The translations under genes and the position numbers were made by a program. Positions 1 to 64,000 of a stretch of 64,000 bases of DNA are shown here, in pieces. The notes under the pieces were generated by a model that saw nothing but the letters and a program-made list of their open reading frames with translations, had not been told where the DNA came from and did not search any database. This DNA is from Rhodobacteraceae bacterium SB2. Its GTDB lineage: Bacteria > Pseudomonadota > Alphaproteobacteria > Rhodobacterales > Rhodobacteraceae. Each line of letters opens with the position of its first letter. Position 1 is the first letter of the stretch. The stretch is from positions 248,001 to 312,000 of the forward strand of contig LGRT01000013.1 of assembly GCA_001642945.1 (NCBI GenBank), read 5' to 3'.

Positions 1-161
1 GATAAAGCGCTCAACCCCTGTTTGCGCACTAAATAAGTGCCCAGAAACGCTGTTGCAATCACAATACCCAATGTTGATAGCAACCCGATCTCACCGCCGA
101 TCTGTATGAATAGGGCAATTTCAATAATCGGTACGGTTACAAAAAGGACGAATAGCCACAT
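1..161 (-). CDS. fxsA: FxsA family membrane protein (partial, cut by left edge)
   Basis: The reverse strand reads an open frame from an ATG at 161 to the window edge, with AGGAG about 10 bases upstream. The visible 53 residues begin MWLFVLFVTVPIIEIALF and contain the GxLxT...ATAFLGTYLVRKQG pattern of FxsA, a small inner-membrane protein named for suppression of F-plasmid exclusion of phage T7. Two hydrophobic segments are seen. FxsA lies near secB and opposite a Tim44-like gene in many Rhodobacterales (family knowledge), which matches the divergent gene at 265. The C-terminal part lies outside the window. Confidence 0.85.
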   Translation of the reverse strand, partial: MWLFVLFVTVPIIEIALFIQIGGEIGLLSTLGIVIATAFLGTYLVRKQGLSAL

Positions 162-264
162 TACAAAGCGCTCCTAAATATCTGTCAAGTTGTGGACTTG
201 TGAGGCCACCTCACCTAAATAGGAACTAACGTCTGTTTTTACCACCTTTGGGAATGATCTTCTT

Positions 265-918
265 ATGAATGCGATTGCGATCGAAATCTTAGTCTTGGCT
301 GGCATAGCCATTTTTCTAATCATGCGCCTGAAAAATGTTCTGGGAACGCGTGAAGGGTTTGAAAAGCCCAAAGCGCAATCGCCCGCCAATTTGCGCAGCC
401 CTGATTTAAAAGTGATTGAAGGTGGCCCGGATGCCGATATTACGGATCATGTGCCTACCGGATCTGAGCTTGCGCAAACGCTCACTTCAATAAAAGCGGT
501 TGATTCAGGGTTTTTGGTCTCTGAATTTTTGTCAGGCTCACGCGCTGCGTATGAAATGATTTTAATGGGGTTTGAGCGCGGCGATTTGAGCGCGGTGCGG
601 TCGTTCTTGTCGGATGAGGTGACCAATACGTTTGATGAAGTGATCGCGCAACGTAGCTCACAAGGATTGCAGATCGAAGCTGAGTTTTTGGGCATACGCG
701 AGATGAAAATCAACGATGTTATATTTGATAAAGAGACGGATATGGCTGAAATAACCGTGTCTTTTATTTCTGAATTAATTTCGGTTGTGAAAAACAGCGA
801 TGGCGAGATTCTTGAAGGTGATGAAAAGCAATCTAAACGGCAAAAAGATGTTTGGACATTCTCAAAAGATATAAAAAGCCAAGATCCGGTTTGGTTTCTG
901 GTCGCCACAGGCGAATAA
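265..918 (+). CDS. Tim44/TimA-like domain protein
   Basis: A 217-residue protein with a single N-terminal hydrophobic helix (about residues 3-20), a charged linker rich in Lys/Pro/Ala, then a Tim44-like domain (about residues 75-215). The domain carries the usual features: a helical segment (FLSGSRAAYEMILMGFERGD) followed by a twisted sheet ending in VWTFSKD...DPVWFLVAT. Alphaproteobacterial members are membrane-anchored relatives of the mitochondrial import motor subunit; their function in bacteria is not settled. It is transcribed divergently from fxsA and followed after 59 bases by an Smr gene. In related genomes an mltA gene often sits between these two; none is present here. Confidence 0.85.
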   Translation: MNAIAIEILVLAGIAIFLIMRLKNVLGTREGFEKPKAQSPANLRSPDLKVIEGGPDADITDHVPTGSELAQTLTSIKAVDSGFLVSEFLSGSRAAYEMILMGFERGDLSAVRSFLSDEVTNTFDEVIAQRSSQGLQIEAEFLGIREMKINDVIFDKETDMAEITVSFISELISVVKNSDGEILEGDEKQSKRQKDVWTFSKDIKSQDPVWFLVATGE

Positions 919-924
919 ATTATT

Positions 925-945
925 GTTTTAAAAGCCTTTTAAAAC
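925..945. repeat. 21-bp near-perfect palindrome between Tim44-like and smr genes
   Basis: Two 10-base arms (GTTTTAAAAG and CTTTTAAAAC) flank a single central C. The arms are exact inverse complements. It begins 6 bases after the Tim44-like stop codon. It may be a weak hairpin in the mRNA or a protein-binding site; no T-run follows, so it is not a standard terminator. Confidence 0.5.
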
Positions 946-977
946 TTCAAGAGTGATGAGGTGGGTGAAGAGGGCGG

Positions 978-1589
978 ATGAAAAAGCGGCGATTAAACAA
1001 AGAAGAAGCGGCGCTTTGGGATCAAGTTGCAAAGACCATGCAACCTCTTCAACCGCTCAAAGCGGCTAAAATTTCAGAGACGAAAAAATCAAAATCGGTT
1101 TCTTCAAAACCAAAACCAACCCCCAGCTTAGATTTATTTGATTTGAAAGCTTTTGAAATCGGCTCAAAGTCACAAACGGCGCTTGGCCAAAGCTTTTTGA
1201 CCAGGCGCACCGGTCCAAAAGCGCCAGCGTCCAAGACAACAGTGCAGATGGATCAGAAGTCTTTCGTGAAAATGCGGCGGGGAAAATTAGCACCCGAGGC
1301 GCGCATCGACTTACATGGGATGACGTTGAATCAAGCCCATCCCGCTTTAACGCAATTTATCTTATCTTCACAACGCGCTGGGCGTCGGTTGGTTCTGGTG
1401 ATCACTGGAAAAGGCGAACGCGGCGGGCCGCATCCTGCTACATCGCGCGAACGCGGAGTGCTGCGTCGACAGGTGCCTCAATGGCTGCATGCGCCAGCGC
1501 TCAGACCAGCAATCTTGCAGGTAGATCAGGCCCATATATCGCATGGCGGCGAGGGAGCATACTATGTTTACCTTAAAAAACGACGGTAG
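978..1589 (+). CDS. Smr domain protein
   Basis: A 203-residue protein. The first 110 residues are basic, low in predicted structure and rich in Lys/Ser. The C-terminal 90 residues are an Smr domain: the LDLHGMT-type signature appears as RIDLHGMTLNQAH (about residue 112), then VLVITGKGERGG and a C-terminal HGGEGAYYVYLKK. Smr domains are nicking or RNA-cleaving endonuclease modules, found alone or at the end of MutS2. This is the stand-alone alphaproteobacterial type. An AG-rich ribosome-binding region lies just upstream of the ATG. Its exact substrate is unknown. Confidence 0.88.
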   Translation: MKKRRLNKEEAALWDQVAKTMQPLQPLKAAKISETKKSKSVSSKPKPTPSLDLFDLKAFEIGSKSQTALGQSFLTRRTGPKAPASKTTVQMDQKSFVKMRRGKLAPEARIDLHGMTLNQAHPALTQFILSSQRAGRRLVLVITGKGERGGPHPATSRERGVLRRQVPQWLHAPALRPAILQVDQAHISHGGEGAYYVYLKKRR

Positions 1590-1945
1590 TTTTCTGTGGG
1601 TTGTACTACATTTGGATGGCGGTTAAAGCACCGTTTTTTCATCTTGTCATTTGACTGGTGCAAAAAATGCCTTATCCTTTTTCTAACTGATCTAGGTGAG
1701 ACCATTTAAAAAGCGCGTCTGCGTTTGGGTTTAAAATTTTCACTGCGATTCAAGTGTTGGAAGGGCTCTTGCCAACGCGTGGGACGTCCAGAGATTTAGT
1801 ATTTGGGACCTGCGTCAAATTATCTAGGGGGAAATTAAAGTTTAAAGGTTAAAGTAACACCAATAGCTGCTCAACAAAGGCAGATCGAAAAATTATAAAA
1901 TTGGTAAAAAACCAATAAGAACAAACGACCAATTGGGAGGAATTT
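1590..1945. other. Intergenic region with the probable CODH form II promoter and operator-like repeats
   Basis: This 356-base gap precedes the form II CO-dehydrogenase operon. No gene was found on either strand. A possible sigma-70-like pair TTGACT (1651) and TATCCT (about 1673) is visible, but it is a weak match far from the first gene. The last 50 bases are A-rich and hold an inverted repeat described separately. The operon must be transcribed from within this gap, because the upstream smr gene is more than 350 bases away. Confidence 0.4.
1900..1936. promoter_or_regulatory. Operator-like inverted repeat overlapping the coxS ribosome-binding site
   Basis: ATTGGT (1900-1905), five A residues, ACCAAT (1911-1916), then a third half-site in the palindrome CCAATTGG (1929-1936), which runs straight into the Shine-Dalgarno GGGAGG (1935-1940). 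Three half-sites of one motif this close to the start codon suggest a binding site or an RNA structure controlling translation. There is no direct evidence of function. Confidence 0.35.
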
Positions 1946-2428
1946 ATGAAAATTTCAATGACGGTAAACGGAGAAGCGGTTTCAGGCGAGGTAGAAGGCC
2001 GTACGCTTCTTGTGGATTTTCTTCGAAATGATTTGAAGATGACAGGAACGCATATCGGCTGTGACACCAGCCAATGCGGTGCGTGTACTGTGCATGTAAA
2101 CGGTATGTCTGTGAAATCTTGCAGCATATTGGCTGCCGAAGCAGATGGCGCTGATGTGGCCACGATTGAAGGCCAAGCCAATCAGGATGGTTCCTTAAAT
2201 GTCATCCAACAGGCGTTTCAAGACCATCACGGGTTGCAATGCGGGTTTTGTACGCCTGGCATGGTGATGGCGGCAACGGAATTGCTTAAACATAATAAAA
2301 AGCCAACGGTTGCAGAAATTCGTCACCATTTAGACGGCAATATTTGCCGCTGCACGGGATATCATAACATCGTTAAATCGATCATGGCAGCGTCTGGTCA
2401 AGACGTGTCGTCGATCGCAGCGGAATAA
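1946..2428 (+). CDS. coxS: CO-dehydrogenase-like molybdoenzyme, small [2Fe-2S] subunit (form II operon)
   Basis: A 160-residue iron-sulfur subunit of the xanthine oxidase family. The plant-type [2Fe-2S] ligands are C39, C44, C47 and C59; the second, helical [2Fe-2S] domain has GLQCGFC (C99, C102) and ICRCTGY (C134, C136). It passes electrons from the molybdenum site of the large subunit to the FAD subunit. A strong GGGAGG lies just upstream of the ATG. It is the first gene of an S-L-M operon, the order typical of form II (putative) CODHs, whereas the second copy in this window (49857-50351) sits in an M-S-L operon. Confidence 0.93.
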
Positions 2429-2479
2429 GTATAATTAGAAAAGCTGGGTGGGCAAACCACCACAAGGGGAGGAATTAAC

Positions 2480-4852
2480 ATGCCAAAGGATTCAGGCATT
2501 GGTGCAAGCACCAAACGGGTTGAAGATCAGCGGTTTTTAACGGGTAAAGGCCGCTACACATCAGATATTAACTTGGTTAATCAAACGCATGCTGTGTTTT
2601 TGCGCAGTGATGTGGCGCATGGCGCGATCAAATCGATCGATACAGCCGCCGCAGCAGCCATGCCAGGGGTTCTGGCGATTTTTACGGGTGAAGATTTTGC
2701 TGAAGTGGGTGGGAATCCTGCAGGATGGGCGATTACCAGCCGCGATGGTGAACCCATGAAAGAGCCCAAGCGCCCGGTTTTGGCGCATGGCAAAGTGCGC
2801 CATGTGGGGGATGCTTATGCTGCGGTGATTGCAGAAACCGTTGAACAGGCCCGCGATGCTGCAGATGCGATTGTGGCAGAGATTGAAGAGCTTCCAGCGG
2901 TTGTGGACATGTCGGCAGCGTTGGCGGGTGGTCCCTTTGTGCATGATGAGATCGAAACCAACCAATGTTTTGATTGGGGTTGGATAGAAGATAATCGTGC
3001 AGCAACGGATGCGGCCATCAAAAATGCACCCCATGTCACCACGCTAGAATTGATCAATAACCGCCTTGTGCCAAACGCGATTGAAACCCGCGCGTCAACC
3101 GCGGATTATGATCCGGGCACCGGAGAATATACGCTTTACACAACCTCGCAAAATCCGCATTTGACTCGGCTGTTGATCAGCGCCTTTGTGATGGGCATTG
3201 CAGAAAATAAATTGCGCGTCGTTTCGCCGGATGTTGGCGGTGGTTTTGGATCAAAAATCTACCATTATGGTGAAGAGGCTTTGGTTCTTGCTGCCTCAAA
3301 GAAGCTATGCCGCCCAGTGAAATGGACAGCCACACGCTCGGAAAGCTTTTTGACGGATGCGCATGGCCGCGATCATGTCACCAAAATTGAGCTGGCCTGC
3401 GAAAAAGACGGAACATTTATCGCGTTTCGGACGGATACGATGGCCAATGTTGGGGCCTATCTTTCGAACTTCTCAACCGCCACGCCAACCTTTTTGCACG
3501 GTACGTTGATGGCGGGCAATTACACGGTGCCACATGTCTATGTGAACGTAAAAACCGTGTTTACAAATACGGCTCCAGTGGACGCGTATCGGGGAGCGGG
3601 CCGCCCTGAAGCTACGTTTTCAATCGAGCGGGTGATCGACAAATGCGCGCATGAATTAGGGCTTGATGCGATGGAGATGCGTCGTAAAAACTTTATCAAA
3701 CCTGAACAGTTCCCGTATGTCAGCGCGGCTGGCTTGGAATATGATACCGGCAATTACGATGCGCTGGTTGATAAGCTGAATGAACTGGCAGATTTCAAAG
3801 GCTTTGAGGCCCGCCGCAAATTATCAGAAGCGGATGGCAAATTGCGCGGCTTGGGGATCAACGCGTATATTGAAGCTTGCGGGCTTGCGCCTTCAAATCT
3901 GACCGGGGTCTTGGGCAGCCGTGTGGGTTATTATGATGCGGCGACCGTGCGGGTGAATGCAACGGGTAATCTTTCGGTGATGGTTGGCGCCCAAAGCACC
4001 GGGCAAGGCCATGAAACAGCTTTTGCGCAAGTGGTTTCGGAAATGCTGGGTATTGATCAATCCTCGATTGATATCGTTCATGGGGATACGGCGAAAATAC
4101 CGTTTGGTATGGGCTCATATGGGTCGCGCAGTATTGCGGTTTGTGGCCCGGCTGTGGTGCGCGCAACCGAGAAGATCATCAATAAAGCCACCAAGATCGC
4201 TGCGCATATGCTGGAAACAGCAGAGGCAGATATTGAATTCAAGGATGGCCAATTCAGCGTTGCGGGAACCGATAAATCAGTTTCCTTTGGCGAAGTGGCT
4301 TTCAAGGCCTATGTCCCTCAAAATTATCCGGTTGAAGATCTCGAGCCGGGCTTGGAAGAAACAGCGTTTTATGATCCGGGCAATTTTACATATCCATCGG
4401 GTGCGTATGCTTGCGAGGTTGAGGTTGATCCTGAAACGGGCAAAGTCACCGTGGAAAACTTTACCGCGGTGGATGATTTTGGCAATGTGATTAACCCGAT
4501 GATCGTAACCGGTCAGGTACATGGGGGCATTGGACAAGGCATAGGCCAAGCGCTTTTGGAAAATTGCGCTTATGATGATAATGGTCAGTTGTTAAGCGCG
4601 TCTTATATGGATTATGCGATGCCGCGCGCCTCTGATTTGCCATTTTATACGGTGGATCATTCCTGCAACACGCCCTGTACCCATAATCCACTAGGGGTGA
4701 AGGGCTGCGGTGAAGCGGGGGCGATTGGATCCCCGCCAACGATCGTGAATGCGGTTATCAACGCCTTGCATTCTGCTGGCCATACCCATGTAACGCATAT
4801 TGATATGCCTGTGTCGCCAGCCCGTGTTTGGGCTGCGATCAACGCGCAATAG
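2480..4852 (+). CDS. coxL: Form II CO-dehydrogenase-like large (molybdopterin) subunit
   Basis: A 790-residue catalytic subunit of the xanthine oxidase/aldehyde oxidase family. The a/b hammerhead domain occupies about residues 20-130 and the molybdopterin cytosine dinucleotide-binding domain the rest. The active-site loop reads AYRGAGR (residues 369-375), the hallmark of form II (BMS-type) CoxL; the form I AYxCSFR loop with its copper-binding cysteine is absent. The catalytic glutamate region KGCGEAGAIG is present near residue 740. Form II enzymes are of doubtful CO-oxidising ability, and their true substrate may be another small molecule or aldehyde. Start supported by AGGGGAGGAATTAAC upstream. 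Confidence 0.92.
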   Translation: MPKDSGIGASTKRVEDQRFLTGKGRYTSDINLVNQTHAVFLRSDVAHGAIKSIDTAAAAAMPGVLAIFTGEDFAEVGGNPAGWAITSRDGEPMKEPKRPVLAHGKVRHVGDAYAAVIAETVEQARDAADAIVAEIEELPAVVDMSAALAGGPFVHDEIETNQCFDWGWIEDNRAATDAAIKNAPHVTTLELINNRLVPNAIETRASTADYDPGTGEYTLYTTSQNPHLTRLLISAFVMGIAENKLRVVSPDVGGGFGSKIYHYGEEALVLAASKKLCRPVKWTATRSESFLTDAHGRDHVTKIELACEKDGTFIAFRTDTMANVGAYLSNFSTATPTFLHGTLMAGNYTVPHVYVNVKTVFTNTAPVDAYRGAGRPEATFSIERVIDKCAHELGLDAMEMRRKNFIKPEQFPYVSAAGLEYDTGNYDALVDKLNELADFKGFEARRKLSEADGKLRGLGINAYIEACGLAPSNLTGVLGSRVGYYDAATVRVNATGNLSVMVGAQSTGQGHETAFAQVVSEMLGIDQSSIDIVHGDTAKIPFGMGSYGSRSIAVCGPAVVRATEKIINKATKIAAHMLETAEADIEFKDGQFSVAGTDKSVSFGEVAFKAYVPQNYPVEDLEPGLEETAFYDPGNFTYPSGAYACEVEVDPETGKVTVENFTAVDDFGNVINPMIVTGQVHGGIGQGIGQALLENCAYDDNGQLLSASYMDYAMPRASDLPFYTVDHSCNTPCTHNPLGVKGCGEAGAIGSPPTIVNAVINALHSAGHTHVTHIDMPVSPARVWAAINAQ

Positions 4853-4863
4853 GAGGATCAGAA

Positions 4864-5649
4864 ATGTATAATTTTGAATTTGTAAAACCGTCCTCGATCT
4901 CAGAAGCCGTGACAGCTTTGACGGATGAAGAGGCAACGCCGCTGAGCGGGGGCCAAACGCTTTTACCAACTATGAAACAGCGGTTGGCCAATCCTGAAAA
5001 GCTGGTCAGTCTGGCGGGGATTGCCGAAATGCAAGGCGTAACCGAGGCTGATGGCATGGTTCATATCGGGGCTGCAACCACGCATGCCACGGTTGCAGCC
5101 AAAGCACAGTCTTACCCCGGATTGGCAAAGCTTGCGGCGCATATCGGTGATCCTGCCGTGCGCAATCGGGGCACGATTGGCGGATCTTTGGCCAATAACG
5201 ATCCTGCCGCCTGCTATCCGGCGGCGGCTTTGGCATCGAATGCCACGATTGTCACAGATTCACGAGAGATTGCGGCGGATGATTACTTTCAGGGTATGTT
5301 CAGTACAGCGCTGGGCGAAGGTGAAATCGTGACCGCAGTGCGCTTTCCTGTACCCCAAGTGTCGAACTATCAAAAGTTTGAACAACCGGCGTCTCGCTTT
5401 GCATTGGTGGGCGTTTTTGTGGCCAAATATGCCGATGGTGTGCGCGTGGCGGTAACGGGTGCGTCTGAAGATGGTGTGTTTCGTTGGAGCGAGGCTGAAG
5501 CGGCTTTGGAGTCTAATTTTTCAGCTGATGCGCTGGCAAATCTCACTGTCTCTGCGCAAGACATGATTGAAGATTTGCATGGCAGTAAAGCGTATCGCGC
5601 AAACTTGGTGAAAGTGCTTACGGGTCGCGCGGTAAAAGCGGCAAATTAA
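4864..5649 (+). CDS. coxM: CO-dehydrogenase-like FAD subunit (form II operon)
   Basis: A 261-residue flavoprotein subunit with the N-terminal FAD-binding PCMH fold. LSGGQTLLP (about residues 30-38) and the second FAD loop [17 protein letters not shown] are the two classic signatures, followed by a C-terminal CO-dehydrogenase flavoprotein domain. The ATG at 4864 is preferred because AGGAGGATC lies just before it; upstream in-frame starts would overlap coxL. It is the last gene of the S-L-M operon and is followed by a strong terminator. It accepts electrons from CoxS and presumably passes them to the quinone pool. Confidence 0.92.
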
Positions 5650-5667
5650 AAGCCTTTAAATATTATG

Positions 5668-5698
5668 AAAAGCCCGGCCTTATGGCCGGGCTTTTTTA
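5668..5698 (+). terminator. Rho-independent terminator of the form II CODH operon
   Basis: A 9-bp perfect stem AGCCCGGCC / GGCCGGGCT (5671-5679 and 5684-5692) with a TTAT loop, followed by a run of T (5692-5697). It lies 20 bases after the FAD-subunit stop codon. Confidence 0.92.
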
Positions 5699-5816
5699 TT
5701 TGGAACCACACATAAATCGACAGGTGTTTGCACTGGCGTTATTCGTTCAATCCGCCACCTTGTGCGATAGAGGTAGGAAAGATATAGAGCAGAAAATTTA
5801 TATAGGAGAAGCGATC

Positions 5817-6644
5817 ATGTCCAACAGTCAGCTTGAGCAAGCCATCGAAGCCGCATGGGAAGCGCGCGATACATTATCATCCGAAACAACGGGTGAAATG
5901 CGCGAGGCGATTGAAGAGACGCTGAACGCGCTTGATGGGGGCACGCTTCGCGTGGCTGAAAAGCAGGAAAGCGGTGATTGGCATGTGAACCAATGGGCTA
6001 AAAAAGCGGTTCTGCTGGGGTTTCGAATTCAAGATATGGCGATTCAAGACGGCGGCCCCCAAGGTGGTGGCTGGTGGGATAAGGTCGATAGTAAATTTAA
6101 AGGCTGGGGTGATGAGCAATGGCATGCAGCAGGGTTCCGCGCGGTCCCAAATTGTATTGTTCGTAAGTCTGCTTTTATCGCGCCGGGCGTGGTGTTGATG
6201 CCGTCTTTTGTTAATTTGGGCGCTTATGTGGATACTGGTACGATGGTAGATACGTGGGCCACCGTGGGCTCTTGCGCGCAAATTGGTAAGAATGTGCATT
6301 TATCGGGCGGCGTTGGAATTGGAGGCGTGTTAGAGCCGATGCAAGCCGGCCCAACAATCATTGAAGATAATTGTTTTATCGGCGCGCGCTCAGAAGTGGT
6401 GGAAGGCTGCATTATACGCGAAGGGTCTGTTTTGGGTATGGGGGTTTATATTGGTAAATCCACCAAAATTGTCGATCGTGAAACGGGCGAGGTGAGTTAT
6501 GGTGAAGTGCCGCCCTATTCGGTTGTGGTGTCAGGGTCGATGCCGTCAAAAAATGGCGTCAGCCTGTATTGTGCGGTTATCGTGAAACGCGTTGATGCTC
6601 AAACGCGCAGTAAAACCGCAATTAACGATTTGTTGCGCGACTGA
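5817..6644 (+). CDS. dapD: 2,3,4,5-tetrahydropyridine-2,6-dicarboxylate N-succinyltransferase
   Basis: A 275-residue enzyme, the usual family length. It transfers succinyl from succinyl-CoA to tetrahydrodipicolinate in the succinylase branch of lysine/meso-diaminopimelate synthesis. The N-terminal helical domain is followed by left-handed beta-helix hexapeptide repeats (about residues 105-240: [44 protein letters not shown]) and a C-terminal tail. The start at 5817 (MSNSQLEQ) has TAGGAGAA upstream; an in-frame extension to 5682 would run through the previous terminator and is rejected. dapE lies three genes downstream, so the succinylase pathway is grouped here. Confidence 0.96.
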
Positions 6645-6673
6645 TATTTTAGTGCAGTAGAATCGCCGTTAAA

Positions 6674-6700
6674 AAGCCCGCCAGATGCGCGGGTTTTTTT
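6674..6700 (+). terminator. Rho-independent terminator after dapD
   Basis: CCCGC (6677-6681) pairs with GCGGG (6689-6693) across a 7-base loop and is followed by seven T residues. It lies about 30 bases past the dapD stop codon. Confidence 0.8.
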
Positions 6701-6888
6701 ATTCTCTTAGGTGTATAACCCGTTTATTTTGTCCTTATTTTAGCGTTTTAAAACCCGCCCTTTCGGTTTTGTAAAGCGCTTGAACAATATTTATAATTTT
6801 GTCATTTTGATAAATATAAAAAAGCCCATGCGCTGGATTTGCATTTTTTTCGTCTAATCTTTAGAAGCGCGTGTAATGAGGCAAAGTG

Positions 6889-7236
6889 ATGAGCGACACG
6901 TCTAAAAAACCAAATCGTCAGAAAGTTTATACGTTGTTGGTACAAGTTGGCCGCAGCCCCGAGGATGATTTGCCTAAAAGCGCAACCGGGGCGGCTTTGC
7001 TCTGTTATGCCAGCGGCGTGGATGAGGCGGAAGCCGTGCGTGAAACTGTGGCTATTTTGAAACAGGCGGCGCTCTCTCCTTTAGATGTAACGGGTTATGG
7101 AACGCGCGAAGAGCGGATCGCGCAAGGGCATGAAATTGACTCAGAAGAAGATGTATTGATGCAACGTGCTTTAGATGAAAACTCTGTCATCGTTGCGCAG
7201 ATGAACGCGCTTTATGAAGAGCAGGCGGATGGATAA
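6889..7236 (+). CDS. Conserved small protein of unknown function
   Basis: A 115-residue acidic protein without signal peptide or membrane segment. I do not recognise a named domain. The sequence starts with a beta-like segment (KVYTLLVQVGRSPEDDLP), then alternates helices (GVDEAEAVRETVAILKQAAL) and ends in an acidic helix. It is the first gene after the dapD terminator, and its stop codon overlaps the start of the HAD phosphatase by one base, so the two are probably translated together. A GTG three bases upstream (6886) is an alternative start; the ATG was chosen because GAGG lies 8 bases before it. Confidence 0.75.
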   Translation: MSDTSKKPNRQKVYTLLVQVGRSPEDDLPKSATGAALLCYASGVDEAEAVRETVAILKQAALSPLDVTGYGTREERIAQGHEIDSEEDVLMQRALDENSVIVAQMNALYEEQADG

Positions 7237-7883
7237 TGGCCACAGTATTTCTTGATCTTGATGGAACCTTAACAGATGCTGGGGAAGGCATTTTAAATTC
7301 GGTAGATTATGCTTTGCGCAAGCTTAGCCTGCCCGGTTTAAGCGGTGATAATCGTTGGATTGTAGGCCCGCCGCTCTGGCCCAGCTTTGCCCAACTTGGG
7401 GTTCAAAACGATGATTTAGACCGCGCGGTTGGGTATTATCGCGAACGCTATATCGAAATGGGTTGGAAAGAAAATAAACTTTACGATGGTATTTTAGACC
7501 AATTGGCAAAGTTGAAAGAGGCGGGCTATACGTTGTGCCTTGCTACGTCGAAACCGCATAGTTATGCGCGCAAAATTACGGCTTATTTTGGTATTTCAAA
7601 TTTTATGAGCTTTGAATTTGGCTCTGAACTTGATGGCAGAAATTCGGATAAACCGGCCCTTTTGGCGCATGGTTTAGCGGTTGTTGGCGCCGAGGGTGAG
7701 CGGGCGATTATGGTGGGCGACAGAGTCTATGATATTCAGGGCGCGCAGGTCAATGGGATGAAAGCGCTGGGTGTATCTTATGGTTACGGGGGCCTTGTGG
7801 AATTGCAAGAGGCCGGCGCAGATGCAATTATCAGTGATCCGCAAAAATTGGCAGAAACCGTATCTGGCCTTTTGCCCCTGTAA
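7236..7883 (+). CDS. HAD-family hydrolase, phosphoglycolate phosphatase-like
   Basis: A 215-residue haloacid dehalogenase phosphatase. Motif I is FLDLDGTLTDAG (nucleophile Asp7, acid Asp9), motif II is LATSKP (about residue 104), motif III Lys is in NSDKPALLAHG, and motif IV is MVGDRVYDIQGA. An alpha-helical cap lies between motifs I and II, as in the Gph/PpaX subgroup. Substrates could be 2-phosphoglycolate or another small phosphomonoester; sequence alone does not decide. The ATG overlaps the previous stop by one base (TAATG), which indicates translational coupling. dapE starts 10 bases downstream. Confidence 0.85.
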   Translation: MATVFLDLDGTLTDAGEGILNSVDYALRKLSLPGLSGDNRWIVGPPLWPSFAQLGVQNDDLDRAVGYYRERYIEMGWKENKLYDGILDQLAKLKEAGYTLCLATSKPHSYARKITAYFGISNFMSFEFGSELDGRNSDKPALLAHGLAVVGAEGERAIMVGDRVYDIQGAQVNGMKALGVSYGYGGLVELQEAGADAIISDPQKLAETVSGLLPL

Positions 7884-7892
7884 GGAAACCTA

Positions 7893-9038
7893 ATGACTGG
7901 TATTGACCCCGTTGCGCTGAGTGCAGATTTGATTCGTTGCCCTTCGGTTACGCCGGCTGAAGCTGGGGCGTTATCTTTGCTTGAAACCTTATTGGGCGGG
8001 CACGGGTTTGCCTGTACGCGAATCAAGCGCGGTGGCATCGACAATCTATTTGCCCGCTGGGGCGTTGGTAAAAATGGAAAAAGCTTCGCTTTTAACGGCC
8101 ATACGGATGTTGTGCCGGTTGGCGATCTTTCGCAATGGCAAAGTGATCCTTTCGGCGGCGATATAAAAGAGGGCGTGCTTTATGGGCGCGGCGCGGTTGA
8201 TATGAAATCAGGCGTGGCGGCTTTTGCCGCTGCTGCGATTGAGTTTGTAAATGAAACACCCCCTGATGGATCTGTGGTTCTGATGATCACAGGCGATGAA
8301 GAGGGCGATGCCCATCACGGAACCACGGCAATTTTGGATTGGATGCGCGAGGCGGGTGAAAGCATAGATCATTGTCTTGTGGGTGAACCCACCAGCCCCA
8401 ATCATATGGGGGAAATGATGAAAATCGGCCGCCGCGGCTCTTTAACCGCGTTTATAACGGCAAAAGGTGTACAAGGGCATTCTGCTTATCCACATCGCGC
8501 GAAAAACCCGTTAACCGCGCTTGTGGCCTTGCTGGACCGGTTGGCTACGCACCCGCTCGATCAGGGAACTGCGCATTTTGATGCTTCAACTTTGGCGATT
8601 ACCACGATTGATACGGGCAACACTGCCACAAATGTTATTCCTGCTGCCGCTAAAGCCACGGTGAACATCCGCTTTAATGATACGCATAGCTCGCAGGATC
8701 TGATCGCTTGGTTGGAAAAACAAGCCGCGCAGCAAAGCACGAATAGCGAAGTTGAATTTGAAATCGATGTAAAAGTTTCTGGTGAAAGTTTTCTCACCCC
8801 GCCAGGGCTTTTGTCACGGCTTATTGGTGACGCGGCCGAAGCCGAATTGGGTTGTCGCCCTGCGCTTTCAACCACGGGTGGCACATCCGATGCGCGTTTT
8901 GTGAAAGACATTTGCCCGGTGACGGAATTTGGTTTGGTCGGACGGGGTATGCATGGCGTGGATGAATGCGTTCCAGTGGAACAAATACACCAGTTGAAAG
9001 CGATTTATCGGCGCATTCTGCAGGCCTATTTCGAATGA
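7893..9038 (+). CDS. dapE: Succinyl-diaminopimelate desuccinylase
   Basis: A 381-residue M20-family metallopeptidase-fold amidohydrolase that removes succinate from N-succinyl-LL-diaminopimelate, the last common step before meso-DAP. Metal-binding signatures are visible: [11 protein letters not shown] (His, about residue 69), [11 protein letters not shown] (bridging Asp), TGDEEGDA (catalytic Glu pair, about residue 134) and GRGMHGVDE near the C-terminus. A dimerisation domain lies between about residues 178 and 290. The pathway partner dapD lies upstream. The stop codon overlaps the start of a GNAT gene as ATGA, implying co-translation. Confidence 0.96.
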
Positions 9039-9457
9039 CGCGGTGGGTGGGGCGCAGCGATGATTTGATCCAATGTTTGGAAATTCGCCGCGCAGTTTTT
9101 ATTGAAGAACAAGGCGTTTCTGTCGAAGATGAAGTAGATGGACAAGATTCTAAAGCGCTGCATTTTCTGCTTAGGGACAATAAAGTGCCGGTCGGGACAG
9201 CGCGAATTTTGATCTTGGATGAGATTGGAAAAATTGGCCGCGTCTGCGTGTTAGCGCCTTATCGAGGTCGTGGTCATGCGAAAGCTTTGATGGGGGCATG
9301 CCTCAGCCATTTAAAGGCTGATGAGCGCGTAACTACGGCCAAACTGGGCGCGCAGATCTCTGCTTTGGGGCTGTATGAAAGCCTTGGCTTTCAAGCCTAT
9401 GGCGCCGATTATATGGATGCCGGTATCTTACATCGCGATATGGTTCTGACTTTATAA
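9035..9457 (+). CDS. GNAT family N-acetyltransferase
   Basis: A 140-residue acetyltransferase. The pattern resembles the ElaA/YjcF branch: [22 protein letters not shown] at the N-terminus, GTARIL, then the acetyl-CoA pyrophosphate loop region [15 protein letters not shown] (about residues 72-86), and [14 protein letters not shown] near the end. The start at 9035 overlaps the dapE stop as ATGA; a longer frame beginning inside dapE is unlikely. The acceptor substrate cannot be told from sequence. Confidence 0.88.
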
Positions 9458-9537
9458 ATCAGGCTTTTAATTGTGGTTTCAGCGCGGGGTTTAAAAACCG
9501 CCATGACGGCGCTTTAAAAGCGTGATAGGCGGGCCGA

Positions 9538-11787
9538 ATGAATGAGATTCCAAGCAAACGCCAAATTCTAGATTGGATTGCGGCCAATCCGACGCAAACC
9601 GCAAAACGCGATATTGCCAAAGCATTTGGCATAAAGGGCGCTGCGCGGGTTGATTTGAAAAAGCTTTTACGCAGCTTAGAGGCTGAGGGGCATCTGCAAA
9701 AGCGTAAGAAAACTTATCGTGATCCGGAAAAGCTGCCCCCTGTCAGCGTGGTGCAGGTTTTGCCGGCCACCAGCACTGGCGATTTGTTTGCCAAAGCGCT
9801 GGAATGGCAAGGCGATGGTATGGAACCCGCCATTTTATTGGTTATGAAAGCTTCTGATCCTGCGCTGGGCGCGGGTGATCGCATTTTGGCCCGGCTCACC
9901 GAAATTGAGGGAGAAGGCTATCAATATGAAGGTCGCCTGATCCGCCGAATCGCCGCCAATCCAAGCCAGATCTTGGGGGTTTTCAGGCAAGCTGCGGAAG
10001 GGGGGCGCATCGTGCCCGTTGAGCGGTCGGGCAAAGAATGGCAGGTTGGTCCCAATGATGCCGGCGGCGCAAAAGATGGTGAATTGGTTGAAGCAGAGCA
10101 AGCGGGCCCAAAATCGCGCATGGGATTGCCGCGCGCAAGGGTGATGACGCGTTTGGGGGATCCCTCTGCGCCAAAAGCGGTGTCCCTGATTGCAATTCAC
10201 CAACATGATATCCCTGATCATTTCCCCGAAGATGTGGTGCATGAGGCCGAAGCGCAACGCGCGGCAGGGCTAAAGGGCCGCGAAGATTTGCGAGATATGC
10301 CCTTGGTCACCATTGATCCGGCGGATGCGCGCGATCATGATGATGCCTGCTATGCGCATGAGGATGACGCGGCTGATAATCCGGGCGGGCATATCATTTG
10401 GGTGGCGATCGCGGATGTGGCGCATTACGTACGGCCCAATTCAAACTTGGATCGTGAAGCCCGCAAGCGCGGCAATTCCACTTATTTTCCAGACCGGGTG
10501 GTGCCGATGCTCCCGGATCATCTCTCGGGTGATTTGTGCAGTTTGCACGAAGATGTGCCACGGGCCTGTTTGGCGGTGCGGATGCAAATCAGCGCGGAGG
10601 GCGTGAAGCTAGGGCAAAGTTTTCACCGCGGTTTTATGAAATCCGCCGCGTCACTCACCTATGAAGAAGTGCAGTCGGCCTATGAGGGTGTTTCTATTAG
10701 CAAGCGCGCAGCGCCATTGTTAGAGCCTGTTATCAAGCCCTTATATGAGGCTTACGCCGCCTTGGTTCGGGCGCGCGAAATTCGCCAACCTCTTGAGCTG
10801 GATCTGCCCGAACGCAAAATCATCTTGGATGAAGACGGGCAAGTGGCCTCGGTAAATTTTCGCGATCGTTTGGATGCGCATCGCTTGATTGAAGAATTTA
10901 TGGTCTTGGCGAATGTGGCCGCTGCGGAGGCTCTGCAAGCCAAACAGGTGCCGCTTTTGTTTCGCGTGCATGAAGAACCTTCGCCCGAAAAGCTTGATGC
11001 GCTGCGCGAAACAGCGCAGGCGGCCGGGCTTAACTTGGCCAAAGGCCAAGTGTTGCAAACACGGCATTTAAACGCGCTGCTTACGCAAGCTGAGGGCAAG
11101 GATGAAGCTGAACTCATCAATATGTCAACGTTGCGTTCAATGACGCAGGCTTATTACAGCCCGCAGAATTTCGGCCATTTTGGATTGGCTTTGCGCTCTT
11201 ATGCGCATTTTACCTCGCCCATTCGCCGCTATGCCGATTTGATCGTGCATCGGGCGCTTATTCGGGCGCATGGCTGGGGCAAGGATGGGTTGAGCGCAGA
11301 AGAAGAGGCCCTGCTGGATGAGACTGCGCAGAAAATTTCCGATACAGAGCGGCGCTCAATGGTGGCAGAGCGCGATACGACGGATCGGTATCTTGCCGCC
11401 TATTTGAATGAGCGCAAAGGCTCAGAATTTACCGCCCGGATCAGCGGCATTGCCAAATTTGGCGTGTTTGCGCGTTTGGATGAAAGCGGCGCTGAGGGGT
11501 TGATTCCTATCCGAACTTTAGGCCACGAGTATTTTCATTATGACAAAAAAACCAATAGCCTACTTGGTTCTGAGACAGGGCTTTTACTCAGTTTAGGGCA
11601 GGTTATTGAGGTAAGGTTAAGCGAAGTTATCGCCGAATCCGGTAGCGTTGCGTTTGAATTGTTAAGCGTCGAAGGCAACGCATTACCCAAATCTGGGCGT
11701 AAAAATGCGCGCCCGGTAAAGCGCAAATTGGGCAAAGCGCGGAAAAAATCTGATAAGGTAAAGCGGAGCGTTAAACGAAAGCGTTAG
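9538..11787 (+). CDS. rnr: Ribonuclease R
   Basis: A 749-residue 3'-5' exoribonuclease of the RNase II superfamily. In order: N-terminal winged-helix segment (about residues 1-60), cold-shock/OB domains, the RNB catalytic domain with the Asp cluster TIDPADARDHDDACY (about residues 257-271), the ALRSYAHFTSPIRRYADL signature (about residue 560), a C-terminal S1 domain (TARISGIAKFGVFARL, about residue 635), and a Lys/Arg-rich tail typical of RNase R. It degrades structured RNA and helps in tmRNA-linked decay. A glycosidase gene follows after only 3 bases. Confidence 0.96.
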   Translation: MNEIPSKRQILDWIAANPTQTAKRDIAKAFGIKGAARVDLKKLLRSLEAEGHLQKRKKTYRDPEKLPPVSVVQVLPATSTGDLFAKALEWQGDGMEPAILLVMKASDPALGAGDRILARLTEIEGEGYQYEGRLIRRIAANPSQILGVFRQAAEGGRIVPVERSGKEWQVGPNDAGGAKDGELVEAEQAGPKSRMGLPRARVMTRLGDPSAPKAVSLIAIHQHDIPDHFPEDVVHEAEAQRAAGLKGREDLRDMPLVTIDPADARDHDDACYAHEDDAADNPGGHIIWVAIADVAHYVRPNSNLDREARKRGNSTYFPDRVVPMLPDHLSGDLCSLHEDVPRACLAVRMQISAEGVKLGQSFHRGFMKSAASLTYEEVQSAYEGVSISKRAAPLLEPVIKPLYEAYAALVRAREIRQPLELDLPERKIILDEDGQVASVNFRDRLDAHRLIEEFMVLANVAAAEALQAKQVPLLFRVHEEPSPEKLDALRETAQAAGLNLAKGQVLQTRHLNALLTQAEGKDEAELINMSTLRSMTQAYYSPQNFGHFGLALRSYAHFTSPIRRYADLIVHRALIRAHGWGKDGLSAEEEALLDETAQKISDTERRSMVAERDTTDRYLAAYLNERKGSEFTARISGIAKFGVFARLDESGAEGLIPIRTLGHEYFHYDKKTNSLLGSETGLLLSLGQVIEVRLSEVIAESGSVAFELLSVEGNALPKSGRKNARPVKRKLGKARKKSDKVKRSVKRKR

Positions 11788-11790
11788 GAT

Positions 11791-12909
11791 ATGATGGATC
11801 AGGGGTTTCGGGCATGGGCAACGAAGTTTGCAGAGCGCGTTGCGGGGCGGTTTGACGCAGATTTTCTGCATAAAACAGTGCTCAGTTTTCAATTTCTTCC
11901 CGAGGTGATTGAAAAAGACCGGTTTCAGCCTGAAACGGAAATGCCAATCTGGACCTATCTTCAAAAAACATGCTCATCCGAGCGTGTTGCGCAGGGCCAG
12001 CAACTTCTAACAAAATTTCAAACCTCTCTAGATGAAATTGTGCATGCTTATGGCGTACCGGCGCAGGTTTTACTGGCCGTTTGGGGTTGTGAAACCGCTT
12101 ACGGATCAAATCGCGGCGGCTTTTTTGTTTTAGATGCTTTGGCCAGCCTTGCGTTTGAGGGGCGCCGGGCGGCGTTTTTTGAACAGCAATTGATTGCCGC
12201 CTTGGATATTTTACAAGCCGGAGACGTGTCAGCTAAGCGTTTCTTGGGCAGTTGGGCCGGCGCTATGGGCCATACGCAATTTATGCCGTGCTCTTATCTT
12301 CAGCACTCGGTTGATTTTGACGGCGATGGGTTTAGCGATATTTGGTCGGACAGCCCGGTTGATGCTTTGGCTTCAACGGCTGCGTATTTGCAGGCGCGGG
12401 GTTGGCGCTCCGGGCAGATTTGGGGCGCAGAGGTTTTTCTGTCACCGGAGGCCGCATTGGATTTGCCCCCTCCTGACACGGCCCTGAACCCGTCAGATTG
12501 GACGATGAGAGGTCTGACACCTTATCAAGATTTACCCGAAAACGGCCTTGCCAAGCTGATCCTTCCCGCTGGTATACAGGGCCCGAAATTTATGGTTCTG
12601 GAAAATTATACCGCTTTATTGGCCTATAATCCTGCGCAGGCTTATGCGCTGTCAGTCTGCGCGCTGGGTGATGCGATTGCGGGTGGGTTGGGCCTTGTTC
12701 AACCTTGGCCTATTGGCGAGGCTGCGCTGAGTCGCAACGAAAAGCGCAACGTGCAAATCGCCCTCAGCGCGCTTGGCTATGACACGTTTGGCGCAGATGG
12801 GCTTATGGGTCCAAACACCGCTGCGGCGCTCTGGAGGTATCAACGCGACCAGGGATATGTTGCTGATGCCTATCTAAGCTGGGCTTTATGGGCCGAGCTT
12901 GCCGGTTAG
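11791..12909 (+). CDS. Lytic murein transglycosylase (MltB type) with peptidoglycan-binding domain
   Basis: A 372-residue protein with an SLT/MltB catalytic domain (about residues 15-295) and a C-terminal peptidoglycan-binding-1 domain (about 310-370: NVQIALSALGYDTFGADGLMGPNTAAAL). The catalytic Glu sits in VWGCETAYGSNRG (about residue 107), and GSWAGAMGHTQFMP is the family fingerprint. It would cleave glycan strands to anhydro-muropeptides. No signal peptide or lipobox is visible at the N-terminus, although homologues are exported; the gene starts 3 bases after rnr, so no longer in-frame start is available. The true export route is unclear. Confidence 0.88.
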   Translation: MMDQGFRAWATKFAERVAGRFDADFLHKTVLSFQFLPEVIEKDRFQPETEMPIWTYLQKTCSSERVAQGQQLLTKFQTSLDEIVHAYGVPAQVLLAVWGCETAYGSNRGGFFVLDALASLAFEGRRAAFFEQQLIAALDILQAGDVSAKRFLGSWAGAMGHTQFMPCSYLQHSVDFDGDGFSDIWSDSPVDALASTAAYLQARGWRSGQIWGAEVFLSPEAALDLPPPDTALNPSDWTMRGLTPYQDLPENGLAKLILPAGIQGPKFMVLENYTALLAYNPAQAYALSVCALGDAIAGGLGLVQPWPIGEAALSRNEKRNVQIALSALGYDTFGADGLMGPNTAAALWRYQRDQGYVADAYLSWALWAELAG

Positions 12910-12928
12910 GGTCTTTCTAAGATCTGGG

Positions 12929-15283
12929 CTATCCTTCGCCGAAGGGGATCCAAACGGTTTTTGATTGGCTGGCTTCTGCCAGAAAGCTTTTTCCTTCACC
13001 TTCTGTTGAAAACCAATCTCGATCCTGTCCGTAATTGACCCAGCTGCGTTTTAAACCCAGCGCGCTTTGCGTTTCAATTTCCGTAGATAAATCGCTGGAC
13101 GAAAAGCTCCATATGGCGTCAATATTCAAATGGCTGGCCAGAGGTGCGGCCAACTCTGAATGGGCGCCGGTTAACAGATTAACAACGCCCGCAGGGACAT
13201 CCGAGGTCTCTAAAATCTGATAAAATTCGGTGGCGATCAACGGGTAGGGCTCAGAGGCCACCATAACAACGCGATTGCCCATCGCCAAAGCCGGCCCAAG
13301 CAGCGAGACCAGCCCAAGTAGCGGCGCGTCATCCGGGCAAAAGGTGCCGATCACGCCAACCGGTTCGTTCAAAGCCAATGCCACGCCGCGCAAGGGCACA
13401 TCGCGCACTGCCCCATCATATTTATCCGCCCAAGCTGCATAGGTGAACAGGCGCTCTAGGCTGGCCTCAACCTCTGCTGCGCCATTTGTTTCACCCGTGT
13501 AGAGGTTGATTTTTGTGGCAAATTCAGCGGCGCGTGCCGAGAGATTTTCGGCAATGAAATATAGAATTTGGGCGCGTAAATGCCCGGTTGACCCAGACCA
13601 TTTTACGGCCCCCTGTGCGGCTTCAACTGCGTTGCGGATATCTTTTCGATTGGCGCTTGGAACATCGCTGATGAAATTCCCGGCGGCATCAAACACAGCC
13701 GTAGAATATCCGCTATCTGGTCGCGTTTGTTTGCCGCCAATATACAGTTTGGCGGTGCGATCAAGGCCTAAAGCTACAGATTTTGGACCTGTTTTTGCCA
13801 AAATAGGTTTTAAGGATCTGGCGGTGGTCTGGGCTTTGGGTTTGGTATAGGCGGTCAAGCCTTCCCAGCCACCTTCCCGGCCAAAGCCGCTTTCGCGAAT
13901 GCCGCCAAAGCCGGCCGCGGCATCAAACATATTGGTGCCATTTATCCAAATGACCCCGGCCTTTAAAGCTGGTGCCAAACAAAGGCAAAGATTTACGTTT
14001 TCACTCCAGATCGATGCGGCCAGCCCGTAGCGGGTGTTATTGGCAAGCTGCACGGCTTCTTGCGGCGTGCGAAAACTGGTTGAAACAAGCACCGGCCCGA
14101 AAATCTCTTCCTGCATCAACGGGTCAGATGGGCTGAGCCCGGTCAGCAGTGTTGGGGGATAAAAGCAGCCCTGTTTGGGTAGATCAATATTGGGCTGAAA
14201 GCAGGTGCCGTTTGTGTTTGCATCAACCAAGCTGTTTACCCGTGCAACTTGCGCCGGGTCAACCAAGGGCCCCATATCGACAGATTTATCAAGCGGATTG
14301 CCTAGCCGCAGTTTTGCCATCCGGGCGCGGATTTTATCATGCAAGCGATCAGCCACTGCCTCTTGCACCAAAAGCCGCGATCCTGCGCAGCATACTTGCC
14401 CTTGATTGAACCAAATTGCATCAACCAAGCCTTCTACCGCGCTGTCAAGATCGGCATCATCAAACACGATGAAGGGGGATTTTCCCCCCAATTCAAGAGT
14501 GAGCTTTTTGCCGCTGCCTGCGGTGGCTTGGCGAATTTTGCGCCCCACATCGGTGGATCCGGTAAAGGCAATCTTATTGATATCAGGGTGGTTCACCAGA
14601 TGCTCGCCCACGGTGCCATCGCCGGTGATGATGTTTACAACTCCGTTTGGCACGCCGGCCTGCATACAGATTTCGGCGAATAAAAGAGCTGTGAGCGAGG
14701 TGTATTCAGCCGGTTTCAAAACCACGCAATTGCCCATCGCCAAGGCCGGCGCAATTTTCCATGCCAGCATCAGAAGTGGAAAATTCCAAGGGATGATCTG
14801 ACCGCACACGCCCAGCGCTTGCCGGTTGGGAAGTTCGCTGGCCATCAACTGGGCCATGCCGGCGTGATAATAAAAATGCCGGTGTACAAGCGGGATATCA
14901 ATATCGCGCGATTCACGAATGGGCTTGCCGTTATCCAGCGTTTCTAATGTGGCGAAAAGCCGGCTGTGCTTTTGAACAAGCCGGGCGATGGCGTATAAAA
15001 TACGCGCGCGTTGATGCCCGCTTTGCGCGCCCCAATCCGTTTGCGCGGCGCGGGCACTGGCCACGGCGTTATGCACATCTTGCTCGCTGGCTTGGGCGAT
15101 TTTTGCCAAAGCCTCGCCGGTGGCGGGATTGCGGCTTTGAAAATGATCAGAACCTTCGCAGTTTGCGCCATTTATGAAATGCCCAAATCTGCTATCGTGG
15201 TTTTGCAGCCATTGTGTTGCCTCCTGCGTGGCTTCAAGGGCGGGGCCGTAGTCCATCGTTTCAAATATTTCTTTTACGCTCAT
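12929..15283 (-). CDS. Double-length aldehyde dehydrogenase (active N-half, degenerate C-half)
   Basis: A 784-residue protein made of two ALDH-like halves. The first (about residues 30-490) has the complete NAD-dependent ALDH set: GQIIPWNFPLLM, FTGSTDVGR, ELGGKSP with Glu265 and GQVCCAGSR with the catalytic Cys (298/299). The second (about 505-784) resembles the NAD-binding part of an ALDH (EPVGVIGTFCPDDAPLLG, GPALAMGNRVV) but lacks the catalytic Glu/Cys region. It lies 21 bases downstream of deoC in the same direction, so it most likely oxidises the acetaldehyde released by deoxyribose-phosphate aldolase. Similar long ALDHs next to deoC are known in alphaproteobacteria. Confidence 0.88.
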   Translation of the reverse strand: MSVKEIFETMDYGPALEATQEATQWLQNHDSRFGHFINGANCEGSDHFQSRNPATGEALAKIAQASEQDVHNAVASARAAQTDWGAQSGHQRARILYAIARLVQKHSRLFATLETLDNGKPIRESRDIDIPLVHRHFYYHAGMAQLMASELPNRQALGVCGQIIPWNFPLLMLAWKIAPALAMGNCVVLKPAEYTSLTALLFAEICMQAGVPNGVVNIITGDGTVGEHLVNHPDINKIAFTGSTDVGRKIRQATAGSGKKLTLELGGKSPFIVFDDADLDSAVEGLVDAIWFNQGQVCCAGSRLLVQEAVADRLHDKIRARMAKLRLGNPLDKSVDMGPLVDPAQVARVNSLVDANTNGTCFQPNIDLPKQGCFYPPTLLTGLSPSDPLMQEEIFGPVLVSTSFRTPQEAVQLANNTRYGLAASIWSENVNLCLCLAPALKAGVIWINGTNMFDAAAGFGGIRESGFGREGGWEGLTAYTKPKAQTTARSLKPILAKTGPKSVALGLDRTAKLYIGGKQTRPDSGYSTAVFDAAGNFISDVPSANRKDIRNAVEAAQGAVKWSGSTGHLRAQILYFIAENLSARAAEFATKINLYTGETNGAAEVEASLERLFTYAAWADKYDGAVRDVPLRGVALALNEPVGVIGTFCPDDAPLLGLVSLLGPALAMGNRVVMVASEPYPLIATEFYQILETSDVPAGVVNLLTGAHSELAAPLASHLNIDAIWSFSSSDLSTEIETQSALGLKRSWVNYGQDRDWFSTEGEGKSFLAEASQSKTVWIPFGEG

Positions 15284-15304
15284 AGGGGATGTCCAAATTT
15301 AAGC

Positions 15305-16294
15305 TTAAGCCAATGCATGCCGGTGCCCTGCAGAATAGGCACCGGTGACGTGATGTTCCAATTGCCGTTCAATATCGCCCAAAAGTGAAGAAGCTCCAAA
15401 ACGGAACAGATCCGCCCGCAGCCATTGATCACCCAGTTCTTCTTTGATCATGCTAAGATAGACTAAGGCATCTTTGGCTTTTGAAATGCCACCGGCGGGT
15501 TTGTAGCCAACCGCATATCCGGTGCGGTCATGATAGTCGCGGATGGCACGCACCATCACCAATGAGACGGGCAAGGTTGCGTTGACGCTTTCTTTGCCTG
15601 TTGAGGTTTTGATGAAATCAGCGCCGCCCATCATGCAAATCAATGAAGCCCGCGCTACGTTGCGTAGGCTACCAAGCTCGCCCGTGGCTAAAATCGCTTT
15701 TACATGGGCGTCGCCGCAGGCCGCGCGAAATGCCTGCATTTCATCATAGAGCGCCTGCCAGTTTTGGCTTAACACATGCCGGCGCGAAATCACGATATCG
15801 ATTTCGCGCGCACCGGCCGCGACGCTGGCTTTGATTTCAGCGATGCGCAACTCTAAGGGCGACAATCCAGCAGGAAAGCCGGTAGAGACCGCCGCTACGG
15901 GAATGCCGCTGCCCACTAAGGCCGTAACAGCGGTTTCCACCATGTCGTGGTAAACGCAAATTGCGCCGGTTTGCAAAGACGTTATATCCAGCGCTTTGAG
16001 AAGATCATCCCTAAGCGGTCGGCGCGCCTTATCGCAAAGCCGTTTGACGCGCGCTTTCGTATCATCACCCGATAGCGTGGTTAGATCGATGCAGGTGATT
16101 GCGCGAAGTAACCAAGCGGCTTGATAGTCTTTTTTGACGCTGCGTCGCGTGCCCAGGCTTGCTGCGCGGCGTTCGATCGCAGAAGTATTGGCTTGTGCGG
16201 CGCCCACCCAATCAAGATCCAAAGCCATCCCTGGGTTTCTTGCTGAATGGGATGCGGTCGATTGTGGAAAGGCTGATATGTTTTGCTCTGACAT
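15305..16294 (-). CDS. deoC: Deoxyribose-phosphate aldolase
   Basis: A 329-residue class I aldolase (longer than the 220-260-residue E. coli/Bacillus forms, typical of the longer DeoC group). It splits 2-deoxyribose-5-phosphate into glyceraldehyde-3-phosphate and acetaldehyde. The Schiff-base lysine lies in GADFIKTSTGKE, the second conserved lysine in VGYKPAGGIS, and VDIVIS-like REIDIVIS is present around residue 160. It heads a two-gene operon with the long aldehyde dehydrogenase. The first 60 residues are a non-conserved extension. No deoR-type regulator is adjacent. Confidence 0.95.
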   Translation of the reverse strand: MSEQNISAFPQSTASHSARNPGMALDLDWVGAAQANTSAIERRAASLGTRRSVKKDYQAAWLLRAITCIDLTTLSGDDTKARVKRLCDKARRPLRDDLLKALDITSLQTGAICVYHDMVETAVTALVGSGIPVAAVSTGFPAGLSPLELRIAEIKASVAAGAREIDIVISRRHVLSQNWQALYDEMQAFRAACGDAHVKAILATGELGSLRNVARASLICMMGGADFIKTSTGKESVNATLPVSLVMVRAIRDYHDRTGYAVGYKPAGGISKAKDALVYLSMIKEELGDQWLRADLFRFGASSLLGDIERQLEHHVTGAYSAGHRHALA

Positions 16295-16518
16295 GGGTGT
16301 TTCTCAAATTCTGCAGGAGTTATCCTGTCATGCGCCCTGCCTCTTGGCAAGCATCTGCGCCGCCAAAGAGGGTTTGAACGCCGTTGCGAGCACACGCCGC
16401 TTTACGCCGAGGCGCAACAAGAGTTTAAACGTCAGGGTCCGAATTTGATGGCGCGGTGGCCCCACAGCTTTTGCTTTTTAAGAAGGCCTGCGCGGGCATC
16501 GCAAGCAATCGTGCTGCC

Positions 16519-17274
16519 CTATGTTGCGTAATTTGCGCCCTCATCCTGAAGAATGCGCTTTAGCTCGCCGAAATGTCGTATTCCCTGTTCGGGATATTCC
16601 TCAACTTCTTGTGCTGTTTTTTCGGCAATTTCATCGGGTAAAACACGTAAATCTTGGCCTGTTTGTAAGGCGCGAATATAGGTTTCTGCGGCCCGTTCAA
16701 AATAATATAAACGGTTAAACGTGTCCGCCACACTATTGCCCAAAACCAGAATGCCGTGATTGCCCATAATCAATACTTTTTGTTTTGGATCTATCAGCAA
16801 GCTTGCGCAGCGCGTACCCTCTTCTTCAAAGGCCAGCCCGCCATAATGATCATCAATCACATAGCGGTTGAAAAACATCGCAGAGTTTTGATCAATCGGA
16901 AGCAGGCGGCTGTCTTGTAAACTGGCCAAGACTGTGGCGTGAATTGAATGCACATGCATGGCGCATTTTGCGTGCGGGCAATGACGATGCACCGCGCCAT
17001 GAAGCCCCCATGCGGTTGGATCTGGCGCATTCGGACCCTCAAGCATTTTGGGATCATTCGCGTCGATCAGCAATAGATCGCTGGCTTTGATGCGTGAAAA
17101 ATGCATTTGGTTGGGGTTCATTAAAAATTGGCTGCCCTCTTCATTGACCGCCAATGAAAAATGATTTGCCACCGCTTCGTGATAATTCAACCGCGCGCAC
17201 CAGCGAAACGCGGCTGCCAGATCAACCCGTTCTTGCCAAAAGTCCATATTTTTACGCAGGGGCTCAAACGTCAT
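16519..17274 (-). CDS. Class II aldolase/adducin family protein
   Basis: A 251-residue member of the fuculose-1-phosphate aldolase/adducin fold. The zinc-binding motif is visible as HVHSIHATVL (HxH, about residue 110) after AVHRHCPHAKCAMH, and a C-terminal helix YYFERAAETYIRAL follows MGNHGILVLG. The family includes sugar-phosphate aldolases, decarboxylases and dehydratases; the substrate is not determined. The start at 17274 (MTFEPL) is preferred because GGAG precedes it by 7 bases; an upstream ATG at 17301 has no ribosome-binding site. Confidence 0.85.
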   Translation of the reverse strand: MTFEPLRKNMDFWQERVDLAAAFRWCARLNYHEAVANHFSLAVNEEGSQFLMNPNQMHFSRIKASDLLLIDANDPKMLEGPNAPDPTAWGLHGAVHRHCPHAKCAMHVHSIHATVLASLQDSRLLPIDQNSAMFFNRYVIDDHYGGLAFEEEGTRCASLLIDPKQKVLIMGNHGILVLGNSVADTFNRLYYFERAAETYIRALQTGQDLRVLPDEIAEKTAQEVEEYPEQGIRHFGELKRILQDEGANYAT

Positions 17275-17376
17275 ATTACTCTCCAAATCTTGGCCCAACA
17301 TCTACCTAGTATGGATGAAAATCAAGCTTTTGATCGACCGCGCTTGCAGCCTTTTCTGGGTGTTGGTGTGCTCTGC

Positions 17377-17799
17377 TTAGGCCAAAGGGCGAGACGGTAC
17401 CCACATATAGCCATCTGGGCAAAGTATTGTTGCTTTGCGCAAGCCATGCGGCTTATCGGTTGCGGGCGCTAAAACCATGCAGCCATAGGCCTGCGCCTTT
17501 GTGCAGGCTTGATCCGGATCACTGTTATAAAGGCGAAGTTCAATGCCAGTGCCGCGCGGCGGATTTTCGGGCAAATGCGGATAGCTTGGATGCGCTGCGA
17601 AGCTTTTATCGCTATGCAGCTGAAATATATAATCTTGATATAGTATAAGGGCAAAATCAGCGCCTAACTGGCTTGGGTATAATTCAAAAACGGTCTCTAA
17701 GAATTGGGCTGTTTGTTCAGGGCTTTTTACAATGATGTTCACTCCAAGGCCGGTGAGCGATTTGCCAAATTCTTCTGCTGAAACCATGTTGTAATCCAT
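17377..17799 (-). CDS. Glyoxalase/bleomycin-resistance fold protein
   Basis: A 140-residue protein of the vicinal-oxygen-chelate fold. It begins with an SLTGLGVNIIVKSPEQTAQFLETVF segment, the typical first beta-alpha-beta unit, and ends with GLRKATILCPDGYMWVP, the matching end of the second unit. Members bind metal and act as glyoxalases, dioxygenases or antibiotic-binding proteins; no specific activity can be assigned. The ATG at 17799 has GGAGA upstream. It precedes the class II aldolase on the same strand with about 100 bases between. Confidence 0.75.
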   Translation of the reverse strand: MDYNMVSAEEFGKSLTGLGVNIIVKSPEQTAQFLETVFELYPSQLGADFALILYQDYIFQLHSDKSFAAHPSYPHLPENPPRGTGIELRLYNSDPDQACTKAQAYGCMVLAPATDKPHGLRKATILCPDGYMWVPSRPLA

Positions 17800-17950
17800 T
17801 GAGGTTTCTCCGCTATAAGGCTTTGACCTCACTGTCTAAGGGTAAGGTGGGCTATGTGGTACAGCGTGGTCTTTGTAGTAGTGTTTCTAAAGTCTGATAT
17901 ATACGTTAGTGTGAATATGGTTTGTTATGTTTTAAAAATAAGGTTTATTT

Positions 17951-19426
17951 ATGGTTGAAGGTTCTAAAACACACACCCCTGATGCGCGTCCTGAAACAGC
18001 GTTTTATGATCCAGATAAGGCCGTGGCCTATTTAAATGTTTTGTATCAAGACGCGGTAGGATTTTTGCAAAGCCGGTTTGATGAAGTGCTGCGTTCGGGC
18101 AGCACGGGGCATCGCTATCGTGCGTTTTACCCGCAGATTAGTGTGCAGGTTGATAGTTTCAGAAGCATCGATAGCCGGTTAAGTTTTGGCCATGTGACAA
18201 GCCCTGGTAGTCACACAACCACGATCACGCGCCCAGATTTATTTTCGGGTTATCTACGCCAACAAATCGATCTGTTGGTAGAAAACCATGATTCCCCCAT
18301 CCTCATCGGTCCGTCTGAAACGCCGATTCCCTTGCATTTTGCGCTTTCTGATGAGATCTCGGCGAATAAGGCTGACGCTCAATCGCAGCCCTTTTTGTTG
18401 AGAGATCTGTTTGATGTTCCGGATTTGGCCACAACGAATGATGATATCGTCAATGGCGATGGTGCGCGATCAGCCCAAGAGCCGATGCCTTTGGCGCCAT
18501 TCACTGCGCAGCGCGTTGATTATTCTTTGGCGCGCTTGGCGCATTACACCGCAACGGATCCAAGCCATTTTCAAAATTATGTGCTTTTCACAAATTATCA
18601 ATTTTACGTGGCAGAATTCGAAGCTTATGCGCGCCGCGCTTTGGCTGATGAGAAAAGCGGCTATAGCAGTTTTGTCAGTACGGGGAATGTTGAGATCACG
18701 CAGTCTGATGCACTGATTGAGCCAGTTTCAAAATTGCCACAAATGCCAAGCTATCATTTAAAACGCCCCGACGGCAGCGGCATTACTTTGGTTAATATCG
18801 GTGTTGGCCCCTCAAACGCGAAAACAGCAACCGATCACATAGCGGTGCTGCGTCCACATGCCTGGATTATGGTTGGGCATTGCGCTGGCTTGCGCAATTC
18901 GCAAAGCTTGGGCGATTTTGTGTTGGCGCATGCCTATTTGCGCGATGATAAGGTTTTAGACGCAGATCTTCCGGCTTGGGTTCCGATCCCTGCTTTAGCT
19001 GAAATTCAGATCGCGCTTGAAACCGCGGTGGCCGATGTCACAAAACTGCAGGGCTATGAGCTTAAGAAAATTATGCGCACCGGCACCGTGGCCACGGTTG
19101 ACAATCGAAATTGGGAGCTGCGCGATCAATCTGGTCCGGTTCAGCGTTTAAGCCAATCTCGGGCCGTGGCACTGGATATGGAAAGCGCCACAATCGCGGC
19201 GAACGGGTATCGGTTTCGGGTGCCGTATGGAACTTTGCTCTGCGTGTCGGATAAGCCCTTGCACGGCGAGTTGAAGCTGCCGGGAATGGCATCTGACTTT
19301 TATAAAACGCAGGTTTCACGACATTTGGAAATTGGAATAAAGGCGATGGAAAGCTTACAAAACATGCCGCTTGAGCGCTTGCACAGCCGAAAATTGCGCA
19401 GTTTTGATGAAACTGCGTTTTTATAG
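17951..19426 (+). CDS. amn: AMP nucleosidase
   Basis: A 491-residue enzyme that hydrolyses AMP to adenine and ribose-5-phosphate. The N-terminal AMP-nucleosidase regulatory domain spans about residues 25-190 and a nucleoside phosphorylase (PNP/UDP) fold follows. Signature segments include GVGPSNAKTATDHIAVLRPHAWIMVGHCAGL (about residue 285-315), and the substrate-binding Glu in ALDMESATIAANGYRF with the Asp in CVSDKPLHGELK. Length and domain order match the long Amn form. It stands alone on the plus strand before HU. Confidence 0.94.
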   Translation: MVEGSKTHTPDARPETAFYDPDKAVAYLNVLYQDAVGFLQSRFDEVLRSGSTGHRYRAFYPQISVQVDSFRSIDSRLSFGHVTSPGSHTTTITRPDLFSGYLRQQIDLLVENHDSPILIGPSETPIPLHFALSDEISANKADAQSQPFLLRDLFDVPDLATTNDDIVNGDGARSAQEPMPLAPFTAQRVDYSLARLAHYTATDPSHFQNYVLFTNYQFYVAEFEAYARRALADEKSGYSSFVSTGNVEITQSDALIEPVSKLPQMPSYHLKRPDGSGITLVNIGVGPSNAKTATDHIAVLRPHAWIMVGHCAGLRNSQSLGDFVLAHAYLRDDKVLDADLPAWVPIPALAEIQIALETAVADVTKLQGYELKKIMRTGTVATVDNRNWELRDQSGPVQRLSQSRAVALDMESATIAANGYRFRVPYGTLLCVSDKPLHGELKLPGMASDFYKTQVSRHLEIGIKAMESLQNMPLERLHSRKLRSFDETAFL

Positions 19427-19481
19427 GGGCTAAAATTGAAAAAAAGTATCTTTTTTCGACCAAAACATCCACTATTTGTTG

Positions 19482-19493
19482 TGTTTATAAACA
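19482..19493. promoter_or_regulatory. 12-bp palindrome upstream of the HU gene
   Basis: TGTTTATAAACA is a perfect palindrome 59 bases before the HU start codon and could be a protein-binding site or lie within the promoter. No assignment to a known regulator can be made from sequence alone. Confidence 0.3.
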
Positions 19494-19551
19494 ACATTCA
19501 GTTAGAAACGTTCCATGAGGCCCTAACAGTTGGGCAGTGAAGGAGAAAAAG

Positions 19552-19839
19552 ATGTCGAAACCAATGACGAAAACACAACTGATTGCTGCGCTGGCCGAAG
19601 ATATGGGTTCAGATAAAAAGGCGGCGGCTGCCTCTTTGGACGCGATTTGTAACCTGATCACGCGCGAAGTTTCTGGTGGCGGTGCGGTCACGTTGCCAGG
19701 TATTGGCAAAATCATGTGCCGTGAGCGTCCAGAGCGTATGGTGCGTAACCCAGCCACGGGCGAGCAATTCAAAAAAGAAGCGGATAAAGTTGTTAAAATG
19801 ACAATTGCAAAAGCGCTGAAAGACAGCGTAAACGGTTAA
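19552..19839 (+). CDS. hup: HU/IHF family DNA-binding protein
   Basis: A 95-residue histone-like protein. It contains the HU layout: helices MTKTQLIAALAEDMGSDKKAAAASLDAI, beta-arm GGAVTLPGIGKIMCRERPERMVRNPATGEQF with the DNA-intercalating NPATG proline tip, and a C-terminal helix VVKMTIAKALKDSV. HU bends DNA and organises the nucleoid. The start at 19552 has AAGGAG 9 bases upstream; a GTG at 19537 in the same frame is less likely. A hairpin terminator follows. Confidence 0.95.
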   Translation: MSKPMTKTQLIAALAEDMGSDKKAAAASLDAICNLITREVSGGGAVTLPGIGKIMCRERPERMVRNPATGEQFKKEADKVVKMTIAKALKDSVNG

Positions 19840-19859
19840 GCCCCGTTGAACTGTTTCAT

Positions 19860-19890
19860 GAAAGGGTCGCTTTTGGGCGGCCCTTTTTAT
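19860..19890 (+). terminator. Rho-independent terminator after the HU gene
   Basis: AGGGTCGC pairs with GCGGCCCT (one G-U pair) around a short TTTTGG loop and is followed by TTTTTATTT. It lies about 20 bases after the HU stop codon. Confidence 0.8.
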
Positions 19891-19937
19891 TTGCCCGTTT
19901 CGATGGCGCCCGTGGGTCGTTTTAAAGCGAGATTAAA

Positions 19938-20807
19938 ATGGATCTAAGATCTTTGATGCTCGGGTTGGTTTTTGCGCTGATGTGGTCTTCGGCTTTTACG
20001 TCGGCGCGGATGATCGTTGCAGAGGCTTCGCCTTTGGCTGCCTTGTCGGTTCGGTTCTTAATTTCCGGTTTATTAGGCGTTTTAATCGCGCGGTTTTTGG
20101 ACCAAAACATGCGCTTAACGCAGGCGCAATGGCGGGCGACAATTGTTTTCGGTATTTTTCAAAATGCGATTTATCTTGGGTTAAACTTTGTGGCGATGCA
20201 AACCATTGAAGCGTCGGTTGCTTCCATTATTGCATCTTCAATGCCTTTGATGGTGGCGCTGGCTGGCTGGCTGGTGTTTCGGGAAACTCTTCCATTTTTG
20301 GGGATCGTTGGGCTGGTGTTTGGCGTTTTGGGTGTAAGTTTAATTATGGGTCTACGCATCGAGGCAGGGGTAGAGTTGCAAGGCCTGGTTTTGTGCCTTA
20401 TTGCCGCGATGGCGTTAACTGTTGCCACCTTATCCGTACGCGGGGCGGTTGCGGGTGGCAATGTGATGATGATTGTAGGGTTGCAGATGATCGTGGGCGG
20501 CGTCAGTTTGGCTATAATCGCCCTTATTTGGGAGCCATTTCAGATCAATCCAACATGGCGGTTGCTGGGGGCGTTTACCTATACCACGCTGATCCCCGGC
20601 CTTGCGGCCACTTTTATCTGGTTTAAATTGGTTGGCAGGATTGGCGCTGTGAAAGCCGCAACCTTTCATTTTTTGAATCCGTTTTTCGGGGTATTGATCG
20701 CCGCCGCGCTGTTGGGCGAAAACATAGGGCTTTTGGATTATGTTGGCGTGGTAATCATTGCGTTGGGTATTTTGGCTGTTCAGCTATCAAAGCAACATCA
20801 AACCTAA
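19938..20807 (+). CDS. EamA/DMT superfamily transporter
   Basis: A 289-residue membrane protein with about ten hydrophobic helices arranged as two EamA repeats (residues ~5-135 and ~145-285). The first repeat begins LVFALMWSSAFTSARMI with the typical ASPLAALSVRFL segment; the second ends with FLNPFFGVLIAAALLGENIG. This is the RhaT/YdcZ-like drug/metabolite exporter class, often exporting amino acids or metabolites. The substrate is unknown. It lies tail-to-tail with aroC. Confidence 0.9.
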   Translation: MDLRSLMLGLVFALMWSSAFTSARMIVAEASPLAALSVRFLISGLLGVLIARFLDQNMRLTQAQWRATIVFGIFQNAIYLGLNFVAMQTIEASVASIIASSMPLMVALAGWLVFRETLPFLGIVGLVFGVLGVSLIMGLRIEAGVELQGLVLCLIAAMALTVATLSVRGAVAGGNVMMIVGLQMIVGGVSLAIIALIWEPFQINPTWRLLGAFTYTTLIPGLAATFIWFKLVGRIGAVKAATFHFLNPFFGVLIAAALLGENIGLLDYVGVVIIALGILAVQLSKQHQT

Positions 20808-20828
20808 TCTAGGCCCGCGCGCTGATCG

Positions 20829-21941
20829 TTACGCAGCGGGGCCGATCTTACCACCTTGATCGCCAACCTGCCCGCGATGCAGCAGCAAGTGGTCTAGAAG
20901 AACGCAGGCCATCATGGCTTCGCCGACAGGCACAGCGCGAATGCCAACGCAGGGATCATGCCGCCCTTTGGTGACCACATCGATCTCTTGCCCGTCTTTG
21001 GTGATTGATTTGCGTGCTGTTAAAATGGAGGATGTCGGCTTGACTGCGAATCGCAGCACCACATCTTGACCCGTTGAAATTCCGCCAAGAATGCCACCGG
21101 CATGGTTGCTCGAATATTGGGGTAAGCCATCGGGCCCAAGCGTTATTTCATCGGCATTTTCTGCACCACTCAATGCGGCAGCTTGCATGCCTTCCCCAAT
21201 TTCAACGCCTTTTACCGCGTTTATTGACATCATTGCAGCCGCAAGATCGCCATCAAGCTTGCCGTAAATAGGTGCGCCAAGCCCGGCAGGAAGCCCTTGT
21301 GCAACGATTTCAATCACTGCGCCAACTGAGCTGTGCGATTTGCGCACCTCGTCTAAATATAGCGCCCAGTCTTTTGCGGCTTTGGCATCGGGCACCCAAA
21401 AGGGGTTTTGGTCAATTTCTGACCAGTCAAAATGCGCGCGGTCGATTTTATGCACGCCCATTTGGCACATGAAGCCGATGATGTTAACCTTTGGTGCTAA
21501 TTTAGCCAGTGCCGCCCTTGCCACCGCCCCCGCTGCCACGCGCGCCGCGGTTTCGCGTGCAGAAGAGCGACCGCCCCCGCGATAATCGCGAATGCCGTAT
21601 TTTTGAAAATAGGTGATATCCGCATGGCCTGGTCGGAACGTATTGGCAATATCGCCATAATCCTTTGAACGTTGATCGGTGTTGCGGATGGTCAACTGAA
21701 TTGGAGTTCCCGTTGTTTTTCCCTCAAAAACTCCAGAGAGGATTTCAACGTTATCTGCCTCGCGTCGCTGCGTGGTAAATTTACTTTGGCCAGGTTTGCG
21801 TTTGTCTAACCAGGGCTGAATAATGGTTTCATCAAGTCTTATGCCCGGAGGGCAGCCATCAATGGTTGCGCCAATCGCGCGGCCATGGCTTTCCCCCCAT
21901 GTGGTGACCTGAAATAAATGGCCGAATGTATTCATGCTCAT
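20829..21941 (-). CDS. aroC: Chorismate synthase
   Basis: A 370-residue enzyme that makes chorismate from EPSP with reduced FMN as cofactor. Signatures seen: [18 protein letters not shown] at the N-terminus (residues ~16-33), the FMN/substrate loop [30 protein letters not shown] in which three conserved stretches are read, [14 protein letters not shown] (about residue 255) and [17 protein letters not shown] near the end. All are characteristic. AAGGAGCGCTGAT precedes the ATG at 21941. Confidence 0.96.
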
Positions 21942-22523
21942 ATCAGCGCTCCTTTAAGATGCTGGATATAAGCACATTGCTGCGGTGACAAGGTGGATTT
22001 GTTACTGTCGATTTAGTTGATTAGTTTTTATAATTTTTATTGCGATACTTAATAATTCGTATTCTGGGTCATTTGATTAATTTGATTTAAATCGAGACTT
22101 TAAATTTTGAGAGTAGTCACCGCTGGAGAACCTATCAATAAATCCCAATTTTAGTTGTATTACTGGCTGTGTTTTCCGTTGCCAGAAATGCCACAATAAA
22201 AACGCGAAGCGTTCATAAGCCCGTGTTTTAGCTAACACTATCTGACGAAATTGCTTTGCGTGCGACTTTTATGGTTTATCACTATTTCGTTTTCACGTGG
22301 TTAAGGTGAGGTGTTTGCAAATGGCGTAGCTTGCAAAGAGCGAGCTTACTATAAAGATCTACTTATGAAACACGTAATTCTAGCACTACCGGACCATTAA
22401 TAATTAAATTGGTCAGAAATATTTAGAACTAAGTGGATGTAGGAATTATTTCAGACACATACTGAGGCATATTAAAAATTTTTAGTGATAAGAATCTTTT
22501 AAAAACCATCAAAACAGAAAATA
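21942..22523. other. A+T-rich intergenic stretch without genes
   Basis: About 580 bases separate aroC from the yjbE terminator. I see no gene of credible length, no tRNA and no transposase fragment. The stretch is visibly richer in A+T than the flanking housekeeping genes and includes short hairpins such as TTTGCAAATGGCGTAGCTTGCAAA (given only as a 7-base direct/inverted pair TTTGCAA/TTGCAAA around 22312-22340). It may be the decayed edge of the transferred yjb island. Confidence 0.4.
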
Positions 22524-22553
22524 TATAGAGGCAGCTTTGAAGCTGCCTCTATA
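22521..22553 (-). terminator. Rho-independent terminator of the yjbHFE operon
   Basis: A 13-bp perfect stem TATAGAGGCAGCT / AGCTGCCTCTATA (22524-22536 and 22541-22553) with a 4-base loop. On the minus strand it lies about 36 bases past the yjbE stop and is followed by a T-rich tract with TATATTTTCTGTTTT, so it probably ends that operon. Confidence 0.75.
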
Positions 22554-22588
22554 CGAAACTCTAATACGATTACACTTGTAGCGCTTTA

Positions 22589-22984
<396 letters not shown>

Positions 22985-23022
22985 AGAAACACCTTTCAAA
23001 ATCACTTGCCGAACTTATTAGA

Positions 23023-23703
23023 CTATATTAAACGTTCAATCAATATCAAACCGATATTATATCCATGCCATTGACGAGATTTTCGAATAATATTAGTTTT
23101 TTCAACCCAATATTCATTTTGAAAACGAAATTTATCATTTTCACAAATTTCAGTTACGTGTGTAGTTTCATAGGGTTTTTCGAAGATAAGGATGGTTTCT
23201 TGACCTTCTTTTGAGAAAAAACAAGAAAATTCAATAATGTTGTCCTTATTGTCTTCAGAAAGATATTTGTAACGCCTTTGATGATCTGGTAGCTTTTGTC
23301 CTCTGAGAGTGTTTTCAAGTCCAGACCTAGCCGCTCCAGCATTTGCCCCCATTAAATCGTGGCTCATGCCACGCGTGGCAAAGAGAAGTCCATCTTTCGT
23401 AGTAACTGTGCTCCCATCTGTTCCAAGCCATACATCGTTTAATGTGCTTCCAGGGAAAGCCGACATCGTTGCAGTTTGATCTCGATTTAAGATCTCTATT
23501 AAAATGAGAGGAATATTTGATTTATCAATCATTGAGCGCGTGATGATATTTCGCGGGTTAACTTGTTCACCTATTTCTTTTTTATTAAATATTAAATTAA
23601 ATTGTTCTAACAAAAACTCGTTTTTCGAAGATGCTGTGTTTGAACTGCATGCTCCTAGCAGCAGAAGGATGAAACCTAAACAAATTCCTGTCCAAAGCTT
23701 CAT
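23023..23703 (-). CDS. yjbF: YjbF-family outer-membrane lipoprotein
   Basis: A 226-residue lipoprotein. The N-terminus is a lipoprotein signal with the lipobox LLGAC (Cys about residue 18). The body has the YjbF/GfcB pattern: IPLILIEILNRDQTATM, WLGTDGSTVTTKDGLLFATRGMSHDLMGA (split here as TTKDGLLFATRGMSHDLMG), then a beta-rich C-terminal half. In E. coli the paralogue takes part in group-4-capsule/exopolysaccharide-type export. The ATG at 23703 overlaps the yjbH stop as ATGA, which decides this start over the ATG at 23709. Codons are notably A/T-ended. Confidence 0.82.
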   Translation of the reverse strand: MKLWTGICLGFILLLLGACSSNTASSKNEFLLEQFNLIFNKKEIGEQVNPRNIITRSMIDKSNIPLILIEILNRDQTATMSAFPGSTLNDVWLGTDGSTVTTKDGLLFATRGMSHDLMGANAGAARSGLENTLRGQKLPDHQRRYKYLSEDNKDNIIEFSCFFSKEGQETILIFEKPYETTHVTEICENDKFRFQNEYWVEKTNIIRKSRQWHGYNIGLILIERLI

Positions 23704-25781
23704 TTCCATAATCTCCCGGCCTCGTTATAAACTGCATTTCTATCGTTATTAAAAAGATATTTATGCAATTTATAAGGTGTGTGTAATTTAGCACCTCCAT
23801 CGCGGGTCATTACATTAAATTCAATTTTTGATATCGTTCTATTTGGTGACCCAAGGCTCCAATCTAAAGGAATTTTTAAGCTTAGACCTTTGTCAAATGA
23901 GCCTTCTCCGAATTTTTCAAAAGGCACATTAGTGACTGTCGCATAGGCGCCCATACTCCAGCCATTTCCAAATTTTCGTGCTAACCTCAAAGTGTATCCT
24001 CGATCACCGGCTAAATATTGACCTGCATCTAGTTGCGCCATGAAACCGTTTTTGAAAAAGTAATAGCCCGACAAGTGACCTGTTGTGACTTGATAACTTT
24101 GTAGACCCCAGAGCATGTCAAAATTTCGCTGTTGCACTTGGCTTAGTTCGAAGCCAATACCAAGCGAGCTTGATATTGGCTTCCACAATATTTCCCCTGA
24201 AACACCAGCAAACATTTTTTCTAAATAACCAGCAGTCAATTTTCCATAGACGCTTGGCATTATCTTATTTACTTTAGTAATCGTTAATTGATCAATGCCG
24301 GGATCACCATCGCGCCCATAAACATCGTGATCACTGCGGACGTGAGGCAGAACCGAGTCTGATTGTCTTAATACTTCATCAAAGTTGCCAACGACCGACT
24401 TACGAACTCTGCCATCAATAAAAAATCCAGATCCCAGAGTGTATTGAGTAAAAAGTTCCGCGCCCACTTCCCCTCGGATAGGATCGAGCGGATCAAAAAG
24501 CGAATATTCAACATATGGCCCTATCGACCAGCTAAATTTTTTCGAGTCAGATTGATCGTACCCTAATGCATTACTGTCTTGGAATTTAACTGTATCCAGA
24601 AAATTTTCTGATGGTTCGGCTGAAACCACCGAAGCAATTAATTGATTTCGGTTGATTTCAGCCGATAATACAACCATATCGTCCTCTATAAAATCTATAT
24701 AGAAACTTTCGAAATAGTCGCTTAAGTATCGAGATGATGTCCTTGCAGCGCGTCCTAAAGCTTGGGCTGTAGATCGATACTTTTGATTAACAAGCTGTAG
24801 TCTAGGGGGATTTTGTTCCAAATCCAAGCTTGTTAGCTTAAAACCGTCCGCCTTGAGCACAGCTATCAGCACAGTTTCATTGGTCGACTCCAGATAAAAT
24901 GGCGAACCTTTCAGGACTTTTTGCCGCAACGGAATAGGCGCAAGTTCCCGACCCGGCCCGTTTGGTGGATCTTTGGGATCCATCACAAGATGCGCAGATA
25001 GAGCAATTTTATCTCCATGCAAAAAGCTGGATTGTAGGAAATAACCCCTACCAGAATTCCAGGATAACCCGTAATTCCAAGGGGTTTGATGCTCAAGATA
25101 GGGCGCTTCTCGGTTATATTGATCAGATGAATATTCAAATTTTGCCGTGAACCCTTTGCCCAGATGCCAAGCCAAACCCCCAAAGGCAGCCGTATCGCCT
25201 TTGAACCATTCGGTTGATTCAAGCTCACCGCCCCTGCCAACATCTCGTCCAGCGCGGGTTTTAAACCTCTCGTCAATTTGCCCTAACGGCGAGTCAAACC
25301 CACCATAAGTGGCCAACCGACCGAAGCCCAATCCGGCTGTCACTTCAACAGGGCCAATATTTTTTGTGCCCACAACATATTCGCCCGTATACCAACCGGT
25401 TCCGATAAAATCATTTAAGCCAATGGCGAAAGCCGGCATATATTGACCTTCATCAACGGCGCGAAAGCGAATATCAAAACTGCGGTCATGGTTATAATAA
25501 CCCCCCGCTTCATGGCCATTTCGTCCATGGGCTGAATAGCGAAAGCTGGCTGATATTCTCGGTAGGATTTGCGCGGTTAAACTGGTGCGTCGATCCCCAT
25601 CAAAGCCGCTTTGGCTAAGGACAAGCCGCCCATCTGAATCTGATGCAGCAGTAGGCATATCGATCAAGCCAATTGTGCCGTAGCTCGTGTATGATTGCGA
25701 GTCTGCTGAAAGCAAATTGGGCAATAAGACAATAATTGCAATGGTGTTGACCAGTTTAAACATGCGTCTTAAATCAATCAT
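23700..25781 (-). CDS. yjbH: YjbH-like outer-membrane beta-barrel protein (exopolysaccharide-associated)
   Basis: A 693-residue protein with an N-terminal signal segment (FKLVNTIAIIVLLPNLLSADS). The start of the mature part, SYTSYGTIGLIDMPTAASDSDGRLVLS, is the family signature, and the rest alternates short amphipathic strands rich in aromatic residues, as in an outer-membrane barrel. YjbH/GfcD is proposed to help release exopolysaccharide at the outer membrane. It is the first gene of the operon; yjbF overlaps its stop codon. The ATG at 25781 is used; a GTG at 25787 is also possible. Compared with neighbouring regions it is A+T-rich. Confidence 0.85.
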   Translation of the reverse strand: MIDLRRMFKLVNTIAIIVLLPNLLSADSQSYTSYGTIGLIDMPTAASDSDGRLVLSQSGFDGDRRTSLTAQILPRISASFRYSAHGRNGHEAGGYYNHDRSFDIRFRAVDEGQYMPAFAIGLNDFIGTGWYTGEYVVGTKNIGPVEVTAGLGFGRLATYGGFDSPLGQIDERFKTRAGRDVGRGGELESTEWFKGDTAAFGGLAWHLGKGFTAKFEYSSDQYNREAPYLEHQTPWNYGLSWNSGRGYFLQSSFLHGDKIALSAHLVMDPKDPPNGPGRELAPIPLRQKVLKGSPFYLESTNETVLIAVLKADGFKLTSLDLEQNPPRLQLVNQKYRSTAQALGRAARTSSRYLSDYFESFYIDFIEDDMVVLSAEINRNQLIASVVSAEPSENFLDTVKFQDSNALGYDQSDSKKFSWSIGPYVEYSLFDPLDPIRGEVGAELFTQYTLGSGFFIDGRVRKSVVGNFDEVLRQSDSVLPHVRSDHDVYGRDGDPGIDQLTITKVNKIMPSVYGKLTAGYLEKMFAGVSGEILWKPISSSLGIGFELSQVQQRNFDMLWGLQSYQVTTGHLSGYYFFKNGFMAQLDAGQYLAGDRGYTLRLARKFGNGWSMGAYATVTNVPFEKFGEGSFDKGLSLKIPLDWSLGSPNRTISKIEFNVMTRDGGAKLHTPYKLHKYLFNNDRNAVYNEAGRLWK

Positions 25782-25985
25782 CACCACCTCAGTTCTATGC
25801 GATTTTCGCTATCATTAATTTGCGGGCTCTACAATAATCCTTTTCTCTTTTTTGATCGCAAACCGATACTCAAGCCAATGGGTTGACGTAAATTAGGATC
25901 AATTTTGAAAAATCGTTTTCTATTCGAAACATCATTTGAAAATATTCATATTTTTAAACTAAACGACCCAATCAAAGCTTTAATA

Positions 25986-26543
25986 TCAATGGTGATTGGC
26001 TAAGATTTCATTTATAAAAATATGGCTTGCATCGGCCAAATTATCCTTCCAGGCGCTGGGCGAGTTTTCATCTGCTTGGTCCGATACATATTTAAAACAA
26101 GAAAAATGGATGCCTGCCATCTGTGCTAGCTTCGCCAAGGCAAACGCCTCCATATCCACAAGATCTGTTCGCAGTTCAGGCGGTGCTGTTACAAAACTAT
26201 CGCCAGTGCCGCAAGACAGGCCATGCCCCTGCGCAGAAACGTAAGGCGCCTCTTCGAAAGGGGTTTGCCCCAAGGCAAATCCCATATCGCGGGCATCCAT
26301 ATCGCGTTGGAAGAATTGTGTTACCTCTAGCAAGCCGCTTAATTCTGGGTTTAACGCCCCTGCAGTGCCAAAATTTATCAAATTCATTGGTTTATAGCGC
26401 GCCACATATTCGCTGCCTTTCAGCGCAGCATTCACTTTTCCAACGCCTGTATAAGCTACGTTCCAGCTTGGTATCATCTCATTTGGCAGCTCTGCTTCCA
26501 AAGCAACCAATATTAAGGTGTTTTTCGGATCAAACCGCACCAT
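25986..26543 (-). CDS. MTA/SAH nucleosidase-like nucleoside phosphorylase family protein
   Basis: A 185-residue protein of the PNP/UDP superfamily, shorter than the usual 230-residue MtnN. The beginning, LILVALEAELPNEM, contains the Glu that follows the first strand; VAYTGVGKVNAA matches the glycine loop, and the nucleoside-binding VDMEAFALAKLA and catalytic-Asp FKYVSDQAD segments are intact (about residues 129 and 150). It would cleave methylthioadenosine or S-adenosylhomocysteine, or a related nucleoside. The missing residues fall in the middle of the fold, so activity is uncertain. It stands alone between yjbH and the divergent oxidoreductase gene. Confidence 0.78.
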   Translation of the reverse strand: MVRFDPKNTLILVALEAELPNEMIPSWNVAYTGVGKVNAALKGSEYVARYKPMNLINFGTAGALNPELSGLLEVTQFFQRDMDARDMGFALGQTPFEEAPYVSAQGHGLSCGTGDSFVTAPPELRTDLVDMEAFALAKLAQMAGIHFSCFKYVSDQADENSPSAWKDNLADASHIFINEILANHH

Positions 26544-26733
26544 GCTCTCCCCTAATTGTTCATTCTATATCCAGCTCATTCTACCGGCGCTCAAAGCTTT
26601 GCGAAAGCCGCTTTGAAAGATCCAATATTTTCGCGCTGAAACATGCGTTATTCGTTTGACCATGGGCTGTTGCCTCCATAGGTTCGCGCACAGAAAACGG
26701 GCACCACTTAGTTTAAAGCGCGGGGTATATATT

Positions 26734-27873
26734 TTGAAACGACTTTCATGGGGCCTTATTGGCGGTGGGCAAGGCAGTCAAATCGGATTTGCGCATCGAT
26801 CCGGCGCGGAAATTGATGGCCGCTTTAAACTGATGGCGGGGGCCATGGATGTGGATCCGAATGTGGCAAAAAGCTATGGCGCGTCGCTTGGGCTTGATCC
26901 AAGCCGCGCGTATGGCACTTGGCAAGAAATGCTGCAGGGTGAGAAATCACGCGATGACCGTATCGATTTGGTGACGGTGGCAACGCCCAATGCCACCCAT
27001 TTTGAGATTTCAAAAGCCTTTTTGGAAGCAGGTTTTCACGTCCTATGCGAAAAACCGATGACGATGACAGCGCCTGAAGCGCAAGCGCTTGTTCAGATTG
27101 CAAAAAAGGCCAACCGGGTTTGCGCGGTGAATTATGGCTATTCCGGTTACCCATTGGTGCGGCAGATGAAAGCGATGGTTGAGGCTGGGCAATTGGGGGC
27201 GATCCGCTGCGTGGTTGCAGAATTTGCGGGTGGCTTTATGGCGGATGCCGCAGATGCTGAAAATCCCCGCGTTCGCTGGCGGTTTGATCCAAAGCAAGCG
27301 GGAATGGCGGCTGTAACGGTGGATTGTGGCATCCACGCCTTACACATGGCCTGCTATGTCACTGGGCAAAATGTGACTAAAGTATCCAGTGATTTTGCCC
27401 ATGGGATCAAAAGCCGGGAATTGGAAGATGATAATCTATCGGCGTTCCGCATGAGCGGTGGTGCCATTGGCCGGCTTTGGACAAGCGGTTTGGCGATTGG
27501 GCGCACGCATGGGCTGACATTGCAAGTGTTTGGCGAAATTGGTGGGTTAAGCTGGCAACAAGAGCATCCCAACCAATTGCGCTGGACGCCCCTCAATGCG
27601 CCAACCCAAATCTTAGAGCGCGGCGCAGTCGGCCTTTCTGAGGCCGCGGCGCGCGCGAATAGAATAACGGTGGGGCATCCAGAGGGCATGGTTCTGGCCT
27701 TCGCAAATGTGTATCGTGATTTAAGCGAGGTGATCGGCGCGCAAAATTCTGGCACGTCTCCCGATCCCTTGGCGCTGACCTACCCCACCGCAGAAGAGGG
27801 GTGCCATTCGATCGAAGTGGTTGAGGCGATGGTTAAATCGGCAAAAAATGACGGAGAATGGATGACCGTATAA
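26734..27873 (+). CDS. Gfo/Idh/MocA family oxidoreductase
   Basis: A 379-residue NAD(P)-dependent sugar/inositol dehydrogenase-type enzyme. The N-terminal Rossmann fold reads LSWGLIGGGQGSQIG, followed by DLVTVATPNATHFE and the family motif CEKPMTMT (about residue 107, conserved Lys). The C-terminal domain holds VDCGIHALHMACY with the usual Asp-x-x-x-His arrangement. Homologues begin MKRLRWGLIGGG, which points to a TTG start at 26734 with GGGG eight bases upstream; an ATG at 26662 would add 24 unusual residues. The following gene is iolD, so an inositol-type substrate is a reasonable but unproven guess. Confidence 0.87.
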   Translation: MKRLSWGLIGGGQGSQIGFAHRSGAEIDGRFKLMAGAMDVDPNVAKSYGASLGLDPSRAYGTWQEMLQGEKSRDDRIDLVTVATPNATHFEISKAFLEAGFHVLCEKPMTMTAPEAQALVQIAKKANRVCAVNYGYSGYPLVRQMKAMVEAGQLGAIRCVVAEFAGGFMADAADAENPRVRWRFDPKQAGMAAVTVDCGIHALHMACYVTGQNVTKVSSDFAHGIKSRELEDDNLSAFRMSGGAIGRLWTSGLAIGRTHGLTLQVFGEIGGLSWQQEHPNQLRWTPLNAPTQILERGAVGLSEAAARANRITVGHPEGMVLAFANVYRDLSEVIGAQNSGTSPDPLALTYPTAEEGCHSIEVVEAMVKSAKNDGEWMTV

Positions 27874-27972
27874 CCGCCCCAGCGTGGTCATCGAAAACCT
27901 GCATGGAAGCAGTGCAGAGGCTGAGCTTAAGCGCCGGCTTCTTTGCAGAAAAGAAAAAGGAATGCATTTGAT

Positions 27973-29868
27973 ATGAAATTTTATAGCTCAGAGAAAAAGC
28001 AACGCCTCACCCTGTCACAGGCGATGGTGAAGTTTCTACAAGCGCAATACAGCGAATATGACGGGGTTGAGCACAGGTTTTTTCAAGGAATCTGGGGTAT
28101 TTTTGGGCATGGGAATGTTTCGGGCCTGAGCCAGGCCCTGGTCGAATATGGCGATGATCTTCCTTATCATCAACCCACTAATGAGCAATCAATGGTGCAT
28201 GCGGCAACCGGATTTGCGCGCACGATGCGGCGCAAGGCGACCATGGCTTGCACCACCTCGATTGGTCCAGGAGCCACCAATATGATTACTGGGGCGGCCA
28301 CGGCAACTATTTGCCGAATCCCGGTTCTGTTGCTGCCGTCGGATTATTATGCCACGCGGTTTCAAGGCAAAGTTTTGCAGGATATTGATCATCTTAGTTC
28401 GGATGATATGTCGGTGACGGATACGTTTCGCGTTGTGAGCCGTTTTTACGACCGCCTGACCCGCCCCGAACAGATTTTAACAGCAATGCCCGAAGCCATG
28501 CGGATTCTTACCAATCCATCAGAAACTGGGGCGGTTACGATTGCGTTGCCGCAAGATATTCAGGGCTATGCGTTTGATTATCCAGAAAGCTTTTTTGAAA
28601 AACGCGTCTGGCGCATGGAACGGCAGGTGCCACATCCGAACCGCATCGCTGAAACCATTGCCCTGCTGAAATCCGCAAAAAAGCCCTATATCATTGCGGG
28701 TGGTGGCATTCATTATTCCGAAGCTTGGCAAGAGTTAGAGGCTTTTGCAACACGGTTTGGCATTCCTGTCGGGGAAACCCATGCGGGGCGCGGCGCGCTG
28801 AAAAATGGTTCGCCTTTATTGATGGGGGGCACGGGCCATTTGGGCACGCCGGCCGCGGCAAGAATCGCTGAAGAAGCTGATTTGGTGATCTGTATTGGCA
28901 CGCGCTTGCACGATTTTGTTACCGGGTCTAATTCGGCGTTTCAAAACCCGGATGTTAAATTTGTTTCGATCAACGTGAATGGCCGGGATGCGTATAAATT
29001 GGGGGCTCTGCCTTTGGCATCGGATGCCAAGCTGGCGCTTGTAGCCCTAGCTGAGGCGGCGGCTGCAGCGGGTATCGGCGTGAATGAACCTTGGGTTGAA
29101 ACTGCCAACGCGGCGCGTTTGGCTTGGGATAAAACCAAACGGGAACAGGTTTTTATTCAACATAAAGGCGAAAAAATGAGTCAGGGCCAATTGATCGGGT
29201 TGATCTCTGATCAGATGCAAACGGGCGATACATTATTGGCCGCCGCTGGCACCGTGCCAGCTGATCTGACCAAATTATTCGATGTAAAAGATGGCAAGAA
29301 CCTGCATATTGAATTTGGCAATTCCTGCATGGGATATGATATCCCCGCAGCGATTGGAGTACGTTTAACCGGCACGGATGATGAAATCTTCGTTCTAATG
29401 GGCGATGGAAATTACCAAATGCACCCGATGGAGCTGGTTACCGCGATGCAAGAGCGCGCCAAGATCACTATTATTTTGAACGTGAATGACGGATATCAAT
29501 CCATACATGGCCATCAAAAGGCTTTGGTCGGGCAATCTTTGGGCAATGAATTCAAAATCCGTGATCGGATATCTGGCCTTCTTGATAAGGGCGAGTTTAT
29601 TCAGATCGATTATGTTAAAAATGCAGAAAGCGTCGGGGTAAAAGCCTGGCTTGCAGAAGACGAGTCTGCGTTCAAACAAGCGCTTTCAAATGCCCGCGAT
29701 GAAGCTGGCCCCTGTATGATCGTTGTGCCAACAGAACGCTATCGTTCTCCCCCTGGATCCGAAGTTTGGTGGGAGGTTGTTGGCGCTGAGGTTACCAATG
29801 ATCCTGACACCAAAGCGCTGGTCGATGCGCGCGAAGTTGGCCGTGCAAAGCAACGGTTTTACTATTAA
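27973..29868 (+). CDS. iolD: 3D-(3,5/4)-trihydroxycyclohexane-1,2-dione hydrolase (IolD)
   Basis: A 631-residue thiamine-diphosphate enzyme of myo-inositol breakdown; it opens the ring of trihydroxycyclohexanedione. Fingerprints: RFFQGIWGIFGHGNVSGL near residue 40, the conserved Glu in TNEQSMVHAATGFA, and the ThDP/Mg motif beginning MGDGNYQM and ending NVNDGYQSIHGHQ (about residues 475-513). The start at 27973 (MKFYSSEKKQRLT) agrees with family starts; AAAAAGGA lies upstream. No other iol gene (iolB, C, E, G) is next to it except the oxidoreductase, so the pathway is either scattered or the enzyme acts in another route. Confidence 0.92.
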   Translation: MKFYSSEKKQRLTLSQAMVKFLQAQYSEYDGVEHRFFQGIWGIFGHGNVSGLSQALVEYGDDLPYHQPTNEQSMVHAATGFARTMRRKATMACTTSIGPGATNMITGAATATICRIPVLLLPSDYYATRFQGKVLQDIDHLSSDDMSVTDTFRVVSRFYDRLTRPEQILTAMPEAMRILTNPSETGAVTIALPQDIQGYAFDYPESFFEKRVWRMERQVPHPNRIAETIALLKSAKKPYIIAGGGIHYSEAWQELEAFATRFGIPVGETHAGRGALKNGSPLLMGGTGHLGTPAAARIAEEADLVICIGTRLHDFVTGSNSAFQNPDVKFVSINVNGRDAYKLGALPLASDAKLALVALAEAAAAAGIGVNEPWVETANAARLAWDKTKREQVFIQHKGEKMSQGQLIGLISDQMQTGDTLLAAAGTVPADLTKLFDVKDGKNLHIEFGNSCMGYDIPAAIGVRLTGTDDEIFVLMGDGNYQMHPMELVTAMQERAKITIILNVNDGYQSIHGHQKALVGQSLGNEFKIRDRISGLLDKGEFIQIDYVKNAESVGVKAWLAEDESAFKQALSNARDEAGPCMIVVPTERYRSPPGSEVWWEVVGAEVTNDPDTKALVDAREVGRAKQRFYY

Positions 29869-30164
29869 GCGTGATCAGACGGCGGACAGGCGGCTCCAGC
29901 TGGGTTTGGCGTGCCTAACAGGGCATTTTGCCCGGGCGCATCTGCTGAGCAGCATGCTCTAGCTTGTAAGGAAACATATGACCGGCGTTTACTCTTGGCG
30001 TGAAAGCCGCGGTCAAGCGAGGGGGTTTTTTCAACAAAGCGAAGCAGCCCGATGCGTTGAAAGGTCTGGCGTCTTTCCCGGTTTTAATCGATCCAGCGCA
30101 GGATTTCTCGCCTCTCTGCGAGGGTCAAATCTTAGCCAAACGGGCCGCAGGCCTCTCGCCTGCT
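29869..30164. other. Intergenic region between iolD and the convergent aminotransferase gene
   Basis: 296 bases. A well-spaced TAAGGAAAC followed by ATG at 29978 opens an 85-codon frame (MTGVYSWRESRG...) that runs into the antisense of the aminotransferase gene. Its composition changes character after a few codons and a second frame from 30000 looks equally protein-like, so this may be a frameshifted remnant, not a gene. A GCAGGC/GCCTGC hairpin (30147-30163) immediately follows the aminotransferase stop codon on the other strand. Confidence 0.35.
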
Positions 30165-31343
30165 TTATGTCAAATTGTTTTTCAAAAATTGCATTGCGGC
30201 ATCGGTGCCACCGGATTGATGCGGCACGTCGCTAAGGGCAAGCCCCATTTCCACGCCGCCCAAAGTGCCAATCATCATCAGATCGTTGAAATCCCCCAAA
30301 TGGCCAATTCGAAACACTTTTCCAGCCAAGTGTGACAGGCCGTTGCCCAGTGACATATTGAAGTTTTTCAACACCGTACTGCGAAACGCATCCGCATTAT
30401 GTCCATCAGGCAATAAAACCGCCGTCAGCGTATTGGAAAAATCCAAAGGCTCTTGGCATAAAACTTCTAGGCCCCAAGCTTGCACCGCGATGCGGGTTGC
30501 CTGCGCGTGGCGCTTATGGCGGGCAAAAACGTTTTCCAACCCTTCTTCAAGTAGCATATCAATCGCTTCGGATAATCCGTAAAGCAGGTTCGTGGCCGGT
30601 GTATAGGGAAAAGCCCCAGAGGCATTTGCCGCGAGTTGATCCTCCCAATCCCAATAGGATCTGGGCAAATCAGCGGTTTTGGCCGCCTGTCTGGCTTTTT
30701 CCGACACGGCATTGAACGACAAGCCAGGCGGTAGCATCAGCCCTTTTTGAGAGCCGGCAACGGTGACATCAACGCCCCAGGCGTCATGGCAATAGTCAGA
30801 TGAGCCCAAAGAAGAAATTGTATCGACCATCAATAACGCATCATGTTGCGCGGCATCGATCGCGGAGCGGATGTCACTGATCCGCGACATCGCGCCGGTT
30901 GATGTTTCGTTATGTACCACGCAGACGGCTTTGATCTTGCCCTCTTTATCGGCCGCAAGCCGCGCTTCAATCGCTTGGGGATCGGCGCCGCGGCGCCAAT
31001 CGGTTTTTAGCAATTCGGTATGCACCCCCAAACGCGCTGCCAATTTGTACCAAAGGCTGGCAAAATGCCCGGTTTCGATCATTAAAACGGTATCGCCGGC
31101 GCTGAGTGTATTGACCAATGCCGCCTCCCAAGCCCCCGTTCCCGAGGCAGGATAGATGATCACATGCGCGTGGGTTTTAAAAACCTCTTGCAGACCGGAA
31201 AGGCATTTTTTGCCAAGCTCGGCAAATTCTGGGCCACGATGATCGATGGTGGGAAAATCCATCGCCCGTAAAATTCGATCCGGTACGTTTGAAGGCCCGG
31301 GTATCTGCAGAAAATGGCGGCCTGACGGTTTTGAGTGGGGCAT
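30165..31343 (-). CDS. Class V aminotransferase (serine/aspartate-glyoxylate type)
   Basis: A 392-residue PLP enzyme of the serine-glyoxylate aminotransferase group. The N-terminus FLQIPGPSNVPDRILRAMDFPTIDHRGPEF is diagnostic (cited in parts: PGPSNVP, DHRGPEF). The Schiff-base lysine is in VAGSQKGLMLPPGLSF (about residue 197), and the C-terminal FRIGHLGDFNDL binds substrate carboxylate. It could be SgaA (serine-glyoxylate, serine cycle) or BhcA (aspartate-glyoxylate, beta-hydroxyaspartate cycle); no bhcBCD genes are adjacent, so the choice is open. AAGGT precedes the ATG at 31343; a TTG at 31349 is less likely. Confidence 0.88.
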   Translation of the reverse strand: MPHSKPSGRHFLQIPGPSNVPDRILRAMDFPTIDHRGPEFAELGKKCLSGLQEVFKTHAHVIIYPASGTGAWEAALVNTLSAGDTVLMIETGHFASLWYKLAARLGVHTELLKTDWRRGADPQAIEARLAADKEGKIKAVCVVHNETSTGAMSRISDIRSAIDAAQHDALLMVDTISSLGSSDYCHDAWGVDVTVAGSQKGLMLPPGLSFNAVSEKARQAAKTADLPRSYWDWEDQLAANASGAFPYTPATNLLYGLSEAIDMLLEEGLENVFARHKRHAQATRIAVQAWGLEVLCQEPLDFSNTLTAVLLPDGHNADAFRSTVLKNFNMSLGNGLSHLAGKVFRIGHLGDFNDLMMIGTLGGVEMGLALSDVPHQSGGTDAAMQFLKNNLT

Positions 31344-31481
31344 ATGCAAGATACCTTTTTATCGCATTTTTATCACCGAATTATAGTCAAGCTCAGTTTG
31401 GAATAGCAAGCATTGTGATCCTTCTGTGACTGGTTATTATAGATTACAATGCCGCAGCATGAGCCATGAAGAAGATCGCAA

Positions 31482-34421
31482 ATGACCAAGGATATAACCC
31501 GTTTAAAGCGCTCGCTTGAGGGCGATGTCTTAGACAGTGCTTTTGATCGGGGGCGCTATGCAACGGATGCCTCGATTTATCAAATGATGCCCTTGGCTGT
31601 GATCACGCCCCGCTCTGCGCGCGATATCAAAACCACCATCGAATTTGCGCAAGCGCGCAAGCTGTCGATCTTGCCGCGCGGGGCTGGAACCTCGCAAAAT
31701 GGGCAAACCGTGAACAAGGCTTTGGTGTTGGATAACAGCGTTTATTTTAACCGTTTGTTGGATTTAGATGTTGCGAATATGCGCTGCAGTGTTGAGCCAG
31801 GAATGGTGCTGGATACGTTGAACCGGCTGCTCAAGCCGCATGGGCTTTGGTTTCCGGTGGATGTTTCAACCTCAAGCAGGGCCACGATTGGCGGTATGGT
31901 TGGTAATAATTCTGCCGGGGGCAGATCCATTCGCTATGGGATTATGCGCGATAATGTTGGGGCGATTGATGCGATCCTCAGCACAGGCCGGACGGCTCGG
32001 TTTGGGCTTTTAAACGAGGGCAGCGCCGGGCTTGAAAGCCTTTTGCCGGATTTATTAGCGCTTGGACAAGATAATAGCGGAGAAATAGAAGCACGTTTCC
32101 CCAAAGTGCTGCGGCGCGTTGGCGGGTATAATTTAGATGCGCTTTTGCCCGATACGCTGGCGAAACGCCCGGGTAGCACAGCGCAGGAAGATGATATCAA
32201 CCTGTCGCATTTATTGGTTGGCTCAGAAGGTACGCTGGCCTATTCCGCCGCGATCGAACTGAAATTATCCCCCTTGCCGGCGCCAAAAATTATGGCGCTA
32301 TGCCATTTTGCAAGCTTTTATGCCGCGATGGATGCGGCCCAGTATTTGGTTGCCTTAGATCCGATTACGGTGGAATTGATCGATCAAACGATGATCTCTT
32401 TGGCCCGCTCGATCCCGCTGTTTAAAAGCACCGTTGATGATTATATTCGAAACACTCCAGAAGCGGTGCTGGTGGTTGAGTTTGCCGAGGAGGACTGGGC
32501 TAACAACCTTGCAAAAATAGATCAATTGCAAGCGGTGATGGCACAGCTTTCTGACGCACAAGCCGGCAAGCCTCGCCAGAAAATTCGCGCAGAGGAGGCG
32601 GTGGTGGTGATTACCCCGCCCGATCAGCAAGCGCGAATTTCCGAAATGCGAAAATCTGGCTTAAATATCATGATGTCGATGAAATCTGAGGCCAAGCCGG
32701 TTTCTTTTGTGGAAGATTGCGCCGTGCCCTTGCAAGACTTGGCCGACTATACGCAAGGGTTGAAGGATATTTTTGAAAAATATGGCACCAGCGGCACTTG
32801 GTATGCGCATGCCTCTGTGGGCTGTCTGCACGTGAGGCCGGTGTTGAATATGAAATTATCTGCAGACGTGCAAAAGATGAAATCCATCGCCACCGAAGCG
32901 TTTGAACTGGTAAAAAAATATGGTGGATCGCATTCGGGTGAACATGGCGATGGCTTGTCGCGCTCTGAATTCAATCCGGTGATGTTTGGTCCGCAATTGA
33001 CGGCGGCGTTTCGCAAGCTGAAAGCGCTTTTTGATCCGGCGGGCGTTTTCAACCCCGGCAAAATCGTAGATGCGCCAGATATGGATACGCGGGCGCTGTT
33101 TCGCTTTGCACCAGGCTATCACGTTGCGGATTTTCCAACCCAGTTGAATTGGTCGGCTTGGCCGGGCGCGGCGGATGGGTTTCAAGGCGCGGTCGAAATG
33201 TGCAACAATAACGGCGCCTGCCGGAAACGCGACGGGGGAGTGATGTGCCCGTCTTTTCGCGTTACAGGCGCGGAAAAAGACAGCACCCGCGGGCGTGCCA
33301 ACAGCTTGCGGCTTGCAATGTCGGGGCAATTGGGCGCAAAGGCTCTGGCCTCACCGGAGATGGCCGACACGATGAAGCTGTGCGTCTCTTGCAAAGCTTG
33401 CAAGCATGAATGTCCAACCGGTGTTGACATGGCGGCGATGAAAATTGAAACCTCTGCGTTGTACCGCGCAGAAAATGGATTATCGCGGCGCGACCGGTTG
33501 ATTGCCTATTTGCCTGATTATGCCCCCATCGCAGCGGCACTGGCGCCGCTGTTTAACCTGCGCGATAAGCTTCCTGGATTGGCTTGGCTGAGCCAAATTT
33601 TAACGGGGTTTTCTGCCAACCGGCCCTTGCCTCTTTGGCAACGCAGGTGGTTTCAATCCACCGAGCTGGCGGTTACGCCTATCGGGGAGAGGCCGGTTCT
33701 TTTATTTGTCGATACGTTTAGTCGGTATTTTGAGCCTGAAAACCTGCGCAGCGCGCAGCGGGTTTTAACCGCAGCTGGATTCACCCCTTTTGCGCCGCTG
33801 CCAGATCAGCGCAGCAGAAAACCTTTATGTTGCGGGCGCACGCATCTGTCGGTTGGCAACGTGGCGCGGGCGCGTGATACCGCGCAGCGCCTTGTTGAAG
33901 CCTACGCCCCTTATGCCGCGGCGGGCATTCCGATTGTTGGGTTGGAGCCGTCCTGCCTGCTGGCTTTAAAGGATGAAATCCCCGCACTTTTAAACACGCA
34001 AGATGCACAACAAGTGGCCAAGATGGTTCTGACTTTTGAAGAATTATTACTCACCGAAAAAACCGTATTGCGTTTGAAGCCGTTGCAGGCAAAGGCGCTG
34101 CTGCACGGGCATTGCCATCAAAAAGCCTTTGGCGTGATGCGTCCCGTGCAAGAGGTGCTTGGCATGATTGAAGGGCTTGAGGTTGAAACGATCGAGACCA
34201 GTTGCTGCGGCATGGCCGGCGCTTTTGGTTATGGTGCTGAGACCTTCGATATCTCAATGCAAATGGCCGAGGCACGTTTGCTGCCTGCCATTCGCGGCGC
34301 GGATGCGCAAACATATGTGATTGCTGATGGCACATCCTGCCGCAGCCAAATCAAAGACGGTGCTGCGCGCGAAGCAGTGCATGTGGCCAGATTGCTCGAT
34401 CAGCAATTGACCAAAGATTAA
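31482..34421 (+). CDS. FAD-binding and 4Fe-4S oxidoreductase (D-lactate dehydrogenase/YdiJ type)
   Basis: A 979-residue fused flavin/iron-sulfur protein. The N-terminal PCMH FAD domain (about 35-270) has PRGAGTS and ATIGGMVGNNSAGGRSIRYG (two FAD loops). An FAD-oxidase C-terminal domain follows to about residue 530. Then come the Fe-S domain with CNNNGACRKR...GGVMCP and CVSCKACKHECPTG (about 565-650) and two CCG repeats with CCGRTHL, HGHCHQKAF and ETSCCGMAGAFGYG. Such enzymes oxidise D-2-hydroxy acids (lactate, hydroxyglutarate, glycolate) and feed the quinone pool. The stop codon overlaps the stop of the convergent exporter gene by four bases (TTAA). Confidence 0.9.
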   Translation: MTKDITRLKRSLEGDVLDSAFDRGRYATDASIYQMMPLAVITPRSARDIKTTIEFAQARKLSILPRGAGTSQNGQTVNKALVLDNSVYFNRLLDLDVANMRCSVEPGMVLDTLNRLLKPHGLWFPVDVSTSSRATIGGMVGNNSAGGRSIRYGIMRDNVGAIDAILSTGRTARFGLLNEGSAGLESLLPDLLALGQDNSGEIEARFPKVLRRVGGYNLDALLPDTLAKRPGSTAQEDDINLSHLLVGSEGTLAYSAAIELKLSPLPAPKIMALCHFASFYAAMDAAQYLVALDPITVELIDQTMISLARSIPLFKSTVDDYIRNTPEAVLVVEFAEEDWANNLAKIDQLQAVMAQLSDAQAGKPRQKIRAEEAVVVITPPDQQARISEMRKSGLNIMMSMKSEAKPVSFVEDCAVPLQDLADYTQGLKDIFEKYGTSGTWYAHASVGCLHVRPVLNMKLSADVQKMKSIATEAFELVKKYGGSHSGEHGDGLSRSEFNPVMFGPQLTAAFRKLKALFDPAGVFNPGKIVDAPDMDTRALFRFAPGYHVADFPTQLNWSAWPGAADGFQGAVEMCNNNGACRKRDGGVMCPSFRVTGAEKDSTRGRANSLRLAMSGQLGAKALASPEMADTMKLCVSCKACKHECPTGVDMAAMKIETSALYRAENGLSRRDRLIAYLPDYAPIAAALAPLFNLRDKLPGLAWLSQILTGFSANRPLPLWQRRWFQSTELAVTPIGERPVLLFVDTFSRYFEPENLRSAQRVLTAAGFTPFAPLPDQRSRKPLCCGRTHLSVGNVARARDTAQRLVEAYAPYAAAGIPIVGLEPSCLLALKDEIPALLNTQDAQQVAKMVLTFEELLLTEKTVLRLKPLQAKALLHGHCHQKAFGVMRPVQEVLGMIEGLEVETIETSCCGMAGAFGYGAETFDISMQMAEARLLPAIRGADAQTYVIADGTSCRSQIKDGAAREAVHVARLLDQQLTKD

Positions 34422-35188
34422 AAAATACCCACAGCAATTAGCCGCAGGCCGATTAGAAAAAAGGCGATTAACACGGCTTTTTGAAAATAAACCTGAGAAA
34501 TTTTACCCCGCAATATTTCTCCAATCCGAAAGCCGGCCATCACGAATAAAAGCCCCAAAAGCGATTGCTGGAGGATCGCGTTTGTCAGAACGCCGCCCAA
34601 ATAAAGCCCCAATGAGAGCGGTGCGGCCCCCACCAAGAAAACAAAACCGGTGGCGGCGATAAACCGTTCTTTTTCGAGCCCCCGCGCGATCATATAGGTG
34701 GCCACCGGCGGCGACCAAATTGAACTGAGCCCCCCCAATATTCCGGCGATCAATCCAACTCCGATTTGAATGGAATAGCTCGGGCCAAGGCGTAATTTCC
34801 ATCCTATCAATCCATTTAGCGCCACAATGACCATTGCCGCACCGATGGTGATTGTCAGTAAACCGGTGGGATAACGTGACAAGAAAAAAGAGGTGATAAA
34901 AATGCTGAGTAAGATCGTGAGCGCCATCGGCCAATAGGTTTTCATAGAATCAGCCCGATGCTGCGATTTTATAAATTGAGTAAAATTGGTGAATAGAATC
35001 GGGATAGCAAGCAGGGCAACCGCGTGGGTGGGGCTGAGCACCAGCGTTAAAAGCCCCATCGCAGCAGCCGGTAGGCCGATGCCCAAAAACCCTTTGACGA
35101 TGCCCGCAATGAACAATGTTGCAGATATTAAAAGCAGAATGCTGGGTGTCTGATTGGCAAATAAAGTGTTAAATAGGTGCTCTTGCAT
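34418..35188 (-). CDS. Sulfite exporter TauE/SafE family permease
   Basis: A 256-residue membrane protein with about eight hydrophobic helices. The duplicated TSUP motif is visible as IAGIVKGFLGIGLPAAAMGLL (about residues 22-42) and GLIAGILGGLSSIWSPPVATYMI (about 135-157, quoted in part). TauE/SafE proteins export sulfite, sulfoacetate or related anions. It is the last gene of the sauST-tct operon, the right place for an exporter of the sulfite released from sulfoacetate. The ATG at 35188 has GGAG six bases before it. Confidence 0.85.
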   Translation of the reverse strand: MQEHLFNTLFANQTPSILLLISATLFIAGIVKGFLGIGLPAAAMGLLTLVLSPTHAVALLAIPILFTNFTQFIKSQHRADSMKTYWPMALTILLSIFITSFFLSRYPTGLLTITIGAAMVIVALNGLIGWKLRLGPSYSIQIGVGLIAGILGGLSSIWSPPVATYMIARGLEKERFIAATGFVFLVGAAPLSLGLYLGGVLTNAILQQSLLGLLFVMAGFRIGEILRGKISQVYFQKAVLIAFFLIGLRLIAVGIF

Positions 35189-35252
35189 AAGCGGCTCCAA
35201 GAAATGTGTCAGCGCTCTCTTGCGAACGCAAAAACAGCGCTGGCTGCCTGCA

Positions 35253-36794
35253 TTATTCGGCGGGGTAAACCAATCCGAACAGCTTTAACCGCTGAACCTT
35301 GCCCGAGGGCCCTTTGGGTAAATCCTCCAGGATATGGATTGTATCTGGTGATTTGAATTTTCCAAGACGGGTTTGACAATGCGCCAGCAAGTCGGATGCG
35401 CTTGCTTGTACCTGTTCCTTCAGACGAATGCAGGCTTCGACCCGTTCGCCATAATTCTCGCAAGGAACCGCAAAGGCCGCAGCTTCTAAAACTGCCTCAT
35501 GTTCGAGCAGCGCCTCATCAATTTCGCGTGGCGCAATATTCTCACCGCCTTTGATGATTAATTCTTTGATGCGGCCCGATACAAACACATATCCATCTTG
35601 ATCCAGATATCCCAGATCGCCGGTTCTGAGCCAGCCATCGGATGAAATGGTTTTCGCGGTCTCCTCAGGTTGGTTCAAATAGCCTTGCATCACATTGGCG
35701 CCGCGCACCAGAATTTCACCCACCGTCCCAGCGGGTACGGCGGCAAGGGTGTCATCCCCAATCATAATTTCATTGCCAAACGCCGTGCCGGGAGAACCGA
35801 TTTTACGGATTGCGGGGGGCAGGGGATTTGTGGTGATTTGCGATCCGGTTTCGGTCAGCCCCATCGTTTCGATTATGGGGATATTGAAACGCTCTTCAAA
35901 GCGGCGATGAATTTCGGGGGAGAGCGGCGCAGAGGCTGAGCGCGCAAAGCGCAGATATGACAGATCTTTGGTGCTTTCGGGATGGTTCAAAATATAGGCA
36001 AATTGCGTAGGAACAGCGGAAAACCAGCTGCATTTATACGCAGCGATATGAGACCAAAAAGACGAGACCGAAAATTTATGCGGAAGTACCAACATGCTGC
36101 CAGAGACGGTTGTGCCCATCACCGTCACGCATAGGCCGTTAATGTGATAAATCGGCAGCACACATAAGGCCCTATCTTGTTTTGTGATGCCATGGCCGGT
36201 CGAAATAAAATGCCCTGCAGCCAGCAAATTATGATGGCTGAGCATCACCCCTTTAGGGTTTCCTGTGGTACCCGAAGTATACATCAGAACACCGATACTG
36301 TCTGCGTTGGGGTTATCGATCGGCGCGTTTGGCTTGGGGGTGGCAGGGCTATTTTCAAGCCATTGTGGCCCGTCATTTAGATCCAACGGGCAGGTATTTG
36401 CGGTGCTCTTGGCCTCTTGCATCGCCTCTTGGATTATATCCTGGCAGTCGCTTTGCACGAAGATCAGCGCGGCCTTTGAATGGGCCAATGTATATCCCAA
36501 TACCTTCGCACCCGCGACCAAGTTTAAAGGCAGCGCCACATATCCGCCGTAGACGATTCCCATAAATGTGAGGCAGGCACTGATACTATTGGGCGAAGCA
36601 ATGGCAATACTGCTGCCCTTTGGAAGCCCCATATTGGCGATATGCTGCGCGATATCGCGGATTTGTGCAGCGCCGTCTGCAAAGCTGACCTGGCGCCCGG
36701 TTTCTGGTGAGGCCAGCCAGATTCTATCGCCATGCTCGGCTGCGTTCGCGTCAATTTGCTGTTTCAGCGTTTTACTTTTCGGCAAGGGGCTCAT
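35253..36794 (-). CDS. sauT: Acyl-CoA synthetase, probable sulfoacetate-CoA ligase SauT
   Basis: A 513-residue class I adenylate-forming enzyme. The P-loop is MYTSGTTGNPKGVMLS (about residue 170-185), the A5 motif ETMGLTETGS, the hinge LRTGDLGYLDQDGYVFVSGR with the RIKELIIKGGENIAP segment, and the catalytic Lys in GPSGKVQR near the end. Position decides the guess of substrate: the next gene upstream is a SauS-like acylating dehydrogenase, overlapping as ATGA, as in the sauST pair of Cupriavidus necator, where SauT makes sulfoacetyl-CoA. Alone, the sequence would only be called an AMP-dependent synthetase. Confidence 0.8.
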   Translation of the reverse strand: MSPLPKSKTLKQQIDANAAEHGDRIWLASPETGRQVSFADGAAQIRDIAQHIANMGLPKGSSIAIASPNSISACLTFMGIVYGGYVALPLNLVAGAKVLGYTLAHSKAALIFVQSDCQDIIQEAMQEAKSTANTCPLDLNDGPQWLENSPATPKPNAPIDNPNADSIGVLMYTSGTTGNPKGVMLSHHNLLAAGHFISTGHGITKQDRALCVLPIYHINGLCVTVMGTTVSGSMLVLPHKFSVSSFWSHIAAYKCSWFSAVPTQFAYILNHPESTKDLSYLRFARSASAPLSPEIHRRFEERFNIPIIETMGLTETGSQITTNPLPPAIRKIGSPGTAFGNEIMIGDDTLAAVPAGTVGEILVRGANVMQGYLNQPEETAKTISSDGWLRTGDLGYLDQDGYVFVSGRIKELIIKGGENIAPREIDEALLEHEAVLEAAAFAVPCENYGERVEACIRLKEQVQASASDLLAHCQTRLGKFKSPDTIHILEDLPKGPSGKVQRLKLFGLVYPAE

Positions 36795-38200
36795 TTAGTG
36801 CTGGCGCTCCAAAACTCGGATAAAACATCTTCCAACGCGGGTTTGTTTTCTTCGATCACGCGCACAATCCGCACCCGGTTGACAAAATGCTCCCAGTTGA
36901 GATTGCCATCGATCGAATTGCCCCCCCAAGAGCCGCAACCCATCGATAAAGAGAAAGGCAATCCGTTGTTAAAAAAGCCGCCTGTTGCAAAACAATGTGC
37001 CTGATTCACGATCACCCGGCAGGTGCGGGCTGCCATCGCCAATTCATGCGCGCGGGCATCTTTCGTGGAATGTAGCCCCAAAGAATGCCCGGCGCCTTGA
37101 TAATCTTGAATGGTCAGGGCAAGGTTCACCGCCTCTTGAAAATCTTTGGCTTTATACAAAGCAAAAAACTGCGCCATTTTTTCGCCGCTTATGGGGGCAT
37201 CAGCACCTGCTTTCGTGCTGGGAACCACCAAGAAACGCGTGTTTGCAGGGGCCCGATGCGTCAGCTCTAAACGCTTTAAAACCACATCAATATCTTTGGC
37301 CAGCAAAGCGCCTGTTAAGTTGCCATTATGCCAATGCGTTGTCATCAAACGTTGCGTTTCTTCTTCGCTCAGTACCAGCCCACCCTGCGCCTCGAGCGCG
37401 GCAACGGCCTCATCATACACCTCTTCTAGGGCAATGACGGTGTTTTCCGAAGAACAGGATGTGGCGTTGTCAAAAGTTTTTGAAGCAGCAATTTTTTCCG
37501 CCGCATCAGCAATATTGGCGCTTTCGTCAATGATTGTGACCACGTTGCCCTGCCCAACCCCCAAGGCCGGTGTGCCCGAAGAATATCCGGCGCGCACGTT
37601 ATTTTGTGAACCCGTAACGACCAAAAGATCGGCCAGTTCCATCAAGCGTTGGGTTTTGGCTTTTGAAGGGGGCATTGGCACCATTTGTACCAGATCTGGA
37701 TTAAGGCCGATGCTGCGTAGGTTTTGATGAATAAAGGTGAGCAGCGTTGCAAAAGGCTCTGCGCCTTTTGGCGAAGGAGCGATAATAATTGCATTGCCGC
37801 TTTTTAATGCGTTGATGATATTATTCACCGGCGTTGCCAAAGGGTTCGTTGAGGGAACAATGGCGGCAATCACGCCTTTTGGGCGCAAATAGGTTGAGAG
37901 GCCGGTTTCAGCATTATCCTCAACATGGCCAAAGGCGGTAACCGCCTTTAAATCGCGCAATAAGCCAAGCGTTTTATTATGGTTCTTTCTCGTTTTATCC
38001 GCTGCATTGCCCAAACCGGTTTTTTGAACCGCCAGTTTTGATAGGCTGCTATTATGCTCTGGTTTCATCAGCGCCCATGCCACCGCCTGACAGGCCAGAT
38101 CAAAGGTTTTTTGGGAGCCTTGGGCTTCATAAACCGCCTGCGCCTGCTTGGCTTTTTCGACCAGCGCGTCGATTTCTAAGATATCGGCCTCAATATCCAT
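36791..38200 (-). CDS. sauS: Acylating aldehyde dehydrogenase, probable sulfoacetaldehyde dehydrogenase SauS
   Basis: A 469-residue member of the CoA-acylating ALDH group (EutE/AdhE/SauS). Motifs: IAAIVPSTNPLATPVNN (NAD site, about residue 111), PSPKGAE, VTGSQNNVRAGYSSGTPALGVGQGN, and the catalytic Cys at about residue 249 in FDNATSCSSEN. SauS reduces sulfoacetyl-CoA to sulfoacetaldehyde, which Xsc then splits to acetyl phosphate and sulfite. The pairing with an overlapping acyl-CoA ligase, a TauE-like exporter and a carboxylate carrier is what suggests sulfoacetate. The ATG at 38200 has AAAGG at the right distance. No xsc or pta lies in the window. Confidence 0.82.
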   Translation of the reverse strand: MDIEADILEIDALVEKAKQAQAVYEAQGSQKTFDLACQAVAWALMKPEHNSSLSKLAVQKTGLGNAADKTRKNHNKTLGLLRDLKAVTAFGHVEDNAETGLSTYLRPKGVIAAIVPSTNPLATPVNNIINALKSGNAIIIAPSPKGAEPFATLLTFIHQNLRSIGLNPDLVQMVPMPPSKAKTQRLMELADLLVVTGSQNNVRAGYSSGTPALGVGQGNVVTIIDESANIADAAEKIAASKTFDNATSCSSENTVIALEEVYDEAVAALEAQGGLVLSEEETQRLMTTHWHNGNLTGALLAKDIDVVLKRLELTHRAPANTRFLVVPSTKAGADAPISGEKMAQFFALYKAKDFQEAVNLALTIQDYQGAGHSLGLHSTKDARAHELAMAARTCRVIVNQAHCFATGGFFNNGLPFSLSMGCGSWGGNSIDGNLNWEHFVNRVRIVRVIEENKPALEDVLSEFWSASTK

Positions 38201-38211
38201 CAGGATGCCTT

Positions 38212-39708
38212 TCAAACATTTGCCTTTTCCTCATGTGAGGAGAAGGCTGAGTGAAGGCTTTTCAACAACGTTAAAGCCCCCGCTATAATAAGGATCGTGC
38301 AAATCGGGCGCGAAAAATACGTGGCCAAATCATAATGAACCATTTGCATGCCCTGCGCAAAGTTTTGCTCACCAATTTTACCGAGGATCAGGCCCAGCAC
38401 GATGCCCGGAATAGAATATCCCGACCGGCGTAGTAAAAAGCCGATAATTCCTGCGCCAAACATCACCATCACATCCAGTACCAGTCCACGCCCGATATAA
38501 GCGCCGATACTGGCAAGCATTAAAATCATCGGAGCTAAAAATTGAAACGGAATTTTCAGCAAATAAAGGATGGTTTTGGTTTCGAGCAATCCGATGAAAA
38601 GGATTGATAGGTTAGCATAGAACATCGCGGCGAAAACGATCCAGATCAAGTCTGGTGAGTTATAAAACACCAATGGCCCTGGCTCGAGATCGTGCATTTG
38701 GAACACGGCGACCATCATCGCGGTTAACGCGCCGCCCGGCAGACCCAGCGCCAATAGAGGGATCATTGCGGCGCCAGTGGCCGCGTTATTGGCGGTTTCG
38801 GATGAAATCACGCCTTCCAATTTGCCTTTGCCAAATTCTTTTTTATCTTTTGACCAGCGCACTGCCTCGCCATAGCCCATAAAAGCAGCCAACGTAGCGC
38901 CGATGCCCGGTAAAATACCGCAAAAGAAGCCGACAAAGATTGAGCGTACTACCGCAATTTTATGCGCCCAAAGCTCGGCAATGCTCGGAAAATCAACGCT
39001 GAATTTCGGCGCCACGTATTTTCCGCTGATGTTGCGCTCGGCTTGTACAAATACTTCGGATACCGCGAAAAAACCTAGAATGGCCGGCACAAAAGCGATG
39101 CCGGCGGCCAAATCTGTAAAGCCGAAATTGAAGCGGTTGATGCCGCCCACGGGGTCTTGCCCGATCGTTGCCACCAAAAGCCCCAAAAGCACCGATAGCC
39201 AGCCTTTCCAGATCGTGCGCCCGCCAACCGAGGAGGCAACGGCAAGGCCAAAAAATACCAGCGCAAAAATTTCTGGCGGTCCAATATTCATAATTGCCCA
39301 TTTGGCAAGTGGCTCTGTTGCGCTCATCATCACCAAGGCGGATGCGATGCCACCGATTGCGGAGCATAAAACGGCCGCGCCAACGGCTTTTCCGGCCATG
39401 CCTTTTTGTGTCATCGGATAGCCGTCAAAGGCCGTTGGGGCGTTTTCAGGCGCGCCTGGAATGTTGAACAAGATTGCCGTGATCGCCCCGCCATAGGTGC
39501 CGGTGCAATAAATCACCGCGAATAGCATCACCCCCTGTGCCGGGTTGAGATCGGCAGTAAAGGGCAGCAAAATCGCTGCCAATGTCAGCATGCTAACACC
39601 CGGGATGGCCCCGAATAGCATACCGCCAACAACGCCGAAGATGAAAATGCCAATCGTGACGGGATCGCCAAATAGCGTAGCCGTTCCGGCTAGAAAATTC
39701 TCAAGCAT
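38212..39708 (-). CDS. tctA: Tripartite tricarboxylate-type transporter, large permease (TctA)
   Basis: A 498-residue protein with about twelve hydrophobic helices, the TctA family size. Typical segments: GAIPGVSMLTLAAILLP at residue 33, YCTGTYGGAITAILFNIPGAPENAPTAFDGYPM (cited as GAITAILFNIPGAPE) and GILPGIGATLAAFMGY. It is the transport channel of a solute-binding-protein-dependent carboxylate symporter. In this operon it replaces the MFS-type carrier SauU known from Cupriavidus, and is a candidate sulfoacetate importer. It lies between tctB (9 bases) and sauS (11 bases). Confidence 0.92.
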   Translation of the reverse strand: MLENFLAGTATLFGDPVTIGIFIFGVVGGMLFGAIPGVSMLTLAAILLPFTADLNPAQGVMLFAVIYCTGTYGGAITAILFNIPGAPENAPTAFDGYPMTQKGMAGKAVGAAVLCSAIGGIASALVMMSATEPLAKWAIMNIGPPEIFALVFFGLAVASSVGGRTIWKGWLSVLLGLLVATIGQDPVGGINRFNFGFTDLAAGIAFVPAILGFFAVSEVFVQAERNISGKYVAPKFSVDFPSIAELWAHKIAVVRSIFVGFFCGILPGIGATLAAFMGYGEAVRWSKDKKEFGKGKLEGVISSETANNAATGAAMIPLLALGLPGGALTAMMVAVFQMHDLEPGPLVFYNSPDLIWIVFAAMFYANLSILFIGLLETKTILYLLKIPFQFLAPMILMLASIGAYIGRGLVLDVMVMFGAGIIGFLLRRSGYSIPGIVLGLILGKIGEQNFAQGMQMVHYDLATYFSRPICTILIIAGALTLLKSLHSAFSSHEEKANV

Positions 39709-39717
39709 GGGCCACCC

Positions 39718-40275
39718 TTAAAACAGTTGATCGAGTTGGGTTTTGGTTTTCAGCATAAACGCGCTGATATCGTAAAACGGGGAAACGTTGCCTTGCGGCA
39801 GGGGTGCGTTTAACACCACCATGAACAGCAGGATTAATAAGGTATAGATCACCACCGTGCTGCCCAGAATAAAGCCCAGTCTGCGTTCGCCCCAGGCCAG
39901 CATAATCAGCGCAATGAACACTGGTGTTCCGGCATAAAACCCCACGGGTTTTAGCGAGATCGCATAGGCAAAAGGCAGCAATAGGATAAATCCAGTTTTC
40001 AAATAATCGCGCAATCCGCGATATTCGATCTGATCTGGCTCTTCGCTGGCTCCAACGCGGCTTTTCAGGGCTTTTCCACCATGGCGCAGAGTGTAAAACA
40101 CATTGCCCAAAGCCACCAAAACCATCAATAAAAGGATGGTGCGCGGCCAGCCCGTCGCCCCGAATTTGTAAATTTCAATTGGTTGATTGAAGTCATAGGT
40201 GACGGCGAAAAAAATGCCTGCAAGTGCCAGCCAAAAAACGGCTTCTATCAAATCTGATTTTTTAAGATTGCCCAT
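39718..40275 (-). CDS. tctB: Tripartite tricarboxylate-type transporter, small permease (TctB)
   Basis: A 185-residue membrane protein with four to five hydrophobic helices (about residues 10-25, 40-60, 95-115, 120-150). The pattern IYKFGATGWPRTILLLM is typical of TctB. It partners TctA. The tctA gene starts 9 bases beyond its stop; the tctC gene lies upstream across a hairpin. Confidence 0.88.
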   Translation of the reverse strand: MGNLKKSDLIEAVFWLALAGIFFAVTYDFNQPIEIYKFGATGWPRTILLLMVLVALGNVFYTLRHGGKALKSRVGASEEPDQIEYRGLRDYLKTGFILLLPFAYAISLKPVGFYAGTPVFIALIMLAWGERRLGFILGSTVVIYTLLILLFMVVLNAPLPQGNVSPFYDISAFMLKTKTQLDQLF

Positions 40276-40299
40276 ATTTTTTGTCTTTTTTTAGGCCAG

Positions 40300-40331
40300 A
40301 ACCTGCTTGGAGCGGTGGCTCCAAGCAGGCG
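40300..40331 (-). other. Strong intercistronic hairpin between tctC and tctB
   Basis: A 12-bp perfect stem CCTGCTTGGAGC / GCTCCAAGCAGG (40302-40313 and 40318-40329) with a 4-base loop, and no T-run on either side. In binding-protein operons such hairpins protect the 3' end of the first cistron or cause partial termination, so that more binding protein than permease is made. Confidence 0.75.
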
Positions 40332-40350
40332 CCTAGCTTACGTTTTTAGT

Positions 40351-41379
40351 TTATTTTACGTCTAAGCCCATGGATTTATAGACGTCACGATATTGCTCGA
40401 TCGCTGCATTGATCATGTCAATCGCTCCATCTGTATCGCGATAGCTGTCAATCACATTCATGAATTTGCTATCGTTATAGGTTTGATAGCTGTCTTCGCA
40501 ATAAGCGCGCTGAAAGGCCCATTTCAACCAGTCAACGCGGTCGGCAGGCGCGTCTTTATGTACATAAAAGCCGCGAAAGCGCAAAAGCGGTTCAAAATCC
40601 ATACCCATTTCGACATGCGTTGGCACATCAGCAAATGCGGCGGGGCGCTCGTTGAATACGGTTAGGATTGGCTTGAAATTGCCCGCATCCAGAAAGTTGC
40701 GCACATCGCCTGGCTGCTCGAACAAAGCATCCACTTGACCGCCCAAAAGCGCGCCATAGCGCGGAGCTCCTTTGTCAAATGAGATCTGTTGGATCTGCAT
40801 GTCCGAGGCCTCGGTGATAAATTTCATAATCACCCGTTCCATCGAGCCTTCTTTTGACACGTTGGCAATGGTTGCTTTGCCATCTTGAGCCTGAACCCAT
40901 GCCACAAAGCTTGGCCAATCGGTGAAGCGTGTTTCATTGCTTCGAATATACACTTGCGAGAAGGTAACTTGTGAAATCACCAACGGAATCAGATCAACTG
41001 CCGGATTGGGTTTGCTCGAATCCAGCGCATGGGCTGAGGATGCATCATCAATATGTTCAAGAACTGTATAGCCGTCAGCAGGTGCTGACATATAGGCTGT
41101 CATTCCAACCGTACCGGATCCGCCTGGTTTGTGATCGCGGTTGATATTGACTGATGTCAAACCGGTGACGGCTTCGGCCATTGCAGCTGCAACTTGGCCC
41201 GATCCACCACCAGGACCATAGGGAACCACCATGGTTAAAGCCCGCTCGGGAAAGCCACCGGGCTTGGCCATGCTGGCCTCGCTGACCCGGCATTCACCGG
41301 CAAAGCCCAAACTTGCCATACCGGTTAAGGCAGACGCGGTGAGGGCGATAGACAGCGTTCTTTTGAGTGTTATCTTCAT
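40351..41379 (-). CDS. tctC: Tripartite tricarboxylate-type transporter, periplasmic binding protein (TctC)
   Basis: A 342-residue secreted protein. The signal peptide spans the first 27 residues (MKITLKRTLSIALTASALTG..., cleavage near GFAGEC). The mature part has the Bug/TctC pattern: FPERALTMVVPYGPGGGSGQVAAAMAEA, GSGTVGMTAYMSAPADGYTVL and later QISFDKGAPRYGALLGGQVDALF. It would bind the carboxylate substrate, here suggested to be sulfoacetate from the downstream sauST genes. A purine-rich ribosome-binding region (AGGAGGAGGAAATA) precedes the ATG. Confidence 0.9.
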   Translation of the reverse strand: MKITLKRTLSIALTASALTGMASLGFAGECRVSEASMAKPGGFPERALTMVVPYGPGGGSGQVAAAMAEAVTGLTSVNINRDHKPGGSGTVGMTAYMSAPADGYTVLEHIDDASSAHALDSSKPNPAVDLIPLVISQVTFSQVYIRSNETRFTDWPSFVAWVQAQDGKATIANVSKEGSMERVIMKFITEASDMQIQQISFDKGAPRYGALLGGQVDALFEQPGDVRNFLDAGNFKPILTVFNERPAAFADVPTHVEMGMDFEPLLRFRGFYVHKDAPADRVDWLKWAFQRAYCEDSYQTYNDSKFMNVIDSYRDTDGAIDMINAAIEQYRDVYKSMGLDVK

Positions 41380-41400
41380 TATTTCCTCCTCCTATTGATC

Positions 41401-41425
41401 TGATCGTATTTTTTATTGTCGATCA
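41401..41425. promoter_or_regulatory. Inverted repeat upstream of the tct-sau operon
   Basis: TGATCG (41401-41406) and CGATCA (41420-41425) separated by 13 bases, about 22 bases before the tctC start codon. A partial third copy (TTGATC) adjoins the left arm. It may be an operator; no regulator gene is next to the operon. Confidence 0.35.
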
Positions 41426-41891
41426 TAGAAACTATGGTGCCTCTGGGGCCCTATATGTCAACAAAAAAGCCTCTTTATACGTTATGAAAAATGAGAGAAG
41501 TTTTTTAAATAAATGCATTTTTTTACTGTTGTGATACTTTATCGTCATATCATTTTATCGTTTAAATTGGTAAGGGCGGTTATCTGCGCAACTGTGTTTG
41601 GGCCTTTTCAAGCTTGCGTACTGTCCGTGCAGGGCCGCCATTTTGCCAAGATAGACTGACGCATATTCATGTTTTGAGGCTTTTTTCATTCAACCTCACA
41701 TATGTTTGCGCTTCTAGCAAATGCTTTGAAACCGATTTCGGGCGCGTCAAATGATCATACAGAAATGAATATTTTTGAGCCATGCTTGCGCAATGGTCGC
41801 GCTTAAAAAATACTGCTTGCAGCGCAGGATCGATTTGGCGTTAAGATAGCGGGTTTGGTAAAATCTCAAGCCGCGTCACAGGAGGGGCCGT
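41426..41891. other. Intergenic region without recognised genes
   Basis: Divergent region between tctC and the small ORFs before mttB. It must hold the promoters of both transcription units. I find no gene and no convincing promoter match; the stretch is A+T-rich near 41500-41570. Confidence 0.4.
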
Positions 41892-42014
41892 ATGCGCGCA
41901 GAATTCAGCCTTGATAATGACCAATATTTTCTTGGGCTAAGCCGGTTAAAGCGCCGGCTGCAGATGAAAACTATCGGCGATGATCTCCGGCCACTGAGAC
42001 GGGGTTATTTATAA
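41892..42014 (+). CDS. Candidate 40-residue small protein upstream of mttB
   Basis: ATG with an unusually strong GGAGGGG ribosome-binding site seven bases upstream opens a 40-codon frame ending in TAA (MRAEFSLDNDQYFLGLSRLK...). The product is basic with an amphipathic helix (LSRLKRRLQMK). It matches no family I know. The good ribosome-binding site argues for translation, but the shortness makes the call tentative. Confidence 0.4.
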   Translation: MRAEFSLDNDQYFLGLSRLKRRLQMKTIGDDLRPLRRGYL

Positions 42015-42071
42015 TGGGTAAAAGTTGCAAATTCCTTTTGCCGCGCTGCTCTTCACATAAAGGTGGACCCG

Positions 42072-42176
42072 ATGCTCCGAAATTTTAATGGTGCTTTTCT
42101 GCGCTGGTTGGACCTTCCTCAAGCATGTGTATCGGCTAAGGATAGCCCGTTTAACGCGCCGGCTGCGCCAGACTGA
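42072..42176 (+). CDS. Candidate 34-residue leader ORF translationally coupled to mttB
   Basis: ATG with AAGGTGG six bases upstream starts a 34-codon frame whose TGA stop overlaps the mttB ATG (TGATG). No family is recognised. The perfect stop/start overlap and the lack of any other ribosome-binding site in front of mttB suggest that mttB translation depends on this ORF, either as a leader or as a small gene. Confidence 0.5.
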   Translation: MLRNFNGAFLRWLDLPQACVSAKDSPFNAPAAPD

Positions 42177-43675
42177 TGGCCCGCCGGTCTCGCAAATCAG
42201 CGGCGTCTAATCAGGCAGCTGCTGCGCCGATTACGGTTGCACAGGGGGGAACTTGGGCGCCTTTGTCAGATCAGAGCCTTGGCAAAATTCAACAAACTGC
42301 CTTTACAATTTTAACCAATATAGGCGTGTCTGAAGCGCCCGATACGCTCTGCGATATTATCATCGATGCGGGGGGGCGGTGTGAAAACGACCGGCTATTT
42401 TATCCACGCGATTTGTTAGAGGCTGCCGTGCAAGAGGGCCCGAAACAGGTGTTGCTTGCCGGGCAAAACGCCTTGCATGATCTTAAGCTGGGCGGAAGCG
42501 CGTCTTATACGGGAACCGGGGGCGCAGCCCCGACGGTTTTGGATGATGAGACCAAGACCTACCACCCGTCGACATTGGCAGATTTATTTTCTGCCGCTCG
42601 ATTGGCGGATACGCTGGATCATATCCATTTTTTTTCACGCTCGGTGGTGGCGCGCGATATCGAAGATCCGCTGGAATTTGATCTTGGAACCGCGGTTGCT
42701 TCGGTTTTTGGTACCTCGAAACATGTGGTGGTTTCAGCTAGTGAGGCCGCGCATGTGCCCAAAATTGCCGAGCTGTGTTATGAAATTGCCGGAGGAGAAG
42801 CGGCCTTCCGGGAGAGGCCGTTTCTGTCTTTGAACATAAATCATGCCGTACCCCCATTGCGCATGCATGCGCAAAGCATCGCGGTTATGCACGCGGCGGT
42901 GGATGCGGGAATTCCGGTTCATTGTAATGTTTTTGGTCAATTGGGCGCGTCTAGCGCGGTTACATTGGCGGGATCGGTTGCGCAGACCTTGGCAGAAGTG
43001 TTGGCGGGTTTGGCCTTTGTGCATGCGTTGGATCCTCAAGCACCCAGAATCGCGGGGCCGCGCCCGATGATTATCGATTTGCGCAGCGGCGGCATGGCTG
43101 GCGGGGCGGGGGAACAATCAATGGCAACCGCGATGGCCGCGCAAGCCTTGCGTGCGTGGCAGATCCCCTGCTCGGTGATTGCGGGGGCAACCGATAGCAA
43201 GCTGGTTGATTTTCAATCCGGATATGAAAAAGCAACGACGATTCAATCTGCGATGCAAAGCGGGGCCAATTTGATCACGCAGGCAGCGGGGGCGCAAGCC
43301 GCCTTGATGGGCGTGAGCTTTGCTGCGATGGTTGCGGATAATGATATGCTGGGCGCTATTTTGCGCGCGAATATTCTGCCCGAAATCTCAGAGGAGACCC
43401 TTGCCTTGGCCGCGATCACGGAGGTTGTTGCCGGCGAAGGGCATTTCTTGGGCCGGCCTGAAACCTATGCGCGCATGCGCAGCGATTTTTTATATCCTGA
43501 CGTGGCGGATCGTGGATTGATTGAAGAGTGGCAAGCCAGTGATAAGCTGGATATGGGCAGCCGCGCCGCGCAGCAGGCGCGCATGGTGTTGCAAAACCAT
43601 TGGCCAAAACACACCTCGCAGGCTTTGCGAGATCGCTATCTTAAGCGATTTGGTTTGCCGCTGGGCCCAGCTTAA
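42176..43675 (+). CDS. MttB-family methylamine/betaine:corrinoid methyltransferase (non-pyrrolysine)
   Basis: A 499-residue member of the trimethylamine methyltransferase family. It has no in-frame amber codon, so it is the common non-pyrrolysine type, of which MtgB and similar proteins demethylate glycine betaine, proline betaine or other quaternary amines. Segments such as SYTGTGGAAPTVLD, HCNVFGQLGASSAVTLAGSVAQTLAEVLAG and GPRPMIIDLRSGGMAGGAGEQS (cited in part) are typical of the TIM-barrel. No corrinoid protein or corrinoid reactivase lies next to it. It overlaps the preceding small ORF by one base. Confidence 0.88.
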   Translation: MARRSRKSAASNQAAAAPITVAQGGTWAPLSDQSLGKIQQTAFTILTNIGVSEAPDTLCDIIIDAGGRCENDRLFYPRDLLEAAVQEGPKQVLLAGQNALHDLKLGGSASYTGTGGAAPTVLDDETKTYHPSTLADLFSAARLADTLDHIHFFSRSVVARDIEDPLEFDLGTAVASVFGTSKHVVVSASEAAHVPKIAELCYEIAGGEAAFRERPFLSLNINHAVPPLRMHAQSIAVMHAAVDAGIPVHCNVFGQLGASSAVTLAGSVAQTLAEVLAGLAFVHALDPQAPRIAGPRPMIIDLRSGGMAGGAGEQSMATAMAAQALRAWQIPCSVIAGATDSKLVDFQSGYEKATTIQSAMQSGANLITQAAGAQAALMGVSFAAMVADNDMLGAILRANILPEISEETLALAAITEVVAGEGHFLGRPETYARMRSDFLYPDVADRGLIEEWQASDKLDMGSRAAQQARMVLQNHWPKHTSQALRDRYLKRFGLPLGPA

Positions 43676-43710
43676 GACGGCCGTTTGAAAAGGAAAACAG
43701 GCCTTTAACC

Positions 43711-43742
43711 GGCCATTGCCGCAACCGTTTTGCGGCGTGGCC
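43711..43742. terminator. Hairpin between convergent mttB and coxG
   Basis: GGCCA...TGGCC and GCCGCAA...TTGCGGC arms form a 12-bp interrupted stem with a CCGTT loop. No run of T follows in either direction, so it could only act as a weak bidirectional terminator or as a mRNA-end stabiliser. Confidence 0.45.
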
Positions 43743-43895
43743 AAAAGCGTATCGCTCTACCCTTCTGGGTCTGCTGACGCTTGAGAAATAGCGTAATTTC
43801 CATAAGGGCAATGATTTTGGCTTACGCGTTCCAAAAGGGCCCGGCCCGCCAGTTTCGCAATTCAGGGTCTCACCGAGCGATGCGTGGGTTCACGC

Positions 43896-44342
43896 CTACT
43901 CTGGCCCGTCTAAAATTTCGGAAAACGTGGTGAAAAATTTACCCGCCAGTTTTTTCGCGGTGCTTTGCACCAACCGGTTGCCCAATTGCGCCAGCTTACC
44001 GCCGATATCGGCTTTGGCCGCGTAAGCAAGGATGGTTTTATCCCCTTCGGCGCGCAAAGTCACATCGGCGCTGCCTTTGGCATGACCGGCTGCACCGCCA
44101 TTGCCTTTGCCGCTTAACGAAAACTTTTCCGGTGCTCCGGTTTGGTCAAGCACAACCTCACCGCTGAAGCGGGCCTTTACTGGGCCAACTTTCAAAACCA
44201 CCTTGGCCTCTAAATTTGTGTCGGAATGTTTGATCAGCTCTTCGCAGCCCGGAATACATTGCTGCAAAATTTCAGGATCATTCAGCGCCGCATAAACGGT
44301 GGTCATCGGGGCGTTGATTTCGATTTCGTCATTCAGTTCCAT
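43896..44342 (-). CDS. coxG: CO dehydrogenase accessory protein CoxG (SRPBCC fold)
   Basis: A 148-residue SRPBCC/START-fold protein. The opening ELNDEIEINAPMTTVYAALNDPEILQQCIPG is the CoxG signature (quoted in part: NDPEILQQCIPGCEEL), followed by KVGPVKARFSGEV and the Gly-rich GKGNGGAAGHAKGSADV. CoxG recruits CODH to the membrane and has been shown in mycobacteria to carry quinone. The known Oligotropha protein is about 206 residues with a C-terminal extension; this one ends at the fold. GAAGGAA lies just upstream of the ATG at 44342. It is separated from coxF by about 200 bases that hold a small ORF. Confidence 0.9.
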   Translation of the reverse strand: MELNDEIEINAPMTTVYAALNDPEILQQCIPGCEELIKHSDTNLEAKVVLKVGPVKARFSGEVVLDQTGAPEKFSLSGKGNGGAAGHAKGSADVTLRAEGDKTILAYAAKADIGGKLAQLGNRLVQSTAKKLAGKFFTTFSEILDGPE

Positions 44343-44355
44343 AGGGGTTCCTTCG

Positions 44356-44457
44356 TTAGCAGCAGGGGAATTTGAGGCGCGCCAAAGCATCCGCTTGCTG
44401 CGGTGTCAGCGATAGGCGCTGTATGCGCCGCCGCATAAACTTTAAAATGATTTTCAT
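44356..44457 (-). CDS. Candidate 33-residue small protein between coxF and coxG
   Basis: ATG at 44457 opens a 33-codon frame (MKIILKFMRRRIQRLSLTPQ...) ending in TAA at 44356, which is 13 bases before the coxG start. The coxG ribosome-binding site starts directly after this stop, a normal operon arrangement. The product is basic and helical (MRRRIQRL). It is too short to assign. Confidence 0.4.
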   Translation of the reverse strand: MKIILKFMRRRIQRLSLTPQQADALARLKFPCC

Positions 44458-44544
44458 ATGAACCGCACTTTCCAGATATGATGCGCAGATGTCTGGCAGA
44501 GATCTTGCGCATAAACAAGACATCTCAGACGCAGCGTTTTGGCA

Positions 44545-45345
44545 CTAGGCATTTTGGGCCTCTCCTCGGAACGCTTTGCGTCGCAATTGCGTCAATCCGG
44601 CTAAGATGGACAACGCAATTTCTTCGGGGGTAACCGCGCCAATATCCAAGCCCGCCGGTGCTTGCACGGCGCGCACCCGCTCTCCTGGCAATCCGCTTTC
44701 GATCAGTTTTATCGCGAGCGTCTGGTATTTTTTGCGGCTGCCAACAAAGGCTACGAACCCTTTGCTTGCGCCTAATGAGGCGCGCAGCGCTTGCAAATCG
44801 CCTTGACCTTGCGTGGCGATCACAATCGCATAGCGTTTTGTTGATGGTGGTATGGCGAACCCATCAGATCGCGCGTTGCCTGACACAGACCAATCAAATT
44901 GAGGGGCTAGCGCGGCGAGGGCCATCGCCACCGGCGAGGCGCCAAAAACAATAAGCTCTGGGCGCGGCAAGCAGGGCTCGATAAAAATATCAATTGTGCC
45001 CTTTGAAGGGCAGCCATTGCGCGCAAAGTGCATGCCTTCGCTTTCGTCTCCATTGCTCAATCCCTTTTCTGACAGCAGGTCTTCGGGGGTGATCGAAACC
45101 AGCTGCGGAGTGTCTTCGTGAATGGCGCGCAAGACGCCTTGTTTGACGGCGCTGCGGGCGCAGCCCCCCCCGATCCAACCAAAAACAATCTGACCCTGCG
45201 CATCCAGTACAGCTTTGGCACCTGGTTTGGCCGCCGTGGCCCCGGCGGTGCGAATAATCGTGGCCAGCGCAAAGGCTTCTTGGCGCGTGCGCATCCCGTC
45301 AATCGCCTCGGACATATCATCATCGAGCAATTCTTTGGGCATCAT
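44545..45345 (-). CDS. coxF: CO dehydrogenase maturation protein CoxF (XdhC family)
   Basis: A 266-residue XdhC/CoxI-family protein. The N-terminal XdhC domain has EAFALATIIRTAGATAAKPGAKAVLD and GWIGGGCARSAVKQG, and the C-terminal Rossmann-like part has ELIVFGASPVAMALAALAP. Such proteins bind molybdenum cofactor and pass it to the large subunit. Four-base overlap with coxE (ATGA). It lies downstream of the form I large-subunit operon. Confidence 0.9.
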   Translation of the reverse strand: MMPKELLDDDMSEAIDGMRTRQEAFALATIIRTAGATAAKPGAKAVLDAQGQIVFGWIGGGCARSAVKQGVLRAIHEDTPQLVSITPEDLLSEKGLSNGDESEGMHFARNGCPSKGTIDIFIEPCLPRPELIVFGASPVAMALAALAPQFDWSVSGNARSDGFAIPPSTKRYAIVIATQGQGDLQALRASLGASKGFVAFVGSRKKYQTLAIKLIESGLPGERVRAVQAPAGLDIGAVTPEEIALSILAGLTQLRRKAFRGEAQNA

Positions 45346-46523
45346 AAGCGGGCGAGCTCCGTTTCTAAAGTGGCAAGCTCGGCCAGTGATCCGGCAGATT
45401 TGAATCCATCAAGATAAGGCATTGCGGCGGCCATGCCCTTGGCAATTGGCTGATAGTCTTGCCAGCTTTTCAGCGGGTTTAACCAAATGATTTTACAGCC
45501 ACGCTTTTTCAGCTGCGCCAGCGCACCCGCCAGTTGATGCGCCGGGCCGGTATCGTACCCATCGGATAAGATAAGCACCACGGTGCGTCCGTTGACGAAT
45601 TTTTTTGCATAATTACGAGCATAATAATCCAAACTTTCGCCGATTTTTGAGCCGCCTCCAAACCCGTCTGCCATCAGCGACATCCGCGTTAAGGCGCGAA
45701 ACGCATCTTTATCGCGCATGGCTTCGCTGATCCGGATCAAACGCGTGTGAAACAAATAGGCATCGCTGGTGGGGTCGTTGCGCATCAGACCCAGTAAAAA
45801 TGCAAGAAACACTTTTGCATACACCGTCATCGAGCCAGAGACATCGCAGATTGCAGATATTTTCAAGCTGCGTTCGGGGCGATTTTTTCGGGCAAGCCGG
45901 ACTGGCTCGCCGCCTGTTGCAAGGCTTTGCCGGATAATTTTGCGAAAATGCAATTGAGTCCCTTTTTGCGCCGCCCGGCGGCGGCGCGAGCGGCGGTCTT
46001 TCAAGGCGGCGCCCAGTTTCTCGGCCAGTTCTTGGGCCTTTGCAAGATCGCTTGGTTGGATCAAAGCGCGTAAATCGGCGCGTTTTAAATTATTGGTTTT
46101 GCTGGCGATCAAACGCCCCAATCCATCGCTTTCTGCTTCGGTTTCGCCCGTCTCTGGGGTTTCGGGGGCGCCAGATGCCCCTTGATCGGTGCCCGCGGCG
46201 CGGCGCGAAGATGACATTTGATCTTCCTGTGGACGTTTCTGAGCGGAGATGACTTTTGGTTTAACCCGCCCAGCATTCAACCAATAGGCGGCAAAAAGAT
46301 CGTCAAACCGTGCGGCATCTTCTTTGCAGCCGGTGCAGATCGCCTTTAGTGCTGAGCGGGTTTCATGGATATGCGCAGCCGAGACATGGCTGAGACCGGC
46401 CAGTGCCAAATCGGTTTCCGCCACGCCAAGGCGCAGGCCATTTTCTCGCAGATGGGCCAAAAACCCGCTCATTCTAGCGGCAGGGCCGGGATCGCGCCCA
46501 GCAAATCGGGTTACGCGGTTCAT
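45342..46523 (-). CDS. coxE: CO dehydrogenase maturation protein CoxE (VWA domain)
   Basis: A 393-residue protein with a C-terminal von Willebrand factor A domain; the MIDAS metal site is DVSGSMTVY (about residue 229), followed by the Thr and Asp positions in LSDGYDTGP. The N-terminal half is helical and rich in charge. In Oligotropha CoxE works with the AAA+ protein CoxD to build the copper-sulfur-molybdenum centre. It overlaps coxD and coxF by four bases each, so the three are co-translated. Confidence 0.92.
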   Translation of the reverse strand: MNRVTRFAGRDPGPAARMSGFLAHLRENGLRLGVAETDLALAGLSHVSAAHIHETRSALKAICTGCKEDAARFDDLFAAYWLNAGRVKPKVISAQKRPQEDQMSSSRRAAGTDQGASGAPETPETGETEAESDGLGRLIASKTNNLKRADLRALIQPSDLAKAQELAEKLGAALKDRRSRRRRAAQKGTQLHFRKIIRQSLATGGEPVRLARKNRPERSLKISAICDVSGSMTVYAKVFLAFLLGLMRNDPTSDAYLFHTRLIRISEAMRDKDAFRALTRMSLMADGFGGGSKIGESLDYYARNYAKKFVNGRTVVLILSDGYDTGPAHQLAGALAQLKKRGCKIIWLNPLKSWQDYQPIAKGMAAAMPYLDGFKSAGSLAELATLETELARL

Positions 46524-47395
46524 GCCGCGCGCCCGGCAAGCCGCTGTGCCACTTCACGGGTGATATGGGCTTGATCGCTTTGGGTTTTTAAAAGTGTGGT
46601 CAAGCTGGCCTGCAAAGCCGCGGGGTTCGCGGTGAGATCGGCGATACCCAACCCCATCAGCGCTGCAGCAAAATCCAGCGTTTCGGCAATGCCGGGGTTT
46701 TTTTCTAAATCTTCTGCCCGCAGTTTTTGCACAAATCCGATGATTTGTTCTGCGAGCTTGGCTTCTATATTAGGGCATCGGCTGTTTAAGATGGCCAATT
46801 CGGTTTCGCGATCTGGATAGTCAACATAGGTGTAAAGGCAACGCCTGCGTAGCGCATCTGATAAATCGCGCGTGCCATTTGCAGTCAGAACCACAATGGG
46901 TTTACTCACCGCTTTTAATGTACCCAGCTCTGGCACGGTGATTTGAAAATCTGCCAAAATTTCCAAAAGATAGGCTTCAAATTCTTCATCTGCGCGGTCG
47001 ATCTCATCGATCAGCAACACCGGCGATTGGGGTTGGCGAATGGCGGCCAAAAGCGGGCGTTCGAGTAAGAACTCCTCTGAAAAAATGCGCTTTTCAACCG
47101 TGGATCCGGTTTCCCCTGCCTCGGCGCTGCTGCGGATCGCCAAAAGTTGGCGCTGATAATTCCATTCGTAAATAGCCTGTGCGGCATCCAGACCTTCATA
47201 GCATTGCAAGCGGATGAGCTTGGTTTTTTGCACCGTTGCCAACACTCGCGCCACTTCGGTTTTGCCAACGCCAGCGGCCCCTTCCAACAGGATCGGCCGC
47301 TGCAGCGAGATCGCCAGATGCAAGGCAACAGCCAAATCATCCGATGCCATATAGCCTGCCTCGGCCATCGCGGTTTGCACTGCGCTAAAGCTCAT
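46520..47395 (-). CDS. coxD: CO dehydrogenase maturation ATPase CoxD (MoxR-type AAA+)
   Basis: A 291-residue MoxR-family ATPase. Walker A is LEGAAGVGKTEVAR (about residue 36), Walker B is PVLLIDEIDRAD, and the sensor-1 region is PIVVLTANGTRDLSDALRRRCLYTY. Oligotropha CoxD is needed to insert sulfur and copper into the apo-enzyme. The ATG at 47395 is preferred because GAGG precedes it by nine bases; an ATG at 47404 is possible. It follows coxL by about 45 bases. Confidence 0.92.
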   Translation of the reverse strand: MSFSAVQTAMAEAGYMASDDLAVALHLAISLQRPILLEGAAGVGKTEVARVLATVQKTKLIRLQCYEGLDAAQAIYEWNYQRQLLAIRSSAEAGETGSTVEKRIFSEEFLLERPLLAAIRQPQSPVLLIDEIDRADEEFEAYLLEILADFQITVPELGTLKAVSKPIVVLTANGTRDLSDALRRRCLYTYVDYPDRETELAILNSRCPNIEAKLAEQIIGFVQKLRAEDLEKNPGIAETLDFAAALMGLGIADLTANPAALQASLTTLLKTQSDQAHITREVAQRLAGRAA

Positions 47396-47442
47396 GTCTG
47401 CCATCCTCAAAAGCGGGCGGAAAAGATCCGCCCGTGCTTTGT

Positions 47443-49860
47443 TTAGCCATGCAAGCCTAAATCATTTGCGATCTTCCAAACCCGCCAATGATCGTGGGGC
47501 ATGTGCGCCTGACGCAATCCAAAGGCGCGGAAGGCATCATGCACGGCATTTGAAAAGGCCGGAACGCCCCCCACATTCGGGCTTTCACCGACACCTTTGG
47601 CTCCGATGGGATGATGCGGCGAGGGCGTGGTCGTATGATCGGTGGTATAATGGGGTGTTTCCCAAGCCGTTGGCAGGAAGAAATCCATTAAGGTTCCGGT
47701 TTTTACATTGCCCATCTCATCATAGGCGATTTCTTGGCCCATCGCGATCGCCAGCGCTTCGGTTAAACCGCCATGCACCTGGCCCTCAATGATCATCGGG
47801 TTGATCCGCGTGCCGCAATCATCTAGCGCATAAAATTGCCGGATTTCATGCTCGCCCGTATCCACATCTAATTCCATCACGCAGATATAGGCGCCGAATG
47901 GGTAGGTCATGTTGGGGGGATCATAGTAACTGACCGCTTCGAGGCCCGGTTCAAGCCCCGGTATCGCCTGATTATAGCTGGCAAAGGCGATGTCTTTCAT
48001 GGTTTTGAAGCGCTCTGGCGCGCCCTTAACGACAAAGCGGTCTACGTCAAACTCAACGTCATCATCATGCACTTCCAGCAGATAGGCGGCAATCATCTGC
48101 GCTTTGGCGCGAATCTTACGTCCCGCCATTGCGGTGGCGGCGCCGGCCACCGGCGTTGAGCGCGAGCCATAGGTGCCAAGCCCGTAGGGGGCTGTATCGG
48201 TATCACCTTCCTCGATGGTGATCGAATCTGCTGGTAGGCCAATTTCTGTGGCCAGAATTTGGGCAAATGTTGTGGCATGGCCTTGCCCCTGACTGATCGT
48301 GCCAAGCCGTGCGATGGCAGATCCCGTGGGATGAATGCGAATTTCGCAGCTGTCAAACATGCCCAGCCCCAAAATATCGCAGTTTTTGACCGGTCCAGCT
48401 CCAACGATTTCGGTGAAATGGGTCAAGCCAATTCCCAATAATTTGCGCGTCTCGCCGCGCTGAAACGCGGCCACGCGCGCGCTTTGTTCTTTGCGCAGAT
48501 CGTCGTAGTTCACAGCTTTCAACGCTTTGTCCCAAGCCGTGTGATAATCGCCGGAATCATATTCCCAGCCTAACGCTGAATTATACGGAAATTGATCCTT
48601 TTTGATAAAGTTGATCCGGCGTAATTCGGCTGCATCCATGTTCAGCTCAATTGCCAAAACCTCGACCATCCGTTCGATGAAATAAGCCGCTTCGGTGACG
48701 CGGAAGGAACAGCGATAGGCCACGCCGCCAGGGGCTTTGTTGGTGTAGACACCATCGACTGCCAGATAGGCGGTGGGGATATCGTAAGATCCTGTGCAAA
48801 TATTCATGAAGCCGGCTGGAAATTTGGTGGGATCTGCGCAGGCGTCAAACCCGCCATGATCGGCTGTTGTATGGCACCAGAGCCCAGTGATCTTGCCGTC
48901 TTTGGTGGCCGAGATCTTCCCTTGCATCCAATAATCGCGGGCAAAAGCGGTGGTCATCAGATTGTCCATCCGGTCTTCGATCCATTTTACCGGCTGGCCA
49001 GTGACGATGGAGGCCACAACCGAGCAGACATAGCCCGCATAAGCCCCAACTTTATTGCCAAACCCGCCTCCAATATCGGGCGAGATCACGCGAATATTAT
49101 GCTCTTCAATGCCCGAAATCAGCGAGACCACGGTGCGGATCGCATGCGGCGCTTGAAACGTGCCCCAAAGCGTTAGCTTGCCATTGACCTTATCCATTGA
49201 GGCCACGCAGCCGCAGGTTTCCAAGGGGCAAGGATGGGTACGATGATAATAGATCATTTCTTCAGCCACCACATCGGCTTCGGCCAGCACCTGCTCGGTT
49301 GCGTCTTTTTCACCAGCTTCCCATGTGAAGATGTGGTTGTGATGCTTGCGAGGCCCATGGGCGCCATCGGCTGTTGGATCAAGATCTTCGCGCAAAACCA
49401 CGTCTGATTTCAGCGCTTCAAACGGATCCGTCAGAACCGTCAGTTCTTCATATTCAACCTCAACGGCTTCGATTCCATCCGCGGCTGCAAAACGGTCTTT
49501 GGCGATGACAAACGCCACTTCCTGGCCTTGAAACAACACTTTGCCATCGGCCAAAACCATTTGCTTATCGCCGGCTAAAGTGGGCATCCAATGCAGGCCC
49601 AAAGGTTCAAGATCTTTGGCTGTCAGCACGGCCAACACGCCGGGCACTTTCAAAGCAGCTTCGGTGTTTATATCCACCACTCGGGCATGCGCATAGGGTG
49701 AGCGTACAAAATCCCCCGACAGCATCCCATCAAGTTTGATGTCATCGACATAATTGCCTTTGCCTTGGGTGAAGCGCGCATCTTCAACGCGCTTGCGCGA
49801 GGATCCCATGCCTTTGAGGCTTGATTTGCGCTCTTCGCGGTCTGGAGTCATATCATTCAT
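47443..49860 (-). CDS. coxL: Form I aerobic CO dehydrogenase, large (Mo-Cu) subunit
   Basis: An 805-residue catalytic subunit. The active-site loop is AYRCSFR (residues 381-387), the marker of genuine form I CODH; Cys384 is the copper-bridging residue, equivalent to Cys388 of Oligotropha. The general-base glutamate lies in [13 protein letters not shown] near residue 755. The a/b hammerhead (about 20-140) and molybdopterin domains are complete. It oxidises CO with water to CO2 at a Mo-S-Cu centre. It overlaps coxS by four bases (ATGA) and is followed by the maturation genes coxDEF. Confidence 0.97.
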
Positions 49861-50351
49861 TCTGCAGCCTCCTTCGCGGCGTTCATCTCAGCCGCAGCGG
49901 CAAGAATGGATTTGACAATATTTTGATAACCGGTGCAGCGGCACAGGTTTCCCGACATTCCAAAGCGTATGTCTTCTTCGGTTGGGGATGGATTTTCCTC
50001 GAGCAGTTTTGCCGCACGGGTGATCATTCCCGGCGTGCAATAGCCACATTGCAAACCATGATGCTCTTTGAACGCGCTTTGCAGCGGGTGAAGCGCATCG
50101 GGGCCGCCCATACCTTCGATCGTGGTCACATCTGCACCATTGGCTTGGCCAATAAAAACCGTACAGGCTTTGACCGATTTGCCATCCATGGTGATGGTGC
50201 ACGCGCCGCAATGCGATGTTTCACAACCGATATGTGGGCCCGTGATGTTCAACCGTTCGCGCAATGTATAAATCAGCAATTCGCGCGGCTCGGCGAGAAA
50301 CTCTTCTTCCTGGCCGTTCACGGTTAGTTTGATATGTAGTTTATCTGTCAT
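49857..50351 (-). CDS. coxS: Form I CO dehydrogenase, small [2Fe-2S] subunit
   Basis: A 164-residue iron-sulfur subunit with ligands C43, C48, C51 and C63 for the plant-type cluster and C102, C105, C137, C139 for the second cluster ([11 protein letters not shown] and NLCRCTGY). It lies between coxM and coxL, the M-S-L order of form I operons. It differs throughout from the 1946-2428 copy, so it is not a recent duplicate. Confidence 0.96.
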
Positions 50352-50363
50352 GTTTTATTCCTT

Positions 50364-51218
50364 TCAAGCCCGGGACCAAGCGCGCTGGATCGCGCGGGTC
50401 AGGATAACGCCAGCCACGTGCATTTTAAACGCAACGGGACCGCGGTTATCTTCGGTTGGGTCGATATCACCCAGCGCCGCGCTAACGGCTTGCTTGATCG
50501 CCGCGTCATCAAGTTGGGTTCCGATTAAGGCAGCACTGGCCGCTTCTGAGAAGATCGGCGTATCGCTAAGATTGGTCATTGCGATCGAGGCGCTGCTGCA
50601 GCGGCCGCCGTCTTTGGAAAGCAATACCGCCGAAGCAGCGGTGGCGTAATCACCGATTTTGCGCTTTTGCTTTTCATAGGCATATCCGGCCGCATGCGCG
50701 TCAAACGAGATTTCTGTCAAAACTTCTTCATCCTCGCGGGCCGTCATATAAGCGGCTTCGTAAAACGCGCGTGCATTTACCGCGCGCGTGCCATTGGGCC
50801 CAACCAAAGTGAATGAAGCATCAAGGCACTGCATAAGACCGGGCATGTCATTCGCAGGATCTCCATTGGCCACGTTACCCCCGACCGTGCCCATATACCG
50901 CACTTGTGGATCTGCGATTTGAAGCGCGGCTTCTTTTAACAAGGGCGCTGCATGTGCCAAGCCTTGATCCGCAATCACTTGCGCTTGGGTGACCATCGCC
51001 CCCATTTTGACCCGCGATCCCTCAACGGAGATGTCAGACAAATTAGGGATGTCTTGTAAATCGATCAGGTGCGGAATATCCGCCATGCGCAGTTTCATCA
51101 TCGGAATCAGGCTGTGGCCGCCGGCCATAACCCGCGCATCGTCGCCGTGCTCTGATAGAATGGCGATGGCATCTGTCAAAGCGCTGGGCCGATGATAGCT
51201 GAATGGTGCTGGTATCAC
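50364..51218 (-). CDS. coxM: Form I CO dehydrogenase, medium (FAD) subunit
   Basis: A 284-residue flavoprotein. It begins IPAPFSYHRPSALTDAIAIL like other CoxM proteins, with FAD-binding AGGHSLIPMM (about residue 32) and TVGGNVANGDPANDMP (about residue 112). The GTG at 51218 is chosen because GGGGAGGAAA stands at the right distance and the residues agree with family starts; an upstream ATG at 51281 would add 21 unrelated residues. First of the coxMSLDEF genes, downstream of coxC. Confidence 0.94.
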   Translation of the reverse strand: MIPAPFSYHRPSALTDAIAILSEHGDDARVMAGGHSLIPMMKLRMADIPHLIDLQDIPNLSDISVEGSRVKMGAMVTQAQVIADQGLAHAAPLLKEAALQIADPQVRYMGTVGGNVANGDPANDMPGLMQCLDASFTLVGPNGTRAVNARAFYEAAYMTAREDEEVLTEISFDAHAAGYAYEKQKRKIGDYATAASAVLLSKDGGRCSSASIAMTNLSDTPIFSEAASAALIGTQLDDAAIKQAVSAALGDIDPTEDNRGPVAFKMHVAGVILTRAIQRAWSRA

Positions 51219-51350
51219 TGCTTTTCCTCCCCTAAAAGCATTCGTTGCGAAAAGCGTCAGTGAAAGTGGTTTTTCGCACATGCTCTAATACATTAACGCC
51301 GCGGAATTTCTCACCAGTTGCGAATGATCTGCACGAATTGCGCTTCTTTG

Positions 51351-52520
51351 CTAAAGCCCGAGGGTTTCTTTAACCCGTTTGAGATTCGACCGGCTGACGG
51401 GAACGGGCGGCAGTTTAGGGTTTTCAAACCGGCACAGACCCGAGTCTTTGAGGCGTTCAAAATGCTGCACCTTAGCGCTGTTGACCAGATAGCTGCGATG
51501 GGTTGTGAGAAAGCTGTATTGGGCTAAGCGTTTGGTGGCTTCGGTGATAGGCCAAACGCAAAAATGCCGCACGCCATCGTTTTTATACACATATGTATAA
51601 TGCCCTTCAGCCCGAATAAAGGCCACGTCAGCGGGCGCGATAAACAACGTGGTGCCGTTGCTCTCGCAGGGAATCCGTTGTGCCCGCGACGCGGCGGATG
51701 ACGCAGGGCCCGCAGCTGGCTTTGGGCTGGGCGCTGGCGTTGGATCCGGCGCCCCCGACGAGACGGGCGCCGCGCTTTCTGGGTTTGGGCTTGGCATTTG
51801 GGTAGGTTGTGGCACCAGAAACGTCACACCTGTCCATAAAAACGCTCCTAAAATGAGGAAGCTTGAGCAGATTACGACCAACGCCAGAACTTCGTTTGTA
51901 ATGCTAGGCCCCAACTCATTAAACGCCGGAGCTTTGACAAAGCGGGTGCCCCAGATGGCCACGAAATGAACCGCAAAAACCGCCAAGCCGAAACAAACCG
52001 TTCCCAGTAATATATTACGGTTTGAGCGCTGCTCATAGGCGATCCAGATCGCTGCAACGCACAGGCTTATCGCGGATAAAAATGCCAATGAGATACCTTG
52101 AACCGTATAAATGGGGCGGCATAATTGCAGACCGGCCATGCCCAGATAATGCATGGTTAAAATGCCAAACCCGACAAGGCTGCCGGACAGAAAAAGAATT
52201 TTTGGGCGGCGCTCAAAAAAATGCAAAAGCCCCAAAGCAACGCCCACTATCAAAATTGCCAAAAGCGCAGATGCCAGCGTGATTGCGGCATCATAGTAAA
52301 ATAAAACCGGCATTTGCAGGCCCAACATGGCCACAAAATGCATCGACCAAATTCCGCCTCCCAAAGCCACGGAGGCAAGCGATACCGCAATTTTACGCTG
52401 CGAAAAAGACTTTTGGGACAGGTCTTTGGTAAGCGTTAGGCCGGTGAAACCCGCAACCAAAGCGATCAGAAAAGACACGACGACAAGGCCGCTATTATGG
52501 CTAAACTCTAACGTTGTCAT
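51351..52520 (-). CDS. coxC: CoxC-type CO-responsive regulator (MHYT membrane domain, LytTR output)
   Basis: A 389-residue protein. The N-terminal half has about seven membrane helices with MHYT-domain motifs (MHFVAM about residue 60, MHYLGM about 123, VHFVAI about 184), thought to bind copper and sense diatomic gases. A Pro/Ala/Ser-rich linker (about 240-280) leads to a LytTR DNA-binding domain (ADVAFIRAEGHYTYVY, FLTTHRSYLVNSAKV). CoxC and CoxH of Oligotropha share this layout. Being upstream of coxM on the same strand, it is the likely regulator of the form I operon. Confidence 0.92.
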   Translation of the reverse strand: MTTLEFSHNSGLVVVSFLIALVAGFTGLTLTKDLSQKSFSQRKIAVSLASVALGGGIWSMHFVAMLGLQMPVLFYYDAAITLASALLAILIVGVALGLLHFFERRPKILFLSGSLVGFGILTMHYLGMAGLQLCRPIYTVQGISLAFLSAISLCVAAIWIAYEQRSNRNILLGTVCFGLAVFAVHFVAIWGTRFVKAPAFNELGPSITNEVLALVVICSSFLILGAFLWTGVTFLVPQPTQMPSPNPESAAPVSSGAPDPTPAPSPKPAAGPASSAASRAQRIPCESNGTTLFIAPADVAFIRAEGHYTYVYKNDGVRHFCVWPITEATKRLAQYSFLTTHRSYLVNSAKVQHFERLKDSGLCRFENPKLPPVPVSRSNLKRVKETLGL

Positions 52521-52777
52521 GCTTCACACATGCATTTACCAACGCAAAAAGCAATCTTGAAGGCGTTTATGGCGGCCAACTTCTGCGAGTTTGCCGATAA
52601 ATTCTCAACCCATTTGGCCAAATCTGCAGCGCTAATTCATGGTGCAGGCGTAAAAGGCAAGGCCGCTTTTTGTGGGTTCAAACCGGGTATCGTTTTGAAC
52701 GCTGCCGGATCAGGGCTTGTCAGATTTTGGGCAAGCCCCTAGGGTTTTGCGCAAATTCCTTTGCAGAGAGATTGTTG
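52521..52777. other. Divergent region between coxC and the 2OG-oxygenase gene
   Basis: 257 bases. A 7-bp hairpin GGGCTTG / CAAGCCC (52713-52719 and 52732-52738) lies upstream of the oxygenase gene. No gene is seen; the region must hold both promoters. Confidence 0.35.
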
Positions 52778-53560
52778 ATGCCCACCCTGTCTGATGTTGT
52801 TGACCTGAGCGCCTATCCTTTGCACGATCATGCTTTGCTTGAACGCTGCCGGGCTGCTTTTGATCGCGAGGGGGTGCTAACCTTGAAAGGTTTTTTGCGC
52901 CCCGAAGCGGTCATAGATTTGGTGAAAGAAGCGCAGCGGGAACGCAAGCATGCATTTTTCACCGCATCAACGCATAATGTTTACTTAACGCCCAAAGATC
53001 CTAGCCTGCCTGAAGATCATATTTTTAACCGTCAAGTTAGCTCGTCAAAAGGCTGCATCACCACGGATCAAGTGCCCGCAGGGTCTGGCCTGCATAGCCT
53101 TTATAATTCGCACGTGTTTCGCGGCTTTATCGCCCAATTGGTGGGAGAGCAGGCGCTGTTTGAATATGCCGATCCGCTGTCTTCGATCAACGTGCATTAC
53201 GCGGGCGAAGGCCAAGAATTGAATTGGCATTTCGACAATTCGGAATTTGCCATCACTTTGCTGTTGCAGGCCCCTTTGGCAGGCGGTGATTTTGAGTATC
53301 TGCGCGATCTGCGCGATGCAGAAAATGACGATATGAATTTTTCTGGCGTGCAAGCGGTTGTTGAGGGCAAGCGCCAACCCGAGGCGCTTTTGGTTGAGCC
53401 TGGCACTTTGGTGCTGTTTCGTGGACGCAATGCGATGCACCGGGTTACTCCAACGCAAGGCGCGCGGGATCGCATTCTGGTGGTTTTGGCATATAATTCC
53501 AAGCCGGGTATCGCGCTGTCGGAGGCCGCACGGATGACGTTTTTCGGCCGTCTAGGCTAG
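52778..53560 (+). CDS. 2-oxoglutarate/Fe(II)-dependent oxygenase-like protein
   Basis: A 260-residue protein with the double-stranded beta-helix metal triad: H151 and D153 in NWHFDNSEF and H221 in AMHRVTP, with Arg 230/232 placed to bind 2-oxoglutarate. The Asp at the second position means hydroxylase-type chemistry; the halogenases of the BesD group have Gly there. The start at 52778 (MPTLSDVVDL) is preferred; a longer frame from 52670 lacks a ribosome-binding site. An ABC exporter gene follows on the same strand. Confidence 0.8.
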   Translation: MPTLSDVVDLSAYPLHDHALLERCRAAFDREGVLTLKGFLRPEAVIDLVKEAQRERKHAFFTASTHNVYLTPKDPSLPEDHIFNRQVSSSKGCITTDQVPAGSGLHSLYNSHVFRGFIAQLVGEQALFEYADPLSSINVHYAGEGQELNWHFDNSEFAITLLLQAPLAGGDFEYLRDLRDAENDDMNFSGVQAVVEGKRQPEALLVEPGTLVLFRGRNAMHRVTPTQGARDRILVVLAYNSKPGIALSEAARMTFFGRLG

Positions 53561-53745
53561 GGTGTGGTGCCGCTTTAAGCTTTGCCATATTGCAGGCGGC
53601 CAACGCCATATGGAAAGGCGATTGTTTTTTATCATGTTTCACATATAAGCGGCGCATCGTTTGATCTGCAGCATCTATGTTGCAAAAAAGGGCCATGCTC
53701 TCCATATCTTCTGGGACACTGGCGCAGGGAATGGGCAGAAACCAT

Positions 53746-55509
53746 ATGGCTTCGAAACTTTTTTCGGAAAAAGACAAATCAAATATTGCTTGGTTTTGGC
53801 GCCGATATCTTAAAAGAAAAACCCCATGGTTGGGCTTGATATTGGCGTTGGTGCTTTTGGAGGGCTTCGTGCTGCAAAAGTTTTTGGCCATCACCGAAAC
53901 GGGATTACGGGTGATTTTTGAGCAGGGCGACATCATAGATCTGCTGTGGATTTGCTTGATGGTGTTTTTGATTTTTACGGTTCGCGCCTTGGTTTCTTTT
54001 GTGGTGCCCACTTTATCCGTGCGTCTGGCCAGTGGCGCTGTTTTAGAGCTGCGTTCGGATCTGATCCGCCATGTTCTTTATATGGATCAAAGGTTTTTTG
54101 ATCGCACCAATTCTTCGGATCTTATTCTTCGCTTTGTCAATCAAGTGGAAGCGTTGAGTCAATTCGTTGGCCGCACCACGGTGGAAGCTGTGCGCGATGT
54201 GGCCACGATTGTAATCATTTCAGGGTATTTAATTTATAAATCGGCGCTGCTTTTTGGCGTTGCGCTGCTTCTTTTGCCGATCATTTTTTTGCTGATGCGG
54301 ATGGTGTCTGAAACCATCAAACGCATTCAGGCGCAATCTGAGCAGGCGCTGGGCAGTTACATGAATACAATTGAAGAAATGTCTGGGGGCATGCGCACGA
54401 TTAAAATGACCGGACAAGAGGCGGCTGAGGTCGATCGAATGATTTCTGAATCGGGCAATATCAAAAAATTAGCGGTCAAACTTCATATGGCGCAGGCGCT
54501 TGTTTTGCCTTCGATCGATTTATCTTCAGCGGTAGTATATATGGTTGTGATTGGCGGTGGTGGATATCTCGCGCTTTCAGAGGCCTCGGCCTTAGACGGG
54601 GCGTCGATTATCGCTTTTCTGTTGGGTTTGGTGATCGTTTTTGATCCCGCCCGGCGCCTGTCGCAATTTTTCACAAAATTGCAAACCAGTTTGATCTTGC
54701 TTGCCTCGGTGCGCGGGGTGTTGCAAACGCAGCCCGATGTTTCAGATGAAGGCAATGTCTCAAAGTTTACCGATACGCGCATCGATATCACCCTGCATGA
54801 TATCGGGTTTTCCTATGAGGCTGATCAAACATTATTCGATGGTATCAGCCTGCAGTTTAAAGCGGGGCAAAAAACCGCCATTGTCGGCTCGACCGGTTCG
54901 GGAAAAACCACGCTGCTTAGTTTGATGGCGCGGCTTTATGATTTAAATAGCGGTGCGGTACTGTTTAATGGACAGGACATTAAAAAGTTCACGTTAAAAT
55001 CGGTGCGCGAGAAATTTTCAATCGTGGCGCAGGATGTGGTTATTTTTAACAAAAGCATCGCAGAAAACATCCAATATGCAGACCCTAAAGCCAGCGCAGA
55101 GGCGGTGCGTGCGGCGGCAAAACTGGCGCGTATTGATGATTTGATGATCGAACGCGGGGATCAGCCTGTGGGTCCAAAAGGCAGCCTGCTTTCGGGTGGT
55201 CAAAAGCAGCGGATCGCGATCGCGCGGGCCTTTTTAAAACCGGCGCCGATCCTGCTTTTGGATGAGGCAACATCGGCGCTTGATGCGCTGACAGAACAAA
55301 AAGTTAATGCCAGTTTCAAGGATCTTCAGGCCGGTAAAACCACCATCGTTGTGGCACATAAATTTTCGAGTGTGGTTGATGCAGATCATATTTATGTGCT
55401 TGAGGCCGGCAAATTGGTTGAACAAGGCACTCATGCCGATCTGATGGCCAAAGCCGGGCTATATGCCAGCATGTTTTCTGCACAGGATGATATTTTAATA
55501 TCTGGATGA
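53746..55509 (+). CDS. ABC transporter, fused permease and ATPase
   Basis: A 587-residue half-transporter of the MsbA/LmrA type. Six membrane helices fill about residues 30-320. The ATPase domain has Walker A GSTGSGKTTLLS (about residue 386), the signature LLSGGQKQRIAIARAF, Walker B PILLLDEATSALD and the H-loop VVAHKFSS. It would export a lipid, peptide or small molecule as a homodimer. The substrate is unknown; the neighbouring oxygenase could modify it. Several in-frame ATGs exist; 53746 (MASKLFSEKD) starts the conserved part, and no ribosome-binding site is strong. Confidence 0.88.
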   Translation: MASKLFSEKDKSNIAWFWRRYLKRKTPWLGLILALVLLEGFVLQKFLAITETGLRVIFEQGDIIDLLWICLMVFLIFTVRALVSFVVPTLSVRLASGAVLELRSDLIRHVLYMDQRFFDRTNSSDLILRFVNQVEALSQFVGRTTVEAVRDVATIVIISGYLIYKSALLFGVALLLLPIIFLLMRMVSETIKRIQAQSEQALGSYMNTIEEMSGGMRTIKMTGQEAAEVDRMISESGNIKKLAVKLHMAQALVLPSIDLSSAVVYMVVIGGGGYLALSEASALDGASIIAFLLGLVIVFDPARRLSQFFTKLQTSLILLASVRGVLQTQPDVSDEGNVSKFTDTRIDITLHDIGFSYEADQTLFDGISLQFKAGQKTAIVGSTGSGKTTLLSLMARLYDLNSGAVLFNGQDIKKFTLKSVREKFSIVAQDVVIFNKSIAENIQYADPKASAEAVRAAAKLARIDDLMIERGDQPVGPKGSLLSGGQKQRIAIARAFLKPAPILLLDEATSALDALTEQKVNASFKDLQAGKTTIVVAHKFSSVVDADHIYVLEAGKLVEQGTHADLMAKAGLYASMFSAQDDILISG

Positions 55510-55674
55510 TGGTGTTTGCGCGCCTTTAAAACCCTGGTTGAGGCGGTCAATATTTTGCGCAGATCTTCGTAAAAGGCTTTGAAACCTTTCGCCAAATGCC
55601 GTGAAATGGGCCAATAGGCTTGATTAATCTCACGCGACGCGCCAACACTGTTGTGTATCGTATTGGGGGCCGGC

Positions 55675-56019
55675 ATGCTCAAACCTATCTTGATTATGTT
55701 CAATCTGTTTCTTTGGGCGTCTTCGGCGCAGGCGTTTCATCTGTGCACGGATATCCGGGCTGTGGTGGTGCGTGGAGCTGAAATGCTGTTAGAAGGTCAA
55801 GAAGAGGTGGCAATTGACGGGATGATTGCGGCCCAAATGCAGGCACATGGGCACATGCATACGCCCGCTTTGCGCGGCGCTATGCTGCGTCAGTCACTCA
55901 AATTGAGCCGAAAAATTGCCAATAGCGATTTAAGGCAAGTGACGGCTGTGAATTATTTTGGTGATCAGTTTCATACGGATTGTACCCGCAATAAAATCTG
56001 GTCGGGCATCGGACATTAG
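55675..56019 (+). CDS. Small secreted protein of unknown function
   Basis: A 114-residue protein with a signal peptide (LKPILIMFNLFLWASSAQA, cleavage after AQA). The mature part has two cysteines near its ends (FHLCTD and TDCTRN) that could form one disulfide, and is helical between. No family is recognised. GGGGG precedes the ATG at 55675. It stands alone between the ABC and MFS genes. Confidence 0.65.
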   Translation: MLKPILIMFNLFLWASSAQAFHLCTDIRAVVVRGAEMLLEGQEEVAIDGMIAAQMQAHGHMHTPALRGAMLRQSLKLSRKIANSDLRQVTAVNYFGDQFHTDCTRNKIWSGIGH

Positions 56020-56196
56020 CGTTTAGAGTGACCGTTTCCTAAAATTATTCTGCTGTTGGTTTCAAGGTTGATAAAGCCATTAAATGCAGCGCGCTGCGAG
56101 GCGAGAAAATGAGTTTAAGGCTTGTAAACCCAGAAAAAATCACTCAACTTCCGTGACACCGCGCCCAAATTGGGTTTTTCAGAAACAGGATGTCTT

Positions 56197-57354
56197 ATGG
56201 GAATAAAATTCCGCCTACCTTTGGTATGGAATGTCTATTTTTCGTTTTTTATCTATGCGTTCAGTCTGGGGGCTATTTTCCCGCGGCTTGGGGATTTGCA
56301 ATTGCAAATGGGCATTGGGCCTGCGGCGCTGGGGCTGTCGGTTACCGGTGCCGCGCTGGGGGTGCAAGTCTCATTATTGATGGCCAGTTCAGTCTTGTCG
56401 CGGTTGGGATTTCGAAAAGTAATGTTCTTTGGCATGCTGTTGATGGGTATTGGTGAAGCTTTGGCCGGTTTGGCCACCAGCCCTTATGTTTTCTTTGGAT
56501 GGTTTTTTCTGGCGGGTTTGGCGATTGGCGTTGTGGAGGTTGCGGTGAATGTCGAAGCCGACCGGGTTGAGGCGCTAGCGGGTCGGCGGATTATGAACCG
56601 GTCGCATGCTTTTTGGAGTTTAGGGTTTTTCGCCACGGGTTTGCTGGGCGCGTTCGTGGCGCAGTTGGGCGTGCCTGCAGGCCTGCATTTAAGCTTGACC
56701 GGGCTTGTTTCGGTTGCGTTAACGCTGTTATTTTTGGCAAGGTATCAGCCAGCGCCAATCCGCGGCGCCGATCATGATGGCCCGCCAAAATTGGCCCGTC
56801 CAACCCGTGGGATCATGGTTTTGGTTGCCTTTACATTATCTGCCATGCTGCTCGAAGGGGCTTTGATTGATTGGTCGGTGATTTATATGCGCGATGTTTT
56901 TGAGGAAAGCGCTTTTGTAAATGGATTGGCGCTGACATTAGGAGCTTTGGGGCAATTTATCATTCGGTTTTTTGCTGATCCCGTTGTGGATCGCCATGGC
57001 GCTGAGCGGGTGGCGCGGGTATCTTTGATCGCGCTGGCTTTGGGCGCTGGCGTGGTGTCGTTTACGCCCAATTCCACTTTGGCCCTGATTGGGTTTGTAT
57101 TTTTGGGTGCGGGAACTGCAGTTATTTTCCCTTTGGCGATCTCGGCGGCGGCGCAAAGAGGCGATCGCTCATCCCCAGAAAATGTAGCAGCTTTGGCGCA
57201 ATTCTCGTTTGTAACGTTTCTTTTGGCGCCGCCTTTATTGGGTTTTGTGGCAGAAAATTTTGGCATTCGCTATTCCTTTGGTTTGGCGCTGCCTTTGATC
57301 TTGGGCAGTTGGCTAACCGTGGGCGCGCTGAGCCATGCGGGCCGGAAGGCATAA
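56197..57354 (+). CDS. MFS transporter (YbjJ-like)
   Basis: A 385-residue membrane protein with about twelve hydrophobic helices in two halves. The first half begins SFFIYAFSLGAIFPRLGDLQ and contains GFRKVMFFGMLLMGIGEALAG, with the MFS loop-2 arginines. The second half begins near residue 205 with GIMVLVAFTLSAMLLEGALIDWSVIYM. It resembles the inner-membrane YbjJ/fucose-permease-like branch. The substrate is unknown. AGGA lies upstream of the ATG at 56197. Confidence 0.88.
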   Translation: MGIKFRLPLVWNVYFSFFIYAFSLGAIFPRLGDLQLQMGIGPAALGLSVTGAALGVQVSLLMASSVLSRLGFRKVMFFGMLLMGIGEALAGLATSPYVFFGWFFLAGLAIGVVEVAVNVEADRVEALAGRRIMNRSHAFWSLGFFATGLLGAFVAQLGVPAGLHLSLTGLVSVALTLLFLARYQPAPIRGADHDGPPKLARPTRGIMVLVAFTLSAMLLEGALIDWSVIYMRDVFEESAFVNGLALTLGALGQFIIRFFADPVVDRHGAERVARVSLIALALGAGVVSFTPNSTLALIGFVFLGAGTAVIFPLAISAAAQRGDRSSPENVAALAQFSFVTFLLAPPLLGFVAENFGIRYSFGLALPLILGSWLTVGALSHAGRKA

Positions 57355-57462
57355 AATCTGCGTTGATCCGCTTGGCCCGTCATCTCTTGTCGCAAATGAA
57401 GCTGCAGCAAGGGGTCTTGGTCGGTTAGAGCAAGGCTAGAGATGTGAAGAGGAAGCCCCGTT

Positions 57463-58431
57463 ATGTCCCAAGCGCTGGTGTCAGATCAGGCCAGGTTAAG
57501 CATTTTATGCGTGATGGGTGCGTCTTTGGCGTTTTCCTTAAACGATATTACGGTAAAATATTTTACCGATAGCTTACCGCTTCATGAAGTTATTTTATTC
57601 CGCTCGCTTTTTGGAATGGCATTCATTTTGTTCCTTTTCGGGCGAGGGGTGCCCTTAAAAACCATGTTTTCAACCCGCCGCCTGTCGCGCCATATCTTGC
57701 GCGGGCTAAGCGTGGTGGTGGCAAATTTTGCTTTTTTTGCAGGCTTGGCTGCCTTGCCACTAGCGGAGGCCTCGGCGATTTTCTTTATCGCGCCGCTGTT
57801 AATAACGGGATTTTCGGCATTTTTCTTGGGGGAATATGTAGGTGTCTGGCGCTGGACGGCGCTTTTGGTCGGCTTGCTCGGCGTTTTGATCATCGTAAAG
57901 CCCGGCAGTGCAGCGTTTCAATGGGCGGTGATTTTGCCGCTTTTATCCGCGATTGCCTATGCCACCTTGCACACGATTACCCGTTCGATGGGGCTCGCGG
58001 AATCGCCCATCACCATGTCGCTTTATATCCAATTGGTCTTTATTGTCGTGTGCCTTGGGATGGGTTTGATGTTTGGAGATGGAAGATTTGCCGGGTTGGG
58101 CCATCCTTCGGCTGAGTTTATATTGCGCGCATGGGCATGGCCCAGCGGCAGAGATGTTCTTTTATTCGTAGCTGCGGGGTTTTTCAGCGCGTCTGGTGGC
58201 TATCTTATCAGCCAAGCCTATCGCAGCAGTAGCGCTGGTTTGGTGGCCCCTTTTGAATATTCTACGGTCATTTTGGCCGTTTTATGGGGTTATATATTTT
58301 GGCAGGAAGTGCCGGGCTTAAGTTCGGCCTTTGGAATCTTTTTAATCATTGCCTCCGGGGTTTTTGTAGCGATACGTGAGTTTAAACGACAAGTGCCGCC
58401 TGCCTCGCAAAAGCTATCGGCGCGCCGTTGA
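57463..58431 (+). CDS. EamA/DMT superfamily transporter
   Basis: A 322-residue protein with about ten hydrophobic helices in two EamA repeats. LAFSLNDITVKYFTDSLPLHEVILFRSLFGM starts the first, and LVAPFEYSTVILAVLWGYIFWQEVPG ends the second; both match the RarD/SAM-carrier type of Rhodobacterales. It may export an amino-acid derivative or import S-adenosylmethionine; sequence alone does not tell. Confidence 0.9.
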   Translation: MSQALVSDQARLSILCVMGASLAFSLNDITVKYFTDSLPLHEVILFRSLFGMAFILFLFGRGVPLKTMFSTRRLSRHILRGLSVVVANFAFFAGLAALPLAEASAIFFIAPLLITGFSAFFLGEYVGVWRWTALLVGLLGVLIIVKPGSAAFQWAVILPLLSAIAYATLHTITRSMGLAESPITMSLYIQLVFIVVCLGMGLMFGDGRFAGLGHPSAEFILRAWAWPSGRDVLLFVAAGFFSASGGYLISQAYRSSSAGLVAPFEYSTVILAVLWGYIFWQEVPGLSSAFGIFLIIASGVFVAIREFKRQVPPASQKLSARR

Positions 58432-58465
58432 GCCGGGCAGTGGCTGCGCTGAAATTAGGGTGCGT

Positions 58466-59362
58466 TTAGCGCGTTTTCAGCCCGTTTTCCCGCGCTACAA
58501 AATCTACCAAATGGGGCACGTAATCCTCTGGGCCATCGCCACCCATGGCCATGGCACGCGCAAAACTACTTTTCGCGGCATTTCCAATTGGATTTGCAAT
58601 GCTTGCCTCATTGGCCATGCTTTCGAGATAGCGCAGATCTTTGAGCGCGTTGGTCATGGTGAATTTATGGGCCTCACGATTGCCATCCAGCGCGTAACCC
58701 ATAAAGGTTTGATAAAACCCACAATCCATCCGGCTACCGCGGATCACGCTGTCAAAGCGCTTGGCATCAATTCCCATTTTAGCCCCTAAGGCCAGCGCTT
58801 CGGAATACATTGCGGCATAGCCCAGCGATAGAAAATTATTTAGCAATTTCATACGGTGGCCATCGCCAACCGCGCCGATATGCACGAGCGTTGCAGCCCA
58901 GCTTTCGATCACTGGTTTGATCCGCGCAAAAACCGGCTGATCGGCGCCCACCATCGCAGATAGCGCGCCCTCTTCTGCTTGCACCGGCGTGCCTCCTAAC
59001 GGGGCATCCACCATATGAATGCGCTTTGATTTCAAATTTTCTGCTAGTTTTAGGGTGGAGGTGGGGTCGGATGTTGAGCAATCGATGATAACGGCGTTTT
59101 CTGACAGATTAGGGGTGAGTTCCGCGATAATCTGTTCGACCTGAGGCGAACCTGGGGCACAGATGAATACCAGCGTTGAGTCTTTGGCCAGCGCTTCTAG
59201 GCTGCCGGCTTCTTGCGCGCCCAGCGACAGCAGATTTTCAACCGGCACGCGGTTTTTATGCGCGATTACGGTCACAGGATATCCCGCGCGTAAAATATTT
59301 TTGGCCATGCCATGGCCCATCAGGCCCACGCCGATAAATCCAATTTTTTCGTTTTGCTGCAT
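58466..59362 (-). CDS. NAD(P)-dependent beta-hydroxyacid dehydrogenase
   Basis: A 298-residue member of the 3-hydroxyisobutyrate/tartronate-semialdehyde reductase family. Rossmann motif GFIGVGLMGHGMAKNI at residue 8; substrate site DAPLGGTPVQAEEGALS (about 118); catalytic lysine in KLLNNFLSLG (about 172). Substrates may be 3-hydroxyisobutyrate, tartronate semialdehyde or D-glycerate. It is convergent with the DMT gene. Confidence 0.9.
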   Translation of the reverse strand: MQQNEKIGFIGVGLMGHGMAKNILRAGYPVTVIAHKNRVPVENLLSLGAQEAGSLEALAKDSTLVFICAPGSPQVEQIIAELTPNLSENAVIIDCSTSDPTSTLKLAENLKSKRIHMVDAPLGGTPVQAEEGALSAMVGADQPVFARIKPVIESWAATLVHIGAVGDGHRMKLLNNFLSLGYAAMYSEALALGAKMGIDAKRFDSVIRGSRMDCGFYQTFMGYALDGNREAHKFTMTNALKDLRYLESMANEASIANPIGNAAKSSFARAMAMGGDGPEDYVPHLVDFVARENGLKTR

Positions 59363-59509
59363 GCCAACCTCTTTTCTGAAATTTTATGTGTGCATTAATC
59401 GTTAAATCAGGTTGCATCGCAAGGGCTTCTTACGCCTAAAGGCGATTGCCTTTGCCCCTGTTGATGGGGTTTACGGACAGCATACCCCTTAATTGTTGTG
59501 ACTCGCCCC
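59363..59509. other. Region between the dehydrogenase gene and the predicted sRNA
   Basis: About 150 bases that should hold the dehydrogenase promoter on the minus strand. No gene and no clear promoter match is seen. Confidence 0.3.
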
Positions 59510-59605
59510 AAAAAAAAGAGACGCTATTTCTAGCGTCTCGAGATACCGAATAATCTGGGAGGATATATTTTCGGTTTTTACGATCTGGGAGGAGGTAGAC
59601 CGTGC
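59510..59605 (-). ncRNA. Predicted cuckoo/CcsR-type small RNA with CCUCCUCCC anti-SD motifs
   Basis: On the minus strand three hairpins follow one another. The first (59603-59580) has a 7-bp stem ACGGTCT/AGATCGT and a 10-base loop ACCTCCTCCC. The second (59575-59545) has a 6-bp stem ACCGAA/TTCGGT, with CCTCCC in its large loop. The third (59539-59518) is a perfect 9-bp stem GAGACGCTA/TAGCGTCTC with a GAAA loop followed by eight U: a Rho-independent terminator. Tandem loops with CCUCCUCCC and a terminator are the hallmark of the CcsR (Rhodobacter) or cuckoo sRNA family, which are stress-induced and are thought to mimic anti-Shine-Dalgarno sequence. Here no DUF1127 gene is upstream. The 5' end is not known. 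Confidence 0.78.
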
Positions 59606-59622
59606 TCTATTGCTACCATATT

Positions 59623-59639
59623 TTTCTGCACCGCAGAAA
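59623..59639. promoter_or_regulatory. Palindrome upstream of the predicted sRNA
   Basis: TTTCTGC and GCAGAAA are exact inverse complements separated by ACC, 18 bases upstream of the sRNA (minus-strand sense). A third half copy (ATGCAGAAAA) lies at 59661. It could be an operator for the sRNA or part of the 5' leader. Confidence 0.4.
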
Positions 59640-59789
59640 TACTTATTTTGAATTGCTGCTATGCAGAAAAATCATAGCTCATACATAATCATCCGTGGTT
59701 TTGTGCAGATAGGGGAAGGAATGCGTGAATTTTATGCAGCGAAAACTTTTATCTGGGTATGTGCGAATTTAGCGCGCAAGCCTTCGGGC

Positions 59790-59808
59790 GGATCTGCTGC
59801 GCAGATCC
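59790..59808 (-). other. Hairpin downstream of the methyltransferase gene
   Basis: GGATCTGC and GCAGATCC form a perfect 8-bp stem with a 3-base loop, about 65 bases past the methyltransferase stop. No U-run follows, so termination is uncertain; it may protect the mRNA 3' end. Confidence 0.5.
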
Positions 59809-59871
59809 TGGCTGGGGTACAGAATCGCGCCCTATTTTCGGACGCACCATAATGGCCCAGCCCCCCACTTT

Positions 59872-60924
59872 TTAGGTGATGAGGTATAAAGAATTGAGCG
59901 GGTGCTTGATATTAATTTTCTGCACCTCAGAAAACCCTGCCTCGGCGCAGAGGTTGCGCAACACAGAATCGGATAGACCCACCGTTCCCATACCTTCTCC
60001 GCCCTGCCACATTGAGGTGGTCATACAAAAATGTAGACTGATGCCCAATTTAAACACGCCATACGGGCCTGAATTATCAACCGGATCTTCTGTGGCTTCG
60101 ATATCCATCAGCAAAAACATCCCATCCTGGGCCATAGATTGTTTCAGGGTTCTTAAGCCAAGCGCCGGGTTTGGCAGATCGTGAATTAAATCAAACGTGG
60201 CGACAATATCATATTGGCCCGGGCTGCCTTCATCCATATTCCAATGTTTAAATGTGATATTACGGTCAACGCCAGCCTCTTTTGCGTTGACGCCGGCGTG
60301 TTCTATATTTGGCAAGAATGCATCATAGCCAATAAATTCTGACTCGGGAAATAGCTTCGCCAACTCAATCGTGGACCTGCCCGTACCGCAGCCAAAATCG
60401 GCAAATCTGGCGCCTTTTTTTAAGCGCTGAGTCAACGCTGGGATATGGGGCAACCAATCTTTTACCAAGAAATTACGATAGCGCGCGCAGCCCGTGTGAT
60501 CCAGCGCCTGCCAAAGCGCTGGCGGATAATCTTCAAACCCGACGCCGCCACCAGATTTGAAGGCCTCGCGCAGCTTCTCATAGGGCAATAACGCGCTGTT
60601 CAGCAATTTAAAGGCACCATATTGGGCAAAGCGGCCGCCGTCTTCCACCAATAGCTGTGCTTGATCTGGGCTTAGCCAGGCTTCGCGCGTGGCTTTATCA
60701 AACATCACATAGCCGCTGAGCACGATCCCGTGCAGCCATTCGCGAACATAACGTTCGTTTAATTGCAGGCGCGCTGCCAGTTGCGCTGAGGTAGAGCGCC
60801 CGTGTGTGTGCAAATCTTTAAAAAGCCCCAGTTCAATACCAAGACTGCACAGCCGCACTGAGACGGCCCCCGCCATATCCCTTCCGGCTTGTTCCAACAG
60901 GGCTTTGGGTTTTGTATCGCTCAT
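59872..60924 (-). CDS. Class I SAM-dependent methyltransferase with N-terminal winged helix
   Basis: A 350-residue protein. The N-terminal 85 residues form a winged-helix/dimerisation segment (SAQLAARLQLNERYVREWLHGIVLSGYV), as in plant-like O-methyltransferases and the Rv2258c group. The C-terminal Rossmann fold has motif I FADFGCGTGRS (about residue 170) and a later VATFDLIHDLPNP. The substrate is unknown. It stands alone on the minus strand. Confidence 0.86.
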   Translation of the reverse strand: MSDTKPKALLEQAGRDMAGAVSVRLCSLGIELGLFKDLHTHGRSTSAQLAARLQLNERYVREWLHGIVLSGYVMFDKATREAWLSPDQAQLLVEDGGRFAQYGAFKLLNSALLPYEKLREAFKSGGGVGFEDYPPALWQALDHTGCARYRNFLVKDWLPHIPALTQRLKKGARFADFGCGTGRSTIELAKLFPESEFIGYDAFLPNIEHAGVNAKEAGVDRNITFKHWNMDEGSPGQYDIVATFDLIHDLPNPALGLRTLKQSMAQDGMFLLMDIEATEDPVDNSGPYGVFKLGISLHFCMTTSMWQGGEGMGTVGLSDSVLRNLCAEAGFSEVQKINIKHPLNSLYLIT

Positions 60925-61082
60925 CAGCTTGTTTCCTCGGGTTTTGCGGGTCTGCTCTGGCCAAAGGCATGGGGAGGGGTTGGGCCGCCGACGCGCCGTT
61001 ACATCTGCCCTGCCATATTATCAATTTTGGGTATTGTGTTAAGAATATATTTGCAAAATTCCGCAGCGTTTTTTGCGCAGTT

Positions 61083-62018
61083 TTAGAGGTGAAGCTCTTC
61101 TAGATAGGGTGGGTTACATCCCGCGCGTTCGCAGTTCAGCGCTGCCGCTGTTGCGGCGACTTCTAACAGGCTTTGCAAATTCTCAGGGCTTAAGGATGAA
61201 AGTGCCTTATGCGTGTCCCAGCCATTTTTGGTGATCTGCGCGATTAAAGTGCCCATAAAGGTGTCGCCCGCCCCCACCGTATCGGCCAGAGGGGATGCAA
61301 CGCCCGCAGGCACCGCGATTTTGTGCTGCGCGGTTGCGCCGATCGCGCCTTTTTGGCCCATTGTCAGCACCAGCAATGCGGCATTGCTCAGCGCGCGGAT
61401 CTTTTCAAATGCCTCTAGCAAAGGCAGCTCTGGAAGCAGATAGGCCAGATCTTCATCGCTTAGCTTGACCAATGTTGCCGAGCCCAAAAGCCGCAACACG
61501 CGCTCTACATATTCTGCTTTATTGGCAATCAATCCTGGCCTGGCATTGGGATCTAGGCAGGTCATCATGCCTTTTTCGGCGCAGCTTTCAAAAAACGCCT
61601 CCCAGGCTTGGGCATCCGCACCGGTGATCAAGGCCAAAGAGCCAATGTGAAACGCCGTTGCCTTGGCGGGACAAGTCTCGATCAATTGCTGATAGGATAT
61701 CTGGCGTTCCGCTGTGCCCTCACGGTAGAACTGATAGCTTGGAATGCCATCCGCCAGCGAAACAACCGCCAGCGATGTTGGCTGCGACACGCGCTGGGCG
61801 GCCAAGGCAATATTATCTTGTGCCAGGCGCGCTTCCAGCATTGCTCCCAAAGCATCTTCTGAAACGGGCGTCATATAGGTGACATCTTGGCCTTGCCGGG
61901 CTGTCGCTATTGCGCAGTTGTAACAAGAACCGCCTGGAATGGCTTGGTACAAAGCCGCCCCATCCGGCGTGTCGGTTTGTACAAAGTCAATCAGGTTCTC
62001 TCCACCCACAAGAATCAT
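61083..62018 (-). CDS. PfkB-family carbohydrate kinase
   Basis: A 311-residue ribokinase/fructokinase fold. It starts ILVGGENLIDFV; the sugar-binding GGSCYNCAIATARQG is at residue 39; and the catalytic signature DTVGAGDTFMGTLI (about residue 247) is intact. Sequence suits a fructokinase or another hexokinase-like role. The ATG at 62018 has AAGGAA seven bases upstream, unlike the longer frame from 62114. Confidence 0.92.
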   Translation of the reverse strand: MILVGGENLIDFVQTDTPDGAALYQAIPGGSCYNCAIATARQGQDVTYMTPVSEDALGAMLEARLAQDNIALAAQRVSQPTSLAVVSLADGIPSYQFYREGTAERQISYQQLIETCPAKATAFHIGSLALITGADAQAWEAFFESCAEKGMMTCLDPNARPGLIANKAEYVERVLRLLGSATLVKLSDEDLAYLLPELPLLEAFEKIRALSNAALLVLTMGQKGAIGATAQHKIAVPAGVASPLADTVGAGDTFMGTLIAQITKNGWDTHKALSSLSPENLQSLLEVAATAAALNCERAGCNPPYLEELHL

Positions 62019-62199
62019 ATGATCGTTCCTTCTTTCTAATTTTGAGCCGGTATCATCGAAAACGCGCTCGGCCAAAGGGGCATTATAATCACACCGGCTT
62101 AATAAGCCCTCCAAACCAGCAACGCCAGAGCGGGTTTATTAGATTTACAGCATTGAACTGGGGTCTTTGCCACCCGAGCTGGCGGTCTGTCAAACCCCG

Positions 62200-63591
62200 T
62201 TACAAAGACGCTAAAAACTTGGACACTTCTTGTTGAAACACTGGCCATCCGGCATCTTGTTCCAAAATAAGATGGTTTGTTGAGTCAAGCGGCACAAAGC
62301 GGGCATTGGGCATTTTATCTGCCATTATCTGAGATTGATCCATTGGTACGCGTTGATCGCCGCGGCTATGCATGATCAATGTTGGCAGGGTGATCTGCTC
62401 TAAGCGGTTGGTCACATCAATTTCGGCATTCACCCGAGAGATTGCGGCCGCATTTTCTGCGCTGGTGCTCAGTTGCATCAACCGATCAAACGCATCTTTT
62501 TCCGCCTGGTTCGAATCGGGAATCATAGTGTTTGCAAAAAACTGCCGGAAGGCCGGGATATCAGAGTCCCACCCGGTTTGAATCATCTGAATTTCCAAGT
62601 CAGTTTGCGATGGGTTGGCGGATGGTCGCTTATTGGCGCCTTGCGCAAACCCGCCTAAGAAAATTAAACCCTTGACGCGCTCGGGATGGCGATATGCAAA
62701 TTCAATCGCCGAGGCGCAGCCTTGCGAAACACCAAAGAGCACGCATTTTTCATCTTGAATGGTGTTTGAGACCGCCATGATATCATCTACAAACGCGTCA
62801 AATGATATTGTTTCCGGGTGGCGCTCTGACAGCCCATTACCGCGTTGATCAAAGCGCAGCAATTGATGCTCAGAAGAAAGGTTTTCGAAAATATGGCGCC
62901 ATAACGGGCTGCGCCAATCAGCATCCAGATGTGTTACAAAATTTGGCGATTTTAAAAGCACCGGGCCCTGCCCCAAACTGGCCATGGCAATTGCGCAGCC
63001 ATCGGCACTTGTACAATAGCTGATTCGCTGATCGAGCTGTTTTCCCAAAATTGCGCTGCGCGGATGGCTTGGATTAAAATCTGGCGCGCTCATAAAGCAT
63101 GCAATTGGACGGTCTATATTTTTAAGCCGTTGAAGACCTTGGGCATCAAAGGCCTGTTGCGCCTGGGTTGACATTTTGCCGATGCAGTGCCCAGAGGTGC
63201 AGATAGATCCCGGTTTTGAAATACTTTCCAACCGCGAGGCGATATTGACGGTAGATCCGAAAACATCCCCTGCCAATTCTATAACTGGTCCATGATGCAG
63301 CCCAATCCGATACACGAAAACATCGCTGTTGGGATCTTCATCGCAGAAGGCTTTCACCCCGCTTAGCAGCGCTGTTGCAAAATCAAATCCGTCTTGAGCA
63401 GCCTCAAAAAGGCATAAAAACCCATCCCCGGTGGTTTTAATCAAGCGTCCGTGATAGCGGGTTAAAAGCGGATGAAGCAGCCTAGTATGTAGGGTTTGTT
63501 GGCGGGTGATGACGCGGTGTTCATCCCTCTCAACCAGCCGCGAGAAGCCAACAATATCCGAAAATAAAACGGTTTTTTCCTGCGTGTCCAT
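62200..63591 (-). CDS. Class III adenylate/guanylate cyclase fused to an alpha/beta hydrolase
   Basis: A 463-residue two-domain protein. Residues ~1-165 form a class III cyclase: metal Asp12 in LFSDIVGFSRL, Asp56 in KTTGDGFLCLF, and the transition-state residues Asn116 and Arg120 in GSTVNIASRLE, so it looks active. Residues ~185-463 form an alpha/beta hydrolase with nucleophile Ser289 in FGVSQGCAS, an Asp in HSRGDQRVP and the His in DSTNHLIL. No membrane segment. How the hydrolase domain relates to cAMP signalling is unknown. A second cyclase gene, cut by the window end, lies just upstream. Confidence 0.9.
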   Translation of the reverse strand: MDTQEKTVLFSDIVGFSRLVERDEHRVITRQQTLHTRLLHPLLTRYHGRLIKTTGDGFLCLFEAAQDGFDFATALLSGVKAFCDEDPNSDVFVYRIGLHHGPVIELAGDVFGSTVNIASRLESISKPGSICTSGHCIGKMSTQAQQAFDAQGLQRLKNIDRPIACFMSAPDFNPSHPRSAILGKQLDQRISYCTSADGCAIAMASLGQGPVLLKSPNFVTHLDADWRSPLWRHIFENLSSEHQLLRFDQRGNGLSERHPETISFDAFVDDIMAVSNTIQDEKCVLFGVSQGCASAIEFAYRHPERVKGLIFLGGFAQGANKRPSANPSQTDLEIQMIQTGWDSDIPAFRQFFANTMIPDSNQAEKDAFDRLMQLSTSAENAAAISRVNAEIDVTNRLEQITLPTLIMHSRGDQRVPMDQSQIMADKMPNARFVPLDSTNHLILEQDAGWPVFQQEVSKFLASL

Positions 63592-63682
63592 ATTACCCTA
63601 CAGAGTTATGTTATGGGGCAAGCGCGGTGCATTTGGCTGTTTGTCACCAGCTTTTGCGGCATATGCCTGCTATCGTGAAAAT

Positions 63683-64000
63683 TTAGGCAACATTTTCTTC
63701 CGGTTGCGGTTCTGAAAGTTCATCAATGATCTTTTTAAGGGTTTCCAATTCTTCCAGATCCAGCGGATGTTTCGTAAGCTTTAGCTGAAAATTCTCACCT
63801 TCAAAATTCTTTGTTTCAGCGCGAGACGTATCACTAATATCAACTTCATAGGCGATCACACCGCGCTCTAACCCTTTCAATTCAAGCTGTTGGGGGGCGT
63901 CAAAGCTAAAATAGTCTTTCACTTGAAAATAGGTTTCCTCAGAGACCAATATTCCCGATGGCATCGCGGCGCTTTCCAAACGTGAGGCCAAATTAACTGC
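63683..64000 (-). CDS. C-terminal part of an adenylate/guanylate cyclase (partial, cut by right edge)
   Basis: The frame is open from the window end to TAA at 63683. It starts AVNLASRLESAAMPSGILVSEETY, which is the Asn/Arg transition-state motif near the end of a class III cyclase domain, then a KGLERGVIAYEV segment and a 40-residue acidic tail (LEELETLKKIIDELSEPQPE). The catalytic Asp pair and the rest of the protein lie outside the window. Same strand as the fused cyclase, 91 bases upstream of its start. Confidence 0.85.
   Translation of the reverse strand, partial: AVNLASRLESAAMPSGILVSEETYFQVKDYFSFDAPQQLELKGLERGVIAYEVDISDTSRAETKNFEGENFQLKLTKHPLDLEELETLKKIIDELSEPQPEENVA

Follow-up and report, generated by a model that had tools for sequence, protein, structure and literature searches.

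A predicted small RNA with two anti-Shine-Dalgarno loops and candidate PhaR operators, one of three siblings in Rhodobacteraceae bacterium SB2

PHB is a carbon store and a natural plastic. Control by PhaR of a small RNA (sRNA) with a CCUCCC core is already known from MmgR, an alpha-r8 RNA of Sinorhizobium meliloti that acts in PHB metabolism (PMC12559287, PMC12542648, PMC8401924). The mmgR promoter contains a PhaR site bound in EMSA and including TGCACCGCAG (PMC12542648), and its control depends on a dyad within -35 and -10 (PMC8401924, a review). Two palindromes flank the -35 of phasin promoters in S. meliloti, where pyc and ppdK are also PhaR targets, and the PhaR site of Rhodobacter sphaeroides is CTGCNNNGCAG (PMC12542648). 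Alpha-r8 RNAs contain one UUUCCUCCCU stretch (PMC12559287), and their single anti-Shine-Dalgarno motif lies in the first loop (PMC7143759). Other relevant RNAs are the CcsR RNAs, processed from the ccaF1 transcript with its RpoHI/HII promoter (PMC10253847), and NfeR1 of the alpha-r14 group, controlled by LsrB and NtrC (PMC10746234). In Brucella, VtlR activates AbcR2 and three DUF1127 genes and has the motif CAATGCAGCCATGCA (PMC12595884). The trxB-vtlR arrangement is described as well conserved in Alphaproteobacteria (PMC7486931), and LsrB is reported only in Rhizobiales, from a tree including R. sphaeroides (PMC11975290). Within the literature searched, a set with few subscription papers and without the original cuckoo/CcsR papers, PhaR was not joined with NfeR1, CcsR1, cuckoo RNA or alphar14. 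Nor was a link between PhaR and DUF1127 found in the texts examined, where the matches were words of the 'pharmacology' type or reference lists.

The locus considered here lies in the window, by which we mean the whole 64-kb stretch of DNA that was analysed (Table 1). A sequence-only reading had proposed a small RNA gene with CCUCCUCCC-type loops that does not lie beside a DUF1127 gene, and our results support this proposal. The two hairpins with CCTCC-type loops, the 9-bp terminator stem and the U8 tract on the minus strand were all found where that reading had placed them, and the upstream gene is indeed a methyltransferase, with an Rv2258c-like HTH besides. The reported absence of a DUF1127 frame was borne out, in that no window ORF of at least 40 aa matched three DUF1127 proteins from this genome (phmmer). 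A palindrome 18 bases upstream of the earlier 5' end is present as well; a second, farther upstream, had been overlooked. The inner of the two palindromes is best read as a candidate operator rather than as part of the RNA.

Table 1. Features of the predicted sRNA locus, in window coordinates
Feature	Coordinates	Strand	Basis
Predicted sRNA, about 95-100 nt (5' end approximate)	59510..59609	-	R1 covariance match and fold z
Hairpin 1, loop with CCUCCUCCC (CCTCCTCCC as DNA)	59581..59602	-	Fold; sibling pair changes
Hairpin 2, loop with CCUCCC(AG)	59545..59575	-	Fold; sibling pair changes
Intrinsic terminator, 9-bp stem (59539-59518) and U8 (59517-59510)	59510..59539	-	Fold; sibling pair changes
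-10-like hexamer TATGGT, weak, no good -35	59615..59620	-	Assigned by eye
Inner box TTTCTGCGGTGCAGAAA (CTGCN3GCAG, PhaR-type operator), directly upstream of the -10-like hexamer	59623..59639	-	
Upstream (outer) box TTTCTGCATAGCAGCAATTC, containing CTGCATAGCAG	59650..59669	-	Invariant 20/20
Upstream gene, methyltransferase with Rv2258c-like HTH, not DUF1127	59872..60924	-	
Downstream gene, 3-hydroxyisobutyrate dehydrogenase-like protein	58466..59362	-	

The predicted RNA has anti-Shine-Dalgarno loops of nine and six letters and folds at -25.6 kcal/mol as compared to -13.1 +/- 2.7 kcal/mol for shuffled sequences (z -4.7; none of 200 as good). Paired CCTCC motifs (spacing 20-60) followed by T6 occur at a single place in the window, the sRNA site, with two overlapping starts. 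Rfam searches at the gathering score returned no match in the 64-kb window. The best sub-threshold match, mir-3036 (E 0.012), corresponds to the inverted-repeat pair of boxes and was taken as chance, and a match to sroB (22 bits vs 44) consisted mostly of the terminator. Elsewhere in the window, positions 62200-63591 (minus strand) encode a fusion protein with an adenylate/guanylate cyclase domain and an alpha/beta hydrolase domain.

The sRNA locus was found in all four genomes of the genus. In the alignment of these four close genomes, on which the counts rest, 89 of the 93 positions in the RNA body and 36 of the 37 in the two boxes (upstream box 20/20, inner box 16/17) were invariant, as compared to 248 of 312 in the flanks (142/181 and 106/131) and only 3 of 12 in the stretch from the -10-like hexamer to hairpin 1. 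Conserved boxes and a conserved RNA body separated by a variable stretch are the pattern of a putative promoter plus its RNA.

Three sibling sRNA genes were found in the genome: the window gene (sRNA1) and genes on contigs C24 (sRNA2) and C31 (sRNA3). The C24 gene is a box-bearing locus of like build, and a genus search with it yielded the third. Sibling 2 was present in two of the four genus genomes and sibling 3 in all four; the sibling copies occupy other gene neighbourhoods than the window gene, and the boxes of the third are degenerate. This third sibling (L098/L249, C31:111669-111771) follows a DUF1127 gene of the same strand at a distance of approximately 2.5 kb. A covariance model (R1) built from four sequences of the C31 gene only gave the C24 gene 79.8 bits and recovered the window sRNA site at 33.7 bits (E 1.2e-5), its sole match in the 64 kb at E up to 1.

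Base-pair changes among the siblings support the predicted structure. Nine sequences were aligned to R1 (alignment A7), an alignment that, being fitted to the model, leans towards its own structure; with that bias, 94% of cells fell in standard pairs, both-side changes occurred in 15 of 28 pairs (shuffled 10.8; 3 of 500 as high), and the covariation score was 0.583 as compared to 0.239 for shuffles (none of 500 as high) and at most 0.121 for slid versions. One measure of five, the number of further pair types, fell below the shuffles (20 vs 23.6). Both-side changes were seen in five of the eight pairs of hairpin 1, in eight of the nine pairs of the terminator stem, and in the two outer ones of the 11 pairs of hairpin 2, three pairs of which are unformed in the window gene under the R1-fitted model. 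Stems thus vary among siblings, and the loops are constant as CCUCC(U)CCC. An earlier MAFFT alignment (A3) was dropped, with misregistered stems, 55% of cells paired and a better score for a version slid by 2; the copy of sibling 2 in genus genome G003 (L094), identical in its RNA letters, was excluded from both A3 and A7.

A model of the nine sequences detected the three genes in the genome at E up to 0.01 and, with stricter filters on, had matches in 8 of 394 family genomes. Two of these belong to the genus itself, two have sRNA-like genes with upstream boxes (G326 and G215, one of which has two such boxes), and four matched at phasin 3' ends. Some 800 bp from an sRNA-like gene of another genus lies a TPP riboswitch (L256 601-699, minus strand).

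We then turn to the boxes. Two CTGCNNNGCAG sites lie in the sRNA promoter region; the window holds four, as compared to 1.04 expected from base composition, of which two are the sRNA boxes and a third lies at 59794-59804. On the other strand, the core of the inner box reads TGCACCGCAG, as in the EMSA-bound mmgR site of S. meliloti. A scan with the sigma-70 consensus found no promoter at the window sRNA. Upstream of the C24 sRNA, reading of the sequence revealed TTGACC 17 bp from a -10-like sequence, with the inner box in that spacer. The third CTGCN3GCAG of the window, within GGATCTGCTGCGCAGATCC, stands between the sRNA and the methyltransferase gene and is not intact in two genus genomes, and a near-box, TTTTCTGCACCTCAGAAAA, occurs at 59916-59934 inside the end of the methyltransferase gene.

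Genome-wide, TKCTGCNNNGCRGMA returned 32 rows representing 21 distinct sites, as compared to two rows for the reversed control. Fifteen of the 21 could be assigned by reading: this sRNA (two), the C24 sRNA (two), five DUF1127 genes, phasin (two), the phaC/phaZ intergenic region, a phaA-like thiolase, bdhA and pyc. One more site coincides with the opening codons of the longest ppdK frame, and the remaining five are in or near unconnected frames or were not read. PhaR itself is encoded in the genome (TIGR01848, 147 bits, above cut-off; also PF07879). PhaR, PhaC, PhaZ and 3-hydroxybutyrate dehydrogenase pass their NCBIfam cut-offs, and phasin passes that of Pfam. The thiolase (acetyl-CoA acetyltransferase) passes the general acetyl-CoA acyltransferase cut-off but misses the PhaA one; Pyc and PpdK were identified from fragments below the full-length cut-offs.

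BLAST of promoter plus RNA against 295 family genomes matched nine genomes in ten rows, one of which is the window itself. The other nine are short stretches that correspond by sequence to the boxes, seven of them at phasin genes, and the whole sRNA was not found outside the genus in these 295 genomes. A combined operator and CCTCC pattern matched in 33 of 394 family genomes; by eye, only two, both of the genus itself, resemble the window gene, and the other matches look like chance or coding DNA.

On balance, we consider it probable that the locus encodes a PhaR-controlled, PHB-responsive, trans-acting anti-Shine-Dalgarno sRNA, regulated like MmgR and made as its own transcript, one of three siblings. 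The direct basis of this reading is structure, covariation, siblings and boxes, PhaR control of an anti-Shine-Dalgarno sRNA being known elsewhere, in MmgR; we infer transcription, PhaR binding, the direction of control and the targets. PhaR would block transcription by binding the CTGCN3GCAG box that immediately precedes the -10 region. Accumulating PHB would draw PhaR to the granules, and phasin, the PHB enzymes and the sRNA would then be made together. The CCUCC(U)CCC loops of the sRNA would pair with Shine-Dalgarno sequences of the GGGAGG type and block translation, and the phaR mRNA, as a likely target, would close a feedback loop.

Predicted duplexes are consistent with this last step. 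The phaR gene has UUGGGAGG before its GUG start, and against a background of 47 long window ORFs, with starts set by our own rule, only 3, 0 and 1 of the 47 reached as good a duplex energy as phaR for siblings 1, 2 and 3, respectively. Poor partners were phaA and phaC, and also phaP for siblings 1 and 3 (34 and 40 of 47 as good), with a middling value for sibling 2 (8 of 47). For sibling 3 only, bdhA was as good as phaR (3 of 47), so phaR is not unique as a duplex partner. GGGAGG precedes phaR at six of the nine starts found among 11 loci examined, as compared to 3 of 47 window genes, and was present at all four loci picked by the RNA model vs two of the five others. On these predictions, the phaR mRNA is a plausible target of the sRNA.

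All 12 distinct phasin 3' regions, obtained from 17 phmmer matches after repeats and those with less than 120 nt of 3' sequence were dropped (4 picked by the RNA model, 8 from promoter-box searches), contain CCTCC within 170 nt past the stop codon; in 11 it falls no more than 50 nt past the stop and in one (L030) at 105. Among window genes, the corresponding numbers were 2 of 47 within 170 nt and 0 of 47 within 50 nt. By eye, most of these phasin regions have a terminator-like stem after CCTCC. Phasin 3' regions, including L252 2401-2495 (minus strand), are possible sources of 3'-end derived sRNAs.

The boxes had first been ascribed to LsrB alone, and the PhaR reading came to be preferred because PHB genes carry them. 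It is still conceivable, if rather unlikely, that their reader is a LysR-type activator resembling LsrB/VtlR, which would place the sRNA in a redox- or sugar-responsive regulon together with DUF1127 genes, like AbcR2 of Brucella. VtlR's joint activation of AbcR2 and three DUF1127 genes (PMC12595884) argues for such a regulator. The sequence-only reading had described the sRNA as outside the DUF1127 context. This is true of its position but misleading otherwise, as the upstream box is common to five DUF1127 promoters. With up to two mismatches, the 19-mer TGCTGCATAGCRGCAATTC has six genome sites, one at this sRNA and one at each of the five DUF1127 genes that pass the cut-off. Allowing three mismatches adds five further sites (11 rows in all vs 2 for the control), among them the phaC/phaZ box and the thiolase box. 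In the genome, PF06568 has five matches over the cut-off and two under it (19.8 and 12.4 bits), none on this contig, and the two sub-cut-off ones had no TGCTGCATAGCRGCAATTC box among the listed sites.

The Brucella VtlR motif overlaps the PhaR box, and the boxes of sRNA1, 2 and 3 are identical to it at 11, 12 and 11 of 15 positions. DUF1127 upstream stretches are enriched in scores of at least 12/15 (10 of 34; controls, 1 of 67). The L009/L251 locus (G000:C17:40312 region) has a DUF1127 box that reaches 13/15, and its DUF1127 gene is followed by two CCUCC hairpins. A relaxed box lay upstream of 16 of 29 DUF1127 loci, a subset of the matches obtained in 41 genomes, as compared to 4 of 29 distant control stretches. 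Two or more CCTCC motifs lay downstream of 7 of the 29, and six of these seven have the relaxed box. Serial CCTCCTCCC motifs together with a DUF1127 homolog, detected by phmmer and missed in both cases by a regular-expression search, were seen in a Loktanella locus (L111) and a Rhodobacteraceae MAG (L210), possibly as long CcsR-like arrays.

Several observations weigh against a LysR-type reader. PMC11975290 reports LsrB in Rhizobiales only, and no LysR domain was found in the six proteins around the genome's single trxB, which instead have PurK, AIR carboxylase, Hsp20, AsnC/Lrp, laccase-like and methyltransferase domains. Such a regulator would also leave the boxes at phasin, phaC/phaZ, thiolase, bdhA and pyc unexplained. 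The phasin box itself scores 13/15 on the VtlR motif, and 15-mer identity therefore cannot separate PhaR from VtlR-type regulators. Given the 11/15 match of the upstream box of the window sRNA, the protein that reads this particular box is uncertain, and the box may belong to a LysR-type regulator rather than to PhaR.

The sequence-only reading had further assigned the RNA to the CcsR/cuckoo family and had proposed a covariance search as a check. The assignment was not supported: in a search confined to this RNA, the CcsR1 model (RF02791, cut-off 65.3 bits) gave no match to the window sRNA up to E 10, so that it falls below the family threshold, and by the Rfam test the window sRNA is not a member of the CcsR family. 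The alpha-r14 model (RF02344, ar14) gave it 13.6 bits as compared to a cut-off of 58.8, and the alpha-r8/MmgR model (RF00519, suhB; cut-off 41 bits) no match up to E 10. The Rfam models are not blind, since ar14 scored 112, 106 and 103 bits on loci of Ensifer aridi, S. meliloti 4H41 and Rhizobium mongolense, and CcsR1 reached 33.7 bits, under its cut-off, on the genome's DUF1127 locus with two CCUCC hairpins. As to arrangement, the genome's PF06568 matches all lie on other contigs, away from the DUF1127-adjacent (CIN1) placement of CcsR, and two anti-Shine-Dalgarno loops are present here in place of the three CCUCCUCCC hairpins of alpha-r14.

Two kinds of true kinship with these families can be considered in this light, both improbable in our view. 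The RNA could be a CcsR/cuckoo or alpha-r14 RNA no longer accompanied by a DUF1127 gene and induced from RpoH-type stress promoters. It has the same loops and the same build of two hairpins and a terminator, the ar14 scores of siblings 2 and 3 are 28.2 and 29.2 bits, and the genome does hold the CcsR1-scoring DUF1127 locus just mentioned; however, all of these scores remain under the family cut-offs, and the window copy has no CcsR1 match. Equally doubtful is that the RNA is an ortholog, and not a look-alike, of MmgR (alpha-r8, Rfam suhB). A PhaR-type box beside the -10, as in mmgR, the CCUCCC core, and scores of 27.9 and 27.1 bits for siblings 2 and 3 on RF00519 (cut-off 41) would fit orthology, but the window copy's lack of a suhB match and its two anti-Shine-Dalgarno loops, as compared to one in alpha-r8, do not. 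Finally, a position between two co-oriented genes would suit a sequence with no trans function that merely closes the methyltransferase transcript, as its 3' end or terminator, or serves the following gene as a leader, but this is very improbable given two operator-like boxes directly before the RNA, siblings in other neighbourhoods, stems that covary around constant loops, and the 3 of 12 invariant positions between hexamer and hairpin 1.

Similar arrangements of box and RNA were seen beyond the genus. A scan that required a box yielded at least 118 loci and at least 119 regular-expression matches, at least 12 of them with a T-run in the chosen tail stretch; among these 12 or more, some are GC-rich or non-alphaproteobacterial and probably chance. 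Among the matches listed, four Jannaschia loci, an uncultured Rhodobacteraceae locus (L152) and a Zongyanglinia locus (L192) have CTGCN3GCAG just upstream of CTCCTCCC, and no DUF1127 homolog was found by phmmer in these 8-kb loci. All six fail the T-run filter and their terminators are thus uncertain; two further loci that fail it (L183 and L158) are nonetheless ar14 by Rfam. Also among the matches listed, the ar14 genes of S. meliloti 4H41, E. aridi and R. mongolense have, by eye, CTGCN3GCAG between the putative -35 and -10. Because the scan demanded a box, the ar14, Jannaschia, L152 and L192 loci are examples and not a frequency.

A broader idea may be put forward tentatively, and we regard it as more doubtful than not. 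The alphaproteobacterial CCUCC-loop sRNAs (alpha-r8, alpha-r14, CcsR-like and the window one) could as a group be outputs of PhaR. The state of PHB, acting via PhaR boxes, would then set the pool of anti-Shine-Dalgarno RNA, including phasin mRNA 3'-end hairpins. This pool would feed back on phaR translation and be tied to DUF1127 RNA-binding proteins by a common box. If PhaR control of the window sRNA is true, PhaR wiring of the MmgR kind is found again in an sRNA family not grouped with MmgR by Rfam, and would also take in the 3' ends of phasin genes and the start site of phaR. This suggests a testable link between carbon storage and CCUCC-type sRNAs, and a coupling of carbon storage to protein production. 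It would also mean that a cuckoo-like RNA apart from DUF1127 genes can be tied to them by regulation and not by position.

The window sRNA thus resembles several known systems in part. With CcsR1-4/cuckoo/CIN1 it has in common the CCUCC loops and a terminator, but differs in having a putative promoter region of its own, no DUF1127 neighbour and no Rfam match. Like NfeR1/alpha-r14, it has repeated CCUCCUCCC anti-Shine-Dalgarno loops on variable stems (PMC10746234), although with two such loops where NfeR1/alpha-r14 has three. The Caulobacter alpha-r8 RNAs SisA-D (sponge CrfA) are similar in that multiple sibling CCUCCC sRNAs occur per genome with a link to the carbon state (PMC12559287), while the window sRNA has no match to the alpha-r8 Rfam model. 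MmgR of S. meliloti, itself alpha-r8, is 77 nt with one anti-Shine-Dalgarno stretch and differs in this respect, but has a PhaR (AniA) site at -35/-10, a CCUCCC core and an intrinsic terminator, as predicted for the window sRNA.
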